From positions 24,897-88,896 of the forward strand of contig NPFB01000142.1 in assembly GCA_014084085.1 (NCBI GenBank): DNA of 64,000 nucleotides, given 5' to 3'. This document shows, piece after piece, positions 1 to 64,000 of the stretch (position 1 is the stretch's first letter; every line of letters begins with the position of its first letter). Source of the DNA: Hondaea fermentalgiana (Eukaryota > Sar > Bigyra > Thraustochytrida > Thraustochytriidae). The notes under the pieces are model-generated. The model was not told where the DNA came from, did not search any database, and was given only the letters and a program-made list of their open reading frames with translations. The position numbers and the translations under genes were made by a program.

Positions 1-510
1 CTCTCGGTGCGCTCGAGGGGGGTGAGTCCCGGACGGAGAACCCTGCGGCGCGGACGAGGGGGAGGGGATGGCGGGAGGCAGAACGCTGGACGGGACCAGC
101 GGCGCCAGCAGCAGGCCGCGCGGCTCCGCGCCGCCGAGGGAGACGCCGGGCGACGTGGTGCCTGGCTGCGTCTACTGCGCGCGCGCGGGGTCGGCCGGGG
201 TGGGGAGAGAGGGAGGCGAGGCGAGGCGCGGCGCGAGGCGGAAGGGAAGGAAGGGGAGGCGAAGCGGGCGGGAAAAAGAGAGAGGCGCGCTCAGCCTCGC
301 CTGAGGCGAGGCGGAGCAGGCGTTCTGGCCCCGCAGTGGGCCCGACAACCCGCTGTGTAGGGCACACAGTGGAGTCCCGCTTCCCCCGCTGCTGACTGTT
401 CTCTCGAGGACGATCTATGCTTTGCTTGCCTTCCTTGCGTTACTTTGTCTACGCTGTTCGGGCGAGCGTGCGACGCTGAGGCGCAACGGGCGAGCAGAGT
501 AGAGCAAAGC

Positions 511-545
511 AAGGCAAGGCAAGGCAAGGCAAGGCAAGGCAAGGC
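511..545. repeat. (AAGGC)7 microsatellite
   Basis: Seven perfect tandem copies of AAGGC, preceded by related imperfect AAAGC units. One of many pentanucleotide tracts in the non-coding parts of the window. Confidence 0.95.
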
Positions 546-627
546 AGCGAGCGCAATGCAGGCAAGCGAGCGGGCTTTAGCTCGCGCGAACGAACGAGCG
601 AGCGGAGGAAAGGTGTTGAAGGTGCGG

Positions 628-663
628 CGATCGGTCGATCGATCGATCGATCGATCGGTCGAC
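628..663. repeat. (GATC)n tetranucleotide tract
   Basis: Tandem GATC/GGTC units, self-complementary and dense in Sau3AI/DpnII-type sites. Nothing coding overlaps it convincingly. Confidence 0.9.
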
Positions 664-687
664 GCGGCGCAATTCGACGCGACGCGT

Positions 688-723
688 TGCAATGCAGTGC
701 AGTGCAGTGCAGTGCAGTGCAGT
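688..723. repeat. (GCAGT)n pentanucleotide tract
   Basis: About six tandem GCAGT units with flanking degenerate copies (GCAAT, GCGAT) that extend the 5-bp periodicity towards position 770. Confidence 0.95.
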
Positions 724-1334
724 ACAAGCCGAGGCGATGCAGTTTGATGCGGTGCAATTTGGTGCGTGCAGCGCAGTCAATCTTGGTGCGAGGCGAGGCG
801 AAGCGGAGCGATGCGGAGCGATGCGGAAATGAATGCACAGGGACGAGGGTCGGCGCCCTTCTGACGTCACCCACCTGCTCACTCGCTCCCTTGGCCGCTT
901 TCGCGGACGACCCGGGCGCCGTGTGCAAAGAGAGGTAAGGAAAGCAGCCGCGGGCGGGCACGCTCGCGAGGAAATGGACAGCAACGCTGCGAAGGAAAGG
1001 AAAGGAAAGGAATTAGAGCGCGTCCCGCGCTTTGCTTTTCTCTTTTCTTCTTCTTCCTTTTGCCTTTGCCGGAGGAGGGATCGATAAATCTCGTGACGTC
1101 CGGTGAACGGGCTTCTGTGCTTCACCGAAAGGTGCCGCGGACGCAAGAAGGCTTTGCGCTTGGGATGGAGGAATAAAGAAAACAAAAAATGGCCCGCGAG
1201 CAGCAAGCGATAAGTACAGCAAGCAGCAACACCGATCGCTCGCCCGTTGTGTCGAAGTCCGCCAATCCGCCGACGCCGAAAAGAAGCTTGATACTGCCTC
1301 TCGCGTCTTGCCACGCTTGCCAGAATCGACCTGC

Positions 1335-1365
1335 CTGGCTGACTGGCGGGCTGGCTGGCTGGCTG
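1335..1365. repeat. (GGCT)n tetranucleotide tract
   Basis: Tandem GGCT units with one interruption; the same unit recurs at 37226-37260. Confidence 0.85.
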
Positions 1366-1486
1366 CAGCGTCTCGCCCGTTTTTTCCCGCCTTGGCTACC
1401 TCGGTTTCGGGACCTGGCTTGTCACTCACTCACTCACTTCACTGGCAGCCGCTAGGCAGGGCACGCCAAGGCAAGAGAAACAACGA

Positions 1487-1558
1487 GCAAGCCAAGCCAA
1501 GCCAAGCCAAGCCAAGCCAAGCCAAGCAAAGCCAAGCAAAGCCAACGCACGCCAAGCC
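1487..1558. repeat. (AAGCC)n pentanucleotide tract
   Basis: About fourteen 5-bp units, AAGCC with AAGCA variants, in intergenic sequence. Reading it as protein only gives a short Q/A/K/P low-complexity peptide. Confidence 0.95.
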
Positions 1559-1812
1559 GGGGGCGCTCGCGAGGTCGAGGTCGAGCGGCAGCAGGAGCAG
1601 CAGCAGCGGCGGCAAGCGGACCTTGGTCGAGTTCTGGGCAGGCAGGCGGGTCAGACGGGTCAGTCAGATCAGATGGCGCGCACCTGACTCGCGCCCTTGC
1701 TGCGAGCCCGGACAGACGCCTCGAGCGTCCAGGGGCGCGGCAGGCAGGGTCGGAGCCAAGGCGCGCCGCGCTCGCTCGCGTCCGGAGCTGCAGTCGGCCG
1801 TCGAGACAGTCT

Positions 1813-1840
1813 CCGCTCTGCTCTGCTCTGCTCTGCTCTG
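1813..1840. repeat. (TCTGC)n pentanucleotide tract
   Basis: Five tandem TCTGC-type units. The same unit recurs near 3085, 25447 and 25972. Confidence 0.9.
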
Positions 1841-2435
1841 CGCGCGGGGCAACGATCGCGGCAGCGCTCTCGGTTCCGGTTTTGCAGACAGCCAGAGTGC
1901 GCTCGCGCCGCGTCGTTAGCGAGGCGTGAGTCTCTGCTGCGCAGTGGCGCGCGGGAGGAGTGCGGGACCTTTGCGGTGAACTTGTGTGAGGACGTGTACA
2001 CCCACAGGGTGCTAAAAGGGATGCAGCAGTCTTGGTTCCTACCACAGACGCATGCCCTGGTGGGCTCGGCGTTGGGTCAGCTTCCGAGGCTTGCTCGAAA
2101 AAAGCAACGAGCTCCTCGCGGCGGTGCGACGCGCCGGCTGCCCGGGCAAGGCGGCCCCGGTAAGGCAGGGACGCCGGCTTTGGGACAGAAATAGATCGCT
2201 GCGTAGCGATAAGCATCAGCAGCAGCTGCAGCTGCAACGCGAAAAGCCTCAGCCTCGTCGTCATCAACGCCGTGCACGCTCCTGGGCTTCCTGCTCATCA
2301 TAAAGAGAGCGAATCAATCTCGCTACCACCCTCGGCAACTGGCCCTCGATGGAAGACAGGGAATAGACAACGAACGAATGGAACTATGCTGGGCGTAGCC
2401 GAGCGGCAGCGGCAGCGCATCAAGAGCAGAAAGTA

Positions 2436-2478
2436 GATTTGGCTTGATTTGGTTTGGATTGGTTTGGATTGATTTGGA
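2436..2478. repeat. TTTGG/ATTGG/CTTGA pentamer-like tract
   Basis: Imperfect 5-bp periodic tract of TTTGG, ATTGG and TTGAT units; T/G-rich on the plus strand and unusually AT-rich compared with its surroundings. Confidence 0.75.
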
Positions 2479-3966
2479 GTTGTCGGCGTCGGAGACTGCA
2501 AATGCAAAGGAAATTTCAATTTTCAATGATCAATCATCCTCGCCATCTCCGTGCTGGCTGTGGCACGAAGATGGTATACACGCGAGCTCCAGCAATCCTT
2601 CGCACCGCTCAGAGCGACACTACCTCGGAACGAGGGGGGAAACAGTGCGGAAACGCCAAAGTGGTCAGTTTTTTCCCGTCCCTTGCCAAATCTTTCGCCA
2701 ATGGCGATAAGTTAACCCCTAACCCACCCACCATCCAGCCAGCCAAACAATCAGCAAGCTGCAGCGCTGCAACAAAACTGACTCATCTTCGCCCTTGCAT
2801 AATCATCGTCGAGTCCAAGTCGAGGCCGTCGCCGCCGCAAGAAAGCAGCTGCAGCCGCAGCCGCAGCCGCGCGAAGCCCCCGCCCGCTCCACACCTGCGG
2901 GCCAAAAAGAGGCTCTGGGCCCCGCAAAGGCTTGATACGCCCCGCAGCCGGCGCGCCTGTGCGCCACGGGCGGGCGCTTGCCGCAACGCGCGCGCGTGCT
3001 GGAGCGCGGCAAAGAAGGGAAACAGCAGAGCAGAGCAGGGAAAGCGCAGGAGATGCGAGGTTGCCATGCTCTGTTCCGTTCTGCTCTGCTATGCTATGCT
3101 GTGCTAGGAGTGCGTGCAGGTGCAGAGCTTGGGAAGAGGGATATTTATTGGGCCCCCAAGCAAGTGGGAAGTAGCAGCCGTCTCAGCGTCAAAAAAGGGC
3201 GCGGGGCTCAGGCGCCTCGAGGCGTGCGTTCCCGCGCTCGACCGGCGAGCAGATGGGGCGTGCATGAGGGGAAACGAAGGGAAGGGGGAGAAATGCCAAT
3301 CGGCCGCGGCGCGGAGGCGAGCTTCACCTTTGATAAGCCTTGTATACTTGTGCTGGGTCATCGATGCAATTTATTTTCTTTTTTCAATTTTTTTCTTCGA
3401 TGACGGATCACCCACCTTGAAGCGCACGCGGTAGCAGTGCAGACGAAGGTGAGACCAAGCGAGAGGAGGAAAGAAAACACATTCATCTACTAGGAGAGCC
3501 CTGATGATCAGGGCAAGGGCTAGAAAGCGCTCGATGTTAATGGACAGCGAGTCACTTGCAAGACAAGTCACCTTCAGATAAAAGAGTTGGCAACCTTGCG
3601 CTTCGAAGCTGCTCCTTTTCCGTTCCGCATCGTCCCATGACCATGTCGAGTGCGCGCTCTGGGGTGCTCATATCCTGTGTGCGTCATCTCGTCCCCCGAA
3701 GAAAAGAAACAAAGAAACAAAGCAAGCAAGAGCAGACCCTACTTAACACCAGAGATCTATTGGTGTGTGAGCCCTTCCTTTGCTGGTGGCAAAATGAACG
3801 ACGACGACGAGATTCGCTTCAGCTTCTTCAGGCCATCGTCGTGAGACAACGCTCAATCACATCATTTCTATAACCGTAGCTTGCGTGAAGCACACGAGCT
3901 TGAGCAGAGAGTCACTCTTCGTATCGCGCAAAAGTCACCCGAATATGTAAATTGCGCGCGACTCTT

Positions 3967-4225
3967 CAGCTCTCTACAGCTCTATGAAGCTCTCTGCAGC
4001 TCTCTACAGCTCTATGAAGCTCTCTGCAGCTCTATGAAGCTCTCTACAGCTCTCTGTACGGCCGCTCTTTGCAGCTGCAGCTCTCTGATGCTGCTGCTCT
4101 CCAGCTCTCTGTCATCAGTTCTCAGCGGCTCTCTGCTGATCATCGAAGCACCCAGCAGCTCGTTGCAGTTCTTTGCAGCTCTCTGAAGCTCTCTGCAGCT
4201 TTCCACAGCGCTCTGTAGCTCTGCG
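3967..4225. repeat. 10-bp tandem array with AGCTCT core
   Basis: From 3967 a decamer of the form (C/A)AGCTCTNTN repeats in strict 10-bp register for about nine copies, then continues with insertions to about 4225. Each full copy carries an AGCT site. The array lies about 1 kb upstream of the channel ORF and overlaps no credible gene. Confidence 0.85.
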
Positions 4226-4988
4226 CTGCGGCCTCAAGGCTGTACCTCGTTGTACAATGAGAATCGCAACCCAAGTGTCTGCCTCGCATTTTATTTGTTC
4301 ACGAGGCCACGGCCTGTGCCAAGCACCCCTCCATAATCAAGACTTTGTCAAACTGCCTGCCGCTTTTTCACCGCTTTTACCCTCCTCCCACCCATCCTAT
4401 CCATTTTGATAAAAATATTCTCCCATCCACCGTAGGCCTATCAACGCTCCGGTGGCCGATCCACTTGCAACGGTCTGCTTCTCCTAGAGTTCTACCAATA
4501 GACCCTTCAGTTTCTGAAAACACGGCTTGATCCCATCTCGGCTTGCCTCATGCCGGCGCCAGACTGGACAGACCCATTGCCTACCCCAACGTGCATTTAC
4601 TGTTAGACCGCAGCCAAGCGCGCGACAGCAATCAATGTCAACCTGGGGTTGCGTCACTCTCGCCAACGTACTCAACGGCTAGGAAACCATGAACACACAA
4701 TTGAGCTTGACGTAGTATGTAACTCATGTTCTATACAGGCGCAAGTGAATTCTGAACAGGCAGGGAGACGGCCAAGACAAGGTCCAAGCTGGCCACTTGG
4801 TTATGAAGGGGAGGAGCCGCGGGCGCGGGCAAAGACACCTCAAACGAGCGCAGGCGTGGAGGGCGGCGTGCTGTGAAAGCGCGCGCGCGTTCAGGCCGTC
4901 GTCGACTGCGCAAGCTCTGCGCAAGTTTGCAACGTGAGCAACGCAAGGCGAGTTGGCAAAGTTTTCACGCAAGGAAAGAACTCGTGCT

Positions 4989-5002
4989 GCTCTAGCTAGA
5001 GC
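4989..5002. repeat. 14-bp perfect palindrome
   Basis: GCTCTAGCTAGAGC equals its own reverse complement. It sits about 200 bp upstream of the channel start codon, next to the larger inverted repeat at 5061-5091. It could be a dimeric transcription-factor site; function unproven. Confidence 0.6.
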
Positions 5003-5060
5003 TCTTGCTTGCTCGCTTGCTAGTTCTCAGCCTTTCGTGGCCTCTCTTGGTCTGGCAACG

Positions 5061-5091
5061 CGCGCCGCGCGCTCAAAGAGCGCGCGGCGCG
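5061..5091. promoter_or_regulatory. GC-only 14-bp hairpin upstream of channel gene
   Basis: Positions 5061-5074 are perfectly complementary to 5078-5091 with a three-base AAA loop; 12 of the 14 pairs in the stem are G:C. It lies 112 bp before the channel ATG, so it is either a promoter element or, if transcribed, a very stable 5' UTR stem that could limit scanning. Confidence 0.6.
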
Positions 5092-5202
5092 TCGTAGCCA
5101 AGGTCACGAGCAAGCTCAACACGCAAGCGCCAATTTGCGCACATAATCTCCGGTTCAAACAGCCTGGACGCCCAAGTCGAACCTCTTGCTCTACATTGCA
5201 CA

Positions 5203-8200
5203 ATGTCATGGCGCAAGTACACAGCCCGCTCATCGCGGGCCGTGGCACCATCCAGCGAAGCCAGCGATGCTGAAACACTCATTCCCCAAGAAGATGATGC
5301 AAGTGTTCCGCGACTGGCAAACCTCGGCGCCGTCTGCCTTGTAGCGTACGTCATCGCGAGCGCCGTGGTGCCGAATGTTGTCGTATTTGGCGCCGACAAT
5401 CACACGGCCATGCTACTCGCAGCATTTGTAAGTAGCTTCACTGCGGGCACTTTTGCTCTCGAAACCCTCTCAAGCGCACAATTCAGCATTCGAACCTTTG
5501 CGAAGAAAGTGAGAAACCCATCCATCCTCATTTCAAGCTTGCCCTTCGGAATCATCTTCTATGCAGCCCAGGGCAACCGCACTCTTACGACACTTGCCAT
5601 GCTCGCCTTTCTGGCGCGTTTCCATCGCGTGTTCGGAGACTACTGGGCAAATTTTCTCGTCATTGTGAAAAATACCTTTCCCACGCCGCCGCTGCAACTC
5701 ATCCGACTCGGATGGCTTGCCATTCTCGTGGCGGTCATGCAATCTCTCGCATCCTGCAGCTACTATGCTCTCGGGGAAGCTGCTCCCAACGGCACATCAT
5801 GGATTGACGGCGATGGCATCCGAGACGATAACTCGCAGCGTCAGATCGAGGACCCAAGCTCTCCGGCCATGCTGCGCATCTCCCGGTCAATCTACTTTGT
5901 GTGGCAGACACTTTTGACCGTCGGCTACGGAGGAATTGCTCCAGAGGCTCTTCAGGAGCGCGCGCTTGCCCTCGTCGTCTGTCTCGCCGGTGTCTTTCTC
6001 ATGGCGTACATGATTGCTAACATGACCTCATTTCTCGTGAACCTTGACTCGACCCCGGCCGCCCACCGCTTTACACTGGATAGCGTCGAGGCCCTCTTTG
6101 CGCAGAAATCCTTTCCCAATGCCTCGATGCGCATCGCACGCCGGGATCTTGCCCGCCAGTGGGCGCGCAGCAAAGGCCTTACTCGAGAAAAAGTTCTTGA
6201 TGACCTTCCCCCAATCTTGACGCGCAACATCATCAAGCTCAAGGCCCGTGCATTGCTCAAGACGCCAATATTTCGCCTCCCGAGATCTGCCGACCCTTGC
6301 AGGCGCGCCATCTACTATCTCGTCGACAAAATGGAGCCTTCTATTTTCGAAGTTGGACGTACACTTCGCGAGCCTTGGAACGTTATCTCCTATCGTCCAG
6401 GCGTCATGTGGTTCATGGTCGACGGGACAGCCGCCAAACGAAGCACCTCGCGTCAACCACTCGCTCAAATGCCTCCCAGCGCCCCATCAAAATCAAGATC
6501 TCTTCGTGCTCGGGCGACATCTCAGTTCCGGCAAAACACTGCAACGGAAGAAAGTGCACCAGGCACTGCGATGGCGACAATGTCAAGGCGGCGTAGCTCG
6601 TTCCGCGGCGGGCCCAACCCATTTGTTGAGCGCAGTTTCACTGCCTCCTCCGCAATGCTATGGGGAGAACCCGGCATGGATCCTCATGCCACCGACGTGC
6701 CAAATGATCTTACGCAGGAAATTGCCGAGAACTACCCGGACCTGCTCATGCCCGGAGCAACCATCGGCGCACTGCGACTATTTGACATCTTGCAAAGTCC
6801 AGCGCCACGTTATGTTGCAGTCACTCGCTGCGAGCTCGTCTTCATCACCTATGTCGACTTTCGCCGCATGGCCCTCCTCTTTCCCGAATGGGGAATGGAG
6901 TCGACCTCTCTGCGAGTTATGCGTGCCATGGAGGCGCGTCGTATCGCTAAACTTGCTCCAAAAGATGATTCGTCCGAAATACCCGAGACAGCAACAGCAA
7001 GTTCGTTTTCTTCAGCAGCTACAGAAGGTGGCCCCGTTGAGCTCGACGATCGCGTTGTCGACCAGATCGATGCAGAATGCAACTATACCTCTCTTCTCGC
7101 CTTCGACGACGACGACGACGACGACGATGACGATGACGGAGGTGAAGAACGAAAAGGAAAAGTCGAAGATGACAACAACAAGGACGGCGATGGCGATGGC
7201 GATGGCGATGGCGATGGCGATGACATGGCTAACAATCATGACGCCGCTGAAAACGCTCAAGAAAAGGGTCAAAGCGAAGTCGTCGCTTCCGAGTCAGTCA
7301 CCCAGAAGAAACAAAGCTTTTCGGACGAAGAGTCACGTCGGAAAAAAATATCAGAGGCAATGGCAAGTGCCGACATGGCCGCCAAACTAAGACTCTCGCT
7401 GAACAAGAAAAAAGAGACGACAACCGTCAAGAAAAGATCTAAAATTGCAGCCATCATGCAACAGGATTTGAATGAGAAAAGAGGAGACACCAACGGATTT
7501 GTGGCCCGATGGCTCGTTAGATTTCGATTTGCGCACGGCTCTCGAGCGGACTTTCTCTGGGATTGTGCGCTTGCAGTGATTCTTGCCTCGTATGGTATCT
7601 TTGTGCCAATACATCTCGCCACAATGATTATCGACGGAACCTCAGGTTTTTCGAACCTTACACGTCTCACCGCGCTTGGAGCCTTCTGTGGAGATACGAT
7701 CTTTCTTGCGTATTGGACCTTGCGCCCGCAGCTTTTCATCGCCGAAGTCGAGCAGCAAACGTCAAGCAACTCGCGCGGATCAGATTCGTATTCGCGGGTT
7801 CAAACGAGACGCCGCAATAGCGCTTTATCGTCTGCTTTTACGAGCGGCAAGCGCTCGTCGATCACCTCTTCCCGGGTATCACTTTCTGCAATCGCGTGGT
7901 CCTCACAGCAAGAAGCGCTCACCAACTACCACGCAAAGATGGCAAGGCGCCGCGCACAATTTATTGGGATGATGGAAATCTTTTTTGAAGTCGTGCTCAC
8001 GTTCCTTTCTCTCGTGAATCTTGGACTCATGATTTCGGGCGACGCGCAGCACAAGCGTCTTGCTGTCTTCATGAGGGTTCCCTTTCTCATTCGACTTTCT
8101 CGCATTGGTTCAATCACTGACAGCCTCGGCTCACACTTCGCAGCTTGGCGTCAACGCCAAAGACAGATGCGGGCCGTCCGCGCTGATGAGGCCGCTGCTA

Positions 8201-11200
8201 CAGGGACGTTGGCGGGAAGGTCTGCAACCACCTCAAGAATCGCTGAGGAGACGGACAATCAAAATGGCAAAGGTCCCTTCCTCTCTGCTCGCCTTGGCGT
8301 CTACTTTCTCCTCTGGGCGCATCTCATTGCGTGCTATGGAATGACCATTCTTAACGACGCCGAGGATGACAGCACATCCGAGCGCTATGTAAAGGGCATG
8401 TACTGGTCGTTGGCAACAATGACAACGACTGGTTTTGGAGACTATGAACCCACCTCAGCGCGTGACTCTCTCATCACCTCGGCGCTCGCGATTATCGGTG
8501 TCACCATCTACTCGTGCCTTGTATCTTTCATCGGAACTTTGCTCAAAGACGTTGAGTTCTCTGACAACAACATTTCCCACCAGCGGACCTGTGTTATGGC
8601 CTTTTTGCTCGACCGCAAAATCTCACCCCAACTACAAGAGAAAATCATGCTGTACTTGCATCATGTGGAGGCCAAAGACCTCCTCGTGCTCAAGCGCGTG
8701 CTCGGCGTTTCGGAAAGCAAGCAGACTGAGAAGTTCGGACACCGCGGGCAGCGCCAAGCGCTTGACAGCGAAGAAGCACTCGCATCGGCAGATTTGCTTC
8801 GCTCTGCAAGCAGCATTCGAGCGGTGTACAAAGGTTTCTGGGATCGAATTCGGGAGCAAATTGCCGGCCGCGACGTGACCTCTTGTCCGCGGTCCCACGA
8901 ATCAGATTTTCTGAGAGCCGATGTGCGTCTGCAGCTCGTCTTCGATCTTGCAGGAGCTGCCGTGCGATCATCCAAGCTCTTTGAATACGTCTCTGAAGCT
9001 TTTGTCCGGGAAGCATGTGCCCTGCTCGACTTCCGGATCATCAGTGCTGGTGATGTAGTCATCGACGATGTTAACGCCGGATGGGAGCTGTTTTTTCTTG
9101 CGAACGGCAGCATCGAGGTGCGCGATCGAAGCGACATCAAGCTAAGCAACATTGGCGAAGGTCAAAGTTTTGGCGAGCAAAACTTTGCGGAGATTAGTCA
9201 GAGCGTACGTGAGCTTGACGTTGCAAACGCAAGGAATGGTGACATCTTTTCGTCTGCTGCAGGTTCACCGTCTGCCGCACTAACAGCTTCTGTAACAAAG
9301 GCTGACAAGGAAAAGACACGTTTCATCGCAACCACCGTCGCAGAGGTTTGGGTCTTGTCGGGCCGCGCTGTGCGGCACCTATCGCTAGTTTTCCCGCAAG
9401 ATGGCGAATCGATCAAAGCGGCCGAGGCAAAGCTCTTGAGCGCAGGCAAGAGCGAGTCGGTCGCCTCAAACCTTCGTCGGGGAGGAAAGCTCGCGAAAAT
9501 GGCCGGGAACGACACGATGCTTGAAGATAAGCGCAAAGCGCCTCGAGTCATCCGCCTCGACTCGCATTTCCAGGCAACATGGAAGAGATGCATGTTGTTC
9601 TCCTTGTTGTGGATCTACGTCTCTTTTCCAGTGCGCTTCGCGTTTGTCAATGAATATGAGCCCGGTCCGACAGCTCTCATCATTGATAGCTGCGTTGACA
9701 TTCTTTTAATTCTCGACGTTGTTTTACGTGTACGGTTCTTCGAACTCGAGACGGTGCAAGGGGAGCGGCTAAGTAATCCTGCCGAGTTTCGCCCCGCCTA
9801 TTTGCGTTCCCTCTTTGGCGTGACGGACATACTCAGCGCACTCCCGATCGGTCTCGTGGCGCTCATGGCCGGGGCCCCGCACAATCCGCTCTTTCGCCTG
9901 AACAAGCTGTTTCGCGGGTCACGAACCCTTGACCACTTGGCTTCAATTGGCAGTCACGTTAAAAATCAGGCGAGAAAGAGCCTGCTGACCATTGCCAAGC
10001 TCATTTTTGTCTTTATGCTCGTCGCACACTGGGCGGGCTGTCTATTTTACAGAATTGCGGCAAATTACGAAATTGAATGCAGCAACAGTACCGGAAGAAT
10101 CTCATGGGTCTGCGAGCAAAATGTTGAGGCAGACAATGACATGCTTGATGACTATGTTAATGCTCTATACTTTGCAGTGGCAACAACTACAGCCGTCGGC
10201 TTTGGAGACGTAGTGCCCGTATCTCAGGAGGAGATTCTCTACACGATTGGCATTCTCATCATTGGCGGCTTGCTCTACTCGGTGATCATTGCCTTTCTCG
10301 AGGATATCGTGGCGCAGTCAGATCTCACGTCCATTTTGTACCAAAAGAAGTCCGACCTCATTTCTGCCTACGCTTCGATGCGCGAGTTTTCACCTCAATT
10401 ACGGTCCAGTATTCGCTCCTATGTCTTTCGCTCTTGGATGCGCCAAAAGGGCGTCAACGATGACCATATTCTCAGCTACCTCAGCCGACCGCTGCGACAA
10501 CAGGTCGCTCTCGAGCTCATCGGCGAGCAGACGCTCCGAAGGACTCCCGTGCTTGGGCCCTCGCGTGTGTGGCGCTTTGTAACTCATTCCATTCGTTTTG
10601 ACCGCTTCAGGAGACAATCGATTCTCTATCATGCTGGACAAACTGGAGATCAACTTTTCTTTCTTCTCAAGGGTTCTGTGGAGGTCGTCTCGCCAGACTT
10701 GGAACGCGTCTTTTACCAGGTCGAGAGCCCGGGAGGCGTCGTTGGTATCGATGGCTTCTTGCGTGCTCGCGACGGCGGTTACCCTGCTTCAGCGAGGTGC
10801 AAGGAATCGTGCGAAGTTGCTATTCTCGACCGCAGCGCCGTGGCAAACGCCCTCGTTGACAATCCTCAACTTGTCAGTCTCTTTGAAGAGGAGCTCAGGC
10901 AGTTCGTGGCCAAGCCGAGCCAACTTGAGCACACCAAGAAGAATCTCGACAAGCGCAAGCTTACCAAGATGTTTCAAGATACGGAGCAGGACGAGAGTAC
11001 AGGTCGGAAAAGGGGATTTAATCTCAATCACTACGTCCTCATGCCTGGCCACTTCAACTACGTTCTCTTTCACGCCATTCTCTTTTATGTCATCATTGAG
11101 ATTGGCATTTTGGTACCTCTTTGGGCCATGATGTCGGCAACGGACGCCTTTGCCATGCAGGACACATCTGGAGCCTACATTGGTATAAGCTTGCAGATGG

Positions 11201-12903
11201 ATCTCTTTCTCTGGTGCTTTGTAGGGCTCAACGCCATGCTTGTATCTCAGGTCAAGAACGGCCGTGTGCTTTCCGAATGGAGGGACATTCGACGAGCCTC
11301 CTTCCGGTCATTTGGTTTTGCCATCGACCTGATTGCCACCTTGCCATTTGATCTTATTGGTCTCGCCGTGGCAGAATCTGCCGGGTCGAGCAGCCCTTTG
11401 CACGTCTACCTTCTGCTGCGTTTGCTGCGCCTCCTCTGGCTTCGACATATTCCACGATGCTGGACAATTTTTGACAATGCCATCGACGCTTCCGCTCGAA
11501 TCCAGATCACAAGTGGCTACAGGCACCTGATCAAGATTGTTGCCACGGTGCTCCTTGTGTCACATTGGCTGGCGTGCGGGTACGCACGAGTTCTCATAAG
11601 CACTCGTAGCAACTGGCCTTGCCGAACCATGAGCGAGGATTGCCAAGCGAATATTGGCCGTGCCTACATTGATTCTATCTACTTTACTTTTTACACGGTG
11701 ACAACAATTGGCTTCGGAAATGTTCCGGTCATTGGGATCGCGGAGCGCATCTTTGCAATCTTTGTCATGGTCGTGGGCTCCTTTCTTTGCGATGCAGGCA
11801 TCACATCGACACTGGTGTCAATCATTGATATCGAGGATTCCACCGCGGCTGCTGGAAATCGATACCGAGACGCAGCACTCCAGCTCATGGACCATATGCA
11901 ACTATCAAGCCGCATTACGGGCTTGGTGCGCACCTATTATGCGTACCGGGTCGAAGAGATGGCTGTGAAGGACAGCGACTGTTTTCGCGAGCTGCCCTTT
12001 TCTCTGAACAATGCTGTCAAGGAGTTTCTTGGTTTGCGCACCTTGCGCACAAACGCAGTAAAGTGCAAGAACTTGCGCGATTTGAGGGATGGCCTGCTTG
12101 TCTCGCTTTTCCGCTCGCTACGCAACGAGGTAATCATTCCCATGGAGAAGCTCTACAACTCCGGATCCCGGGTCCTCCGACTCGTTTTTGTTGCTCGCGG
12201 ACGTGTGCTCGCGTTCGCAGCTCGAGATCTCTCGAAAGAGCAGTTGCGGAAGCTCGGGTCCTCGCGCAATATCCTCCGCAAACGGATGTCCCTCCAATCG
12301 TCATTCACGCAGCGTAAACTGAAGATAGACGAGGCGAGCGCTGAGCTTTGGAACCCAGGCTTGCTCCTCCCCAGTGTTGGGTGGGGTGAAGCTTCGCCAG
12401 TGACTTTAGTCACGGGCAGCTTTTGCGACGCGTTGATCTGCGATCAGATGGTGTACGAAGAATTTATCGCTCTGCGTCCGCCGGTCGGGGGTCTTTATAG
12501 CTCTGCAAAGGCACTTTTGGAAAACAAGGAAGATGCTAAGCATTTGCGCGCATTTCTCGAAAGGCGCTTCATGGCAGAGACGGTAAACTTTATCCAGCTT
12601 GTGGATGACTTTCGCCGATCCCCGAATAACGAGGTGATGCGGGCTAAACGCGCTGCAACCATTGTGGGTCGATTCATCGTGCCTGACGCCGACGAGGCCA
12701 TCAACATCAGGCCAGAGGTCGCAAATGGCATAGTACAACAAGTAGAGATGGATCCTGCTCCAGAAGCTTTTGACGAGGCCTACGAAGCTGCCACCGCGAC
12801 ACTTGAAAGGGAGATACTTCCGCAATTCCAGACTTCGCCTGAATACGAAAAGCTACTCTCAAGCATTCATCGTCGCTCCGTTCTCGACTTTGTTACTGAA
12901 TAA
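5203..12903 (+). CDS. four-repeat CNG-type potassium channel with C-terminal RGS domain
   Basis: One uninterrupted 2566-residue ORF. It carries four cation-channel repeats, each with an S5-pore-S6 unit. The selectivity filters read GYGG (241-244), GFGD (1077-1080), GFGD (1666-1669) and GFGN (2170-2173), all K+-type. Each repeat is followed by a cyclic-nucleotide-binding-like domain (about 343-580, 1245-1400, 1765-1915, 2285-2425). The architecture matches the known pseudo-tetrameric CNGK/tetra-KCNG channels. The C-terminal 130 residues (about 2435-2560) read as an RGS domain: helix with FLERRFMAETVNF, an FI-DADEAINI stretch, FDEA, then ILPQFQTSPEYEKLL. Repeat 1 has a weak S4; S4 of repeat 4 has Arg at several positions. 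The 1-2 linker holds an acidic run (635-645) and a Gly-Asp repeat (661-674). The start is the first ATG, with A at -3. The likely site is plasma or flagellar membrane (inference). Confidence 0.88.
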   Translation: MSWRKYTARSSRAVAPSSEASDAETLIPQEDDASVPRLANLGAVCLVAYVIASAVVPNVVVFGADNHTAMLLAAFVSSFTAGTFALETLSSAQFSIRTFAKKVRNPSILISSLPFGIIFYAAQGNRTLTTLAMLAFLARFHRVFGDYWANFLVIVKNTFPTPPLQLIRLGWLAILVAVMQSLASCSYYALGEAAPNGTSWIDGDGIRDDNSQRQIEDPSSPAMLRISRSIYFVWQTLLTVGYGGIAPEALQERALALVVCLAGVFLMAYMIANMTSFLVNLDSTPAAHRFTLDSVEALFAQKSFPNASMRIARRDLARQWARSKGLTREKVLDDLPPILTRNIIKLKARALLKTPIFRLPRSADPCRRAIYYLVDKMEPSIFEVGRTLREPWNVISYRPGVMWFMVDGTAAKRSTSRQPLAQMPPSAPSKSRSLRARATSQFRQNTATEESAPGTAMATMSRRRSSFRGGPNPFVERSFTASSAMLWGEPGMDPHATDVPNDLTQEIAENYPDLLMPGATIGALRLFDILQSPAPRYVAVTRCELVFITYVDFRRMALLFPEWGMESTSLRVMRAMEARRIAKLAPKDDSSEIPETATASSFSSAATEGGPVELDDRVVDQIDAECNYTSLLAFDDDDDDDDDDDGGEERKGKVEDDNNKDGDGDGDGDGDGDDMANNHDAAENAQEKGQSEVVASESVTQKKQSFSDEESRRKKISEAMASADMAAKLRLSLNKKKETTTVKKRSKIAAIMQQDLNEKRGDTNGFVARWLVRFRFAHGSRADFLWDCALAVILASYGIFVPIHLATMIIDGTSGFSNLTRLTALGAFCGDTIFLAYWTLRPQLFIAEVEQQTSSNSRGSDSYSRVQTRRRNSALSSAFTSGKRSSITSSRVSLSAIAWSSQQEALTNYHAKMARRRAQFIGMMEIFFEVVLTFLSLVNLGLMISGDAQHKRLAVFMRVPFLIRLSRIGSITDSLGSHFAAWRQRQRQMRAVRADEAAATGTLAGRSATTSRIAEETDNQNGKGPFLSARLGVYFLLWAHLIACYGMTILNDAEDDSTSERYVKGMYWSLATMTTTGFGDYEPTSARDSLITSALAIIGVTIYSCLVSFIGTLLKDVEFSDNNISHQRTCVMAFLLDRKISPQLQEKIMLYLHHVEAKDLLVLKRVLGVSESKQTEKFGHRGQRQALDSEEALASADLLRSASSIRAVYKGFWDRIREQIAGRDVTSCPRSHESDFLRADVRLQLVFDLAGAAVRSSKLFEYVSEAFVREACALLDFRIISAGDVVIDDVNAGWELFFLANGSIEVRDRSDIKLSNIGEGQSFGEQNFAEISQSVRELDVANARNGDIFSSAAGSPSAALTASVTKADKEKTRFIATTVAEVWVLSGRAVRHLSLVFPQDGESIKAAEAKLLSAGKSESVASNLRRGGKLAKMAGNDTMLEDKRKAPRVIRLDSHFQATWKRCMLFSLLWIYVSFPVRFAFVNEYEPGPTALIIDSCVDILLILDVVLRVRFFELETVQGERLSNPAEFRPAYLRSLFGVTDILSALPIGLVALMAGAPHNPLFRLNKLFRGSRTLDHLASIGSHVKNQARKSLLTIAKLIFVFMLVAHWAGCLFYRIAANYEIECSNSTGRISWVCEQNVEADNDMLDDYVNALYFAVATTTAVGFGDVVPVSQEEILYTIGILIIGGLLYSVIIAFLEDIVAQSDLTSILYQKKSDLISAYASMREFSPQLRSSIRSYVFRSWMRQKGVNDDHILSYLSRPLRQQVALELIGEQTLRRTPVLGPSRVWRFVTHSIRFDRFRRQSILYHAGQTGDQLFFLLKGSVEVVSPDLERVFYQVESPGGVVGIDGFLRARDGGYPASARCKESCEVAILDRSAVANALVDNPQLVSLFEEELRQFVAKPSQLEHTKKNLDKRKLTKMFQDTEQDESTGRKRGFNLNHYVLMPGHFNYVLFHAILFYVIIEIGILVPLWAMMSATDAFAMQDTSGAYIGISLQMDLFLWCFVGLNAMLVSQVKNGRVLSEWRDIRRASFRSFGFAIDLIATLPFDLIGLAVAESAGSSSPLHVYLLLRLLRLLWLRHIPRCWTIFDNAIDASARIQITSGYRHLIKIVATVLLVSHWLACGYARVLISTRSNWPCRTMSEDCQANIGRAYIDSIYFTFYTVTTIGFGNVPVIGIAERIFAIFVMVVGSFLCDAGITSTLVSIIDIEDSTAAAGNRYRDAALQLMDHMQLSSRITGLVRTYYAYRVEEMAVKDSDCFRELPFSLNNAVKEFLGLRTLRTNAVKCKNLRDLRDGLLVSLFRSLRNEVIIPMEKLYNSGSRVLRLVFVARGRVLAFAARDLSKEQLRKLGSSRNILRKRMSLQSSFTQRKLKIDEASAELWNPGLLLPSVGWGEASPVTLVTGSFCDALICDQMVYEEFIALRPPVGGLYSSAKALLENKEDAKHLRAFLERRFMAETVNFIQLVDDFRRSPNNEVMRAKRAATIVGRFIVPDADEAINIRPEVANGIVQQVEMDPAPEAFDEAYEAATATLEREILPQFQTSPEYEKLLSSIHRRSVLDFVTE

Positions 12904-12944
12904 AAAACTCTCACACCGTAAAGTCACAATGCACCATCCCAATA

Positions 12945-12999
12945 TCTTCTTCTTCTTCTTCTTCTTCTTCTTCTTCTTCTTCTTCTTCTTCTTCTTCTT
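12945..12999. repeat. (CTT)n trinucleotide tract
   Basis: About eighteen TTC/CTT units, 40 bp after the channel stop codon, in the 177-bp gap between the convergent channel and esterase genes. Probably in the 3' UTR of one or both. Confidence 0.95.
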
Positions 13000-13080
13000 T
13001 TGCTATCTAATTTGTGAAAATTTGCAATGGATCACGAGCTCTCAGACCCTTGTATTGTTGATTGACGGACAAGGAGTCGA

Positions 13081-14916
13081 TCAATTGACCTCATAGCCAA
13101 TTTTGTCAAACATATCGCAAACAACCTCACGAAAGTCGTATTGAGGGTGCGAGGACACTTGCATCGTGAGCATTCCCTGACGTGAGACGTTGAACTTTGG
13201 GAAAAAGAGAGCCTCCGGGGAGTCCGATTGACGCGGCAACTTTCGTGGCGAATTTGGGTTTCCTGTGCGCGCAAAGTTGGTCCAAACAGTCTGCATTTGC
13301 GAACTCAGAATCAGCTCTGCAGGAGTCGGCCCCGGGGCTGGTTGGTGACTTTCGTTCCGCGCAAGGTACATGGTATTAAAGAGCATGGCAAGGTCACACC
13401 CATGACAGATCTCGTGCTCACACCCGGGCGAAAGACCATCCTGCATAAAGTGGTTGAATGACGGGAGATGGTTGTAATAGTAGACAAAGACTGGATTCGT
13501 CTGGGCAGCGTGCTTGGCAAAGGCGCGAATCGAGCACGTAAATATGTAGTCTGTGGCGATTTGCGTAAGGAATTTGCGCACGTCGCCCTCGCGAGTCATT
13601 GCCTGGTCAGGTGGCCCGTATTGATGAAAGACGCGATGTGCATCAAGCGGGCCGAAAATAGCCTCGATGAAGAGCTCGTATTTGAGCTTGGGCATGGGGT
13701 CGGGCGACACGTCCCAAATATAAGCGACGGACTCGTTTGCGACGGAACCAATTAACATGGGAACGGAGGCAAGCTTGCCGCGAGCAGCCGCCTCCATGGG
13801 CGAGAAGGGAAGCTCGGTGCCATCGACAACAGGGGTCCAGGGCATGAACTTGTGCAACATCATTCCGGGAAATGTGGGGAAAGCGGTTTTCTCTTGGACA
13901 GTGAGAATTGTCTCCGTGGTGAGATTCCGGAGGCATGCTTCCTCGCGAACCTCATCGATGTGGCCGCATCCCACGGCGTTGACAAAGCGTTTGCTGAGTT
14001 GCTCTGACTTTGCTGTTGTTTCTGTGGGCAGGGCAATTGGATCAGAAATCGCAGCAGCGCGCTGGAAAAAGGGCCAACTCCGAGGGCTTGCCAAGTGTGC
14101 AGCCACGGAAAATGCGCCTGCGCTCTGGCCAAAAATCGTGACAAGCTGGGGATCGCCGCCAAAGGCAGCAATGTTGGTCTGGACCCATTGCATGGCAAGC
14201 CTCTGGTCTTGCAGCTGAAAGTTTCCTTGAATTCCGCCACGCTTCGTGTAGAGTCCTCCAAGGACGCCGAGCCGGTAGTTGAGCGTCACGACGACTGCGC
14301 TCTGCTCGTGAGACCATCGTGATCCGTGATACAGGTTCACGCCACCCGAGCCAGCAACATAGTTTCCGCCATGAAAGAAAATAAGAACGGGTAAAGCTTG
14401 TTGCGAACGAAGTGTCTTTACGCTCTGCGGCGTGAAAACGTTCACGGAGAGGCAGTCCTCGGACGTTGTCGAGGGACACGTAAGATCTGGTTGCCCGAAT
14501 GTACACGCTTGAACGCACCCAGGCCCAAATTGAGCAGCGTAAAAGGGTTCTGAAGAAAAGGCTTTGGCAGGTTCGGGAGGAGCAAACCTTCGCTGACCGA
14601 CAGGGGCGCGCGCGTACGGGATACCCTTGTACGTGCACGTAGGAAAGGTCTCGAACCAGGTGCCAACGACTTCGCCTTGGGTGGCAAGACGCGCGCGGCA
14701 GGGGTTGTGATCGGCGTCATTCACGCTGGCGTCGTCCTTTTGTAAACGATCAGAAACGAGGTCATGGTCGCTGCCCACCCAGAAGCCCGTTGCGACCTGC
14801 TCATCTCGCCAGTTCTGCTGCTCAAGGGCTGCAAGGCCCGCTCGGCCAGGGTCGCCATGGACAAGAAGCAAGCTTGCTGCGAAGGCTGTCGCAACGAGTG
14901 CTCCGTGTAAACCCAT
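13081..14916 (-). CDS. secreted type-B carboxylesterase/lipase
   Basis: A 611-residue alpha/beta hydrolase of the carboxylesterase/cholinesterase family, normal in length. The N-terminus (GALVATAFAASLLLVHG) is a signal peptide, so secretion or an endomembrane location is likely. Family landmarks in order: GIPYARAPVG near the start of the fold, EDCLSVNVF, the oxyanion-hole segment HGGNY, the nucleophile elbow GQSAG with Ser265, and the catalytic-His segment CHGCDLAMLF with His505. The acidic triad member is probably the Glu in the VANES segment, by position. Several Cys pairs fit a secreted disulfide-bonded protein. Substrate cannot be told from sequence. It converges on the channel gene and has a TATA-like GTATATAC 30 bp before its ATG. 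Confidence 0.92.
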   Translation of the reverse strand: MGLHGALVATAFAASLLLVHGDPGRAGLAALEQQNWRDEQVATGFWVGSDHDLVSDRLQKDDASVNDADHNPCRARLATQGEVVGTWFETFPTCTYKGIPYARAPVGQRRFAPPEPAKAFSSEPFYAAQFGPGCVQACTFGQPDLTCPSTTSEDCLSVNVFTPQSVKTLRSQQALPVLIFFHGGNYVAGSGGVNLYHGSRWSHEQSAVVVTLNYRLGVLGGLYTKRGGIQGNFQLQDQRLAMQWVQTNIAAFGGDPQLVTIFGQSAGAFSVAAHLASPRSWPFFQRAAAISDPIALPTETTAKSEQLSKRFVNAVGCGHIDEVREEACLRNLTTETILTVQEKTAFPTFPGMMLHKFMPWTPVVDGTELPFSPMEAAARGKLASVPMLIGSVANESVAYIWDVSPDPMPKLKYELFIEAIFGPLDAHRVFHQYGPPDQAMTREGDVRKFLTQIATDYIFTCSIRAFAKHAAQTNPVFVYYYNHLPSFNHFMQDGLSPGCEHEICHGCDLAMLFNTMYLARNESHQPAPGPTPAELILSSQMQTVWTNFARTGNPNSPRKLPRQSDSPEALFFPKFNVSRQGMLTMQVSSHPQYDFREVVCDMFDKIGYEVN

Positions 14917-15276
14917 TAGTTGATAGTATACTACTTTGTCATTTTGTATATACGCCTACTACGAGCACACGCACACGCGCATGCACGCACGCACTCACAC
15001 ACTGCAACACCACAGAATGACTGACTGCTTGCCGCCAATGCCTCGGGGGAAAGAAACGAAAACAAACAAGGAGAAAGATCGGAAAACTTGAACGCCATGG
15101 TAAATAGTCCCATCAACGGTATTCCAGAGCCTTACAAATAGAAAACGGAAAGAAAGTCACTTCCAGCGGAGGACCAGCCTCAAGGTGTCTTTTCCATCAG
15201 CGGTCCATTACAATCTAGAATTTTACTATTGTGCCTTGGCCGCCCCGCCCCGAGCAGACCGAAATAACTTCGTGCA
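14917..15276. other. intergenic region upstream of esterase, downstream of importin alpha
   Basis: 360 bp containing the esterase promoter (minus strand) and the importin-alpha 3' end. It has CA/CG dinucleotide-rich sequence around 14966-15000. No gene seen. Confidence 0.6.
14946..14953 (-). promoter_or_regulatory. possible TATA-like element of esterase gene
   Basis: The palindromic octamer GTATATAC lies 30 bp before the esterase ATG in an AT-rich stretch. It is too close to the ATG unless the 5' UTR is very short, so this is tentative. Confidence 0.25.
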
Positions 15277-17280
15277 TCAGGTTTCCATTTTGGCGTTGAA
15301 GCCGCATTCAGGCAGAGTCCGTTGTTTGCTGTCTGTGTGCATTTGCTGCATTTGCTGCTGGCCTTGCTGCTGTGCAAGCCACGCGGGTCGTAAAAGGTGA
15401 GCGCCCCGCCCCGCTGACGCAGGTGAAGAGTTCGGTTGCGTTGATGGTGTTGAGGATGCGGGAAATTTGAACATATTGGCGCCTTGCTCCGGAAGTTGCA
15501 TCGCTTCGGCTTCTTCGGCTTCTTCAAAGTCCACTCCAAAGAAGCGGTCAACGAGACGGTGTGCGCGTGCACAAAGGTTTGAATGAGCTGCTGGAAGCTG
15601 TCGCATCTCCAAATGCTCGAGTGCTTCAATGCCCTCATAGTCCATGACCAGACGCACCCCCGAGCGCCCGCCCAAACGTGCCGCAGCAAAAGGATTGCTC
15701 AAACGAGCAAGGACCATTTCAACAAAATCAAGCGCACGGTACACAATATCGATATCTCGCTCTTGCAAGAGAGAAATGAAGACGTCGAGCACGCGCGGTG
15801 AGGTGGGCTCGTTAATTACATTAATGAGCACAGAGACATCTTCTCGATTGACGAGGTTGAGAAGCGCTGTTGACGCCGGTAACATAAACTCTGACGTGTA
15901 CTTTGTGAAAAAGACGCAGAGAGGCGCTGCGAAACGACACATAAGATCATGCACGACCGCGGTCTCGTCCTGTGAGAGCGGGCCGCCTGATTTCGTTTGA
16001 AGCCCAAGCGTAAAGAGGTTCGCGACGGTCCAGATCGCTTCTCTGACTCTTGCAGCAGATTCTCCCTCGACCATCATCGACTGCAGCGTGTCAAGAAACC
16101 CAGGCTGCTGACACACGGCTGTCACGAGCGATGCCTCGCGGCCGGGCGGACTCTCGAGGCGCAGCGGAATCAGGTTTGCAAGAGCCCGCAGCGAAGGAAT
16201 GCAGATCGAAAGCTCGCCTTTACAGGCTGTGAAGAGACGAACAAGGTGTGTGAGGATCTTTTGGTGCACGAGAATGATGCAAAGAGTCGGCTCCTTGGCG
16301 CTCAGAAATGTCAGGGTCCAAAGCACTTCACTAATGAGAGCGCCGGCGTCAGACTGGAAGCCTTCGCGAAGAGCTTGGTCAGTGTATGACTCGAGGATTT
16401 CGACAAGGGCGAGATGCGCCGCGGCAGAGAAAAAGGGTTTGCCCGAGGTCTGGTCGCCGCGCGCAAGGTTGCAGAGCGCCCATGCAGCCGTGCGCTTTAC
16501 GCGAATGGCCTCGGGACTGTGAGGCTCGCGAAGAAGGATCACCAATGGAGGAATGACGCCGACTCGAATGAGCTCCTCACGCACGCTCTGATTTTCGGCA
16601 GCCATGTTCCCCAGGGCCCATGCTGCCTGGTCCCGGACCTTGCGCGGGCCCCGATTGAGGAGTGTTGTCAGCGCGGGAACGGCGCAGAGTGTTGCCTGCG
16701 TTTGCTCGGCCGTGCCCGTGGCAATGTTTGTAATGCACCAAGTGGCGTTGAAGGCAAGGTCGAAACGGGCCTCGGCGTCATCTGCCCTGGGGTCGACGCG
16801 GAGGAGTGGTAGCATCTTCTCGACCATGCCTCGGTCAATGCAAAGCTGTGTGGCAACGTCGCTATGCGTGTACCTGTCGTGCTCTTGCTGGGCAAGCTCA
16901 GGTTCGCACGACGCCCGGAGAGGCGCGAGCGAGAGCCACGCGCGGAGGTCCGCCACTGCTCGAGCGGTGTTTTCCGGGACATCGAGGTCATGCAGGGCCT
17001 GGCTCACTTGGTCTGCGGTGTAGCTATCTTGTGCTGCGCCCTCGGCACGCTCTTGCTTTTCGAGCGCGCGTCTCCGTTTCGCCTGCGCGGTGGCCCCGCG
17101 CTGCCGCTTGCGAATTTCGACAGACCTTTGGATGCGGCCCTCGCGCGCCTCTGCGACATCGAGGCTTTTTCGGAACGAGCCGCCGCTTGAGGCGCGGCCG
17201 AGGCTCTTGCTCGAGCCCAACGTGTCCTCGCCGCCCGCGCTCTCGAGGTTGTCGAAGTGGACGCCGTCCAGGAGATTCAT
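15277..17280 (-). CDS. importin subunit alpha (karyopherin alpha)
   Basis: Nuclear import adaptor that binds classical nuclear localisation signals and hands cargo to importin beta. The 667-residue product begins at the first in-frame ATG (MNLLDGVHF); codons upstream have only GTG as a possible start. Residues about 35-75 form a basic importin-beta-binding segment (RSVEIRKRQR and RRRALEKQ). From about 85 to 560 there are armadillo repeats with the family signatures ATWCITNIATG, DQAAWALGNMA and TAAWALCNLARG; the W and N positions that contact NLS peptides are kept in the first repeats. The C-terminus has an acidic patch (FEEAEEAEAMQ) and then a Ser/Pro and Gln-rich tail. It is about 130 residues longer than the usual 530, mainly through that tail and loops between later repeats. 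Confidence 0.9.
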   Translation of the reverse strand: MNLLDGVHFDNLESAGGEDTLGSSKSLGRASSGGSFRKSLDVAEAREGRIQRSVEIRKRQRGATAQAKRRRALEKQERAEGAAQDSYTADQVSQALHDLDVPENTARAVADLRAWLSLAPLRASCEPELAQQEHDRYTHSDVATQLCIDRGMVEKMLPLLRVDPRADDAEARFDLAFNATWCITNIATGTAEQTQATLCAVPALTTLLNRGPRKVRDQAAWALGNMAAENQSVREELIRVGVIPPLVILLREPHSPEAIRVKRTAAWALCNLARGDQTSGKPFFSAAAHLALVEILESYTDQALREGFQSDAGALISEVLWTLTFLSAKEPTLCIILVHQKILTHLVRLFTACKGELSICIPSLRALANLIPLRLESPPGREASLVTAVCQQPGFLDTLQSMMVEGESAARVREAIWTVANLFTLGLQTKSGGPLSQDETAVVHDLMCRFAAPLCVFFTKYTSEFMLPASTALLNLVNREDVSVLINVINEPTSPRVLDVFISLLQERDIDIVYRALDFVEMVLARLSNPFAAARLGGRSGVRLVMDYEGIEALEHLEMRQLPAAHSNLCARAHRLVDRFFGVDFEEAEEAEAMQLPEQGANMFKFPASSTPSTQPNSSPASAGRGAHLLRPAWLAQQQGQQQMQQMHTDSKQRTLPECGFNAKMET

Positions 17281-18066
17281 GCTCGCGGGTTCTGGTCCAG
17301 GCGCGACGACCGAGGTGCAGGCAGGCACGATCGCACAACGAAGAGCCTCCCGACGCGCAGCGTCTCTGCTGGTTTCCTGCCAGGTTCCGCGCGGCGGCGG
17401 CCAGCGACCTCTCTCTCAGCTCGCGTCCCCGAACGGGGTCTAGGTCTCGGCCGTGGTCTCGTCTTCTTCATGATCAATCAACGCTCGCTCGCGGTGGTTG
17501 GTCTCCGGGGAATCTCGGAGATACCTATTGCGGGGCAACATGGGTGTTTATGCGTCTTTTCTATTCCCGTTGATAAGATGCAATGCTCGAGTCGGTATAA
17601 CGTAACGTGCAACATACCCCTGGGAGGAGCATAACAGACCTTTTCAGAGCCCTCTGACACCTTTGCGTCTGCATCCCCCCGGGTTTCTTTCCACGCCAGC
17701 GCGCAGCATGCCCCCCACCCTCGCGGCATCCTGCTTGGAACAGTCGCCCAAGTCTTCTTCTCATCTGCAAGAGGTTCTGCGCGCCGTCTCTGCAGCGTTC
17801 CCGCTCCGGCGGCGGCAGGAGAGCCCGGAAAGGAAAGATCCCTTCCTCATCAGCCGCAGCGACTGCGAATCGAAGAGCTGCGCGGTGCGGTGCGGTGCGG
17901 CGCCAAGTCAGCCCGCCAGCCACCCTGGCCTGGCATCGCCCGGGACCGCCGGCGCGCGTCCCCCTCTTTTCCCCTTCTTTTTCCTTCCTTTTGTTCAGTT
18001 TTCTCGACTGTTCTCTCGAGGTTCTTCTTCTTGGCTTGTGCGCGCGGCGTTCCTTGCTTGTGCGCG

Positions 18067-18067
18067 T

Positions 18068-18119
<52 letters not shown>
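18067..18119. repeat. (TTCT)n tract ending in assembly gap
   Basis: At least thirteen TTCT units that run into the N block; true length unknown. Confidence 0.95.
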
Positions 18120-18219
18120 NNNNNNNNNNNNNNNNNNNNNNNNNNNNNNNNNNNNNNNNNNNNNNNNNNNNNNNNNNNNNNNNNNNNNNNNNNNNNNNNN
18201 NNNNNNNNNNNNNNNNNNN
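18120..18219. other. assembly gap of 100 N
   Basis: Exactly 100 N, a conventional unknown-size placeholder. TTCT repeats stand on the left and a G/C-rich GGGCT/GGGCG/GGCCG pentamer-like tract on the right, so the break is repeat-driven. Confidence 0.97.
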
Positions 18220-18493
18220 CGGGCTGGGCGGGCCGGGCTGGGCGGGCCGGGCTGGGCTGGGTGGCTGCGCGGGCGCGTCTGTATCCATCCATCGGCGCTC
18301 TCTCTCTCTCTCTCTCCCTGCCTGCCTGTGCCACTTCGCGCGGCGAGCCTGCGCGGCGCGGCGGCAAAGAAGGATCTCGCGGGCCCGGAGCACGGCGAGG
18401 AGAGCGCGGGCGCGAGCGGGAGCGGGAGGGAGAGCGCGAGCGGGAGCGGGAGCGCGAGCGGCGCGCGGGGAGGGCGAGCGAGAGGAGGAGAGG

Positions 18494-20362
18494 ATGGCGG
18501 AGGAGAAGCAGCCGCCCGCCGAGGTGGCGGCGCTGCTGGCCGAGGTGTCGGCGCAGGGCGCGCGCGTGCGCGACCTCAAGGCGCAGGCGAAGGAGGGCCA
18601 GGCCAGCGAGGAGGACGTGAAGGAGGCCGTGGGCAAGCTGCTGGAGCTCAAGGGCCGCGTGCCCTCCGAGTGGTCGCAGGACAAGAAGAAGGACAGCGGC
18701 AAGAAGAAGAAGAAGGACAGCGGCAACGCCCAGGACGAGCGCGCCAAGAAGAAGGAGCAGCGCCGGCTCGAGCGCGAGGCCGCCGTCCTCGCCAAGAAGG
18801 AAAAGGACAATGCCGAGACCAGCGCCGGCGTCCTCACCGAGACCTACGGTGACATCCCCCTCGTGCAGTCGCGCGCCGAGGATCGCAAGGGCCAGACCTG
18901 GACCGCCGTCAACAGGCTCACCGAGGAGAACGTGGGCACCGAGGTCCTCTGCCGCGGATACGTGCACCACGTGCGCGTCCAGTCCAAGATGGCCTTTGTC
19001 GTGCTCCGCCAGCACGTGGCCACCGTGCAGTGCGTCGTCACCGACACCAAGATGGCCAAGTGGTGCGCGACCCTCACGAGCGAGTCCATCGTCGACATCC
19101 GCGGCGAACTGGTCAAGGCCCCCCAGCCCACCAAGTGCACGCAGAGCGCCGTAGAGCTCCAGGTCAAGAGCCTCTTTGTCGTCAACCGCGCTGCCCTGGT
19201 GCTCCCCTTCCAGGTGGTCGATGCTGACCGCACGGTGGAGGAGCTCAAGGCAGCCGAAGCCAAGGCAGCCGAAGCCAAGGCCGAGGGGCGCGAGGAGCGC
19301 GACGCCAAGCTAGTCTCCGTGGGTCAGGAGCTCAAGCTTGACCACCGCCACCTTTCGCTGCGCACCCCTCTGCAGCAGGCCATCATGCGCGTCTCCTCGG
19401 CTGTCTGCCAGTACTTTCGCGAGTTCTTGCACCAGGAGGGCTTTGTCGAGGTCCAGACCCCCAAGCTCCTCGGTGGTACCTCGGAGGGCGGCAGCGAGGT
19501 CTTCAAGACTCAATACTTTGGCCAGGACTGCTGCTTGGCCCAGTCGCCGCAGCTGCACAAGCAGATTCTCGCCGCTTGCAGCGGCTTTGAGCGTGTCTTC
19601 GAGATCGGCCCCGTCTTCCGTGCCGAGAACAGCAACACGGCGCGCCACCTTTGCGAGTTCCACGGCCTCGATGTCGAAATGTGCTTCAAGGAGCACTACC
19701 ATGAGGTGCTCGACCTGTTTTCTGACATGTTCTTTCACATCTTTGACTCCCTCAACGAGAAGAACAGCGTTGAGCTCGAGACCATCCGCAACTACTTTCC
19801 CAACGACCCGGTCGTCTACCGGCCAGCGAAGGAGCTCGAGGGCAAGATCAACACGGTCGGTACCAAGAGCAACACGCTCCTTCTCACCTACAAGGAGGGC
19901 ATCGCGCTTCTCCGCGAGGACGGCATCGGCGCCGACGAGGCCCCGGACCTCGAGGACATGTCGACCCCGATCGAGAAGCGCCTCGGTGCCCTTGTCAAGC
20001 AAAAGTACGGAGTGGACTGGTACTTTCTCGACAAGTTCCCCATGCAGGTGCGTCCCTTTTACACCATGGTGGACCCTGAAAACTCGGACTACTCCAACTC
20101 GTACGATTTCATGTTGCGCAACCAGGAGATCATGTCTGGCGCGCAGCGTGTGCACGACCCCGACATGCTGAGCGAGGCCATTGCCCGCAAGGAGATCCCG
20201 GTCGAGTCTCTCAAGTTTTACATTGATGCCTTTAAGCATGGTGCTCAGCCCCATGGTGGTGGTGGTATTGGCCTCGAGCGTCTCGTCATGCTCTTCACGG
20301 GCTGCCCCAACATTCGTAACAGCTGCTTCTTTGTCCGCGACCCTTCGCGTCTTACCCCCTAA
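18494..20362 (+). CDS. cytoplasmic aspartyl-tRNA synthetase with N-terminal WHEP domain
   Basis: Charges tRNA-Asp. The start at 18494 (A at -3) gives 622 residues; the frame is open further upstream only through repeats and the assembly gap. Residues about 8-52 look like a WHEP tRNA-synthetase domain (ALLAEVSAQGARVRDLKA then AVGKLLELKGRV). A Lys/Glu-rich linker with runs of K follows (about 60-105). The anticodon-binding OB fold is at about 145-225 (LCRGYVHHVRVQ). The class IIb catalytic core has the Asp-site segment GGTSEGGSEVF (about 327), motif 2 FRAENSN with RHLCEFHGLDVE (about 374), and motif 3 GGGIGLERLVMLF (about 589); it ends in RDPSRLTP as archaeal/eukaryotic AspRS do. A WHEP domain is usual in Glu/Pro-, His-, Trp-, Gly- and Met-RS, not AspRS. 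Confidence 0.93.
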   Translation: MAEEKQPPAEVAALLAEVSAQGARVRDLKAQAKEGQASEEDVKEAVGKLLELKGRVPSEWSQDKKKDSGKKKKKDSGNAQDERAKKKEQRRLEREAAVLAKKEKDNAETSAGVLTETYGDIPLVQSRAEDRKGQTWTAVNRLTEENVGTEVLCRGYVHHVRVQSKMAFVVLRQHVATVQCVVTDTKMAKWCATLTSESIVDIRGELVKAPQPTKCTQSAVELQVKSLFVVNRAALVLPFQVVDADRTVEELKAAEAKAAEAKAEGREERDAKLVSVGQELKLDHRHLSLRTPLQQAIMRVSSAVCQYFREFLHQEGFVEVQTPKLLGGTSEGGSEVFKTQYFGQDCCLAQSPQLHKQILAACSGFERVFEIGPVFRAENSNTARHLCEFHGLDVEMCFKEHYHEVLDLFSDMFFHIFDSLNEKNSVELETIRNYFPNDPVVYRPAKELEGKINTVGTKSNTLLLTYKEGIALLREDGIGADEAPDLEDMSTPIEKRLGALVKQKYGVDWYFLDKFPMQVRPFYTMVDPENSDYSNSYDFMLRNQEIMSGAQRVHDPDMLSEAIARKEIPVESLKFYIDAFKHGAQPHGGGGIGLERLVMLFTGCPNIRNSCFFVRDPSRLTP

Positions 20363-20837
20363 AAACCAAACTAAAAACAATACAAAAGCACAAGTTAAGA
20401 GTTTCCTCATGGATGGTGCAATACTATGACTCCATGCCTTGTTTTCCGACCTGGCTATACTACGTGTTGTAGTAGCAAATCACCCTTCCGCAGCACTGCA
20501 AGAACCCCAAAACTCAAAGCAACGAATCGTCTTGTGCATTCGCACGGCAAGCGTAAGACTCTGAGGCGTCGGCGAAGACAAGTTTGTAAAGCCCTTATTC
20601 TTTTTAAGATCCAGCTCACTCAGGCAGAGAGCTGAGAGGCTCTGGAGGTGGTCGAGCAAGCGCGCAGACGAGGCAGACAATCGGCAAACAAGGGTGAGCA
20701 GACAAGCCCACAGACGCGACGCTACGTCTGGCGGGCTGCTCTTGCGCAGCACAGCAGAACAGGAGGTAAATCAAGAGAGACCTTTGCATGGCGACAGCGC
20801 ATCGGTGACCGCCGGCGCACCTGAAAATCGAAGAGAG
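20363..20837. other. intergenic region between AspRS and RCC1-repeat gene
   Basis: 475 bp. The frame of the next gene stays open back to a GTG at 20694, so a longer N-terminus with an upstream exon or non-ATG start is possible. No separate gene seen. Confidence 0.5.
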
Positions 20838-23549
20838 ATGGGGCTCGCTCCGCCACAACAAAAGGGCGACGAGGCTGCCACGCAACCCGAGACGCTCAGC
20901 CCCGAAGCAAGAGGTGCCCAGACAGCGACGCCCGTGCACACAACGTCTGGCCCGACGCAATCGGGTCAACGCGCTAGTTCTCTATCGCACGTGAAAGACA
21001 CCAAAGGACTCGCACCGAGGTACCAAGCTCCTCTTCCGCAACAAGGCTCCATGGCCCCAGAAGCCAATAATAATGGTCGCCAAGAAGAGCATGAGTCTCG
21101 GCAAAGAACAACGTGCCCGTCAACATCCGCCCCTTCGAATTCGGTGTCATCTCCAGCACATCCCGTTTGTACGCCTCCTTCACCAAGTTTTTCAGATTCG
21201 ACACCATCGACAGCATCTTCCGCTCACCCAGCTGCTACGCCCACCAAATCGTCTACCTTGCCATCTTTAGCGACTCACACATTGCCGAAAGAGTCAACAA
21301 GAAGTCCTTTGGGAGCTGATCGGGATAAAGCCTTTGCACTCGAGATTGCGCTCGGAAATGGACGTCCGCCTGAATGGCGCGTTGTCATGGTCCAGTCAAC
21401 GTGGAACCTCTCGCAGCTCGCTGAACATGCGTGCGTCATTTGGGGTCTTGACATCGGTGACAAAGAGGTTGGTAAGACGACCTTGGCAGCAAGTAGTAGC
21501 AACAATAGCGTACATGTACAATCACCGCGCGCAAGCCCTCATCGGCCTCAAAGCCTCGCGGCCCGTATGTTCTCGTTCAGACTCCGCCTCGATGAGGTTC
21601 TTTCAATTCGACAGCTCGAGCACGGCGACAAGATTCTTCTCTGTCCAAATGGGGCCGAGCCTGTCCCCTATGCGGTTCTCGCTTGCGGCAACAATCGCCG
21701 AGGACAGCTCGGTCTTGGAAGCGCAAAGCAATTCGCCGCGAAAGCAAGGGTCATTCCTCCTCTCTGTGGACTCCAGGTCGTTCAGGTTGCATGTGGAGCT
21801 TCTCACACGCTTCTTCTGACAAGGGAAGGCCAGGTTCTCTCGTTTGGAAAGGGCTCGAACGGAAGACTGGGCTACGTGCTGGACGCCACGGCAGAATCTG
21901 CTTCACAGCTCGCGCCTCGCCGCGTTGAGCTGCCTACATTTGCTCGCGCTGGTTTTGTTGCGTGTGGAGAGTCATCTTCGGCCGTGCTGGCAAGCCACCG
22001 GACGGACTCTGCGCGCCTAAACAAGCTGGTTTTTACGTTCGGAGCTCAGGGACCTTGGCTCGGCCTTGGTGCCAACCGCAAGGAAGACCTCGAGGATGTG
22101 AGCTCGCCAACACAAATTGAGCTCGACTTGGAGTCAGAGGAGAGTCTGGTGCAAGTTTCCTGCGGAAAAGAGCACATGGTCTGCTGTTCGAGCAATGGGG
22201 CTTGTTGGACGTGGGGTGCGGATAATGAGGACGGAAAGCTTGGGCATGTGATGGCATCTGCGAGCGGGGAACCATACTTTATCACGCTACAGGAACTCAG
22301 TGATAATGTCTTTCTGGACCAACGCACTGCATTTGCGGGGCTTCGTATGGCGCGACAAGCTGCGCGAGAGGCCATTGATCATTCGAGTTTATGCGACACG
22401 CAAATGGAGGCGTCCAAGCTGATGATGCGCGTTCTTGATGAAGGCCAGCGCTTTCCGTTTGCCGAGCACGGCGTCTCTTATCTTCTCGACGACTGTGTCA
22501 CGGGAATTATCGACGCGCGGACGGGTGAAAGCCTCGAGCGTTCTCGTGCAGAGGGCCTCGAAATAGAAGAAGGCGAAGAAGGAGGAAAAGAAGAGAGAGT
22601 GACGAGTGATCGTGACACACAAGAGATCCTGTTTGTACGAGCCAACCAAGAAGCGTGCTGGGCACCTCGACGCGTTATGCTCTTGCGCGGCCGCAACATC
22701 ACTCGAGTTGCTGCAGGAATGCGTCACAGCCTTTTCCTCACCTCGAATGGTACTGTCCTGGCCAGCGGAAATAATCAGCACGGCCAGCTCGGCCTCGGGA
22801 CGGAACTTGTGACGGGCACGAGCAGTGCAACAATCTTTGTCCCCACCAAGGTCCCTCTCAAGGCAGCAGCAAAGGATATCGCAGCTGGTGCAAGTCATTC
22901 TGTGGCCTTGGGGGAAAACCAGCATGTTTACACTTGGGGCCATGGCGATCTCATTGGACGCCCGGATGGTGACCCGTATCGCCCCGAGGAGATTTGCTTT
23001 GAGGGTGGACCGCTTGGACTTGTACGTCACATTGCTGTTGGAGATGCGCACACGGTCGTAAGCACTGCGTTTGGGCATTGCATTGGATTTGGTCGCAACC
23101 CGTGCTGCCAACTGGGTATGAGTTCACCGAATGAGCTCATCGACATTCCAACCCTGATTGACACCTCCCTTGGCTCCAAGCCCAAGTCACTCCAAAAGAA
23201 GGCTGCAGCGGGCGGCAACGACGATGGCGTCCCTGACTTTGCTTCATTGAATCCACAAAACGACGACAATCTCATCATCATGGGAATTGCGGCGGGTGGA
23301 GGACTCGCGCAAGACACTGGTCATACGCTGTTTCTAAGCAGCTCGTTGCAGCTTGCCGATCCAGAGTCTGTGGATTTTGCGAGCACTTCGGCCTTTTCTC
23401 AGCCGTGGAGTGGGAGCGCGAGCAATTACACCTTGAAAATTGCGAGCAACAAGATCAATCGAAATTTCTGTGTGGGTTGGCGGCAATCCTCAGCCTCCAA
23501 TGGCAATAGCGACAATAATCTTTCGGAATCGACTTGTTCGCTTCAATAG
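20838..23549 (+). CDS. RCC1-repeat (beta-propeller) protein
   Basis: A 903-residue protein from the first in-frame ATG. Residues 1-150 are low-complexity (Ser/Pro/Thr/Gln). Residues about 165-270 form a compact region (FALEIALGNGRPPEWRVV ... HGDKILLCPNG) that could be a ubiquitin-like fold. After that come RCC1 repeats with the G-N-G-Q-L-G-L-G signature: ACGNNRRGQLGLG, SFGKGSNGRLG, TWGADNEDGKLG, ASGNNQHGQLGLG, TWGHGDLIG and GFGRNPCCQLG, each about 50-70 residues apart. A ~120-residue insert (about 490-610) with a Glu-rich stretch interrupts the propeller. RCC1 folds act as exchange factors or scaffolds; nothing here specifies Ran exchange, so the role is unknown. The start is uncertain because the frame is open upstream. 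Confidence 0.85.
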   Translation: MGLAPPQQKGDEAATQPETLSPEARGAQTATPVHTTSGPTQSGQRASSLSHVKDTKGLAPRYQAPLPQQGSMAPEANNNGRQEEHESRQRTTCPSTSAPSNSVSSPAHPVCTPPSPSFSDSTPSTASSAHPAATPTKSSTLPSLATHTLPKESTRSPLGADRDKAFALEIALGNGRPPEWRVVMVQSTWNLSQLAEHACVIWGLDIGDKEVGKTTLAASSSNNSVHVQSPRASPHRPQSLAARMFSFRLRLDEVLSIRQLEHGDKILLCPNGAEPVPYAVLACGNNRRGQLGLGSAKQFAAKARVIPPLCGLQVVQVACGASHTLLLTREGQVLSFGKGSNGRLGYVLDATAESASQLAPRRVELPTFARAGFVACGESSSAVLASHRTDSARLNKLVFTFGAQGPWLGLGANRKEDLEDVSSPTQIELDLESEESLVQVSCGKEHMVCCSSNGACWTWGADNEDGKLGHVMASASGEPYFITLQELSDNVFLDQRTAFAGLRMARQAAREAIDHSSLCDTQMEASKLMMRVLDEGQRFPFAEHGVSYLLDDCVTGIIDARTGESLERSRAEGLEIEEGEEGGKEERVTSDRDTQEILFVRANQEACWAPRRVMLLRGRNITRVAAGMRHSLFLTSNGTVLASGNNQHGQLGLGTELVTGTSSATIFVPTKVPLKAAAKDIAAGASHSVALGENQHVYTWGHGDLIGRPDGDPYRPEEICFEGGPLGLVRHIAVGDAHTVVSTAFGHCIGFGRNPCCQLGMSSPNELIDIPTLIDTSLGSKPKSLQKKAAAGGNDDGVPDFASLNPQNDDNLIIMGIAAGGGLAQDTGHTLFLSSSLQLADPESVDFASTSAFSQPWSGSASNYTLKIASNKINRNFCVGWRQSSASNGNSDNNLSESTCSLQ

Positions 23550-23781
23550 CACCCGTGTCGACCAGCTGCTGCAGCTAGCTATCGCCCATAGCCCAAGGAA
23601 GGTGAGGCATCGAGAGAAACAAAACATGATCATGATTAGAATTTTTTTCTTTGACGGAAACATCACACAAACACACAACGGGGGGCGTATAAGCGGTATA
23701 GGCTCAATAAAAGTGGCTTGGCAGGCCAGATTGGGAAAGTATTATTCAATCGATATGCTCACCTTTCCGTGAAGAGCTCAA

Positions 23782-25353
23782 TCAGAGCAGCTTGAGCTTC
23801 TTGGCGCTGTGCTCAAGCTCGTCCTGGATCTCCTCAACACGGTCCTGAAGGGACTGCGCGTCGGCGTAGGTGTCAAGCTTGAGCTGGCCAAGGACGAGTC
23901 GGGAGGCGTCGAGGCCGCGCTCAGCCTGACTTGTGAGCCAGACTGGCACTTCCGGGAGCTTCTCCTCGAGGTTTTCGGACACAATTTGCGCTGCGCTCAG
24001 GACGAGGGCCTCGAAACTCTCCAAAGCGCGCTTAGCGTTTTTTACCTTGGTCTTTTGAAAGTGCGCGAGCTTGTCGAGAATAGGGGCATCATCGTCGAGT
24101 TCATCCTCCTCATCCTCGTCTTCGTCGTCCTCGTCACCACTGTCTTTCTGCCTCGACTCCATGATCGCGGCAAAGACATCAGACTCGCGAGCCGGGCCCA
24201 GGACGTAGGTTCCGAGAGTGCGCTCGAAGAGACCGTTTGCGTAGCGATAAAAGGCAGCGCAAAACGTAAGGCCGATGAAAATGGTCCAAACTCCTGGGAT
24301 GGCAAGCGTGCGCACCGTTGTAAAGCAAAAGATGGAGACAAAGACCGAGGACATGAACGTGCGGCTCGTGAGCCATGCCTTGAGGCCACCAGGCACACGA
24401 CGAATGCACTCCTCGAGAGGGTAGACGTTGACATTGCGGTCAATGCGGCCAACAAAAGAGGCAATCTCGCATGACAGAACACCAAGAAGGAAGGCCTGGA
24501 AAAAGTTGTAGTGGTGCTGGTTGAGAGCCTCGTCCACCTGGTTAAAGACGCTACGCGTCTTGGTCGTGGCCCAGTACATTGCGACAATGACTTGCTGAAT
24601 GTCGTTGTGCTCGACCATCTCGAAAAGGTGGTCACCGGGAAAGAAGTGGAGCGGCAGGAAGCCCATCAGAGTGAACTGGATGAAGCCCGAAAAAGACGGA
24701 AGGACGAGCGTCTTGCGCATGATCGTGCGCGCCGTCTTTCCAGCAACGACGTACAAAAAGTAGGCATTGAAGAGAGTGTAGAGGGCCCATCCAATGCTCG
24801 TTTGATTCTCGCGCTTGCGAATCGAGTAGATCGGGTTGCGGCCGCGTACATAGCTTACGGTTCCAATCATGTCCCACCAATCAATAAAGGCTGTACTATT
24901 GCCGCGGAACCCGAGCCCGAGGATGTCGAGAACCAAGAGGACCGTGAGCACGACGGCGGCCACGCTGCGCAGATAAACGGCCGCGGACGCGACCGCTTCC
25001 GGGTCTGCCACGGTCGTCGCGACCTCCACGGACTTGCTCTTCCTCTTGCTCTTGCTCTGGCGTTTGCTCGCGCTCTTGCGCGCAGAGGAGCGACGTCTCA
25101 TACCCTCCGACGCAGAGGACGATTTCCTGGAGGCCGCTTTGGACCACTCCTCCTCGCTGTCGGCGCCGTCGTCGGCGGCGTCATTTTCCTCGACCTCGGC
25201 GGCGGCGAAGGCGTCGTCGTCCAGCGCCTCCTCGGCTGCTGCTGCTGCACCGGACTTCCTGCGTCTCATCTTGAGCCCCGCGCTCTCCTCCTCGGGGCCC
25301 AGGTCGGCGTCCTCGAAGGGCTCCAGCGCCGCGGCGTTCTCCATCGCGCCCAT
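23782..25353 (-). CDS. multipass membrane protein, remotely TRIC-channel-like
   Basis: A 523-residue protein starting at MGAMENAAAL (A at -3); an upstream in-frame extension lacks conservation-like composition. Residues 1-130 are acidic, then Ser/Lys/Arg-rich (SKRKSKS). About six hydrophobic segments follow, e.g. RSVAAVVLTVLLVLDILGLG, LYTLFNAYFLYVVAG, FFQAFLLGVLSCEIASFVG and FMSSVFVSIFCFTTV. The tail has an acidic run (about 390-410, DEDDEDEDEEDE) and a coiled-coil-like end. The order of segments (a tract with a NQHHYNFFQAF segment, then TSRTFMSSVFV) resembles trimeric intracellular cation (TRIC) channels, but I do not see the hallmark motifs, so that is a weak guess. It could be an ER membrane protein of unknown role. 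Confidence 0.8.
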   Translation of the reverse strand: MGAMENAAALEPFEDADLGPEEESAGLKMRRRKSGAAAAAEEALDDDAFAAAEVEENDAADDGADSEEEWSKAASRKSSSASEGMRRRSSARKSASKRQSKSKRKSKSVEVATTVADPEAVASAAVYLRSVAAVVLTVLLVLDILGLGFRGNSTAFIDWWDMIGTVSYVRGRNPIYSIRKRENQTSIGWALYTLFNAYFLYVVAGKTARTIMRKTLVLPSFSGFIQFTLMGFLPLHFFPGDHLFEMVEHNDIQQVIVAMYWATTKTRSVFNQVDEALNQHHYNFFQAFLLGVLSCEIASFVGRIDRNVNVYPLEECIRRVPGGLKAWLTSRTFMSSVFVSIFCFTTVRTLAIPGVWTIFIGLTFCAAFYRYANGLFERTLGTYVLGPARESDVFAAIMESRQKDSGDEDDEDEDEEDELDDDAPILDKLAHFQKTKVKNAKRALESFEALVLSAAQIVSENLEEKLPEVPVWLTSQAERGLDASRLVLGQLKLDTYADAQSLQDRVEEIQDELEHSAKKLKLL

Positions 25354-25569
25354 GCTGCGCTCTCCCGCGCTCCGCGCCCGCTCCCTCGCTCTCTCTCTCG
25401 CGCCGCACGCGCCGGCGTTCGCTTTCTTGGTCTGCCGCCAGGCCGCTGCTCTGCTCTGCTCTGCTCGCTCTGCTGGTCGCTGGTTTCTTTCCTCTTCCCT
25501 TTCTTCCCTGCTTTCTGCTCGGCCTCGCGCGTGCCGCGGTGACCCGAAGTGAGCCGCCTCAGTAACCAA

Positions 25570-25594
25570 CCGCGCTAGGCCCGGGCTAGCGCGG
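25570..25594. promoter_or_regulatory. inverted repeat with 9-bp arms
   Basis: CCGCGCTAG (25570-25578) and CTAGCGCGG (25586-25594) are perfect inverted repeats around GCCCGGG. It lies about 215 bp before the minus-strand membrane-protein ATG. Confidence 0.5.
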
Positions 25595-25731
25595 CCTACG
25601 ACTTTCCTGACCCTGGGCCGGCCGACCCACGCGAAGGCTCGCGCGGGAGAGCCCAGATGTGAGAACCTGCAACAATCGGGCCAGGCGGGGACGGCGATTG
25701 CTGCGGCTGCTTGGCCCACTCCATTCGGGGC

Positions 25732-25800
25732 ATGCATGCATGCATGCATTCGCTCATTCATTCATTCGTGGCATGCATGCATGTAAGCATTCATTCATTC
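25732..25800. repeat. ATGC / ATTC tetranucleotide tracts
   Basis: Two blocks of GCATGCAT... each followed by CATTCATTCATT, i.e. a duplicated compound microsatellite. Confidence 0.9.
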
Positions 25801-26006
25801 GCTTTTCATGTCAAGCAAGAGACGCTGTCGCGCGCGCAGAGTGTGCGAAGGTGCACGCGTGTGTGTGCGCGTAGAGAGGTATAATGTACAATGTAAATCA
25901 AAAGCAACGGCGAGGCCGCCAGCACCGCGCTGGAGAGGAGAGGAACAGGAGCGGCGTCGTCATCACCAGCACTGCTCTGCTCTGCACCGTTCGACATCAT
26001 AGGTCT

Positions 26007-26008
<2 letters not shown>

Positions 26009-26037
<29 letters not shown>
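26009..26037. repeat. (GGCA)n tract
   Basis: Seven tandem GGCA/CAGG units. Confidence 0.95.
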
Positions 26038-26808
26038 ACAACCACTTGAAGCAGCAGCAGCAGCCGACAAACAGCTAGCCAGCCAGACGGCCAGCAGCAG
26101 CCAGACCGCAGTCTGCAGCTGACTATGATCTGAGGGCAGGGCGAACTCATTTCACGGTCAGGCGGGCGCGGCGATACTTCCCTGGAGGACGTGATGCGAT
26201 TGATGGTGATGGTCAGTCATCTGGCCTGACGAGAGTGAAATTATTGAGAGGGCCGGCGAAAGCCCTAGCTTGGATTTAGCGGAATGGAGGAGAGACCAAC
26301 GGGAGAAGAAGGTTTGACGGTGTTTTTGCCACATCGATGTGAGTGATGTGATGCTTTAAGCCGACCAGCTAGGGCTAGTACGGGTTCATGCCGATTGCGC
26401 CGATTCTTCTTAACATTCTGAAAGTTCTAAGAATTCTAGTGTAGATGTAGTAGGCCCTGAGAACGTGCCATTGATGACCTCTCTCACATCAATCTCACAC
26501 ACCAAGTTCCGCTTACTACTGGCCAGGTCTGATGGCAATCCAGTCCTCGCAGTCGAAGGCCGCCACGAAACACGCGCCTAGTAAGCGAAAGACTCTCTAT
26601 TCTCTCCCCATGAATAATCAACCAACTCTAGCCTGATGATGGCGTGGTTCTTCCATTAATCCGACGTGCTAGTTGCAAGCTAGGCTTGGGTTAGGGTTGT
26701 TTGGTTGCGCAAAAGTCTCCATCGTCTTTGCGCTTTTTCTTTCTCAGCTGCAGGGCTAAAGTATAATTCACAAGTCGCCAGATCTCAATTGACCACGTGG
26801 GGAGCGCC

Positions 26809-27894
26809 ATGAGCGAGCCAGCCGTCATCAGCAGCGCGGAGGAGAGCGCGGAGGGGAGCGCGGCGTCGACTCCAGCAGCAACGTCAACGTCGCCGGCGTC
26901 AAAGCCAGCAGGCAGGACTGAAGACGCTGCCTACATCAAAGGAGTAGCCGACGAAGACAGCGACGACGTCGCCGGCGCCAAAGCTGCAACCAAGCCAACG
27001 AACGAACCGTCGGCGGAGACCGCCATGGCCACGACAAATTCCCCGCCTACGGCATCGGAACTACAGGCCTCACCGAACGAGGCAAATGCCGCTGCAGGTG
27101 CCACCGCCGCAAAGGACAGTGCGCTCATCACTGACGAAGTCAAGGAGTCTGTGCGGCTCCTCAAGGCAAACTGTGTCAAGGAAAACCTCACGTTGCGGAA
27201 CGATTTTGAGGCCGTGCGTCTTGTCATCGCGTGCGAGGGTGACCAACGCAAGATGTTGCATCGCATCAAGTTGATTCGCGAACTTGAAAAGGAGTACGAA
27301 GTCGACCAAATTACGATTGAGGAGGCTGTTGATATTTCAGAGGAAAAGATGCCAGGTGGAGTCATGGTACCTCTCGGAGAAGATCGTGAGGGCAGGCTTG
27401 TCATCTACAATTCTGTATCCAAATACTATCCGTCTAAAATGCTCAAGGACAAGAAGCTTCTCCAGGCAGGGGTTGTGACGTTCATCGCAACCCTTCAGTC
27501 ATCTGCCGTGAATCTCGAGGAGGTTGATTCGGGCTTCGTTTTTCTCATGAACTGCAAGGGCATCTCCATGAAGAATTTTTCTCTCAGCTTCGAGCAAAAA
27601 TTCAGCTGGATGTATCAAAATGGGTATCCCATTCGCCTGCGCAAGATTATTTTCTTCAACGCCAACAAGCTCACGCGCACCTTCATCAAGATGTGCAAGG
27701 TCTTTTTGACCCGCAAGATGCAAGAGCGTATTGAGATTATTAACGATGCTGAGGCAATTCAACGTCTCATTGCGCCCGAAAACCTCCCTGCCTTTGACGG
27801 CCTTGGCACGCTCTCTGGAGAGCAAGCCCTTGCAAACTTTCTCAAGCGTCAAAACGACTTTGTCGCCTTTGAGTCCTCATTTACACTCGAATGA
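26809..27894 (+). CDS. CRAL-TRIO (Sec14-like) lipid-binding protein
   Basis: A 361-residue protein from the first in-frame ATG (MSEPAVISS). Residues 1-105 are Ala/Ser/Thr-rich and probably disordered. About 110-165 is a helical N-lobe (VKESVRLLKANC, ACEGDQRKMLHRI) as seen before CRAL-TRIO domains. About 175-345 is the lipid-binding domain: the pattern GYPIRLRKIIFFNANKL, then KVFLTRKMQERIEII and LIAPENLPAFDGLGTLSG closely follows the family signature (bottom strand, gate helix, LP-x-x-x-G-G-like end). Such proteins carry phosphoinositides, tocopherols or similar lipids between membranes; the ligand here is unknown. No signal peptide or membrane segment, so cytosolic. Confidence 0.85.
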   Translation: MSEPAVISSAEESAEGSAASTPAATSTSPASKPAGRTEDAAYIKGVADEDSDDVAGAKAATKPTNEPSAETAMATTNSPPTASELQASPNEANAAAGATAAKDSALITDEVKESVRLLKANCVKENLTLRNDFEAVRLVIACEGDQRKMLHRIKLIRELEKEYEVDQITIEEAVDISEEKMPGGVMVPLGEDREGRLVIYNSVSKYYPSKMLKDKKLLQAGVVTFIATLQSSAVNLEEVDSGFVFLMNCKGISMKNFSLSFEQKFSWMYQNGYPIRLRKIIFFNANKLTRTFIKMCKVFLTRKMQERIEIINDAEAIQRLIAPENLPAFDGLGTLSGEQALANFLKRQNDFVAFESSFTLE

Positions 27895-28265
27895 AAAGGT
27901 TCTCCAATGTTGTTTTTCTTTCTTTCCTTCTCTTTCTGTTTGATTGATCACTGACCTGACGTTGTGTATGCTTACAGTTAGCCGAGCTTCCCCCCCGCCT
28001 AGCGCAATGTGGTCAAAGTAATGTGGTCGAAAACTTGTCGAAAACCTTGAAACATTTCGTTGTTTCTCGCCCTGCAACATTAGAACAAAGATATTTTTTT
28101 TTCATTTGCTTTCAAATAAGAACAATGAAAGAAGAAACAAGGCGACTCTGACTGACGGTGAGTCAAGCCGTGACCGACGCCTCGAGAGATCGAATAACGC
28201 TAGAGACGAAGCGCTCGCGCGGCCGTGAAGGACTGCGCAGAGACGCTGCGCTGGCGGCCGACGAG
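27895..28265. other. intergenic region before C2-DENN gene
   Basis: 371 bp, AT-richer than the flanks, with T and A runs near 28092. The reading frame of the next gene is open back to a GTG within a GGTGAGT (28157-28163) that resembles a splice donor. No gene seen. Confidence 0.5.
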
Positions 28266-31200
28266 ATGCGGCTGCACGTCAAGGTCGTAGAGGGCCTGGA
28301 CCTGCTGCGTTCACCGCTGGACCGCTGCGGACCTTATGGCGAGGCCACGGGCAACGGCGGCGGCGATGGCGCCGAGGCCGGACCCTCGACGCCGGGAGGG
28401 AGCCCTGGAAGAGACGCAGGTGCTGCACAGAGCACGTCTCCGCTGTCGCCAAACTCGCCTGGCACCACGCGCGGCTCGAACTTCGCAAAGCGCAGCGTGT
28501 CGAGCAGCAATGTCGTGAGTAACAGCGGAAATGCAAATGGCAAGTCCGGGGCCATGTCATCCATGCGCAGATTTGCCATGACGCGAATGCGAGGCCCGCT
28601 ACTGGGTCGTAGCGGCCACCACCGTCGCCCAAGCGCGACGGTGGTTCAGACCGGCAAGCCGTTTGTGCGTCTCAAGCTCAAAGAAGAGGAACAGACCACC
28701 ACGATTGGCGAGGACGCCGGTCGCTGGAAATGGAACGAGGAGTTTATCTTTGATGTCTCCGGTCTCTGGGAAGATGGGGAGGCTCCTTCCGACGAAAACC
28801 AGCCAGTTCTCGATATCGAGGTTCGCGACTCTGTAAAGTGCCAATGCTATGGCTTCATACGTATTCCCCTCGAGAGGCTTTCGGGCTCCGGCCTCGTCGA
28901 ACAATGGTATCAGCTGCAACGACCGCCGCGTAGTGCCGCAGACGATGAGGCCGACGCGGTTCTCATTGCTTCCGCAATGGCCAACCAGTATCTCATGGAG
29001 TCTGACCTCGCTGGCGCCGCATCCGCTCCAACAAGCCCAAATGTCGATGAGCCCGCGACAAATTCCAGTTCGAGCGATGGAGGACGCGCCCCGCAATCGT
29101 CTGACGCGGCCAGCGTCTCTGCATCCACATCCACCTCTGCGACGGACCGAGACCTCGAGTCCTGCGGCGTGCTTTTCCTCAGTCTTCACTTTGAGAACGA
29201 AGTGGACGAGCTCGCAACGCAAAAGGCTCACGGAAAACATCATGCTGAGAATCTCGATGACGCCGCAAGCGTTGGCTCGGCAGCAATCAGCGGCTCCAGC
29301 GTCTCGTCACGAGCGTCCTCGCCACGACGCCACAGCTCCACGCGCGCAAGCCGCCCCGACAGCAGCGGGCAGATTGCCTCGGCGCTCTCCCCGACGCAGC
29401 AACGTGGGTCGCGGTCACGCCATATTCCCGTTCGTCTTGCTGACTATGTAGTGCTTGCGCGTTTCCCCAAACAAGCTCGCGAGCCGGAGCTTGCCGAGCG
29501 ATACCCTTCTCATGATCACCACGATCTCGGTTTGCCTGTCAAGCTCGAGTGGTTCATCTTTGCCTTTGGTAAAAAGGCAGAGGCTTTCATCTCTTCGAGC
29601 GAACACACGGTCATGGGCGCCTCAGTGGACATTTTCGCATTCGTACACGCGCCGCGGGGAGTTGCCATGTTTGGCTATTGTCTCATGTATCATGAAAAGG
29701 ACAGTGGCACCGCAGCCTGCGTATGTATCCTGAGCCGACTTAACACGGGCGACATGTTTCGCGACGTTCTCCTCGAGCTCCACGAAGCATGCCTGCGTGC
29801 CGCGCAAGACTCAACAGAGCTTGAACAGAAGACTCGCGAACGACTTGCGCACCGCCTCGTGCACGACATTCCCATGCCTTTGCCCGGCGAGCTGCGTATC
29901 GAGTTCAACCTTGATGTTGCATCGTCTCAAATCTTTCATTGCGAGCTGCCGCCGCTCGGGACCCCGCCGCGTCTCACCTTTTCCGAGGGCCTGGAGTTTC
30001 TCGTGCAGAAACTCGGTATCCAACTCCTCGTCTCGCTTTGGGGCGCCATGCTTCTTGAAACCAAACTGATCATGCATTCGCGGAAGCAGCGCGAGCTCTC
30101 CATCACGGGCGAAACCCTCTTGGCGCTTTTGTATCCTTTTCGCTGGCACCACACGTACATTTCCGTCCTCCCCCCGCAGCTCACCGAGTGTCTCGAGGCG
30201 CCTTTTCCCTTCGTCCTCGGGCTGCACTCTGACCTCGTCGAGAATCGGGACAAGATTCTCGATCACGAGCTTGACCACGCGCTCATTCTTGATCTCGATC
30301 GGGGCATTGTGCGCAAAGGCGCGGCCCTTCACATCGAACCTTTGCCCCGCGCCGAGGCGCGTCGCCTCGAGCGCATGCTCGCTCATGCTGTGAACCTCAA
30401 TCCCTGCGCGCTCGATGATCCTGCAGACCCGCTAGGAGACTGGGAGGAGGAGTGCAAGCCGCTCGTGCGGCTCGCACCCAAAACCACGCAGCAGGCGCAA
30501 CTCTGCTTTTTAGAGTGTATTTGCCAGATGCTCCAGGGCTATCGCGAATGTCTGTTCTTTCTCAACGAAAGCATGCCGGTGTTCAACACGCCCAAATTTC
30601 TCGAACGACGCGCTGCCGAGGCCCCCTTTTTCTCCCATCTTTTGGAAACCCAGGCGTTCGAAAATTTCAAGGAAATCCAGCACTCAAAATGGCTCGAAAC
30701 ATTTCATGCCTACTTCTTCAGAGTACGAATTCGCAACCGCAACAAGGAGCAGTACCTCTCGCTAGCAAATCAGAAGCGCGTTATGCAGGAGCGCCGTCGC
30801 GCCGCCGCGGCGGACCCGGACAACCGCGATTTCGACGGTCGGATTCGCTCGCATACCATCCCGCCAAATGAGGTTGCGCTTAAACGCCGCGACGCTCGCA
30901 ATGAAAACGCGATTGCCTCGGGATTACGTCGTCGCGCACCGGGCAACCATGCTCCGGGTCTTGACCCACTCCCACTCGAGCTTGCTGAAGACGATGACCC
31001 CGCCGAGGCAGGCGGTGGCGGCGGAGCCTTATCTCAACAACATGGTGGCTCAGCACGCAGACTGTGGAGCCCGCCCCCGATTTCACAAGTGATTCACTGC
31101 ATCATGTCTGAGGATGATCCGCAAGGCAAGGCTTCGTCTCTCGAAGTTGGAGTCGTCGCGTCCGAGGTCGGCGCGGACGCAGATGCGCTCGCTGACGCCC

Positions 31201-32558
31201 TTCGCGACCTCAAAATAGTCACGGGAACCCAGAACTTTCACGAACATGGCTTTGATGCCTTACAGCAGTTCAGCGATGTGGGCGGAGACTCGATGGACTC
31301 GGACGGCGAGCCCACCCTCGGTTCAGACGCAAGTATGCGACAACGCTCTCGATCGCGCTCGCGGAGTGACAGCGCGGCGCGCAAAGGTCTCAGTGCATAC
31401 GAACCCAACTACGCGCGGGAACGCTCGAAACGCGATCGACGCATTGAGCTTGCACTTCAGGAATGCATCACTCGCATCTTCCTCAACAAAGCTGTCGACA
31501 AGGACCAGCTCGACAAGTGCGGCACGGCCTTTATGACGTCCAAACACGCGCGCGATCTCTTCGTGCTAATTCTCTATCAACCGCAGCATCGCTCCGTGTC
31601 GAACTACAACTATGCCTACGGATCCAGGGGCCGTGGCCTTCGCGAGGACGCCTTTTTCGCGCTCGTCAAGCTGTGCTGTGAGCTTTTGGAGGCCTGTTAT
31701 CGCCGCGAGGATTACCAGAATGCCCGCCAAATGCTCGACGTCTCCCAGTCCTACTATCTCGACCGCTCGGCCCCGGTCTTGCCGCTCGGGGCCAATGAGC
31801 TGAATCGCTCACCTCTCTCGCCCAACGAGACGATCCTTTCTCCCGTCACTGGTATGCCGCGGCGAGGCTCCATTGATGCTTTCGGAAACCCTACTGCGCC
31901 TGTCCCACCCGAGGACTACCTGGATTCGCACCTGCGTGGTCTCGAGCTGTGGAAGAGCCTTTTGTTTTGGGAAGACGCCTTTGCAGAGACGCTGGCCTTG
32001 GAGATGCGCAAGCGCCAACGTTCGCTCACCATGGGTGCAAGCACTGCCTTGCACGAGATTGCGCCCTCTGGCTCACTTCGTGCGGACGCCTTGACTGGGA
32101 ACTCCAGCCCTGTCATGGATCTCCCAGGCTCGGCACGGAACCGCACCGAACGCCATGCTTCTCTGGGCGGGCCTTCGCTGCAGACACCGGCCTCTGCCGC
32201 CAAACCAGTTACGTCGGACTCCTCTTTTGGCAGAGTGCGTAGGATGACGGCTCCGGCTGCAGAAAGCAGTAGTCCACAATCCTCCTTTTCCTCGCGCCAT
32301 GTGCGAGGTGGATCTTCAAGTTTGCAGGATGTAATTGACACTGGCGTTAGCCAAGATACCCTTTTTGAGCTGACGTCCACCATGGTCCATCAAATGATCC
32401 GCATTGGTGCTCCTGAAGACAAGGCAAAAGCCCTCGTGAGTCGAGTGGTTTCGCAACATGGCTTGAACGAGGAGCACGAGGACACCTTGTACACGCTCAT
32501 TTCCAATGTATCCCGTGCTGTCGAGGTCTCTCAGTCCATCAGCTTTCACGATATCTAG
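28266..32558 (+). CDS. C2-DENN domain protein, probable Rab GEF
   Basis: A 1430-residue protein. The start gives MRLHVKVVEGLDLL, the first strand of a C2 domain; this domain is split by a Gly/Ser-rich insert (about 25-125) and resumes with PFVRLKLKEEE and WKWNEEFIFDV to about 225. A disordered Ser-rich linker leads to a tripartite DENN module (about 392-805), including the core LALLYPFRWHHTYISVLPP and EAPFPFVLGLHSD. DENN proteins activate Rab GTPases on membranes. Residues about 1053-1168 (ALQECITRIFLN, AFFALVKLCCELLEACYRREDYQNARQML) resemble the SBF2-type region that follows DENN in MTMR5/13 and occurs in KIAA0513. The C-terminus is Ser-rich with a final helical segment. The C2 domain likely aids membrane recruitment (inference). 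Confidence 0.87.
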   Translation: MRLHVKVVEGLDLLRSPLDRCGPYGEATGNGGGDGAEAGPSTPGGSPGRDAGAAQSTSPLSPNSPGTTRGSNFAKRSVSSSNVVSNSGNANGKSGAMSSMRRFAMTRMRGPLLGRSGHHRRPSATVVQTGKPFVRLKLKEEEQTTTIGEDAGRWKWNEEFIFDVSGLWEDGEAPSDENQPVLDIEVRDSVKCQCYGFIRIPLERLSGSGLVEQWYQLQRPPRSAADDEADAVLIASAMANQYLMESDLAGAASAPTSPNVDEPATNSSSSDGGRAPQSSDAASVSASTSTSATDRDLESCGVLFLSLHFENEVDELATQKAHGKHHAENLDDAASVGSAAISGSSVSSRASSPRRHSSTRASRPDSSGQIASALSPTQQRGSRSRHIPVRLADYVVLARFPKQAREPELAERYPSHDHHDLGLPVKLEWFIFAFGKKAEAFISSSEHTVMGASVDIFAFVHAPRGVAMFGYCLMYHEKDSGTAACVCILSRLNTGDMFRDVLLELHEACLRAAQDSTELEQKTRERLAHRLVHDIPMPLPGELRIEFNLDVASSQIFHCELPPLGTPPRLTFSEGLEFLVQKLGIQLLVSLWGAMLLETKLIMHSRKQRELSITGETLLALLYPFRWHHTYISVLPPQLTECLEAPFPFVLGLHSDLVENRDKILDHELDHALILDLDRGIVRKGAALHIEPLPRAEARRLERMLAHAVNLNPCALDDPADPLGDWEEECKPLVRLAPKTTQQAQLCFLECICQMLQGYRECLFFLNESMPVFNTPKFLERRAAEAPFFSHLLETQAFENFKEIQHSKWLETFHAYFFRVRIRNRNKEQYLSLANQKRVMQERRRAAAADPDNRDFDGRIRSHTIPPNEVALKRRDARNENAIASGLRRRAPGNHAPGLDPLPLELAEDDDPAEAGGGGGALSQQHGGSARRLWSPPPISQVIHCIMSEDDPQGKASSLEVGVVASEVGADADALADALRDLKIVTGTQNFHEHGFDALQQFSDVGGDSMDSDGEPTLGSDASMRQRSRSRSRSDSAARKGLSAYEPNYARERSKRDRRIELALQECITRIFLNKAVDKDQLDKCGTAFMTSKHARDLFVLILYQPQHRSVSNYNYAYGSRGRGLREDAFFALVKLCCELLEACYRREDYQNARQMLDVSQSYYLDRSAPVLPLGANELNRSPLSPNETILSPVTGMPRRGSIDAFGNPTAPVPPEDYLDSHLRGLELWKSLLFWEDAFAETLALEMRKRQRSLTMGASTALHEIAPSGSLRADALTGNSSPVMDLPGSARNRTERHASLGGPSLQTPASAAKPVTSDSSFGRVRRMTAPAAESSSPQSSFSSRHVRGGSSSLQDVIDTGVSQDTLFELTSTMVHQMIRIGAPEDKAKALVSRVVSQHGLNEEHEDTLYTLISNVSRAVEVSQSISFHDI

Positions 32559-32947
32559 GCCTAGCAAGCACACATGAGTAACGAACAGTAAAAAACAAAT
32601 ACAAGCACGTATGCGTTGCTGTAGCTTTTCATGACCTTTGTCTCATCGCACCATCACGATCTATCTCTCTTTGTGTGGAAATTCGTACACATGAGGAAGC
32701 GAGCAAGCACTAACAGTAGGCAAGCATTGTGGCACCAAGCAAGCAGGCAGTTAAATTTTAATTTAATAAATGCATGTCAAACCTGGATGCATAACAACAG
32801 CAGGACGATTTGTGAAAGCAGACACTCGTATCTGACCTGCTTGTTGAGCATCGTGCTATTATTGGTCCATTTCCTGAGGTGACGAGAAAGCAAAGAAAAC
32901 AAGCGAAATCAAGAGGAAATTTTCACAATCGTAAAACCGTTTTCGCG
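32559..32947. other. intergenic region between DENN and augmin-like genes
   Basis: 389 bp, relatively AT-rich (e.g. TTAAATTTTAATTTAATAAATG at 32751-32772), which could contain the poly(A) region of the DENN gene. No gene seen. Confidence 0.5.
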
Positions 32948-34666
32948 ATGATGGAGCGGCGAACATTGACGCGCAAGCCCGCGGCGCAGACGCGGCGGAC
33001 TCGCGCGACAGCGGAAGACATCTTGCGTTGGCTACGTATTGACGAGGCAAACGCCGCAGCTGCGGTCGCAGGCGAGGCAAGAGGCGACACGAATGGCATC
33101 ACCTACGTGCCGCGTGGAGCTTTTGCGGCAGATGCGCGCTTGGGCAAGAGCGAGGTGTCCTTCTTGCAGCGCGGCGCAAAAGCTGCTGACGTTCTGACAT
33201 GGATGTCGTGTAATCTGCGCGATGAAGACGAGGTGCTTCGCTTGAAGCGAAACGCCCAAGTCCTGCTCGCAACAGCCGCCGGCCCTCCTCGAACATCGAG
33301 CACTTTGCAGGTGTCGTCATCCACGAGCAACGAACACACGGAAGATATTGACACAGAAGCACACAAACTCGAGAGCGACATCGCGGAACTCCTCGCAGCC
33401 CTTCAGACGGAAGAGGATTGCCAGTTGTCTGCAGAAAAGGAAACTGAGACTCTCATCCATGATGCCATGACTCTCGAGTCTATGACGCAAGCGGGCTGGC
33501 ATCGCCATCAGGAGATTTCAGAGCTTTCGCGCCTTCTCGCAGCGCCCTCAGCGCCAGTCGAGGTAATTGGCGAGAAGCAATCTGCATTGGAATTTGTCGA
33601 GAGCCTTTGTTCACAGCACGCTCGACTACTTTCCGAGGTCCCCGCAGGCTCTGTTGCAGTGTCCAAGAGCGAGCGCGCTGCTAACGAATCGAGCGAGCAC
33701 AACGCAGACCTTGATCCAGCCTGTAGCCCACAATCGTCGGGGGGTTCGGGCCCCGAGGTGAGCGACGATGATGTGGGCTCTTTCTCGTCTCGCCCATCTA
33801 CGACACTCGCCGCGTCTGAGCTTGTTCTCGCGAACCAGCTTGAGGCCGTGCTGGAACTTGGCGCGGAGCGACGGCGCCTTGTCGCTACGCTTGGAAAAAC
33901 AAGCGCAAGCCAGCCTAGCCCTGGCGACTTGAGACATGTGGGTCTTTCGGCGGCACTCGCGGAGGCACACGCACGTCTCTTGATACTCGAAGACGAGCGT
34001 GCAAAGCTGCAGCGAGCCTTTTTCGACACGCACACTGCGCAAGCCCAGTACAATGATGCCCTTGATTTCCTGTCGACGAGTCCGGCGCAGGCAAATGCGC
34101 TGGCAAAGGCTGCCGAGACGGCTCACAAGACTGTAAACGGCACGTCACAAGACGCGGGCGCGCTGGCACATAACGAGCTCGTCAACTACCTGCGTGCGCT
34201 GGAGAGCGCCGCGGCACAAGGTCGAAATCTTTTGAACGCTACCTCATGCCTTGAATCGACGGCAGTTGTCCCGCCGCCTTCCCAGTCCAGGCCACTGGGC
34301 ACAGTTTCGGCACGCCGTGATTGCAATGGTTCATTTGGCCTTATAGCAGCCGAGGCCGAAAGGCGTGCGAGGCAAATTAATCGCGAGGGCTTTGGCCGTC
34401 TTCGCGCGAGTCGCAGCGCGCTTTCGACGGAACGCACACAGCAGGAGCTCCAAGGTGCACAAAGTATCGCAGATCATTTACGCCAACTATCAGCAGAAGC
34501 AGAGCACATTCAGACGCACCATCTGCAAAGGACCCGCCAAGCCATTGACGACGCAGCAGAGGCCATTAATACGTGGTGGGATCAGCCGGCAAGAGCCAGT
34601 CTCTCCCGATCGGAACGTTTGGATTCGAGCGATTCGAGTGATCACGCTCGAGGGCTCTCGTATTGA
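32948..34666 (+). CDS. coiled-coil protein, possibly augmin (HAUS3-like) subunit
   Basis: A 572-residue, largely helical soluble protein from tandem ATGs at 32948/32951. Residues about 20-115 look globular: ILRWLRIDEANAA, then VSFLQRGAKAADVLTWMSCNLRDEDEV. That pattern, a short N-terminal helical domain with an F-L-x-W-x-C-type segment before long coiled coils, recalls HAUS augmin-like complex subunit 3, which helps recruit gamma-tubulin to spindle microtubules. Long heptad-like stretches follow (about 135-200, 300-370, 500-550). The match is by eye and weak; any centrosomal or structural coiled-coil protein would look similar. It ends 79 bp from the converging helicase gene. Confidence 0.7.
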   Translation: MMERRTLTRKPAAQTRRTRATAEDILRWLRIDEANAAAAVAGEARGDTNGITYVPRGAFAADARLGKSEVSFLQRGAKAADVLTWMSCNLRDEDEVLRLKRNAQVLLATAAGPPRTSSTLQVSSSTSNEHTEDIDTEAHKLESDIAELLAALQTEEDCQLSAEKETETLIHDAMTLESMTQAGWHRHQEISELSRLLAAPSAPVEVIGEKQSALEFVESLCSQHARLLSEVPAGSVAVSKSERAANESSEHNADLDPACSPQSSGGSGPEVSDDDVGSFSSRPSTTLAASELVLANQLEAVLELGAERRRLVATLGKTSASQPSPGDLRHVGLSAALAEAHARLLILEDERAKLQRAFFDTHTAQAQYNDALDFLSTSPAQANALAKAAETAHKTVNGTSQDAGALAHNELVNYLRALESAAAQGRNLLNATSCLESTAVVPPPSQSRPLGTVSARRDCNGSFGLIAAEAERRARQINREGFGRLRASRSALSTERTQQELQGAQSIADHLRQLSAEAEHIQTHHLQRTRQAIDDAAEAINTWWDQPARASLSRSERLDSSDSSDHARGLSY

Positions 34667-34745
34667 AGAGCAGAGAAATTATAAAGCTATCTTGATAAAA
34701 TCGGAGACGAAGCCTTCCGGTGAAGCGTTAGAGAACCGGCGCTTT

Positions 34746-37061
34746 TTAGAAATAGTCGTCCGAGTCGCGGGAGCGCTTCTTGAAGGACCGGGTTTTGCGC
34801 GATTTGCCAAAGAAGTCGTCGTAGCTGTTGTTGTTGTTGTTGTTGTTGTTGTAGTCGTTGCGAAATCCGTTTGACTTGGTCTTGCGCCCAAAGACGGGGT
34901 TTCTCTTGGCATCAAAACGCTGCTCACGCTTGCGACTGTCTCTACGGAATGAATCACCGCCAGAGCGCCGCGGAGGCATCAGCACGCTGGGTACCTCTCC
35001 GTCCACGGCGGTGCAGTCCGGGTGCGACAGGAGATGGCTTGCAACAGCTGGGTTGACGTCAATAAAGACGGACTTGCGATCACGCGAGACAGCGGCAAGC
35101 ATCACCGCGCCCCGGCCGGGGGTGACAGAACGCACGAGGTTCGCGTCGCCGGTCTCCGCCATCGAAGCCTGGACAATCTCCTCCATTACCCGCCGCAGCC
35201 GAACAAAGTTGATTTTGTTCGAGGTGCCGGCGGCACGAGCGTACTCCTCGCCCTGCAGCTCTAAAGTCACCCGATCCGCGTCTCCAGAGAGCGCAGAGAC
35301 ATTGAAAGTGTTCGAGGAACGCCCCGACACGGCAAGCACCTTGGCCACCATGGCCACAGCTTGCTCCTGAGTGACGAGACCATCTTGCGCCGCCTCTGCA
35401 ACCATGTCCTCGGCGAGGTCGTTAAAGGATGCGATGTCGTACGCCGTCACGGCCTCAATCTTCTCAGCAAGGTCAGACGATGCTGCAGACATGAGAGCGT
35501 GCGAGCCAGGCACGGCATGGCGCATGAACTTGATGCCCACAAGCTTCTCCAAGTCGTCCAGATCGCGCTCCTCGCGGTGGTTAAACATGACAATGTTGCG
35601 GCCAGAACGGCCGGCGCGGCCCGTGCGGCCCGTACGGTGCACAAAGGAGTCCTTGTCCGAGGGAATGGAAAAGTGGATGACGAGATCAACCTGAGGAATA
35701 TCAAGGCCACGGGCGGCCACATCGGTGGCTACCATGCACTGCACGCGCCCATCCCGGAAAGCTTTGAGCGTCGATTCGCGAAGCGTTTGCGACATGTCGC
35801 CGTGCATGGCGACGGACTTGATGCCGACATCGGCCAGCTCGTTGCTGGTCGCAACTTCATTGCACATGGCCTTAGTGGGGCAAAACACGAGGGCGCGCTT
35901 TGGCTCGCTACCCTTACAGTAAAGCGACAGCACGTTCGCAAGAGCTTTGGAGCGATGCGGTCCGTTGATCTTGATCGCTTGCATCTCGATCGAGTCCGGA
36001 ATCTTGGCATTGTCGTCGCCGACGAGGTCGATAAGCTTGCCATTATTGAGATGCTTGCGCGCAACATGACGGATCTCCGGCGCCACGGTCGCGGAGAAGA
36101 GAAGGTTCTGGCGCTCCGCCTTGGGGGGCATGTATTCGTAAATTTCGTCAATCTGGTCCTTGAAGCCGACCTTGAGCATTTCGTCTGCCTCATCGAGGAT
36201 GGCGAAGCGAATCATACTAAGATCCAAGCGGCCGTTCTGCAAGTGATCATAGATACGGCCGGGGGTGCCGATTACAACGTCGACAGGCTTGGACAGATCC
36301 CGAATCTGGGGACCGATATCTGCGCCACCGTAGACGGAAATGCATCGCAGCGAGGGTGCCACCTTTTCGAACTCGACCTGCACTTGCTTGGCGAGCTCGC
36401 GGGTGGGCGCCATGACAATCGCACTTGGAGTTCCTTTTGGCTTACGCGATGATGGCTCCGAGAGTAGTGCGTTAATGACAGGGAGACCAAACGCCAGGGT
36501 CTTGCCGGACCCGGTTCGCGAGCGGACAATCATGTCTTCGCCGGCGCTCACGGCATTAAAAGTGCGCATCTGCACGGGAAAGAGGTGTTCAATTCCCTGT
36601 TTGCGGAGCGATTTCTTCAAGGACGGGTGTAGATCGAACTCTGAGATGCTGTCTGACTCGTCGTCCATCTTGAAAGCATTTTTCTTCACGATCTCGAGAT
36701 CGTCGGTTTGGCTAAATTCGTCATTCTCCTCCTCGAAGTCTCTGCTAAAGCGCGCAAGCGGGGCACGGGAGTTTTGCCTCTTTCCTGGCGTCCCACGTTT
36801 GGGGGCCTCCTCGAGCTCGTCTTCGAAGAGGTCATCGAACTGGCTCAGCGACAGGCGTTGCGACCCGTACTGGTGGTCACGCGGTTCTGGGACGGACGCC
36901 TTTGTCCTCATCGCCAGCAGCACGCGACCATTGCTGGGTCCGCGGAGGCCCAGTTCTGCGCCCTGCGGCGCCGCCCATCTGCTCGCCTGCGCCACGAGCT
37001 GCGTCCTCCCGGCCGTCGTCGCAGCGCGCGTGCGTCGCGCGAGTGCGGCCGCTCTCATCAT
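34746..37061 (-). CDS. DEAD-box RNA helicase with GUCT domain
   Basis: A 771-residue ATP-dependent RNA helicase. The first 30 residues (MMRAAALARRTRAATTAGRTQ) are rich in Arg/Ala without acids, typical of a mitochondrial presequence. Motifs: Q-type region before FPVQMRTF, Walker A GSGKT (Lys187), PTRELAKQ, TPGRIYDH, DEAD (290-293), SAT, then ATDVAARGLD and HRTGRTGRAGRSG in the second lobe. Residues about 600-690 (DRVTLELQGEEYARAAG ... FIDVNPAVA) fit the GUCT domain of the DDX21/DDX50 and plant RH3/RH7/PMH group. The Arg/Lys/Asn-rich tail has eight Asn in a row and ends in DDYF. An organellar rRNA or splicing role is inferred from the presequence; nucleolar is the alternative. Confidence 0.93.
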   Translation of the reverse strand: MMRAAALARRTRAATTAGRTQLVAQASRWAAPQGAELGLRGPSNGRVLLAMRTKASVPEPRDHQYGSQRLSLSQFDDLFEDELEEAPKRGTPGKRQNSRAPLARFSRDFEEENDEFSQTDDLEIVKKNAFKMDDESDSISEFDLHPSLKKSLRKQGIEHLFPVQMRTFNAVSAGEDMIVRSRTGSGKTLAFGLPVINALLSEPSSRKPKGTPSAIVMAPTRELAKQVQVEFEKVAPSLRCISVYGGADIGPQIRDLSKPVDVVIGTPGRIYDHLQNGRLDLSMIRFAILDEADEMLKVGFKDQIDEIYEYMPPKAERQNLLFSATVAPEIRHVARKHLNNGKLIDLVGDDNAKIPDSIEMQAIKINGPHRSKALANVLSLYCKGSEPKRALVFCPTKAMCNEVATSNELADVGIKSVAMHGDMSQTLRESTLKAFRDGRVQCMVATDVAARGLDIPQVDLVIHFSIPSDKDSFVHRTGRTGRAGRSGRNIVMFNHREERDLDDLEKLVGIKFMRHAVPGSHALMSAASSDLAEKIEAVTAYDIASFNDLAEDMVAEAAQDGLVTQEQAVAMVAKVLAVSGRSSNTFNVSALSGDADRVTLELQGEEYARAAGTSNKINFVRLRRVMEEIVQASMAETGDANLVRSVTPGRGAVMLAAVSRDRKSVFIDVNPAVASHLLSHPDCTAVDGEVPSVLMPPRRSGGDSFRRDSRKREQRFDAKRNPVFGRKTKSNGFRNDYNNNNNNNNSYDDFFGKSRKTRSFKKRSRDSDDYF

Positions 37062-37224
37062 CCTCCTCCTCCTCGACTCTCGACCCGCCCTCGCCCCGAC
37101 TGTCTGCGCTACCGAGGCGCGCCCCGCCTCCTCCCTCGCGCGCCCTCAAGAAAGCCCGCCTGCGCCGACTGCCCGGCGTCGCGCCTCCTGGCCGCCGCGA
37201 GCGCGCACTAGCTGCCGCTGGCCG

Positions 37225-37225
<1 letters not shown>

Positions 37226-37259
<34 letters not shown>

Positions 37260-37260
37260 G
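37226..37260. repeat. (GGCT)n tract
   Basis: Eight tandem GGCT units in the helicase/PUS7 divergent region. Confidence 0.93.
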
Positions 37261-37449
37261 GGTCTGCTGCCGCTGCTCCGCCGGACACTTCTTCTCCCGC
37301 GGCCTGCTTCTCGCGGCTGCTTCTCCTTCTCGCTGCTTTTCCTGCTCTTCCTGCTCCTCCTGCTTTTCCTGCTTGCCTCGCCTTGCTTTCTCGAGGCCTC
37401 GCTCCTCGGTTCCCTCCCTGCGAATGACTGGCTCCGGCCTCTGCGCGCG

Positions 37450-37482
37450 CGCAAGTGCGGAATCCGAAATTCCGCACTTGCG
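37450..37482. promoter_or_regulatory. 14-bp perfect hairpin in divergent promoter
   Basis: CGCAAGTGCGGAAT (37450-37463) pairs perfectly with 37469-37482 around a CCGAA loop. It lies about midway between the two divergent start codons (390 and 280 bp). Confidence 0.6.
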
Positions 37483-37762
37483 GCCGCCGCTTGCGGAGGT
37501 GGCGCCGCCCGCCTCGGCCGCTTGTACTCCACTCGCGCGCCTTCCCTCCTCTCCGTCGCCGGCGGATACAGACAGACAGACAGAGGCACATAGCTGCACG
37601 CGGTACGAGCGCGGCGGCGCGCGGGAGAGGCCGACGCGCGCGCGAGCGGCACGCGAGGTGGTCCGCGGGCGACAGTCGGTCGGCTGAGTGCCGACGACAG
37701 CAACGGTTTGAGGAGGAGGAGGAGGAGGAGCGCCACGGGCGGGCTGTTGCTTTCCATTGAAG

Positions 37763-39892
37763 ATGGCGGAGACGCCGGCGGCGAGCGAGGACAAGGAGCA
37801 AGAGCAGCAGCAGCAGCAGCAGCAAGAGCAGCAGCAGGAACAGGAACAGGCAGAGGAGCAGGAACAAGCAGAGGAGCAGGATGAATCCGCACGAGAAGAA
37901 GAAGTGGGCATCGTGAGGTTCGTGAGCGCCGACAGGCCTGGGTTCACAGGAACACTGAAAATGAGATACAGAGACTTTATCGTGCGCGAAGTGGGTCTCA
38001 ATGGCAAAGTGGCGCAGCTTACGACTCAGGAGATTCCCGAGGATGACGAGGGATCCAATGGCGAAAACATGAAGGCAAAGGATTCAGGCTCTGACCCTGC
38101 TCAGGAAGAAGCACAGCGTCGAGCTGCTGGTCTTGCCGCTCTCGAGGCCCTCGTCGGCGCCGAGGCATGCAAAGAGGTTCAGACCTTGCTCGAGGAAACC
38201 CCCTTGCAAAGTCACGTTCGCTTGCCTGCCAGCACAGAAAAGTCCAAGCGTACGGAAATCCACCAGTGCGTGCGCAAGTTTTTTGCGCCAGATCTCATCA
38301 CTGACACAGTCTCTGACGGCGACGGCACGAACGCCGCGTCAAAGAACATCGTGCGGGTCATTCGTGCAGATGCTGCAGATATTGCCGGCAATGGGGACAA
38401 CGGGCGAAAGCGTAGCGCCTCACGCGGGGATCCTCGCGACAGGAATAGTGGTCAGAAGCGACCTCGTGTTGTGGAGCGCTGGCCCGTCGACAGACTTCCC
38501 TTTGTGTCATTCATTCTGCACAAGGAGAATCTTGAGGCGGGCGCCGTCATTGCGCACCTTGCCTTTCACCTGAACGTGCCCTCGCAGCGCATTGGATTCG
38601 CAGGCAATAAGGACAAGCGCGCAATTACTGTGCAGAGGATGACAGTTCATCACCGGACTCCAGAGGCCATTCGTCGCGCCGCAGAGCAGCCCCCCAAGGG
38701 CCGCAAGGCTCCTCAGATCGCTGTGGGCAACTTTGAGTTCGTTGACAAGGGTTTGAGCTTGGGTGACCAGCTTGGTAACGAGTTTGAGCTCACGATGCGA
38801 GACGTCAAGATGGCCACCGCAGACCACGTCACCCCGAGTCCTTCGACGGACGCCTCGCGCGCGGCCCAGGCTGCCATTGAGGAGAACATCCAGCTTTGGG
38901 CGCAGCATGGGTTTCTCAATTACTTTGGGATGCAAAGGTTTGGAACGTATGCGACCTCAACGCATACCGTTGGTGCCTGCGTGCTCCGTGGCGACTTTCA
39001 GCGCGCCGTTCGCCTCTTATTTGAGCCCTCGGGGAATAGCCCTGCCTTTGAAGCTGCCGCAGCGAAGTTTGTGCAGACGTGCGCCTTCAACAAGATCCTG
39101 GTCAGCGCCCGGGGAAACACGGCTGCAATTCGATCCATTGTGCATCACATTGACAAGGACCGAAAGAAGCGAGGCATCACCGAGCCCAAATCTGTTGAGT
39201 CTCTCGACTCCCGAACGCTGCAGGGGGCGTTCTCACGCATTCCGCACCATCTCCGCCAGCTCTACGTTCATGCTTACCAGGCGTACGTGTTCAACCAACT
39301 TGTCACCAAGCGTGTCGATGCTCATGGGGCGGGCGCCGTGGTCGCGGGCGACCTCGTGTGCAAACGTACCTTGGAAGAAAGCATTGACGAAGACAAGATT
39401 CGCATTGCTTCGCAGGATGATGTCGACGCGGGCACGTACTCCATGGAGGATGTCTTGCTTCCCGTCCCGGGAACCAAGACCAAGCTTTATCCTTCGCACA
39501 CGGTCGACAAGGCCGCTTGCGAGGCCGTCATGGCAGGCGATGGCGTCTCTCTGGAAGGTATGCAAAAGTCTGCTGGTAAGCTCGCTCCCCAGGGAACCTA
39601 CCGCTACATGCTCGTGAAGCCGCGCGACGTGTCGCACCGTTGGTTGTACTATACGGATGACGATGCTAGCGCGGACTTTCTGCAGACGGACTTGGATCGT
39701 CTCAAAGATCTCAAAGATCAAGAAGCTGCGTTTCAAACTCCGACCCCCGAGGCCAAGCACACGGCGCTGGTCTTGCGATTCAAGCTTGGGACATCGTGCT
39801 ATGCAACCATGGGTCTGCGTGAGCTCACCAAGGCTGCAACGGACCGCGCTTCCACCGTCCCGGCCTCTGCCCCCAAGTGCCCCGCGGCCTGA
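37763..39892 (+). CDS. PUS7: tRNA/RNA pseudouridine synthase of the TruD/PUS7 family
   Basis: A 709-residue enzyme converting uridine to pseudouridine in tRNA (position 13 in the family) and other RNAs. Residues 1-45 are Glu/Gln-rich (runs of Q coded by CAG). The TruD fold starts with GTLKMRYRDFIVREV (about 60). The catalytic motif reads GFAGNKDKRA with nucleophile Asp284; upstream VSFILHKENLEAG and downstream FLNYFGMQRFGT plus LRQLYVHAYQAYVFN are family hallmarks. An insert at about 205-245 is basic and Ser-rich (KRSASRGDPRDRNSGQKRPR), a likely nuclear localisation signal. The C-terminal part contains the TruD insertion-domain region and RYMLVKPRD. It fits nuclear or cytosolic RNA modification. 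Confidence 0.95.
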   Translation: MAETPAASEDKEQEQQQQQQQEQQQEQEQAEEQEQAEEQDESAREEEVGIVRFVSADRPGFTGTLKMRYRDFIVREVGLNGKVAQLTTQEIPEDDEGSNGENMKAKDSGSDPAQEEAQRRAAGLAALEALVGAEACKEVQTLLEETPLQSHVRLPASTEKSKRTEIHQCVRKFFAPDLITDTVSDGDGTNAASKNIVRVIRADAADIAGNGDNGRKRSASRGDPRDRNSGQKRPRVVERWPVDRLPFVSFILHKENLEAGAVIAHLAFHLNVPSQRIGFAGNKDKRAITVQRMTVHHRTPEAIRRAAEQPPKGRKAPQIAVGNFEFVDKGLSLGDQLGNEFELTMRDVKMATADHVTPSPSTDASRAAQAAIEENIQLWAQHGFLNYFGMQRFGTYATSTHTVGACVLRGDFQRAVRLLFEPSGNSPAFEAAAAKFVQTCAFNKILVSARGNTAAIRSIVHHIDKDRKKRGITEPKSVESLDSRTLQGAFSRIPHHLRQLYVHAYQAYVFNQLVTKRVDAHGAGAVVAGDLVCKRTLEESIDEDKIRIASQDDVDAGTYSMEDVLLPVPGTKTKLYPSHTVDKAACEAVMAGDGVSLEGMQKSAGKLAPQGTYRYMLVKPRDVSHRWLYYTDDDASADFLQTDLDRLKDLKDQEAAFQTPTPEAKHTALVLRFKLGTSCYATMGLRELTKAATDRASTVPASAPKCPAA

Positions 39893-40105
39893 TCCGATAG
39901 ACGCAAGCTGCGAGCACGCTGTTTAGGCCGGCGTGTATCTGATGAAGCCTCTGTGCAAAACCGCTTCTCCCGCGCCTCTTATCTTTTTGAATTTTGAAAA
40001 GCGAACTTTTCGTGGCGTGGCGTGGCGTGACTCGCTGCATTGAGCTCTTGCTGGACCGCCGTGGAGACGCCAACTGCGCTGTTCTTGAAGAAAAAGTAGG
40101 GATTG

Positions 40106-40531
40106 ATGACTACGAAGAGCACCTGTGCCAAGCCGCGCGCCTGGGTGGACACGGCGAGTCTTGGCGCGGAGAGCGACGATGCGGAGGATTTTGGCCCCGC
40201 GGGCCCGCTTGCTGACGCCGATGCGGTCAAAGCGAAGCTGCGCGAGCTTCGCGCGCGAGTTTTGGACTGCGAAGAGGGCTTGGACTGCGCCGCAGATGTC
40301 ATTCGCAAAGCCCAAGAGTCCCCGGATGCGCACATGGATCGGGATGCGATTAAGACCGAGATCGAAGAGGTGAAGCGCATACGTGCTCAGCTGCAAACAG
40401 ATGCCAGGCTTGAGCACGAACGGGCGCGCGCCGCGCTGAAGGAGGCACTCGAGGCAGCAAAGGCCTCCGTTGCTGAGACGGCCGCCAAGTACGCTAAGGA
40501 ATTCGAAAAGCTCCTCCGTGACATGAAGTAA
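40106..40531 (+). CDS. small coiled-coil protein of unknown function
   Basis: A 141-residue ORF starting 213 bp after PUS7. The first 40 residues are mixed and probably disordered; from about 40 to 141 it is almost entirely helical with heptad-like spacing (VKAKLRELRARVLDCEEGL, IKTEIEEVKRIRAQLQ, LEHERARAALKEALEAA, FEKLLRDMK). I do not recognise a family. The amphipathic periodicity and charged composition argue for a real gene and not a random frame; the start context (T at -3) is poor, so a start further along or an upstream exon is possible. Confidence 0.55.
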   Translation: MTTKSTCAKPRAWVDTASLGAESDDAEDFGPAGPLADADAVKAKLRELRARVLDCEEGLDCAADVIRKAQESPDAHMDRDAIKTEIEEVKRIRAQLQTDARLEHERARAALKEALEAAKASVAETAAKYAKEFEKLLRDMK

Positions 40532-41161
40532 TTTTTTGAAGTTTAAAGAAAGAGAACTTGGCTGGCGTGGACTATAACTGCACCGAAAGAATCCTTCAAC
40601 GCAAGCATGCTATGAGTACACGTAGCCTGTTAGACTACGCGTGTCTGCAGCAACCACTTCTCCTTGGTAAGCGGGCAAGATTGCAATGTGACACATAATT
40701 ATGGCGTCATTCGTCTTGTATTGGGGCCCAGATGCTACCATCTTTCCACGCCAACTCGACTTTCTCCGCTTTGGTTTCCACTCCAGCACTCGCAGGTCTA
40801 ATAGAAGTTTTACATAAAAATGTAAAATGCCACGAAGACGAGGATCAGTTGTGCGTCTCGCTATATTTATGGCATCCTTACTTTTGCAAGAGTGTCAAGC
40901 TGCTATATCAACTCTCTACGTCAACGTGTCCATCATCCCTTCTCTGTCTCCTCCTCTTCCTCCTCGCTTCGCAGTCCAGCAGCCCCAACATGCCACAGTA
41001 TTGTTTTGGGTGGTGTATGTTGTGCGACCATCATCATCAAAGATCAAGACGAGTTGGGCGAGGTGCAAAAATGCAAGTTGTTGTGTAAACTTGCACTCTT
41101 TCAGGGTCGCGCGCAGCGCCTGCGGCCACAGAGTAGCACGCGCAGCATCGAAGCGAGGATC
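40532..41161. other. intergenic region before Mrs2-like gene
   Basis: 630 bp. It includes a weak imperfect hairpin at 40617-40644. The Mrs2 frame is open back to 40892 but only with a GTG and with low-complexity Ser content; I treat it as untranslated. No gene seen. Confidence 0.5.
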
Positions 41162-42736
41162 ATGCTTTCGGCTCGCAGCGCGGTGCGAGGACGAGTCGGC
41201 GCGACACTGGATGTGAGCCTCGGTCTCGGTGCATGGGGTGCAGGACGAGCTCCGGGGCAAGAGCTCGGCCCTTTGCTGCAAGAGAAACCGAGACAGAACA
41301 AGGCGGTGGCGACGCAGCAGTGCTTCACGCGGCAGCGACACGGGACTTTGCTGCAGGCGCGGGGCTTTCTCGATACCCCCTTTCCCTCCACTCTAGAGAA
41401 ACCGGGCGTCAAAGATGAATTCCAGGTGTTTGTATACAATAGTGATGGACACTTCAAGCGCGAACTCATGACCAAGACCGGGCTTTTGCACGCGACAAAG
41501 CTCAATGCCAGAGACTTAATTCACCTCGACTCTGGATACCATCGCCGCCATCGACCAATACTGATGGTTAGACCCGAATCAATCTTGGTCAGTCTCGCTC
41601 ACGTTCGTGCCGTAATTTGCCGTGACACTGTGCATCTGCTGCATCCGGAGCAGCCCAAGATACAAAGGTTCGCTGGCAAGCTGGCTCAATTCCTCAGGGG
41701 CGAACGTACCCCGTTCCCACCATATGTCTTTCTTGGCGCCTCACGACAGAGCCTCAATTGGCGCGAAGACATCGCCGCGGATGTCTCGTCGACATCAGAG
41801 GAGGGCGCCCAGCTTCCCTTTGAATTGCGCGCTCTAGAGGGCGTATTGAGTCATCTTTGCAGCACGTACTATAACCGCACGCGTCTTCTCTCGCCCTTGG
41901 TAAAGAGCGTTTTGCATACTCTGAGCTCCAGACCCGTTGATCCCGAGGTCCTGCACCAGCTGCTACCGATGAAAGATACGCTGTCCCAGTTCGAGATTGA
42001 GACGACGCTCACGCGCAACGTGCTCACAGAGGTTCTTCACAACGAGGAAGACATGCTCGCAATGTTGTTGAGTGAAACGTATGCCAACTCCGGTGTCTTA
42101 CCAAAGCGAGAGCGCCACGAGACTGTGGAGCTTCTTCTGGAAAATTACTGCTCGCAGCTCATCGATATCTCGCAAGAGGCATACTATCTGCGTAAACGCG
42201 TCGAGTCTACGCAAAGTATTATCGAATTGCGACTCGATACGTACCGGAACAACATGCTGAGGGTTAGCATCAACATCGCCTTGGCCTCGTGCGCACTCTC
42301 GCTCGGGACAGCGATATCTGGCATTTTTGGCGCCAATCTCGTCAACCATCTCGAAGACCACCCTACAGCGTTTTATTGGCTTGTGCTCTTCTCATCCGTC
42401 TCTGTTTGCGGTGTATTCTTTGGCATGAGGCGCAAAATCCCAGAAGGCCAAGCAGGCGGCAATCTCGACTCGATCTTCATCCACCTCGAGGAGATCCAGC
42501 AGATCCTCAGTGTGGCTCGCTCGCGCAGACGAACGGGGATGCGCAGTCTGACGCGAGCTGAGCTCAAGGCGATGCTCCAGAAAATTGCTGGCGTCAATAT
42601 ATCCGAGGAAGATCTCACCATCATCTGGAAGACTTTTGACCTCGACAAAGACGGTACAATAGAGCCCGGGGAGATTGACAAAGCCATTCTTTCCTCTGCA
42701 AAGGGCGAGCATCGAGATTCTTTCATCTCCGTGTAG
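41162..42736 (+). CDS. Mrs2/CorA-type Mg2+ channel with C-terminal EF-hand
   Basis: A 524-residue protein. The N-terminus (MLSARSAVRGRVGATL...) is Arg-rich and acid-poor, a probable mitochondrial presequence. The Mrs2 soluble domain includes RDLIHLDSGYHRRHRPILMVRPESILVSLAHVRAVI and PFELRALEGVL, then long stalk helices with HNEEDMLAMLL and ENYCSQLIDIS. Two C-terminal TM helices flank ISGIFGANL. The channel signature GMN is here G390-A391-N392. After TM2 come two helices and a canonical EF-hand loop DLDKDGTIEPGE (493-504), with a preceding helix-loop-helix that may form an EF pair. Expected role: Mg2+ entry into the mitochondrial matrix. The GAN variant and the matrix-side EF-hand suggest altered selectivity or Ca2+ control (inference). 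Confidence 0.9.
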   Translation: MLSARSAVRGRVGATLDVSLGLGAWGAGRAPGQELGPLLQEKPRQNKAVATQQCFTRQRHGTLLQARGFLDTPFPSTLEKPGVKDEFQVFVYNSDGHFKRELMTKTGLLHATKLNARDLIHLDSGYHRRHRPILMVRPESILVSLAHVRAVICRDTVHLLHPEQPKIQRFAGKLAQFLRGERTPFPPYVFLGASRQSLNWREDIAADVSSTSEEGAQLPFELRALEGVLSHLCSTYYNRTRLLSPLVKSVLHTLSSRPVDPEVLHQLLPMKDTLSQFEIETTLTRNVLTEVLHNEEDMLAMLLSETYANSGVLPKRERHETVELLLENYCSQLIDISQEAYYLRKRVESTQSIIELRLDTYRNNMLRVSINIALASCALSLGTAISGIFGANLVNHLEDHPTAFYWLVLFSSVSVCGVFFGMRRKIPEGQAGGNLDSIFIHLEEIQQILSVARSRRRTGMRSLTRAELKAMLQKIAGVNISEEDLTIIWKTFDLDKDGTIEPGEIDKAILSSAKGEHRDSFISV

Positions 42737-42796
42737 ATAGACGTCAAAGGCGTGTCTCGACGTCTTTCTTCTTTTCTTCTCTACTTCTGTCTTTCT

Positions 42797-44002
42797 CTAC
42801 TTTGCCCTCTTTTCTCTCTTCTCCTCCTCCTCCTCCTCCTCTCTTTGCCGGGCCCTCCTCCATAGATTCTGCCAGGTCCAAAATCTCTTCTCGAGCTTGA
42901 TCAAGAGCGAGATCGTGACCGCACGTTCGAGATGACGGAAGCCTCTCTGATAGGAGGCTGCGAAGGCTCGCTGCCGAATAGACCTTCGAAAAACCTGGTC
43001 GTCACACCAAGCCAACCATTGCCGAACGGAGCGTTGTAGCAAGTGCCTCTGTGCGAGCACGCTGGCGCGTCGTGACTGCCTAGCTAGTAATCTTCGCGCG
43101 CGCGCATAATCACGCAAACGATCGAAAGCCTTCGCTGCACCTTTTTGCCGAACGTGGGTCTGTCCGATGCGCATGCTCGTTCGTACAATGTGTTCATCTT
43201 GCGCGCGGGCGCGCCACGTGCAGAATCGAGCTCGGAGACGATATTGCTGCATGTGGCGCACCGCACGTTGGGTTTGAAGCAGCTCTGTTCGCCCCTTGAG
43301 CTGTTGGGCTTGGACGATTCCCATCTTGAGCGCATGCGACGCGCGATCGTGCGGAGATTGGGCATCCACGCGACAGATACTCAACAGATGGTCTGACAAG
43401 AGCTCTTTCAGCTCCGCGCTCTTTATTTTGGTCTTCAAGTCTTGCATGACATAGGCGAGATGATGTGCGCTTCGTCGCGAGCTGGCCAAAGACCAGAGCA
43501 GGCTTGCCGCTTGCGCTTTGGAGATCCATCCTCTATTTTGATCATCGTACATTTGCCATAAAAAGCTGCGTACACTTTCATTTGACTCCGAACTTGCGCC
43601 ATGCAAAATGACGAGCGCAACAACCAGCTCGCGAAGGTCCACTACATGTCGCGACTCGCTTACAAGTGCTGCAAAGATTTCTCGTAGTAACCTTGAGAGT
43701 TGCTGGCCATGAATCGCATGTTCACCAACTCTGACGCCAAGAAGTGTCCCTGCCAGTGCGGTGAAGCGTGCTTCGTCGACCTCGGCACTTGCCGCAGCCG
43801 CGGTAGCCATCCACCGCCACCGAAGGTCGCGGACTGCACCTGGCCTTGCCAGCAGATATGCCGCACGAAAGAGCTTCCAACGTTCCCATGGTGGAGCGCG
43901 TTGACGTTGCTGAGGCATCAGTGTCTTTCTCGTGACTCTCTTTTGAATGTATCGGGCATCATGCGCTGCTCTTGCGGCGTCGGGCTTCTTCGTCCGGGTC
44001 AT
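42797..44002 (-). CDS. EF-hand-like and Sfi1-type repeat protein
   Basis: A 401-residue basic protein with no recognised full-length family. Residues about 75-215 look like a calcium-sensor-type helical domain (RELVVALVILHGASSESNESVRSFLWQMYD) with a degenerate EF loop DDQNRGWISKAQ. Residues about 250-385 contain repeated segments with the pattern W/F-x-x-W-x-x-x-x spaced by 25-30 residues: FCTWRARAQ, AFDRLRDYARARR, VRQWLAWCDD, FRHLERAV, FWTWQNLWRRA. That spacing resembles Sfi1 centrin-binding repeats. It ends in an acidic (seven Glu) then Lys/Arg tail, coded by a CTC tract. A basal-body role is inferred from this and from the divergent TTLL neighbour. Confidence 0.75.
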   Translation of the reverse strand: MTRTKKPDAARAAHDARYIQKRVTRKTLMPQQRQRAPPWERWKLFRAAYLLARPGAVRDLRWRWMATAAAASAEVDEARFTALAGTLLGVRVGEHAIHGQQLSRLLREIFAALVSESRHVVDLRELVVALVILHGASSESNESVRSFLWQMYDDQNRGWISKAQAASLLWSLASSRRSAHHLAYVMQDLKTKIKSAELKELLSDHLLSICRVDAQSPHDRASHALKMGIVQAQQLKGRTELLQTQRAVRHMQQYRLRARFCTWRARAQDEHIVRTSMRIGQTHVRQKGAAKAFDRLRDYARARRLLARQSRRASVLAQRHLLQRSVRQWLAWCDDQVFRRSIRQRAFAASYQRGFRHLERAVTISLLIKLEKRFWTWQNLWRRARQREEEEEEEKREKRAK

Positions 44003-44033
44003 CGTCCCAAAAACGATTATGACAATTACGGGC

Positions 44034-44040
44034 TATAAAA
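44034..44040 (+). promoter_or_regulatory. TATA box candidate upstream of TTLL gene
   Basis: TATAAAA, 233 bp before the TTLL ATG and 31 bp beyond the divergent gene start; oriented for rightward transcription. Confidence 0.35.
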
Positions 44041-44120
44041 TGGAGGAAAAAAAAGCTGGTCATAACGGCTAGGTTTTGTTGGGCAAGCATGGAATTGTAG
44101 AACATACAAAGCCTGCCGCC

Positions 44121-44222
44121 ATGGGGACGTCAAGTATGGCAGACTCGCTCCCACGGACGCACCTGGCGGGGTGGGAGCTAGCTCGCGACGCTCGACTAAA
44201 AAGAGTAGAAATAAGCGCGTAG
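44121..44222 (+). CDS. possible 33-codon upstream ORF of the TTLL gene
   Basis: ATG in a strong context (GCCGCCATGG) opens a 33-residue frame that ends at TAG 45 bp before the main ATG, in a different frame. If the transcript starts near the TATA box at 44034 this would be a leader peptide that could reduce translation. It could instead be exon 1 of a spliced form. Confidence 0.35.
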   Translation: MGTSSMADSLPRTHLAGWELARDARLKRVEISA

Positions 44223-44266
44223 CTTTGCTTCTTGCGAGGAGCTTGCAGAGTGTTTGCGTGGCGCAA

Positions 44267-47200
44267 ATGCAGGGCCGAAGGCGTTCTGTATTTGCTGGGG
44301 TTGGAGGTATGGTTGCCTCCTCGAGACCAGAAAAGAAAAAAGAGCCCACGTGCATTGGTAGCTCTGTTGGCACCGACGAACGCGAAGAGCTTCACCGTAC
44401 GAGTGTGCCAGAGTTCGAACACGTCGCGCATGCTGGAGTAACGGGGCTCCTGACGCCAGAACCAGCAACAAAGCACGTGGACCACCAGCACATTGCCACG
44501 ACACAACAACAACAAAAACAAAACCAACAACAACGACAACAACAACAACAACAACAACAACAGCAACGACAACAACGACAACAGCAACAACAGCAGCAGC
44601 AACAACAACAACAAGAACAACAACAAGCTGAAGGTGTTGATTGGTCATCCTTTCCTTTATTTCCTCTTGAGCAAATCAACATGCTGAATAAAGATGATTT
44701 AGTCCGTACAGAAGAGGCACTTGCGGAACTCATGGCGAGTATGTCATCCGCTTCGCAGGGCGGGAGCGAAGTGGAGCTCTTGGAATACGCGCGACGAGAG
44801 CAACGCGAAATTACACGTCGTCTCGAAGCCTTGGAGGCTTCTGAGCGCGTCTCACGAATGTTGTGTAGCGGCCACGTCCCGGCTATTGCGGAGCTCAACA
44901 TTGTTCCGGACGGGACGTCGGAAGACCTTCAGGCCAAACTCAAACTTAAACCTGAAGGAGAGCCCGGCATTCATGGAAAAGATGAGGGAAGCTCTTCGAG
45001 GACAAACAAGAGCTGCACGAGCCACACGAGTATACTTGCTTCCTCCAATGAAAGGGATTGTGATGCGCAGGGCGAAGAAATCAGGCATTTCGAGAGTTCT
45101 GCTCTTAAATCTGACTCGCGAGATCTAGAGTCTGGCATAGAGGGTCAGGAGTGTCTAAGGGCAGCTGACAACCAAAGAAGCCAAGAGATTGTCGCGCAAG
45201 AGTCCAAAGATCATGAGCTCAGGATATCTGATCAAGCAGAGGACGGAAAAGAGGCTAACGCTTATCTTGCAGCGAAAAAAATGACCCAAGCAGCCCGACG
45301 GGCCACTATTGCGGAAGCCAAAACCTTTGTCGTCTTTTCGGAGTCTTCTCGCAGAGAAAAACGCCTGCGGCAGGAAGAGCAGCGCGCTCGCATGCTTGCC
45401 AGGGCACGTGCAAAAACGAAAAAGAAGCGGCGCGAAGAGAAGCGCAAACATCTTGAAAAGCTCCAGGAAGCACGGGAGCGTTTAAAAGAACGCGAGGCCT
45501 CCCGAGCGCGATGGGAGCGTGAAAGACAGGAACGCGTGGCTCGTGCCGAGGCTTTGGCTCGTGAGATGCGTCAACGGAAAAAGGTCGACTCGGGTCTCTC
45601 ACGAGAAAATCAGAGCTACGCACAAAGCACGGGTGATGTCAACTTTGATCCTCAAAACCCCAGGAGGCGGAGGGAGGAAGAAGAAGAGGAGGACGACGAG
45701 GACGTCGTTGCGCTTGAAGAGGCCATTGAGGAGGAAAAGGCTGCAAATGAAGACGCACAAGACTCCTCTCGTGATCTTGAGAATTTTCGGGCGAGTCTTG
45801 TATCCGAACGTGAGATCGATGCAGAATCAGACGGGGACGACTCCGCGTCTGCAATTTCTGGACGGTTCGACGACTCGGGCCGTACTGGAGAGGGAGTGCA
45901 TGGTTCCGACATCTCTGCGGACAAAGAGGATGATGCTCTTGGCAGATCTATCACGCCGCCACAGGCTACAGCAGAGTCAAAAGAACCTCTTGTTGATTGG
46001 GGGGTCAATGAAGACTTCTCAGGGCTCAAAATCTCTCTAGATCAGGCCAAGACGGAAAATAATGCGCCTGAACAGCAGCAACGTGCCTCGGCAAAATTCG
46101 AACGTGTGCCAGATTCCCCAGCATCACTTTCCAATGGAGTGCATATCCATCCTTTCTCTCCCGGACGCCTCGATCAAATCTCACCTGTTTCGGCGATCGC
46201 GAGCAGCCCAGTCAAGAATTCGTCGACGGAAGCTGCTGGCGCCGCTGATGCCAAGTCTCAAGTCTCGCCGACATCAGAGACAGCACAGGGACCTCCCTTG
46301 TCACGAGCTCCAGAAAGGCTTGACGTGACGGATACTTTTTCTCCTCGGCCAAGTCGACATAGAATCAGGTCTCGTCGAAGAGAAGACACTCAAGAGAGTC
46401 TCTTGCAGAACCTGCCAAGCGCGAGGTCGACTCGTTCGCAGGGACAGCAAAGTGCTCGGTCTACTCTTTCACAAAAGGAGGCCTTGCTTGATCAGCTGAA
46501 ACAGGATATGGCAAACGTGAGACATGACATAGAAATTGATCTCTCTGCATTTGCAGTGTCCATCGATGACGACGAGAAGGACGAGGAAGAGGAAGACGAC
46601 TGCGCCACACTTTGTGTCGAGACAGCAGAGGAAAGAGAGAGAACGAAGCAACGCTCTCGGCAGGCGCGAGGCAAAGCCCTCTCTACACCGAACGCGCTTC
46701 GTGTGACGAGGCGAGGCTCGATGGAAAATACAAGCAAAAAACGTAATGACACTCGTTCCGTTCGCACGGCATCCTTAGACAGAGCTCTCAAAAATCATGA
46801 GGATGCAGCTGGGATAGGGTCCCAAGATCCAACACCTCTCAGAGCAAGGCACTCGCCACGGGTAGAGGAAACGGGAAACAAGGAGAGCAAGGAGGAGCCG
46901 GCGAACAATTCTGAGGTCGAGGTTGTTGATGCTGCTGCTGCTGATGATGGTGCGAGTTTGGTTCCCGAGCAAACTGAATGCCAGCGTGTTCTTGAGGGTT
47001 TGGGTGGACTTGTGGTGGATTACTCTGATCATTTTACTTGCTTTGGCGATATTTTCAGTGTTTACGCATCTCAAGATCTCCGCAAGGCCAACAGGGCGCA
47101 GGTACTTAGCGACGTTCTTGCGCATACCATTGAAACTTTCTCTCAGACAAACAAGGCTCTTGCGCTCGAACTATGCCCGGAAGATTCGACGCAATGGCTC

Positions 47201-48742
47201 GAGATGAGCGCAAACCGTTTTTTCCGCGTTTTATCCAAGTCGCGGCACGAAGTATTCAATATCGTACGCGATGCCGGGCTCAAACTGGACACGTTAGGGG
47301 TTGAGGACAGCGTAAGTCTCGTGGAGAGCAAGTTACGCGAATCCACAGGTGAAATGAGCAAGAAGGTCGCTCTCACAGCTCGCACGCCAATGACACTGCT
47401 CCCACAATGGGCTGGCGCTGTGTGGAATTTGCTCTGGACCTGGAGCAAGCCAAAAATCAATCGCGAGACACTATTGCGCTGGCAGCGCGTCAATCATTTT
47501 CGCACTGCACGCACATTGACACGAAAAGACCTGCTTAAGAAAGAGCTGCAGCGTTACCGAAGCATGAGCAAATTTCTCTCGCACGAGTTTGAACTTTTGC
47601 CGGACACTTTTATCTTGCCCAAGGAGTATCTCCAATTTGTCGATGCTTTCGCAAAGTATGGTGAGCAAGAACCTGACGGCAATTTTTGGATCATGAAACC
47701 TGTAGGCTTATCACGCGGCCGCGGCATTTCGCTCGTTTCCGACATTGGGGATGTTTGCTACGGTCAAAGCGTGATCATTCAACGCTATGTGTCGAACCCA
47801 ATGCTCCTGGACGGCTACAAGTTTGACTTGCGAATATATGTTTTGGTCACGTCATTTCAACCGCTGGAAGCATGGATCTACGATGAAGGATTTGTGCGAG
47901 TTTGTACGCACAAGTACTCTTCCGCCTCCATCGACATTCACAACCTGTTTATTCATCTGACCAACAGCTCCATTCAGAAGATGGGGCCAAACGGCGCAGG
48001 GACCAAAGCGACGGCAGCTTCGATTTCTCGGCACCAGGCCGAGATTGACGAGGCTGGCGGCACCAAGCTGAGCTTGTCTTATTTATGGCGGCGCCTCGGC
48101 GCACAAGGGCTTGATGTGGAGAAAATTCAGTCGGCAATCAAGCAGCTCATACTCAAGAGTCTTGTGTGTTGCGACCAAAGCATGGACAATGATCCCAACA
48201 GCTTTGAGCTCTTTGGCTATGATGTTCTTTTGGACGAAAACGTGCGACCATGGCTCATCGAGGTCAACTCAAGCCCATCTCTGGCGCAGGAGAATCAGCT
48301 CGACAGTAAGATCAAGCGTAAGCTCATTGCAGACACTCTGCGGCTCGTCAATCCTATGAGTTTTGACCGCGCCGTGTTGCTTGAAGTTTTGCAACGCAGA
48401 CAAGCTGAAATGACGCGTAGCCGCCTCCGACCCTTCAAACAGTCGACATCGTTGCGGGAGTCGGAGCGCCAGCGGCTCAATCGGGAGCTCACCGCGATTT
48501 TCCGTGGGCGGCGGCCACGCAGCCTCGGTGAAGAGCCAGAGGAGCGAGGAGGCTACCGTCTGCTGTGTCCAAATACCCCAGAGCATGAATCTATAAAGCG
48601 CATCCTTAGGCAGGAACGGGGCGTCAAAATCGCGGCTGCTAAGCGACAAGGCGCTGGTGGGCAAAACGCAAAGTCGACGGCTGTCGGACTAGGATCTCGT
48701 GGGCTCGAATACCTCGCCGAAGGCTGCAATGTAAAGCTTTAG
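44267..48742 (+). CDS. tubulin tyrosine ligase-like (TTLL) polyglutamylase/glycylase
   Basis: A 1491-residue protein. Residues about 80-130 are a Gln-rich tract (CAA/CAG mixed). The middle (about 130-1000) is charged and disordered or coiled-coil, with Lys/Arg/Glu helices (about 360-460) and acidic runs. The C-terminal ATP-grasp TTL domain (about 1055-1370) carries the family motifs: NHFRTARTLTRKD, FWIMKPVGLSRGRGI (ATP binding), VIIQRYVSNPMLLDGYKFDLRIYVLVTS, HLTNSSIQK, and FELFGYDVLLDENVRPWLIEVNSSPSL with the metal-binding E and N. It looks closest to the TTLL2/TTLL9-type glutamylases by eye. Expected role: side-chain glutamylation of tubulin in axonemes or cytoplasmic microtubules. It is divergent to the Sfi1-like gene. 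Confidence 0.92.
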   Translation: MQGRRRSVFAGVGGMVASSRPEKKKEPTCIGSSVGTDEREELHRTSVPEFEHVAHAGVTGLLTPEPATKHVDHQHIATTQQQQKQNQQQRQQQQQQQQQQRQQRQQQQQQQQQQQQEQQQAEGVDWSSFPLFPLEQINMLNKDDLVRTEEALAELMASMSSASQGGSEVELLEYARREQREITRRLEALEASERVSRMLCSGHVPAIAELNIVPDGTSEDLQAKLKLKPEGEPGIHGKDEGSSSRTNKSCTSHTSILASSNERDCDAQGEEIRHFESSALKSDSRDLESGIEGQECLRAADNQRSQEIVAQESKDHELRISDQAEDGKEANAYLAAKKMTQAARRATIAEAKTFVVFSESSRREKRLRQEEQRARMLARARAKTKKKRREEKRKHLEKLQEARERLKEREASRARWERERQERVARAEALAREMRQRKKVDSGLSRENQSYAQSTGDVNFDPQNPRRRREEEEEEDDEDVVALEEAIEEEKAANEDAQDSSRDLENFRASLVSEREIDAESDGDDSASAISGRFDDSGRTGEGVHGSDISADKEDDALGRSITPPQATAESKEPLVDWGVNEDFSGLKISLDQAKTENNAPEQQQRASAKFERVPDSPASLSNGVHIHPFSPGRLDQISPVSAIASSPVKNSSTEAAGAADAKSQVSPTSETAQGPPLSRAPERLDVTDTFSPRPSRHRIRSRRREDTQESLLQNLPSARSTRSQGQQSARSTLSQKEALLDQLKQDMANVRHDIEIDLSAFAVSIDDDEKDEEEEDDCATLCVETAEERERTKQRSRQARGKALSTPNALRVTRRGSMENTSKKRNDTRSVRTASLDRALKNHEDAAGIGSQDPTPLRARHSPRVEETGNKESKEEPANNSEVEVVDAAAADDGASLVPEQTECQRVLEGLGGLVVDYSDHFTCFGDIFSVYASQDLRKANRAQVLSDVLAHTIETFSQTNKALALELCPEDSTQWLEMSANRFFRVLSKSRHEVFNIVRDAGLKLDTLGVEDSVSLVESKLRESTGEMSKKVALTARTPMTLLPQWAGAVWNLLWTWSKPKINRETLLRWQRVNHFRTARTLTRKDLLKKELQRYRSMSKFLSHEFELLPDTFILPKEYLQFVDAFAKYGEQEPDGNFWIMKPVGLSRGRGISLVSDIGDVCYGQSVIIQRYVSNPMLLDGYKFDLRIYVLVTSFQPLEAWIYDEGFVRVCTHKYSSASIDIHNLFIHLTNSSIQKMGPNGAGTKATAASISRHQAEIDEAGGTKLSLSYLWRRLGAQGLDVEKIQSAIKQLILKSLVCCDQSMDNDPNSFELFGYDVLLDENVRPWLIEVNSSPSLAQENQLDSKIKRKLIADTLRLVNPMSFDRAVLLEVLQRRQAEMTRSRLRPFKQSTSLRESERQRLNRELTAIFRGRRPRSLGEEPEERGGYRLLCPNTPEHESIKRILRQERGVKIAAAKRQGAGGQNAKSTAVGLGSRGLEYLAEGCNVKL

Positions 48743-49006
48743 TTAGAAAACGAACGCGCAAATCTCCTTGAGCAAGTCTATGAATAGCATCACCTTTTCA
48801 CGCCATCGTTGGTCTCATCTTTTGGACTTGATGTCCTCGCGTGCCACAGAAGAAGAGCAAGAAGTCATTCGGGATCTCGCGACATGTGTCTTGTCGATCC
48901 ATTGTCAACTCAGGAGAATCAAAAGCGCGCGCGCGTTTATACACCCTAGTCCTCGCTTGTGCGCCGATAGCCACGGCGCGGCATGGCGTGTAGCGTGGCG
49001 AGCAGG

Positions 49007-49118
49007 ATGGTCCTCGTGGCGGCGCAGGACCATGGTCCTCCCGCAGGCGGGAGGCGAGGATGCACGCGGGACTGAAGCGCGCAGTCCCGGCGCGGCACTT
49101 GGTTGGCTGGCCCCAGCC
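49007..49118. promoter_or_regulatory. cluster of perfect short inverted repeats
   Basis: ATGGTCCT (49007-49014) pairs with AGGACCAT (49026-49033); the palindrome AGGACCATGGTCCT occupies 49026-49039; CCTCCCG/CGGGAGG (49037-49054), CGGGACT/AGTCCCG (49067-49089) and GGCTGG/CCAGCC (49105-49118) follow. A run of adjacent stems fits a structured 5' UTR, a regulatory region or an unknown ncRNA. Confidence 0.45.
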
Positions 49119-49172
49119 AGAGCAGAGCACCATCGAGCGCGGCGCGGGTCAGGTCGGCGGGCGCGGGCGGGC

Positions 49173-49272
49173 NNNNNNNNNNNNNNNNNNNNNNNNNNNN
49201 NNNNNNNNNNNNNNNNNNNNNNNNNNNNNNNNNNNNNNNNNNNNNNNNNNNNNNNNNNNNNNNNNNNNNNNN
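49173..49272. other. assembly gap of 100 N
   Basis: Exactly 100 N inside GGGCGC/GGGC repeats; the same unit stands on both sides, so the true distance is unknown. It lies in non-coding sequence 94 bp before the LAS1 start. Confidence 0.97.
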
Positions 49273-49365
49273 GGGCGCGGGCGGGCGCAGCGAGCGCGCG
49301 AGCGAGCCAGCGAGGAGCGGGCGGCGGGCGGGCGGCGCGCGCGCTGGTGCGGCACGCGCGGAGAG

Positions 49366-50919
49366 ATGCCGGGCGCCGTGAGCGCGGTGCGGTGCGCCTG
49401 GCGCGACTGGGCCGAGTGGACCGAGGTCTTCGGGGCCATCTTTGGCGCAGACGGCGAAGACTGCCCGTGCGTGCCGCGTCGAGGCGCGGCCGACGTTGCG
49501 GGCGGCGCAGACGAACGCGTACGTCAGTGGCGCGGGGCAGCTGATAAACTCGAAGAGTGGGTCTTGCGCACAGGCACGGATGGCGTACCGCCTCGGGTCT
49601 TGGCGACCCTCGAGGTCCTCCAGGCGATTCTCCTGGACCACGAGGGACCTTCCTCGACAAGGCAGAGTCGTCTGGCATATGCGATGGCAGTCGTTCGCGG
49701 GGTCAACTTTGTCGTTGACCCGCTGCAGAAAGGTCAATATGCGCAATCGATCTTGGAACTCGCCTCCAAAGCGGAGTTGCCTCGTTGGCTGGTAGACGTG
49801 CGCCACACGGCCACGCACGATAACGTTCTCCCGTCTCTGGAGATGCTCCGTCTCGCGATCGATGCGCTCATGCAATGGCTGCTCGAGAACTACTGGGCTG
49901 CACAGGCCAGGAAAATTGCAGACGCAAGGAAAGGCGCTGCTGAGATTGGCCGACGAACGCGACAGACTCTCGAAAAGCTCTCTGCTCTCATTGCCGAAGC
50001 CGGAGATGACCCAGACTATGATGAGATTGACGAGACGGTCGACCGTATTATTGTCGACGTGCCGGGGCGGTTCGTCGAGACAGAAGTGATCCCTGCGCTC
50101 TGTGCAACCTTGATTGACATGGACGTCCGCCTCGATTCGAAAAAGACATTGGACCGGTTCCTTCTCTGGGAGCGCGTCTTGGCAGGTATTAGCGATGGAA
50201 CGCGAAATGGGTTTGCTGGTTCCCTGATTGCAGAGCTCTGTAGTGCGATCTGCACCCCGGGTTCGTCGGCGACCAAAAAGCAAAAGGAGTGCGCTCTGCG
50301 CTGGGCGACGTATCTCTTAAGTCGGCGCTGGCACGGCCTCTCTGACGACTCTCTCGCTGGCGTCAGCGAGGAGGGGCGCTGCATGATGGACGTTCATCCT
50401 CTTCGATGGTCCAAGACTGAAATGGACGATATGCTGAGCCCCGCGCCCGCACGAGTGCAGGACCGAGTGGGTCTATTGCCTGCGCTTCGCTTCGCCATGC
50501 TGGAGGCAGATACATGGTCGCAACGCCTCGTTGGAGTTCTCCTTCCTGCTTTGGTGGGCGAAGCCTTCGAGGCTAAAGAAGCTGCAGTGATTAAGGCAGT
50601 TTCGCTGCTGCGTCTTAAATTTGGCAAGGCGGCCCCGGCACTTCGTCATGCAGCCAACGCAAACCCTCCATTGCCGTCTCTCGAGGATCTTGAGCGCGCC
50701 TTTCTCTCGTCCGGCAAGAGTGACCCGTTCTCCGATGTACATAGTAAGGCCGCCGGGAATGCGGGCGACAGCGACGCTGAGGAGGATGGCACTTTGAATG
50801 AAAGTGAAGAGACGGTCCGCGCTCGTGAAGACGCAATGCTGGCCCAACAAGATGCGGAGCGACAGGCAGACCTCGACGACATCCTGACACGCGCGCGCAA
50901 AAGACTACGCGCTCAATGA
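49366..50919 (+). CDS. LAS1: LAS1-like rRNA-processing endoribonuclease
   Basis: A 517-residue homologue of Las1/LAS1L, the HEPN nuclease that cuts the ITS2 spacer of pre-rRNA during 60S ribosome maturation together with Grc3. The start at 49366 follows the gap; the upstream open frame is only G/C repeats. Residues about 80-190 carry the Las1 signature: YAMAVVRGVNFVVDPLQKG, LPRWLVDVRHTATHDNVLPSLEMLRLAIDALMQWL. The catalytic R-x4-6-H motif of HEPN nucleases is present as R146-H147-T-A-T-H151. The rest is helical, ending in an acidic then basic tail (DSDAEEDGTLNESEE, ARKRLRAQ), which fits nucleolar localisation. Normal length for protist Las1. Confidence 0.92.
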   Translation: MPGAVSAVRCAWRDWAEWTEVFGAIFGADGEDCPCVPRRGAADVAGGADERVRQWRGAADKLEEWVLRTGTDGVPPRVLATLEVLQAILLDHEGPSSTRQSRLAYAMAVVRGVNFVVDPLQKGQYAQSILELASKAELPRWLVDVRHTATHDNVLPSLEMLRLAIDALMQWLLENYWAAQARKIADARKGAAEIGRRTRQTLEKLSALIAEAGDDPDYDEIDETVDRIIVDVPGRFVETEVIPALCATLIDMDVRLDSKKTLDRFLLWERVLAGISDGTRNGFAGSLIAELCSAICTPGSSATKKQKECALRWATYLLSRRWHGLSDDSLAGVSEEGRCMMDVHPLRWSKTEMDDMLSPAPARVQDRVGLLPALRFAMLEADTWSQRLVGVLLPALVGEAFEAKEAAVIKAVSLLRLKFGKAAPALRHAANANPPLPSLEDLERAFLSSGKSDPFSDVHSKAAGNAGDSDAEEDGTLNESEETVRAREDAMLAQQDAERQADLDDILTRARKRLRAQ

Positions 50920-51453
50920 GCACTGCATCACATTGCATTACATTGCTCTACACTGCATTGCATTATTTCATTGCCACTGACTGCACTGCACTGTACTGCA
51001 CCGAAAAAGACAAACCCGATCAATAGAAAAACAAGCAATAGGCCTAAAGAGAAGCATTTTCGCTCCTTGCCCCGAGAGCCTTCACCTGGCCAAGGCCGCG
51101 CATTTACTTTTTCCGTGAAGAGATGGTGCGAAAGGTGAGTTCAGACACTAGGCCTAACCCACTTCGAGTTTTTGGGGGGCTGGGACAGAGGCGACTTGTC
51201 CTCAACGAACATTTTTGCTCCTGGTATTGAAAATAGCAGGCATAGTCTCGAGGGCGCTTTTCGAGAGAATAGAAGAGCGGGGCGGGCAGGTGAACGAGGA
51301 GAAGAAGAAGGAAGGAGAGAGGCCTGTCTGTCCGTACGCTTGCTCGCCCACTAGTGCTCGTGCAACTTCAGAACTGTCCGTGTCTTGAACCCTTGCACTG
51401 TGCTACATTTGCGTCGATAGGGACACTCACTCGTCCATTACGCACGATTGCGC
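50920..51453. other. intergenic region with GCATT pentamers
   Basis: 534 bp. Right after the LAS1 stop, 50926-51000 shows degenerate GCATT/GCACT units in 5-bp steps. An in-frame GTG/TTG precedes the next ATG. No gene seen. Confidence 0.55.
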
Positions 51454-54400
51454 ATGTTCGTTCCTTCGCAAAAGGATCGGTCTAAACGCGTGGCCTTTCG
51501 CAGAGATGCAGAGACCATAGCCGCGCAAGAGCACAATAGAAAGGAGCTGCAAGAGGAAGAGCACAGCGTGCCCGTAGACATTTTGACGCGCGAAGATGTC
51601 GTCCGAAAAGCCCTGTCAAGAGCAGCCCCAGGGCTCGTGACGGCTTCACAGTTGCGTCTTGCGATGCAGGTTCCTGGCACTTCAACGAGAAGAGGACCAT
51701 CACGAGCAGGCGCAAAGGCAGCCTCGGGCGGAATCACAGTGCCAAATGGACCAGAGGATGCCAGACGAGATCAAGCCCGGATTCTTGCTTTTCGCAGACA
51801 AGAAAAACGTCTTCGCGACGCACTCTACGCTAACATGGCAAGCATTGAGCGCGGACTCAACCAGCGCGCCCGGGCAGCCGAGGTCATCCACCAGGGCATG
51901 GAATTGTACATTAAAAGACGCCTGCGTCGCGGCTTGCGCGCTTGGCAGGACTTTGTCGACCACCAACGACGCCGCGAGGCTGATGAGCGTCGCAAAATTC
52001 GTGCCTTGCTCCTCAAGTGGTCAGCGCTTCGCATGCGAAGCGCTCTCTGCCGCTGGAAGTCGCAGATTGACCGAAAACGAAAAGCTGAACGAGCTGCAAT
52101 GGTGGCTGCAGCCTCGCTTGTCCAGCGCGTCTGGCGTGGCCATCTTGCTCTAGATCGCGTTGCAAAGATGAAGATCGCGCAGAATCGTGAGCGAAAAGTT
52201 ACCCTGACTCTTGCCTACGCTTTGCGGCGCACGACATGGGCAAAACATACCCGAGACGAACTCGAGGAGTACGCTCGGAAACGAGCAATATGGCTGGCCG
52301 AAAACCCTCCAAGCCCAGAAAAAAAGTCAAGGCGCCGACTCAAGCGACGTAAGAGGTCACGCAAAAAGCGACCACTTTCGCCGCTTCCAGTCTCGGAGTC
52401 CTCGGACGAGGATACCTGCTCAATCTCGACGGAAATCGCAGACCAAGAGGCTGGTGATGCAATGAATCGAATCATTGAGATCCTCGAGGAGAACGAGCGG
52501 CGGGAAAGGCAAGCAGCCGAGGCTTTAGCCGCAGCACGTGCTGCTGCGCTAGCAGAGCAAACGTTACGTTGCATCATGCAGGAGCTTTGCGAGGCTGTCG
52601 AAACGAGCATTGAGTGCGAGCGTGCTCTTGCAAGGGTTCTCGGCGCGGTAGAAATACGACATGAGCGCGCACGAAGCATTCAGCACTGGATTCGAGGCCG
52701 TTTTGAACGCTCTCGATTCCTTCGTCTTCGCGCCAGCGCAATTCGCGTCGAGACCGCATGGCGCTCAGCACGCGCTGCGCGATCCTATCGGGCGATGGTG
52801 TGTCGAGTCACTGTGCTTCAGGCCTTTTTCCGAGGATGCCTAGCACGTATGCGCCTAGCTGCGGCGCATACAAACGCACTCCTTCTGCAATGTTGGATAC
52901 GAAAACAGCTTGCAATCAAGTATTTGCAGAAACTGCGTCGCGAGAAGAAGGAAATGGAATTGCGTATTGCTCGAGAGCGGGTAATGGAAGCCAAAAAGCA
53001 GCGACGCCGAAATGCTGCAGCGATTAAAATTCAAGCTGCTGCTCGCGGCTTTCGAGCCAGGAAAAGGTGGGCCGCTCAGCAGGTAGGCGCGAAACGTATC
53101 CAGGCGCTTGTGCGGGGATTTCTGGCGCGATGTGTTATTGCAAGACTTCATGCTCGCGCTGTGGACATTCAAAGAGTTTTTCGTGGCGCTTGGGGGCGGC
53201 GTCGTGCGCAATCCCGGCTTGCTGCACTGGTGCAGATACAGGCCTTTTCGAGACGTTGCGTCGTGCGCCTATGGGTCGCTCGCCTTCATGCGAATGCGAC
53301 GACCATACAATGCGCGTACAGAAGTGCCAAAGCTCGGTATGCTGCACATCTTAGACGCACCATTCAGCAAGGCGAGGCAGAGCATCACGGCTGCACAGAG
53401 TTGCAAAGACTGTGGCGAGGCGTGCGAACACGAGCTAAGATTGCTTCACGGAAACGAAGCGAGGCCGAGGCTCGTGTGCGCGAAGAATATCAAACAGCGT
53501 ACAAGAGCGAACGTCTCCACGAAGCCTGGAAGCGTGCATTAAAGGAGCAACTTGAAGGCGAGAAGGATGTGAGCGCGTTTTGCAAAGAGCGCTCGGAAGA
53601 GCACGTAGAGTTGATCGAGCTGCGCACGAAAGAGCAAGGCAAGGCGGATCAAGAACTCGCCTCTTGGCAGCGCATTGCGCCCGAGGTGGACGGCGCAATT
53701 GATGGCAGCGACATCTACTTTTACCACTCAGGATATGGCGCCAGTCAGTGGGAGGCCCCGGAGGGATTTTACGCGCCAGAGTGGGATGCTCAGCGAAAAG
53801 CGTATTGGAGCGAGCCACCAGATCCCAACGAGCTCAGGGCTCTCAACGCCGGCTGGATGCGCATTCCTTCACAGGATCGTCGCCGCGTGGAGTACTACAA
53901 TACTTGGACGGGTGAGCTGAGCCGTGTCATGCCCGCGGGCTTTCAAGAAACGCGCATGTACGGAGGAGGCGCGGAGTCGGACCCTCTCAAGGGAGGAGAC
54001 TGCTTAGTTGAAGACGTGTTTGACGCAGACGATGACCTTTTGCGCGAGGATGAGGTCATTGAGAGCATCCTCTTGTGCACCCTGTGTCGTGTCGCGCAGG
54101 CAGACCGACGCTGCAAAGTGTGCGGCCCCCGTCTTCCCTACTGTTTCCCCTGCTTTTTGACATCCCATACGTTTGGGACGTGGAGAGTGCACGAGACAGA
54201 AATCATCAAGGATGCGGATGAAGATATGGAACTTGAGCGCTGGGAGGAGCCCGTCAAGGTTCTTCCGGAGGAGGATGTGGCCCAATGCACGGAGTGCCGT
54301 TTCGCCGAGGCGACCTTAATTTGCGATCAGTGTGGTGACCAAATGTGCCGTCCGTGTTTCGACGAGCTGCATGCAAAGGGGGCTCGCAAGGAGCACACGT

Positions 54401-54957
54401 GGACGGAGTTTCATGGTTTTCGCTGGGAAGAGTACTTTAACGAAGAGACAAATCAGCCTCAGTACTTTAACACGGAGACCAAGGAATTTACGGATGAGTG
54501 TCCACTCGAGCTCATGTTTGGCCCGGATCGGCACGAGTATCTGCAACGCATGGCCAAAGAGAAGAAAGCAGCGGCCGAGGCGCAGCGGCTCGCCGAGTTG
54601 ACCGAGGAGGTGGAGATGCTCAAGGAGTTCCGAGAAAAGTCGATTGCGAAGGACTTGGAGCTTCTGAAGCTGCAAGAAGAGCACAATCGGGCAAAGTCGA
54701 AGACGCGCAAACTCGCCAAATTCATCGCACCGTCTCTGGTGAATGATGATGTAATTGAGGACAAGAAGCTTGAGAAGCCGAAACCCAAAAAGACTGCAGA
54801 GGAGCTCGAGGAGGAAGCGACCCTGCGTGCAATTCGAGAGCGCCGCAAGACACGGCGCACGCAGGGCATCTTTGGCGGCGGAAGGCGCAGCAAGCTTGCT
54901 CGCGAAATGAGTCAAGACCCAGCTTACCTCAAAAAGCTTCTCAACGGCAAAAAGTGA
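51454..54957 (+). CDS. multi-IQ-motif protein with WW-like and B-box zinc fingers
   Basis: A 1167-residue protein, no named orthologue recognised. Residues about 215-660 contain around ten IQ calmodulin/centrin-binding motifs, most clearly AASLVQRVWRGHLALDRV, AAIKIQAAARGFRARKRW, AKRIQALVRGFLARCV, AVDIQRVFRGAWGRRRA, ALVQIQAFSRRCVV and TTIQCAYRSAKARY. Residues about 735-850 include two WW-like segments (DIYFYHSGYGASQWEAP; VEYYNTWTGELSRVMP). Two Cys/His clusters follow, each B-box-like: CTLCRVAQADRRCKVC..CFPCF (about 872) and CTECRFAEATLICDQCGDQMCRPCFDELH (about 946), then a third WW-like YFNEETNQPQYFNTET. The tail is basic coiled coil. Probably a calmodulin-regulated scaffold at cytoskeleton or cilium; inference only. 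Confidence 0.85.
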   Translation: MFVPSQKDRSKRVAFRRDAETIAAQEHNRKELQEEEHSVPVDILTREDVVRKALSRAAPGLVTASQLRLAMQVPGTSTRRGPSRAGAKAASGGITVPNGPEDARRDQARILAFRRQEKRLRDALYANMASIERGLNQRARAAEVIHQGMELYIKRRLRRGLRAWQDFVDHQRRREADERRKIRALLLKWSALRMRSALCRWKSQIDRKRKAERAAMVAAASLVQRVWRGHLALDRVAKMKIAQNRERKVTLTLAYALRRTTWAKHTRDELEEYARKRAIWLAENPPSPEKKSRRRLKRRKRSRKKRPLSPLPVSESSDEDTCSISTEIADQEAGDAMNRIIEILEENERRERQAAEALAAARAAALAEQTLRCIMQELCEAVETSIECERALARVLGAVEIRHERARSIQHWIRGRFERSRFLRLRASAIRVETAWRSARAARSYRAMVCRVTVLQAFFRGCLARMRLAAAHTNALLLQCWIRKQLAIKYLQKLRREKKEMELRIARERVMEAKKQRRRNAAAIKIQAAARGFRARKRWAAQQVGAKRIQALVRGFLARCVIARLHARAVDIQRVFRGAWGRRRAQSRLAALVQIQAFSRRCVVRLWVARLHANATTIQCAYRSAKARYAAHLRRTIQQGEAEHHGCTELQRLWRGVRTRAKIASRKRSEAEARVREEYQTAYKSERLHEAWKRALKEQLEGEKDVSAFCKERSEEHVELIELRTKEQGKADQELASWQRIAPEVDGAIDGSDIYFYHSGYGASQWEAPEGFYAPEWDAQRKAYWSEPPDPNELRALNAGWMRIPSQDRRRVEYYNTWTGELSRVMPAGFQETRMYGGGAESDPLKGGDCLVEDVFDADDDLLREDEVIESILLCTLCRVAQADRRCKVCGPRLPYCFPCFLTSHTFGTWRVHETEIIKDADEDMELERWEEPVKVLPEEDVAQCTECRFAEATLICDQCGDQMCRPCFDELHAKGARKEHTWTEFHGFRWEEYFNEETNQPQYFNTETKEFTDECPLELMFGPDRHEYLQRMAKEKKAAAEAQRLAELTEEVEMLKEFREKSIAKDLELLKLQEEHNRAKSKTRKLAKFIAPSLVNDDVIEDKKLEKPKPKKTAEELEEEATLRAIRERRKTRRTQGIFGGGRRSKLAREMSQDPAYLKKLLNGKK

Positions 54958-55467
54958 CACGTTTGCTTTGGTATAATAATGAATGTATGAAAGTCGATTC
55001 TGTGTTTGATGCATCTTGCGAAAGAGTTAGAAAAATGTCTTGGATATTTTTGAAATGAAGCTTTGTTAATCAAGACCGATCAATTTGTCACTAGCCCTCC
55101 CCTCGACAAGCTCGAGCTTCGTAAGAATGGATGTCAAGCTCGCCTTGACTCAATTTGAAGGTTGGTTCCCAGCAAGTATTTTTCATCACGCACATGGGAG
55201 AAGACTCTGAACAAAGCTCTGCGCGACTGGGCCTCGTCACATTTAGCTTTGGAGTAAGTAAAGTAATAAGGTTTTCCGTTGGATTGGGATTGGAATGAAA
55301 TCACACAAAAAAGGCGAGAAGAACTTTGAAAAAAAGAAAAGAAAAGAAAATCGAATACGAGATTGTTTGGAATTTTTCTATCCGAAGGCGCCCGTGCTCC
55401 CGGCCCGGGTGCAGGTGATGCTCACCTATTTTGCCATTGCAAAGACTGCGGATGCTGGATGAGGATC
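54958..55467. other. intergenic region between convergent genes
   Basis: 510 bp between the IQ gene end and the LsmAD gene end. AT-rich with AAAAG units around 55331-55350. It holds the two 3' ends; no gene seen. Confidence 0.55.
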
Positions 55468-57279
55468 TTACTTGCGGCTTTTGGAAGAATTGCTCGCGGG
55501 CTTCTTCTTGCTGCCAGCATTACGCGATGCGGCCTTCTTCTGCTTGCGACTCAAGACAGAGGCATCTGTGAAGCCGTCGTCATCGACGGCAGCACCCTCC
55601 GTGGAGCGTGCGACTGCGGAGTAAAGCGCTTCTTCATCCGCGTCTGGATTCTTTTGCGCACGTGGATTGGCGGACTTCTCGCGTTGCATTGCCTCACAGA
55701 GAGCATCCGCCTGAGCTTGAACATCGGCGGGAATCGAATCGATGTCGAGCTTGGTTGTATAAAGATTCTCGTCAAAGGAGTTCGCGTGTACGCCAAGAGC
55801 CTCATTTGCCTTGAATTGGTCCCAGTCGCCGGACGGTTCGTCGCCCAGACCTGCAGCTGCAGGAGCCTCCTTTGCATCTCCCTTCCACTTTTCAAGATTG
55901 CGTTCCCCACCCATTGATTTCCCTTTCTTGGCTGGCTTCTTATGTTGTTTTTGCTGCGGTACTTTCGACTTATTGGGTGCTTGCTTTTGCTGCTTTTGCT
56001 GCTTTTGCTGCGTTTGCTGTTGCTGTTGCTGCTGCTGCTGCTGCTGTGCAGCATTCTTTCGCGAAGTCACAAAGTCAGCAATCGCCTGCTGCACAGCAGG
56101 AGACCACGACTCCATGACAGCAGGGGTGATGCTGGCGTCAAATTGGGCGCCGGCATCAAGCAGGGTTCGAAGAACTTGCGGTTGATTGAATTTGCAGGCC
56201 CAAAGGAGCGCAGAGCTACCGTCAGCAGAGGCGGCATTCACCTGCGCGCCAGCGTGAACGAGGGCTTGAACAAGGTGAAGTTCGCCCTTGGCAGTTGCGA
56301 CCATAAGCGGCGTGGCAAGTGTGGCGCTGTGCTGATAATTGACTACCTGGCTCAACGAAACCTCGCCCCTTCCATCACGAAAAGCATTTAGAAGCGCGCG
56401 AAGGAAGCCAAAGTGACCCTTGATTGCTGCCTCGATGGCTTGATCCAAACTTTCCGTAAGCTCTTCCGGCAACTCAGCGTCCTCCGCGCTTGCGATGACA
56501 GAAGATGACGCAGCCTTTTTGTTGGCGCCCTGACTGGTACCCAGACTGTCCAACTCCCTTTGGCAAGCGTCAGCATCAGACATTTTGCCGATATCCGAGT
56601 AAGCTTGGACAAGCCGCTGCAAAAGAGGCGCTTCAAGCTTTCCTTTCGTAGCAGGCGGGCAGGCCCGCACGGCCTGGAGCGCGGTATTGAGCTCCCCTAT
56701 TGCAAGGCGTACGTCCCCAAGTTGAAGGAGGACAGACCCCATGCTAAAGCCCACGGAAGCCCGCCATGCCTGCTTGTCTGGATGCTCGGCGCAAAAGTCG
56801 ATGCCCTGTTGCAGAACGGCCTTGGCCCCCTCCCAGTCCTTTGTTTTAATCTTCGCCTTGCCAGCCTCGATGATCGCAGAAAAGTTGGTCTCGGCTGCGT
56901 CATTTGGTTGAAGCTGGATTTCGACTCCGTCTGCTTCGGCGGTGGCATTCTCCTCGTCAGGGCTCTGCCATCCAGTCGTTTCGGCAGCCCGCATATTTTT
57001 TAGTGTGAGTGCGTGCAATGCGCTTCGTTTATCCTTTTGAGCCTTTTCCTCCTTTTCTGCTCGATACTGCATGGTCACAGCGCGCGTCGGGCTCAGGTAT
57101 GGATCCTTTTGCACGAGAACCTTGTCGACGCCGCCCTGTTGTTGCTGGATATTGCGGAGGAACGAAAGGTCATCGTCGTCGTCGCTTTCGTCGCTTCCGT
57201 CATTCTCTCCATTATCTGCGCTCGCAGGCGCTGCCCCCTGCTGCAGCAGGATAACCTCGTCGTCGCTTTCGTCGCTCAT
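55468..57279 (-). CDS. TPR-ankyrin-LsmAD (ataxin-2-like) protein
   Basis: A 603-residue acidic, soluble protein with a very good start context (CCACCATG). Residues 1-60 are Asp/Glu-rich. About 135-235 are helical pairs like TPRs (IIEAGKAKIKTKDWEGAKAVLQQGIDF, LLQLGDVRLAIGELNTALQAV). About 310-395 are ankyrin repeats (ATPLMVATAKGELHLVQALVHAGAQVNAA; SSALLWACKFNQPQVLRTLLDAGA). Residues 411-432 are a Gln tract (CAG) with KQQ repeats. About 484-555 match the LsmAD domain of ataxin-2: GDWDQFKANEALGV, FDENLYTTKLDI, then a helix with AQADALCEAM and a SANPRAQ segment. No LSm domain or PAM2 motif is seen. Lys-rich C-terminus. By analogy a role in RNA granules or translation control is likely. Confidence 0.85.
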   Translation of the reverse strand: MSDESDDEVILLQQGAAPASADNGENDGSDESDDDDDLSFLRNIQQQQGGVDKVLVQKDPYLSPTRAVTMQYRAEKEEKAQKDKRSALHALTLKNMRAAETTGWQSPDEENATAEADGVEIQLQPNDAAETNFSAIIEAGKAKIKTKDWEGAKAVLQQGIDFCAEHPDKQAWRASVGFSMGSVLLQLGDVRLAIGELNTALQAVRACPPATKGKLEAPLLQRLVQAYSDIGKMSDADACQRELDSLGTSQGANKKAASSSVIASAEDAELPEELTESLDQAIEAAIKGHFGFLRALLNAFRDGRGEVSLSQVVNYQHSATLATPLMVATAKGELHLVQALVHAGAQVNAASADGSSALLWACKFNQPQVLRTLLDAGAQFDASITPAVMESWSPAVQQAIADFVTSRKNAAQQQQQQQQQQQTQQKQQKQQKQAPNKSKVPQQKQHKKPAKKGKSMGGERNLEKWKGDAKEAPAAAGLGDEPSGDWDQFKANEALGVHANSFDENLYTTKLDIDSIPADVQAQADALCEAMQREKSANPRAQKNPDADEEALYSAVARSTEGAAVDDDGFTDASVLSRKQKKAASRNAGSKKKPASNSSKSRK

Positions 57280-58023
57280 GGTGGCGGTTGCGGCTTCTTC
57301 TGGCTAGTACTCTGATGCTGCAGCAGGAGCAGAATACGGGCGAGCAAACTGCAGGCGACGCAAGCCGATGTGCGCGCAGTGCGTCCTTGATATGGAGCCG
57401 CCGCGTCCGACAGTTGCCTCCTTGCGAGTCCACCGCGCGTCCTTCCCTTCCCTTGCGTTCCTTTTGGCCCAAAACAGAAAACAAAAATCGGCCGAGACGC
57501 CATTTTCAGGCCTATTCTCTCTCCTTTTTTAGCTTACCATCCACTTGTGAAGCGGACCAAAGCGGGGTGCTCTTGCACTTGCACTTGCACCTGCTGCTGG
57601 ATCTCCTCCTGAGCCTCGAGAGCCAAGGGTCACAGCGCGAACGCTGAAGCCTCGTCACAGCGCCCGGGGACGTGCCCAAACAGCGCAGGGATCTGCAGCT
57701 GAGGCGTATCTCTGCAGCCGCGCGTCCAGCCTGGTGCATGCCGGGCTCGGCCTCAGTTGCTTGCTTTGTCCTGGAAGGGAGGAAGAAGGGGGGGAAAGCC
57801 GCTGCCGCGCCGAAGGGGGTCGGCGAGGCCTTTGGCGGTTCGCTAGACTAGCTGGCTGGCTGGCTCGAGGCAGAAGCAGTAGCCATCTCAAAGAAGAAAA
57901 CAAACCCGCAACTCGAGCCGTGCTCGTCGAAGCCATCGATCGCTGTCGAAGTCGTTGTCGTCGACTTCTTGAAAAGCTTGCGTTTTCTACAGCAACCCGT
58001 AGAAAGTACAAGAAGCGTCAAAG
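57280..58023. promoter_or_regulatory. divergent upstream region, LsmAD gene / histidine phosphatase
   Basis: 744 bp between divergent starts. Contains TTCCC-type units (about 57438-57465), T-rich stretch near 57515 and TGGC repeats at 57850-57864. No gene seen. Confidence 0.55.
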
Positions 58024-59118
58024 ATGCCTCGTGAGAGAAGCGATCAGAGCAGCGGCTGGTCCAAGTCGAGCCTGCTAGGTGCCGCGGCCGTCGTTGCTCT
58101 TGCTGCCATTGGCGTGGCCCTCGTGGCTTCAGGCAAGAGCCAAGAATTTGGAGTCACCAGCAAACACTCGAACAATGGCACGAGCAAGACCACCTCAAGC
58201 AGCACCTCAAGCACAAGCGCCAATCCCAAGGGCGCCTCCAGCGGTAATGGGAGCGCCAGCGGACGCAAGGAAAGCTCCCAATCCGAGGAGAAACATGGCG
58301 GAGATGAGACCCTGAAAAAACTATCGAAGCTCTACCACGAGTCTCGCAATGAGGATCCGCAAGTCGAGATCGTTCGGCAGCGGACTGTGGAGCTGAACAG
58401 CAAAGACATCCAGCGGCTCGGACTTGCGCCCAACTCTAGCTGGAAGGACTTTAATAAGGACGTTGACGAAATCACGGCCAAGGACGAGTCCGCCAAGGTG
58501 GTGTACATGATCCGACATGGCGAAGGCGATCACAACGCTGCGGAGCGCGAGTATGGAACGGAAAAGTGGGAAAACGAGATTGCCAAGACAGACGAATATC
58601 TTGACGCTTGCCTGAACGAGGTAGGCCGTGATCAGGCCCAAAAGCTTCAAGAAGCCTTTGCCCAGGCCCGAAAGGACGGCCTCAAAGTAGACGCCATCAT
58701 CGTGTCGCCTCTGACACGCGCCATTGAGACTGCCAAGATCGGGCTTGGTGATGATTGGGACAAGCTGCCGATTTACGCCGTGGAAATGTGCCGTGAACGT
58801 TTTGGTAAGAACATGTGCGACAAGCGCAGATCTGTAGCCGAGCTCAAGGAGAAATTTCCCGAGATCAACTTTGACTACTTCATGGAGTCCGAGGAAGATC
58901 CGTGGTTCACCCCTATCCGCGAGGCGGACGATCACATTGAGAAGCGCATCGCTTACTTTTTCAACTGGCTCGCGCAGACGCCGTGGAAGCACGTTGTTGT
59001 TGCCGGCCACTCCTCGTACATGGCCCACACCACCAAGGTCCTCAAGGCACCGTACCACTGGCCCGCGAACTGCGAGCTCGTCCCCGTAACGATTCACAAA
59101 AAGGACGCCCAGCATTGA
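58024..59118 (+). CDS. membrane-anchored histidine phosphatase (phosphoglycerate-mutase-like)
   Basis: A 364-residue protein. A hydrophobic segment at about 18-37 (SLLGAAAVVALAAIGVALVASG) fits a signal anchor, so a type II membrane protein of the secretory system or organelle is likely. A Ser/Thr/Asn-rich stalk follows (about 45-95). The catalytic domain (about 155-355) starts with MIRHGEGDHN: Arg164, nucleophile His165, Gly166. It has IIVSPLTRAIETA (second Arg), EMCRERFG, and the second His in VVAGHSSYM (His329), i.e. the complete branch-1 histidine phosphatase site. The substrate is open: the close plant/fungal relatives act on sugar phosphates or other small phosphoesters. The 'mutase' function is unlikely given the membrane anchor. 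Confidence 0.9.
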   Translation: MPRERSDQSSGWSKSSLLGAAAVVALAAIGVALVASGKSQEFGVTSKHSNNGTSKTTSSSTSSTSANPKGASSGNGSASGRKESSQSEEKHGGDETLKKLSKLYHESRNEDPQVEIVRQRTVELNSKDIQRLGLAPNSSWKDFNKDVDEITAKDESAKVVYMIRHGEGDHNAAEREYGTEKWENEIAKTDEYLDACLNEVGRDQAQKLQEAFAQARKDGLKVDAIIVSPLTRAIETAKIGLGDDWDKLPIYAVEMCRERFGKNMCDKRRSVAELKEKFPEINFDYFMESEEDPWFTPIREADDHIEKRIAYFFNWLAQTPWKHVVVAGHSSYMAHTTKVLKAPYHWPANCELVPVTIHKKDAQH

Positions 59119-59676
59119 CGACCGTATATACAGCTTCGCTGTGAGAGGAAAGCATTTCTGGATCCCTAATTTATCCAAGAACAGTCTCTTTTTTTTTTTT
59201 TCAAAAATGAATTACTTGATCCGCGGCGAAAAAAGTTCGCCGCTCTCCCTCCATATCTCACCAGAGAATAAACACAAGGAAATTTACTGTCAGGCCTAGA
59301 CTCATTGTCACTCCATGCCTGATTTATCTTCGCCTCCCCCCTTCATTGTTTCCACTGCTGAAGTGGAATGGACGATCTCTTTCTTCTCGAGACGTCTGGA
59401 TGTACCACAAAAGGCCCCAAGCGGCTTCCCAGCGAGCCGTTAGACCATTTTCTATGCATCATTAGGACATTGAGTGCTCGAGTAATAAAAGGCGCTGGGC
59501 CGCTCGTGCACGTGGCATCGGCGGCGTGGGACAGTACCGCCGAAGCGATGCAAGCTACGCCACGTTGCGCAGCACACCTGAAAACGGCGTGGCAGCATCG
59601 CGAGATTTGCGCTTGGTGCTGCCAAGCTCCCACTTCGGAGCCGCTGAAGTCTTCGTGCCTGCCGAGACCGTAAACG
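59119..59676. other. intergenic region before polyQ membrane gene
   Basis: 558 bp, AT-rich in the first half with a T11-type run near 59190, GC-richer later. No gene seen. Confidence 0.5.
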
Positions 59677-60245
59677 ATGGAGGGGGACGCTTCGAGCAAA
59701 AGAGGTGGTGACGCGCAAGTAAAGGAAAAGGAGAAGGAGGAGGCCGCTCTCGAGGACATTGAAACAGCTCACGACGTGCAGGCAATCGACGTGGACAAAC
59801 AAGACCTCGAGGCGCCTGCGAATGACGCTGGTCCGGGCACAGAGGCCCTGGTTCCGATTCTCGATTTGGCGCGTGTTCCATCAAAGAAAGATCAGCACGA
59901 GAGTTCGAGTGTTATTGCGCACACAACTGAAGCTTTAGAGGTTATCGAAAATGCTGCCCAGCAGGAAAGTGAAGGTACTGATCTTAATCTGCAGGCAGGT
60001 CTACACAAAGCTGTAATCAAGAGTGCAGAGGAGCAGCAGCCTGATGCCGACGCCATGAATCCCATGATGAAATCAGAATCGAGTTTCATAAAAACTGATG
60101 CAAAGAGTAATGCTGTCAATGAACTGGAAATGCAGGGGGAGAGCGAAGGCACAGCTACCGAAGCAATTGCCGTGAAGAGCGAGAATGGACGCAAGGTCAA
60201 CTCTGAAACTCATTTGAAATCGCAAAACGAGAATCCGTCCAGATC

Positions 60246-60299
<54 letters not shown>

Positions 60300-60399
60300 N
60301 NNNNNNNNNNNNNNNNNNNNNNNNNNNNNNNNNNNNNNNNNNNNNNNNNNNNNNNNNNNNNNNNNNNNNNNNNNNNNNNNNNNNNNNNNNNNNNNNNNN

Positions 60400-60453
<54 letters not shown>

Positions 60454-63405
60454 GCACCGGCTACTACTGCCTTTAAAAAAGACGTATCGGCAATGGGAAG
60501 CGCGGTTGCCACAACTGATCAAGAACGCAGGGACTTCGAGAGCGAACCTGGCATGATGGCGACGAAATTGATAAAGAGCGCAGACGACCCCGTGGTGCAG
60601 GACAAAGCGAAGACTGTTGCTACGTCTGCTTCTGCTGCTGCCTCTGCATCGCTTGACTCCCCGTCTGCCTCAAATGTAGCCTCAGCAAATGTAAACGACC
60701 ATCCGCCGGCACATGAGACGAAATCCGGTGAAGCGGATTCAAGTTTCGTCAATGACGAAAGAGTTATGTCGCTGAAAACGCAATTGAAGCGACGACAGAC
60801 TGATGTCGAGGAAGTGAGCAACTTTCTCGCGTCCGTCGAGAAAGAAGAAGAAGAGGAGCTCTTTGATACCCTTCGCGACGATGAAAAAGACTTGCGAGCA
60901 GCGTCGACGACGGAGATTCAATTTGACGCCAGCAAATTCGATGAGGTGCTACGACGGACGAAAGAGCGCATCAGTGTGGCCGGAGCTGCAGATAGCCAGC
61001 ACTTGTTGCAGTTTGATAATCTGAGCATGGAGAAAAAGCTGAAAATATCGAGCGTGCCCAAGGAGCAAGTGGCCGCGAGACTTGAACTGATCCGCAAGCG
61101 CCAGCGAGAGAACCGTGAAAAGGTGCGCAAGTACTTTGAGGAGCGTGAAAATGACATTGTTGCACGCGAAAGGGCCGCGCGGGACCGGGTCGTGAAAACG
61201 CAATTCGAGCGCGAGCACAAGGTTGAGGCTGCGCGAGAGGCAATCAGCGCGAACCTGGCCAATCTCGAGCCTCGTCTTCGACGTGCCTTCATCCGGCGTG
61301 AAGAGTTCCTGCGAAAGACTCTGGCCAATCAGGACGCTAAAATAAGTGAGGTCTTTGGGGTTCTACATAAAGACTATTCGTACGGTGCGCGCAAGCTCAT
61401 CATCGACACCTCGCACAAGGTGCCCCAAAAAGTAGCAATCCGGGTCGATGTCTTGCGTGGAGTCAAGGACAAGCTTGCGCGCGGGAAGTACCAGCTAGGT
61501 ATTTACGTTTTGGACGAGCTCGCAGGTGCTCGGATTCTCTTGAAAGATGATGTACCTGCCGGGAAAGCGCAGAATAGTCTGCTAGCAGAGAACAACGCTC
61601 TCGGGGACGTGGCGCGAACGCGGCAATTCAGTCATAACGGACGTTTTGACGCCTTCGAGGTAACAGTGCATGACTCCGTCATGGTCATGTGTCCTCCCCG
61701 ACGCGGGACGAGGCGGTCGAATGTTTTCATTCTCGAGGTCTTTCGTTGCGCCGACTGGGATCCGACCGACATTCAGGCCATCGTGGGATGGACCGCGCTT
61801 CCCGTCATGGATGCCGACGGCGGACTGTGCCGTGGGCGCTTCAAGTTGCCCATGCTAAAAGGCGCCTACAATGGCTCTTTTGACCGGTACCACAAGCTTG
61901 AGTCAGCTATGGCAAAGGACTTGGATCGCTGGCTTTGCAACTTGTATGTCCACGTGGAACCAGTGAATTCGCGCACGAGCGTGTCCCCAAATCTCGATCT
62001 CGGACTCATGAATCAGGACCTACAGGCCTCTGTAGATATGGACTTTGCGCAGAATTTTGAAAGCATGCAGGCGAACGAAATCTTGCAGGGGGAAGAAGGA
62101 ACGTCTAAAAACGTCCAAGAAAGCACCGAAGCTTCTCGCGAGAGGACGCAAAGTGACATGCACGATCCCGCTGGCGACGCGAAGGAAGTACCCCACGATG
62201 ATGCCACCGAGCCCGCGGAAACTAATGTGCTTGCCAAACCATCACTTATGCATCGTCTTCTTGGTCCCATCGCTTGGGTAAGAGGGGGATCGAAGGACAG
62301 CAGTTCTGGCAAGGCGGGTGCTGGGGTCACGCCGATCACTGCGTCGTTGCGTTCTCGAGAAGCGCGCAAGCGCGCGATGCGAACTGCTTCTTCTTTCACC
62401 AAGCCAACCAGCGAGGAGCTCGACGAGTATCAGTACGCCTTGCATGCGGCGCCAGTCTCGAGAAAGGCTGCGATCATGCATCAGCTCTCATACTTGAGCC
62501 AAGAGGCCATAGGTGCTTTGCAATTGCAACGGATGCGCGTGAACGAGGGTTGGATGCTACTCTTGCTCACCGCTGCTTCTTTCTATATTCGTATGTTTGC
62601 ACACTATGGCGGGCAGTACGTGTACCTACGATCAGGGGGTTACGGCGCCGCATACTCGTTTCAAGTTCTTCCGTTCAAATGCGTCATCAAATTTGCCGAT
62701 TCAGGCATGCCACTGTATCATCTGGTGAATCTGGTCGTGGCCGGTTCATTTGCTGTTTTGGTGGCATTTTCCTTCGTGGCGCTCGTGAGCCTTGTGCTGC
62801 AGTTACTCTTAGGCCGTCTTCCAGGTCTCTTGCACAAGTTCGTGCTCCTACTCGGGATCATGACGCTTCTGGACCCAATCATTACCATTTTAGTGGACGG
62901 AGCTGCGGGACAAATCTCGTGCGAGAATTTCTGTGCATTCGGGAAGCATGCGAGCGACTGCTTTTGCTCCGATACCGAGTCGTGGCGTGTGATTTCGTAC
63001 TTTTACGCGCATGAAGGATCGGTACTTAACGCGGTCTACCTCTTGTTGCTTGTCTACTCGACGATGCTTTGCATGGGTAGTCTCGTTCTCGCATTGTACA
63101 TGGTTTTTGTACATCGGGATGGTCGTTCTCATGACCTTTATCGGCGTCTCTTTGGTGCCGAGGGGGTGTTTTTCGTTCCAGACGACACGGAGGTCTCGTC
63201 GGTTTATGTCAACCAGCTCTGGCATCGATCACTGCAATGGAAGGGCCCTCGCGGGTTGACAAGAGAAGTGTCGACATCGACACACAATGATCGCACGGAT
63301 CTAGAGATCTTTGAGATCAGTCGGGACGGCTCTCGTGCTTTATGGAGAGTCTTTACGCATCTGCCAAACGGCATGATGGTTGAGGAGCCGCGCGAGAGAA
63401 AATGA
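59677..63405 (+). CDS. polyQ, C2-like, multipass membrane protein of unknown function
   Basis: The 1242-residue count includes 100 placeholder bases, so true length is uncertain. Residues 1-190 are acidic and disordered. A perfect CAG tract begins at residue 191; at least 17 Gln precede the gap and 18 follow. Residues about 360-560 form a highly charged coiled coil (RLELIRKRQRENREKVRKYF). Residues about 575-770 have alternating strands (KVAIRVDVLRGVK, GKYQLGIYVLDEL, NVFILEVFRCADWDP, WTALPVMDADGG) like a C2-type beta-sandwich, weakly supported. About 955-1155 contain four or five TM helices (WMLLLLTAASFYI, FAVLVAFSFVALVSLVLQL, FVLLLGIMTLLDPIITILV, AVYLLLLVYSTMLCMGSLV) with a Cys-rich loop (CENFCAFGKHASDCFC), probably lumenal and disulfide-bonded. 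The soluble tail is about 90 residues. No family recognised. Confidence 0.85.
60247..60453 (+). repeat. (CAG)n polyglutamine-coding tract, interrupted by gap
   Basis: Perfect CAG repeats on both sides of the N block, ending in one CAA. Every CAG is in frame as Gln. Length is unknown because of the gap; the tract is at least 35 codons. Confidence 0.97.
60300..60399. other. assembly gap of 100 N within CAG repeat
   Basis: Exactly 100 N. The Gln frame happens to be the same on both sides, so the translation through the gap reads on, but with unknown real length. Confidence 0.97.
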
Positions 63406-63606
63406 ATTTGCTGATGAACAAAAACAAGAGACCGCAGTACTCTTTCTCTTAAAGCCTTATCTTTCTTGTGCATCTTTCTCACGGAAAAGATCAAGCCAGA
63501 CCCGGCGGTCAATCTCTGACTTTTGGTAGCTGGGTATATCAAAAGAAGCTTGCGTTGAAAGCTTATAAACAAAACAAATAACGTCATACTTTGAATTTGG
63601 GTCTCC

Positions 63607-64000
63607 TTAGATCATCTCGGAGGAATTCTTCATAACAGCATCAACATCTTCTCGAGACGCGCCAGCCTGCATCATCCTCTGGCGAAGAACCTGGCTTTGG
63701 ACATTGGCCGCCCACTTGCCATAATTATCAGTCATGAGGCTGAGAATATAGCCTTCATCCTCACCTTCCCCGGTGGCCTCGTCAGGGATTTCGGCTCCCA
63801 GCGCACGAAGGGTTTTGTTGTTGAGGCGCTGCTTGGCCTCGGGGGAGGCCGGGTACTCTTTGGCGAGTTCATCAAAGAGGTCCTCCTCGCGGCCTTCGTA
63901 CTCTTCGAGGAGGTCCGCGACCTCATCTACGCGCTCGGGTGCCATTTCAGTCAGGAAAGCGGTGAGAATTGCCGCATTAATCTGGTACGTCTCTTGCTGC
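63607..64000 (-). CDS. C-terminal part of an unidentified protein, cut by the window edge
   Basis: The frame is open from the right edge to a stop at 63607, giving at least 131 residues; the first ATG inside the window (63945) is probably internal because coding-like sequence continues before it (ETYQINAAILTAFLTE). The visible segment MAPERVDEVADLLEEYEGREEDLFDELAKEYP has the form seen repeatedly in stramenopile proteins (F..Y.P......L..Y.GREE.L...L...Y). The rest is a Glu-rich helical tail with NNKTLRALG and NYGKWAANVQSQVLRQRMMQAG. Function cannot be told; what lies upstream is outside the window. Confidence 0.7.
   Translation of the reverse strand, partial: QQETYQINAAILTAFLTEMAPERVDEVADLLEEYEGREEDLFDELAKEYPASPEAKQRLNNKTLRALGAEIPDEATGEGEDEGYILSLMTDNYGKWAANVQSQVLRQRMMQAGASREDVDAVMKNSSEMI

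Follow-up and report, generated by a model that had tools for sequence, protein, structure and literature searches.

The stretch of Hondaea fermentalgiana DNA analysed here (64,000 nucleotides, called the window) encodes what is almost certainly a four-repeat channel of the cyclic nucleotide-binding domain (CNBD) superfamily, bearing K+ filters and an RGS domain of its own at the C-terminus. The open reading frame begins with ATG, codes for 2566 amino acids and contains no internal stop (Table 1). Pfam matches in its product comprise four Ion_trans, four Ion_trans_2, two cNMP_binding and one RGS. The four Ion_trans matches, together with four pore stretches, indicate four six-transmembrane (6TM) repeats per chain, counted as domains and not as single helices. 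An earlier note on this DNA had placed four K+ filters in a single frame at residues 241, 1077, 1666 and 2170, and all four were found at exactly those residues, one in each repeat. The S4 segment of repeat 1, judged by eye, is almost without charge.

Table 1. Features of the channel gene in the window; positions are window positions and residues are those of the predicted protein.
Feature	Residues	Position	Strand	Basis
Four-repeat K+ channel with C-terminal RGS domain		5203..12903	+	single ORF; end-to-end conservation in P0002
Repeat 1, transmembrane part	~41-282 (our limits)	5323..6048	+	Ion_trans and Ion_trans_2; pore stretch 177-296
Filter 1, TVGYG	239-243 (G241)	5917..5931	+	sequence, pore stretch
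Repeat 1, C-linker and degenerate CNBD-like region with insert	~283-600 (our limits)	6049..7002	+	Pfam, hhalign
Acidic linker, little conserved	601-746 (our limits)	7003..7440	+	comparison with P0002
Filter 2, TTGFG	1075-1079 (G1077)	8425..8439	+	sequence, pore stretch
Repeat 2, C-linker and CNBD broken by insert	1119-1412 (our limits)	8557..9438	+	Pfam, hhalign
Filter 3, AVGFG	1664-1668 (G1666)	10192..10206	+	sequence, pore stretch
Repeat 3, CNBD	1801-1884	10603..10854	+	51.7 bits, the only one over the Pfam cut-off when cut out
Filter 4, TIGFG	2168-2172 (G2170)	11704..11718	+	sequence, pore stretch
Repeat 4, C-linker and strongly degenerate CNBD-like region	2213-2429 (our limits)	11839..12489	+	adjoins RGS domain
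RGS domain	2436-2551	12508..12855	+	Pfam, AlphaFold pLDDT, Foldseek, P0002 alignment
C-terminal tail with HRRSVLDF	2552-2566	12856..12900	+	10/15 identical in P0002

The RGS match (PF00615) has an E-value of 3e-14 and 53.8 bits against the curated cut-off of 23.9, and it covers positions 3-117 of the 117-position profile. The C-terminal 147-residue piece searched alone against the RGS family scored 60.2 bits. Among PDB sequences, the last 165 residues matched RGS5 best (7e-8), together with RGS1, RGS7 and RGS16 (range 7e-8 to 1e-6). The block of about 125 RGS-like residues described earlier is therefore present, although its extent has to be corrected to about 116 residues followed by a 15-residue tail. 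The motif HRRSVLDF within this tail (window 12868-12891) is identical in the orthologue P0002.

A structure was predicted with AlphaFold for residues 1930-2566 from an alignment of only 4 sequences. The mean pLDDT was 44.6 and the channel part was poor; with 461 of the 637 residues below 50, the placement of the RGS domain on the gating ring cannot be read reliably from this model. In the RGS part, 10-residue blocks reached pLDDT values of 72-86, the first block having 66. Foldseek returned 207 PDB matches up to E 10, and we inspected the best 50 of these. All 37 with E 0.001 or better were RGS proteins or their complexes, headed in order by RGS8, RGS1, RGS2 and RGS16, and their TM scores to the target ranged from 0.72 to 0.92, with the exception of long RGS7 and RGS9 chains (0.27-0.29). 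For RGS1, RGS4, RGS8 and RGS16 the range was 0.83-0.92 (RGS8 0.84, RGS16 0.91, RGS4 chain 1agr_H 0.92). A few channel chains (HCN1, SKOR) came next, at E 0.005-0.007. The C-terminus is thus predicted to adopt the RGS helical-bundle fold.

The whole window protein was searched against 5.8 billion proteins, with candidates restricted in length and in shared words. Three matches were listed, P0002, P0003 and P0004, the last two being CNBD channels without RGS. P0002 (2554 aa) carries an RGS domain and is 46% identical over 100% of the query, in an alignment that spans the first to the last residue. The RGS domains of the two proteins are identical at 58 of 116 positions (50.0%) without gaps, and the transmembrane and C-linker/CNBD parts, by our region limits, at 45-59%; conservation of the RGS domain is similar to that of the channel parts. 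Identity rises to 77% in a short segment that separates repeats 3 and 4, and the acidic linker has 34% identity over 85 aligned residues, with 61 of its 146 residues lying against gaps. No deposited copy of the window protein was among the matches listed in two length-restricted protein searches. A search directed at shorter channels with RGS listed four proteins, and none of the four had RGS in its precomputed domains.

A second RGS channel is encoded in the same genome (36.0 Mb in 238 contigs; counts for large families are lower bounds). There are at least 32 RGS matches in the genome, and a by-eye comparison of 32 RGS places with the 88 Ion_trans and 43 Ion_trans_2 matches listed put two of the 32 in channel frames, one on the window's contig (C49) and one on contig C136. 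The C136 frame (2864 aa) with RGS also has a 28% match to residues 1416-2254 of the window protein. The open reading frame of this paralogue (L053:669-9248, 2859 aa) contains four TVGYG filters and four Ion_trans stretches, and its RGS domain lies at residues 2563-2673 (E 4.9e-7, 30.6 bits against the cut-off of 23.9). Another protein, P0006, is 52% identical to the paralogue, also has RGS (2.9e-8) and shows the same domain order. The genome therefore encodes RGS channels as a pair of paralogues, and for each of them an RGS-bearing orthologue or relative is found elsewhere.

The paralogue matches P0005, deposited as 'Potassium channel AKT2' of Hondaea fermentalgiana, with 100% identity over 90% of the part queried, which supports a labyrinthulomycete origin of the DNA, from Hondaea or a very close thraustochytrid relative. 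Compared with L053:669-9248, the P0005 model (2241 aa) has a late start and lacks in-frame stretches; most of the voltage-sensor region of repeat 3, present in P0006, is among them. For these reasons the deposited model looks mis-modelled. Such a model gives some support to the view that the RGS end of the window gene is a separate gene, or that the fusion comes from assembly or annotation. P0005 itself keeps the RGS domain, however, and we consider this view highly improbable. The G+C content by codon position runs along the window frame without a break, the frame is gapless between the last CNBD-like region and the RGS domain, and there is a full-length orthologue as well as a paralogue and a relative of the same architecture; on the orthologue, the paralogue pair and the unbroken codon-position make-up, this view was rejected. 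Because the whole architecture recurs in P0002 and, separately, in the paralogue and P0006, the fusion is not a product of chance or artefact. The earlier proposal of a K+ channel fused to an RGS domain is accordingly borne out by the RGS profile match, by P0002, and by the paralogue with P0006.

Other RGS matches in the genome include one located at the extreme end of a very long frame (C187:387458-387799), where no channel match is listed, and two pairs, each pair within a single frame (C163:32503-34368 and C210:267229-268062).

Not all multi-repeat channels of this group have an RGS domain. In the same genome there are two further four-repeat frames, on C158 (2564 aa, with the filter motif not found in the third repeat) and C188 (2360 aa), and a two-repeat frame on C14 (1696 aa), and no RGS was found in the C-terminal 1149-1353 residues of the three. 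Ten relatives were listed for the paralogue and two of these have RGS (P0005 and P0006). P0008 and P0009 are four-repeat CNBD K+ channels without RGS and have a C2 domain following repeat 4 (residues 2064-2153 and 2062-2148, respectively), in the place taken by RGS in the Hondaea channels. Neither RGS nor C2 was found in P0007, P0010, P0011 and P0012; the P0007 sequence breaks off inside repeat 4 and may lack its true end. P0013 and P0014 have no RGS by their listed domains only. The C-terminal modules of four-repeat K+ channels therefore differ between relatives, being RGS, C2 or none.

Each CNBD region was cut out and scanned alone against the Pfam CNBD, and only that of repeat 3 exceeded the cut-off. 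Repeat 1 gave 13.6 bits (E 0.066) to the C-terminal half of the profile, and this region aligned to the repeat 3 C-linker with an hhalign probability of 42%. Repeat 2 gave 18.4 bits (E 0.0021) over positions 4-57 of the 89-position profile, with an hhalign probability of 12% to repeat 3. In repeat 4 no Pfam CNBD was found up to E 10, and hhalign to the repeat 3 region gave a probability of 24% (P 0.0009 over 100 columns). The key residues of the phosphate-binding cassette are a Glu and an Arg, which hold the cyclic nucleotide phosphate; in an alignment to SthK, repeat 3 is without both. In CNGK, the four-repeat channel of sea urchin, nanomolar cGMP opens the pore. The paralogue cassette keeps GE and has lost the Arg. 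As the sole clear CNBD is that of repeat 3, and this one is without the cyclic nucleotide-contact residues, an input other than cyclic nucleotides is plausible. The genome has 21 cyclase-domain matches among those listed. We considered lost nucleotide contacts as a mark of RGS channels and rejected this: a loose motif scan found the cyclic nucleotide motif in four of 20 proteins (C136, C158, P0012 and P0004) and in three of 10 loci of other channel genes, the match in C136 lies in the wrong place by eye, and 13 of 16 RGS-free proteins are also without the motif.

Chains of KCNH channels have a single repeat and a PAS domain at the N-terminus, and their CNBD is without the canonical cyclic nucleotide residues. 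The best PDB sequence matches of repeat 3 are KCNH5 (9e-34) and KCNH1. The window protein is nevertheless no single-repeat PAS channel: it has four repeats and an RGS domain, and no PAS domain was present among Pfam matches up to E 1. The CNGK channels of sea urchin and zebrafish sperm and of a choanoflagellate have, as here, four 6TM-CNBD repeats per chain with GYG or GFG filters (PMC4749565, in excerpt). The likeness to CNGK proposed earlier holds for repeat number and filters; it fails for the nucleotide-binding part, since CNGK has a CNBD in each repeat (same excerpt) and the window protein has one clear CNBD out of four regions, without the usual nucleotide-contact residues. The available part of a 2020 survey (PMC7576140) assigns four-repeat CNGK to metazoans and choanoflagellates; for labyrinthulomycetes it reports no tandem channels. 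Set against the cited papers, in the parts available, the window protein means that four-repeat K+ channels exist in a stramenopile as well. The frames on C158, C188 and C14 are further multi-repeat CNBD K+ channel frames in a labyrinthulomycete, where the excerpted survey has none. The term RGS was not found in the available main text of either the CNGK paper or the survey.

A tree of 44 repeats, built only from proteins found in this analysis, placed repeat 1 (98/96), repeat 3 (99/96) and repeat 4 (98/98) in clades of their own. Members were the window protein, P0002, C136, P0006, P0007, P0008 and P0009, with P0011 joining in repeats 1 and 4; repeat 2 did not resolve and several end branches were long. 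The separate clades point to one four-repeat ancestor for these channels. The third repeats of the four RGS channels (window protein, P0002, C136 and P0006) grouped together (95/80). For a concatenated tree of ten proteins, 8% of 200 bootstrap trees had a branch with the four RGS channels alone on one side, and in a tree of 37 RGS domains the four channel domains were together in 0% of 200. Forcing the four together was not rejected in either case (AU p 0.32 for the concatenated tree and 0.40 for the RGS domains). Both trees have long branches, and they would accommodate one fusion event or two.

The C-terminus of 6TM channels is cytosolic, as established for the superfamily, so the RGS domain would sit where Gα is. 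We suggest, with a probability of about 0.4, that the channel is a Gα-docking effector with a built-in RGS. The cytosolic RGS, placed directly after the fourth C-linker/CNBD-like region, would dock active Gα-GTP; binding would move or lock the gating ring and K+ flow would change; and GTP hydrolysis, perhaps only modestly sped by the channel's RGS, would end the signal. Provided that each pore is built from one chain, every channel would have a single RGS and a single Gα site. Several findings argue for this proposal: the RGS domain is recognised by profile, sequence and fold and is kept up to the C-terminus in P0002, a second paralogue and its relative have the same domain order, and possible Gα partners are encoded in the genome.

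These partners are represented by 17 Gα matches among those listed, of which 11 exceed the cut-off. The switch II sequence DVGGQRNER[KR]KW occurs in seven of the 11; one match over the cut-off (C26:19040-20071) contains an in-frame TGA. Gα matches also occur in two clusters of three each (C26:13576-22826 and C91:596324-602895).

For the RGS side of such a contact we compared six positions, E87, N88, N128, L159, D163 and R167, which we take to be Gα contacts in RGS4 numbering. The window RGS agrees with human RGS5 at two of the six (E87 and N128), with N88, L159, D163 and R167 changed, and P0002 at three (E87, N128 and D163); position R167 is Q in both. The paralogue and P0006 each keep one of the six (R167) and have lost E87 and N128, although the E87 column of this pair is uncertain because a 3-residue insert adjoins it. 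In the other 30 RGS matches listed for the genome, all six are kept in seven, two or fewer in seven, and E87 and N128 together in 19. N128 of RGS4 is a Gα contact (PMC7572916, in excerpt). In a plant RGS the substitutions E313A and N357A lowered affinity 45- and 295-fold, with a GTPase rise short of wild-type (PMC11061236, in excerpt), and by our reading of the contact description in that excerpt E313 and N357 are likely the equivalents of E87 and N128. Since these two are kept and the other contacts are changed, the window RGS may well bind Gα, with doubtful strength as a GAP. The RGS of the paralogue appears to have drifted further.

These contacts bear on how the domain is used. The channel could be a mere membrane anchor for a GAP that switches off Gα nearby and leaves gating unaffected, and the kept E87 and N128 of the window protein and P0002 would fit this, as would 7TM-RGS proteins, in which an anchored RGS has measured GAP activity (PMC9283941, in excerpt). 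We regard this as unlikely, given that N88, L159 and R167 depart from the GAP consensus in both orthologues, and D163 in the window protein, and that by our limits only few residues lie between the CNBD-like region and the RGS domain, which would be odd for a free tether. RGS domains of the Axin or sorting-nexin type offer a comparison for roles without Gα. An RGS fold recruited in this way, for example for subunit, trafficking or lipid contacts, seems rather improbable for the window channel: the paralogue pair, with one contact of six and neither E87 nor N128, would agree with it, and the C2 domain near the same end of two RGS-free four-repeat relatives suggests a slot for targeting modules, but the two positions that probably correspond to the most important residues of the plant RGS are preserved in the window protein and P0002. 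The Gα-docking effector is favoured over both the anchor and the recruitment of another partner because of the cytosolic place of the RGS domain and the few residues that separate it from the CNBD-like region. The kept E87 and N128 in the window protein and P0002 argue for it as well; counting against it are the contacts themselves (two of six in the window protein, three in P0002, one each in the paralogue and P0006) and the finding that lost nucleotide-contact residues are not special to RGS channels. The built-in Gα feedback unit envisaged in the earlier note would thus be plausible for the window protein, with E87 and N128 kept, and is weakened by its four changed contacts and by a paralogue pair without E87 and N128.

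There are precedents for parts of this arrangement. RGS-RhoGEF proteins (in Naegleria and of the mammalian p115 type) are RGS-carrying effector candidates that meet Gα through the canonical RGS interface, and the 7TM-RGS proteins AtRGS1 and those of Naegleria and Trichomonas are, as here, membrane proteins with a C-terminal RGS (PMC9283941, in excerpt). We count both as support for the effector reading. The differences lie in the remainder of the molecule: the output of RGS-RhoGEF is a Rho exchange factor, and the 7TM-RGS proteins have a seven-transmembrane part, whereas the window protein has a K+ pore. The channel would act as a Gα effector with an off switch, like RGS-RhoGEF, its output being K+ flow through the pore.

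In animals, G proteins control GIRK and other K+ channels by way of Gβγ, and separate RGS proteins set the pace. GIRK with RGS4, RGS6 or RGS7 is a further example of RGS action on a K+ channel, with RGS4 speeding GIRK gating (PMC11187414, in excerpt). GIRK is a Gβγ-gated inward rectifier served by separate RGS proteins, while in the window channel the RGS is covalent. We found no report of an ion channel with its own RGS domain in the titles and abstract openings of mostly open-licence literature. Databases do contain the domain, through the automatic RGS annotation of P0005; as far as searched, it has not appeared in print.

In a channel equipped with an RGS of its own, G-protein timing would be built in; such a channel would offer a simple one-to-one system for how RGS shapes channel kinetics. 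Going beyond the single protein, we tentatively propose a new class of channel: a single-chain pseudo-tetramer whose ligand-blind gating ring may have been re-wired to Gα by a covalent RGS, with one Gα site per pore and a built-in timer. It would have evolved in labyrinthulomycetes and have two specialised paralogues, one that likely binds Gα and one with a changed RGS surface.

The surroundings of the gene also have some distinct features. A perfect G+C-rich inverted repeat with 14-base arms and a loop of 3 lies at window 5061-5091, about 110 bases ahead of the start codon. A 54-base TCT microsatellite (window 12945-12998) follows closely 3' of the stop codon, between two convergent genes, and the convergent neighbour of the channel, at window 13081-14916, is a carboxylesterase.
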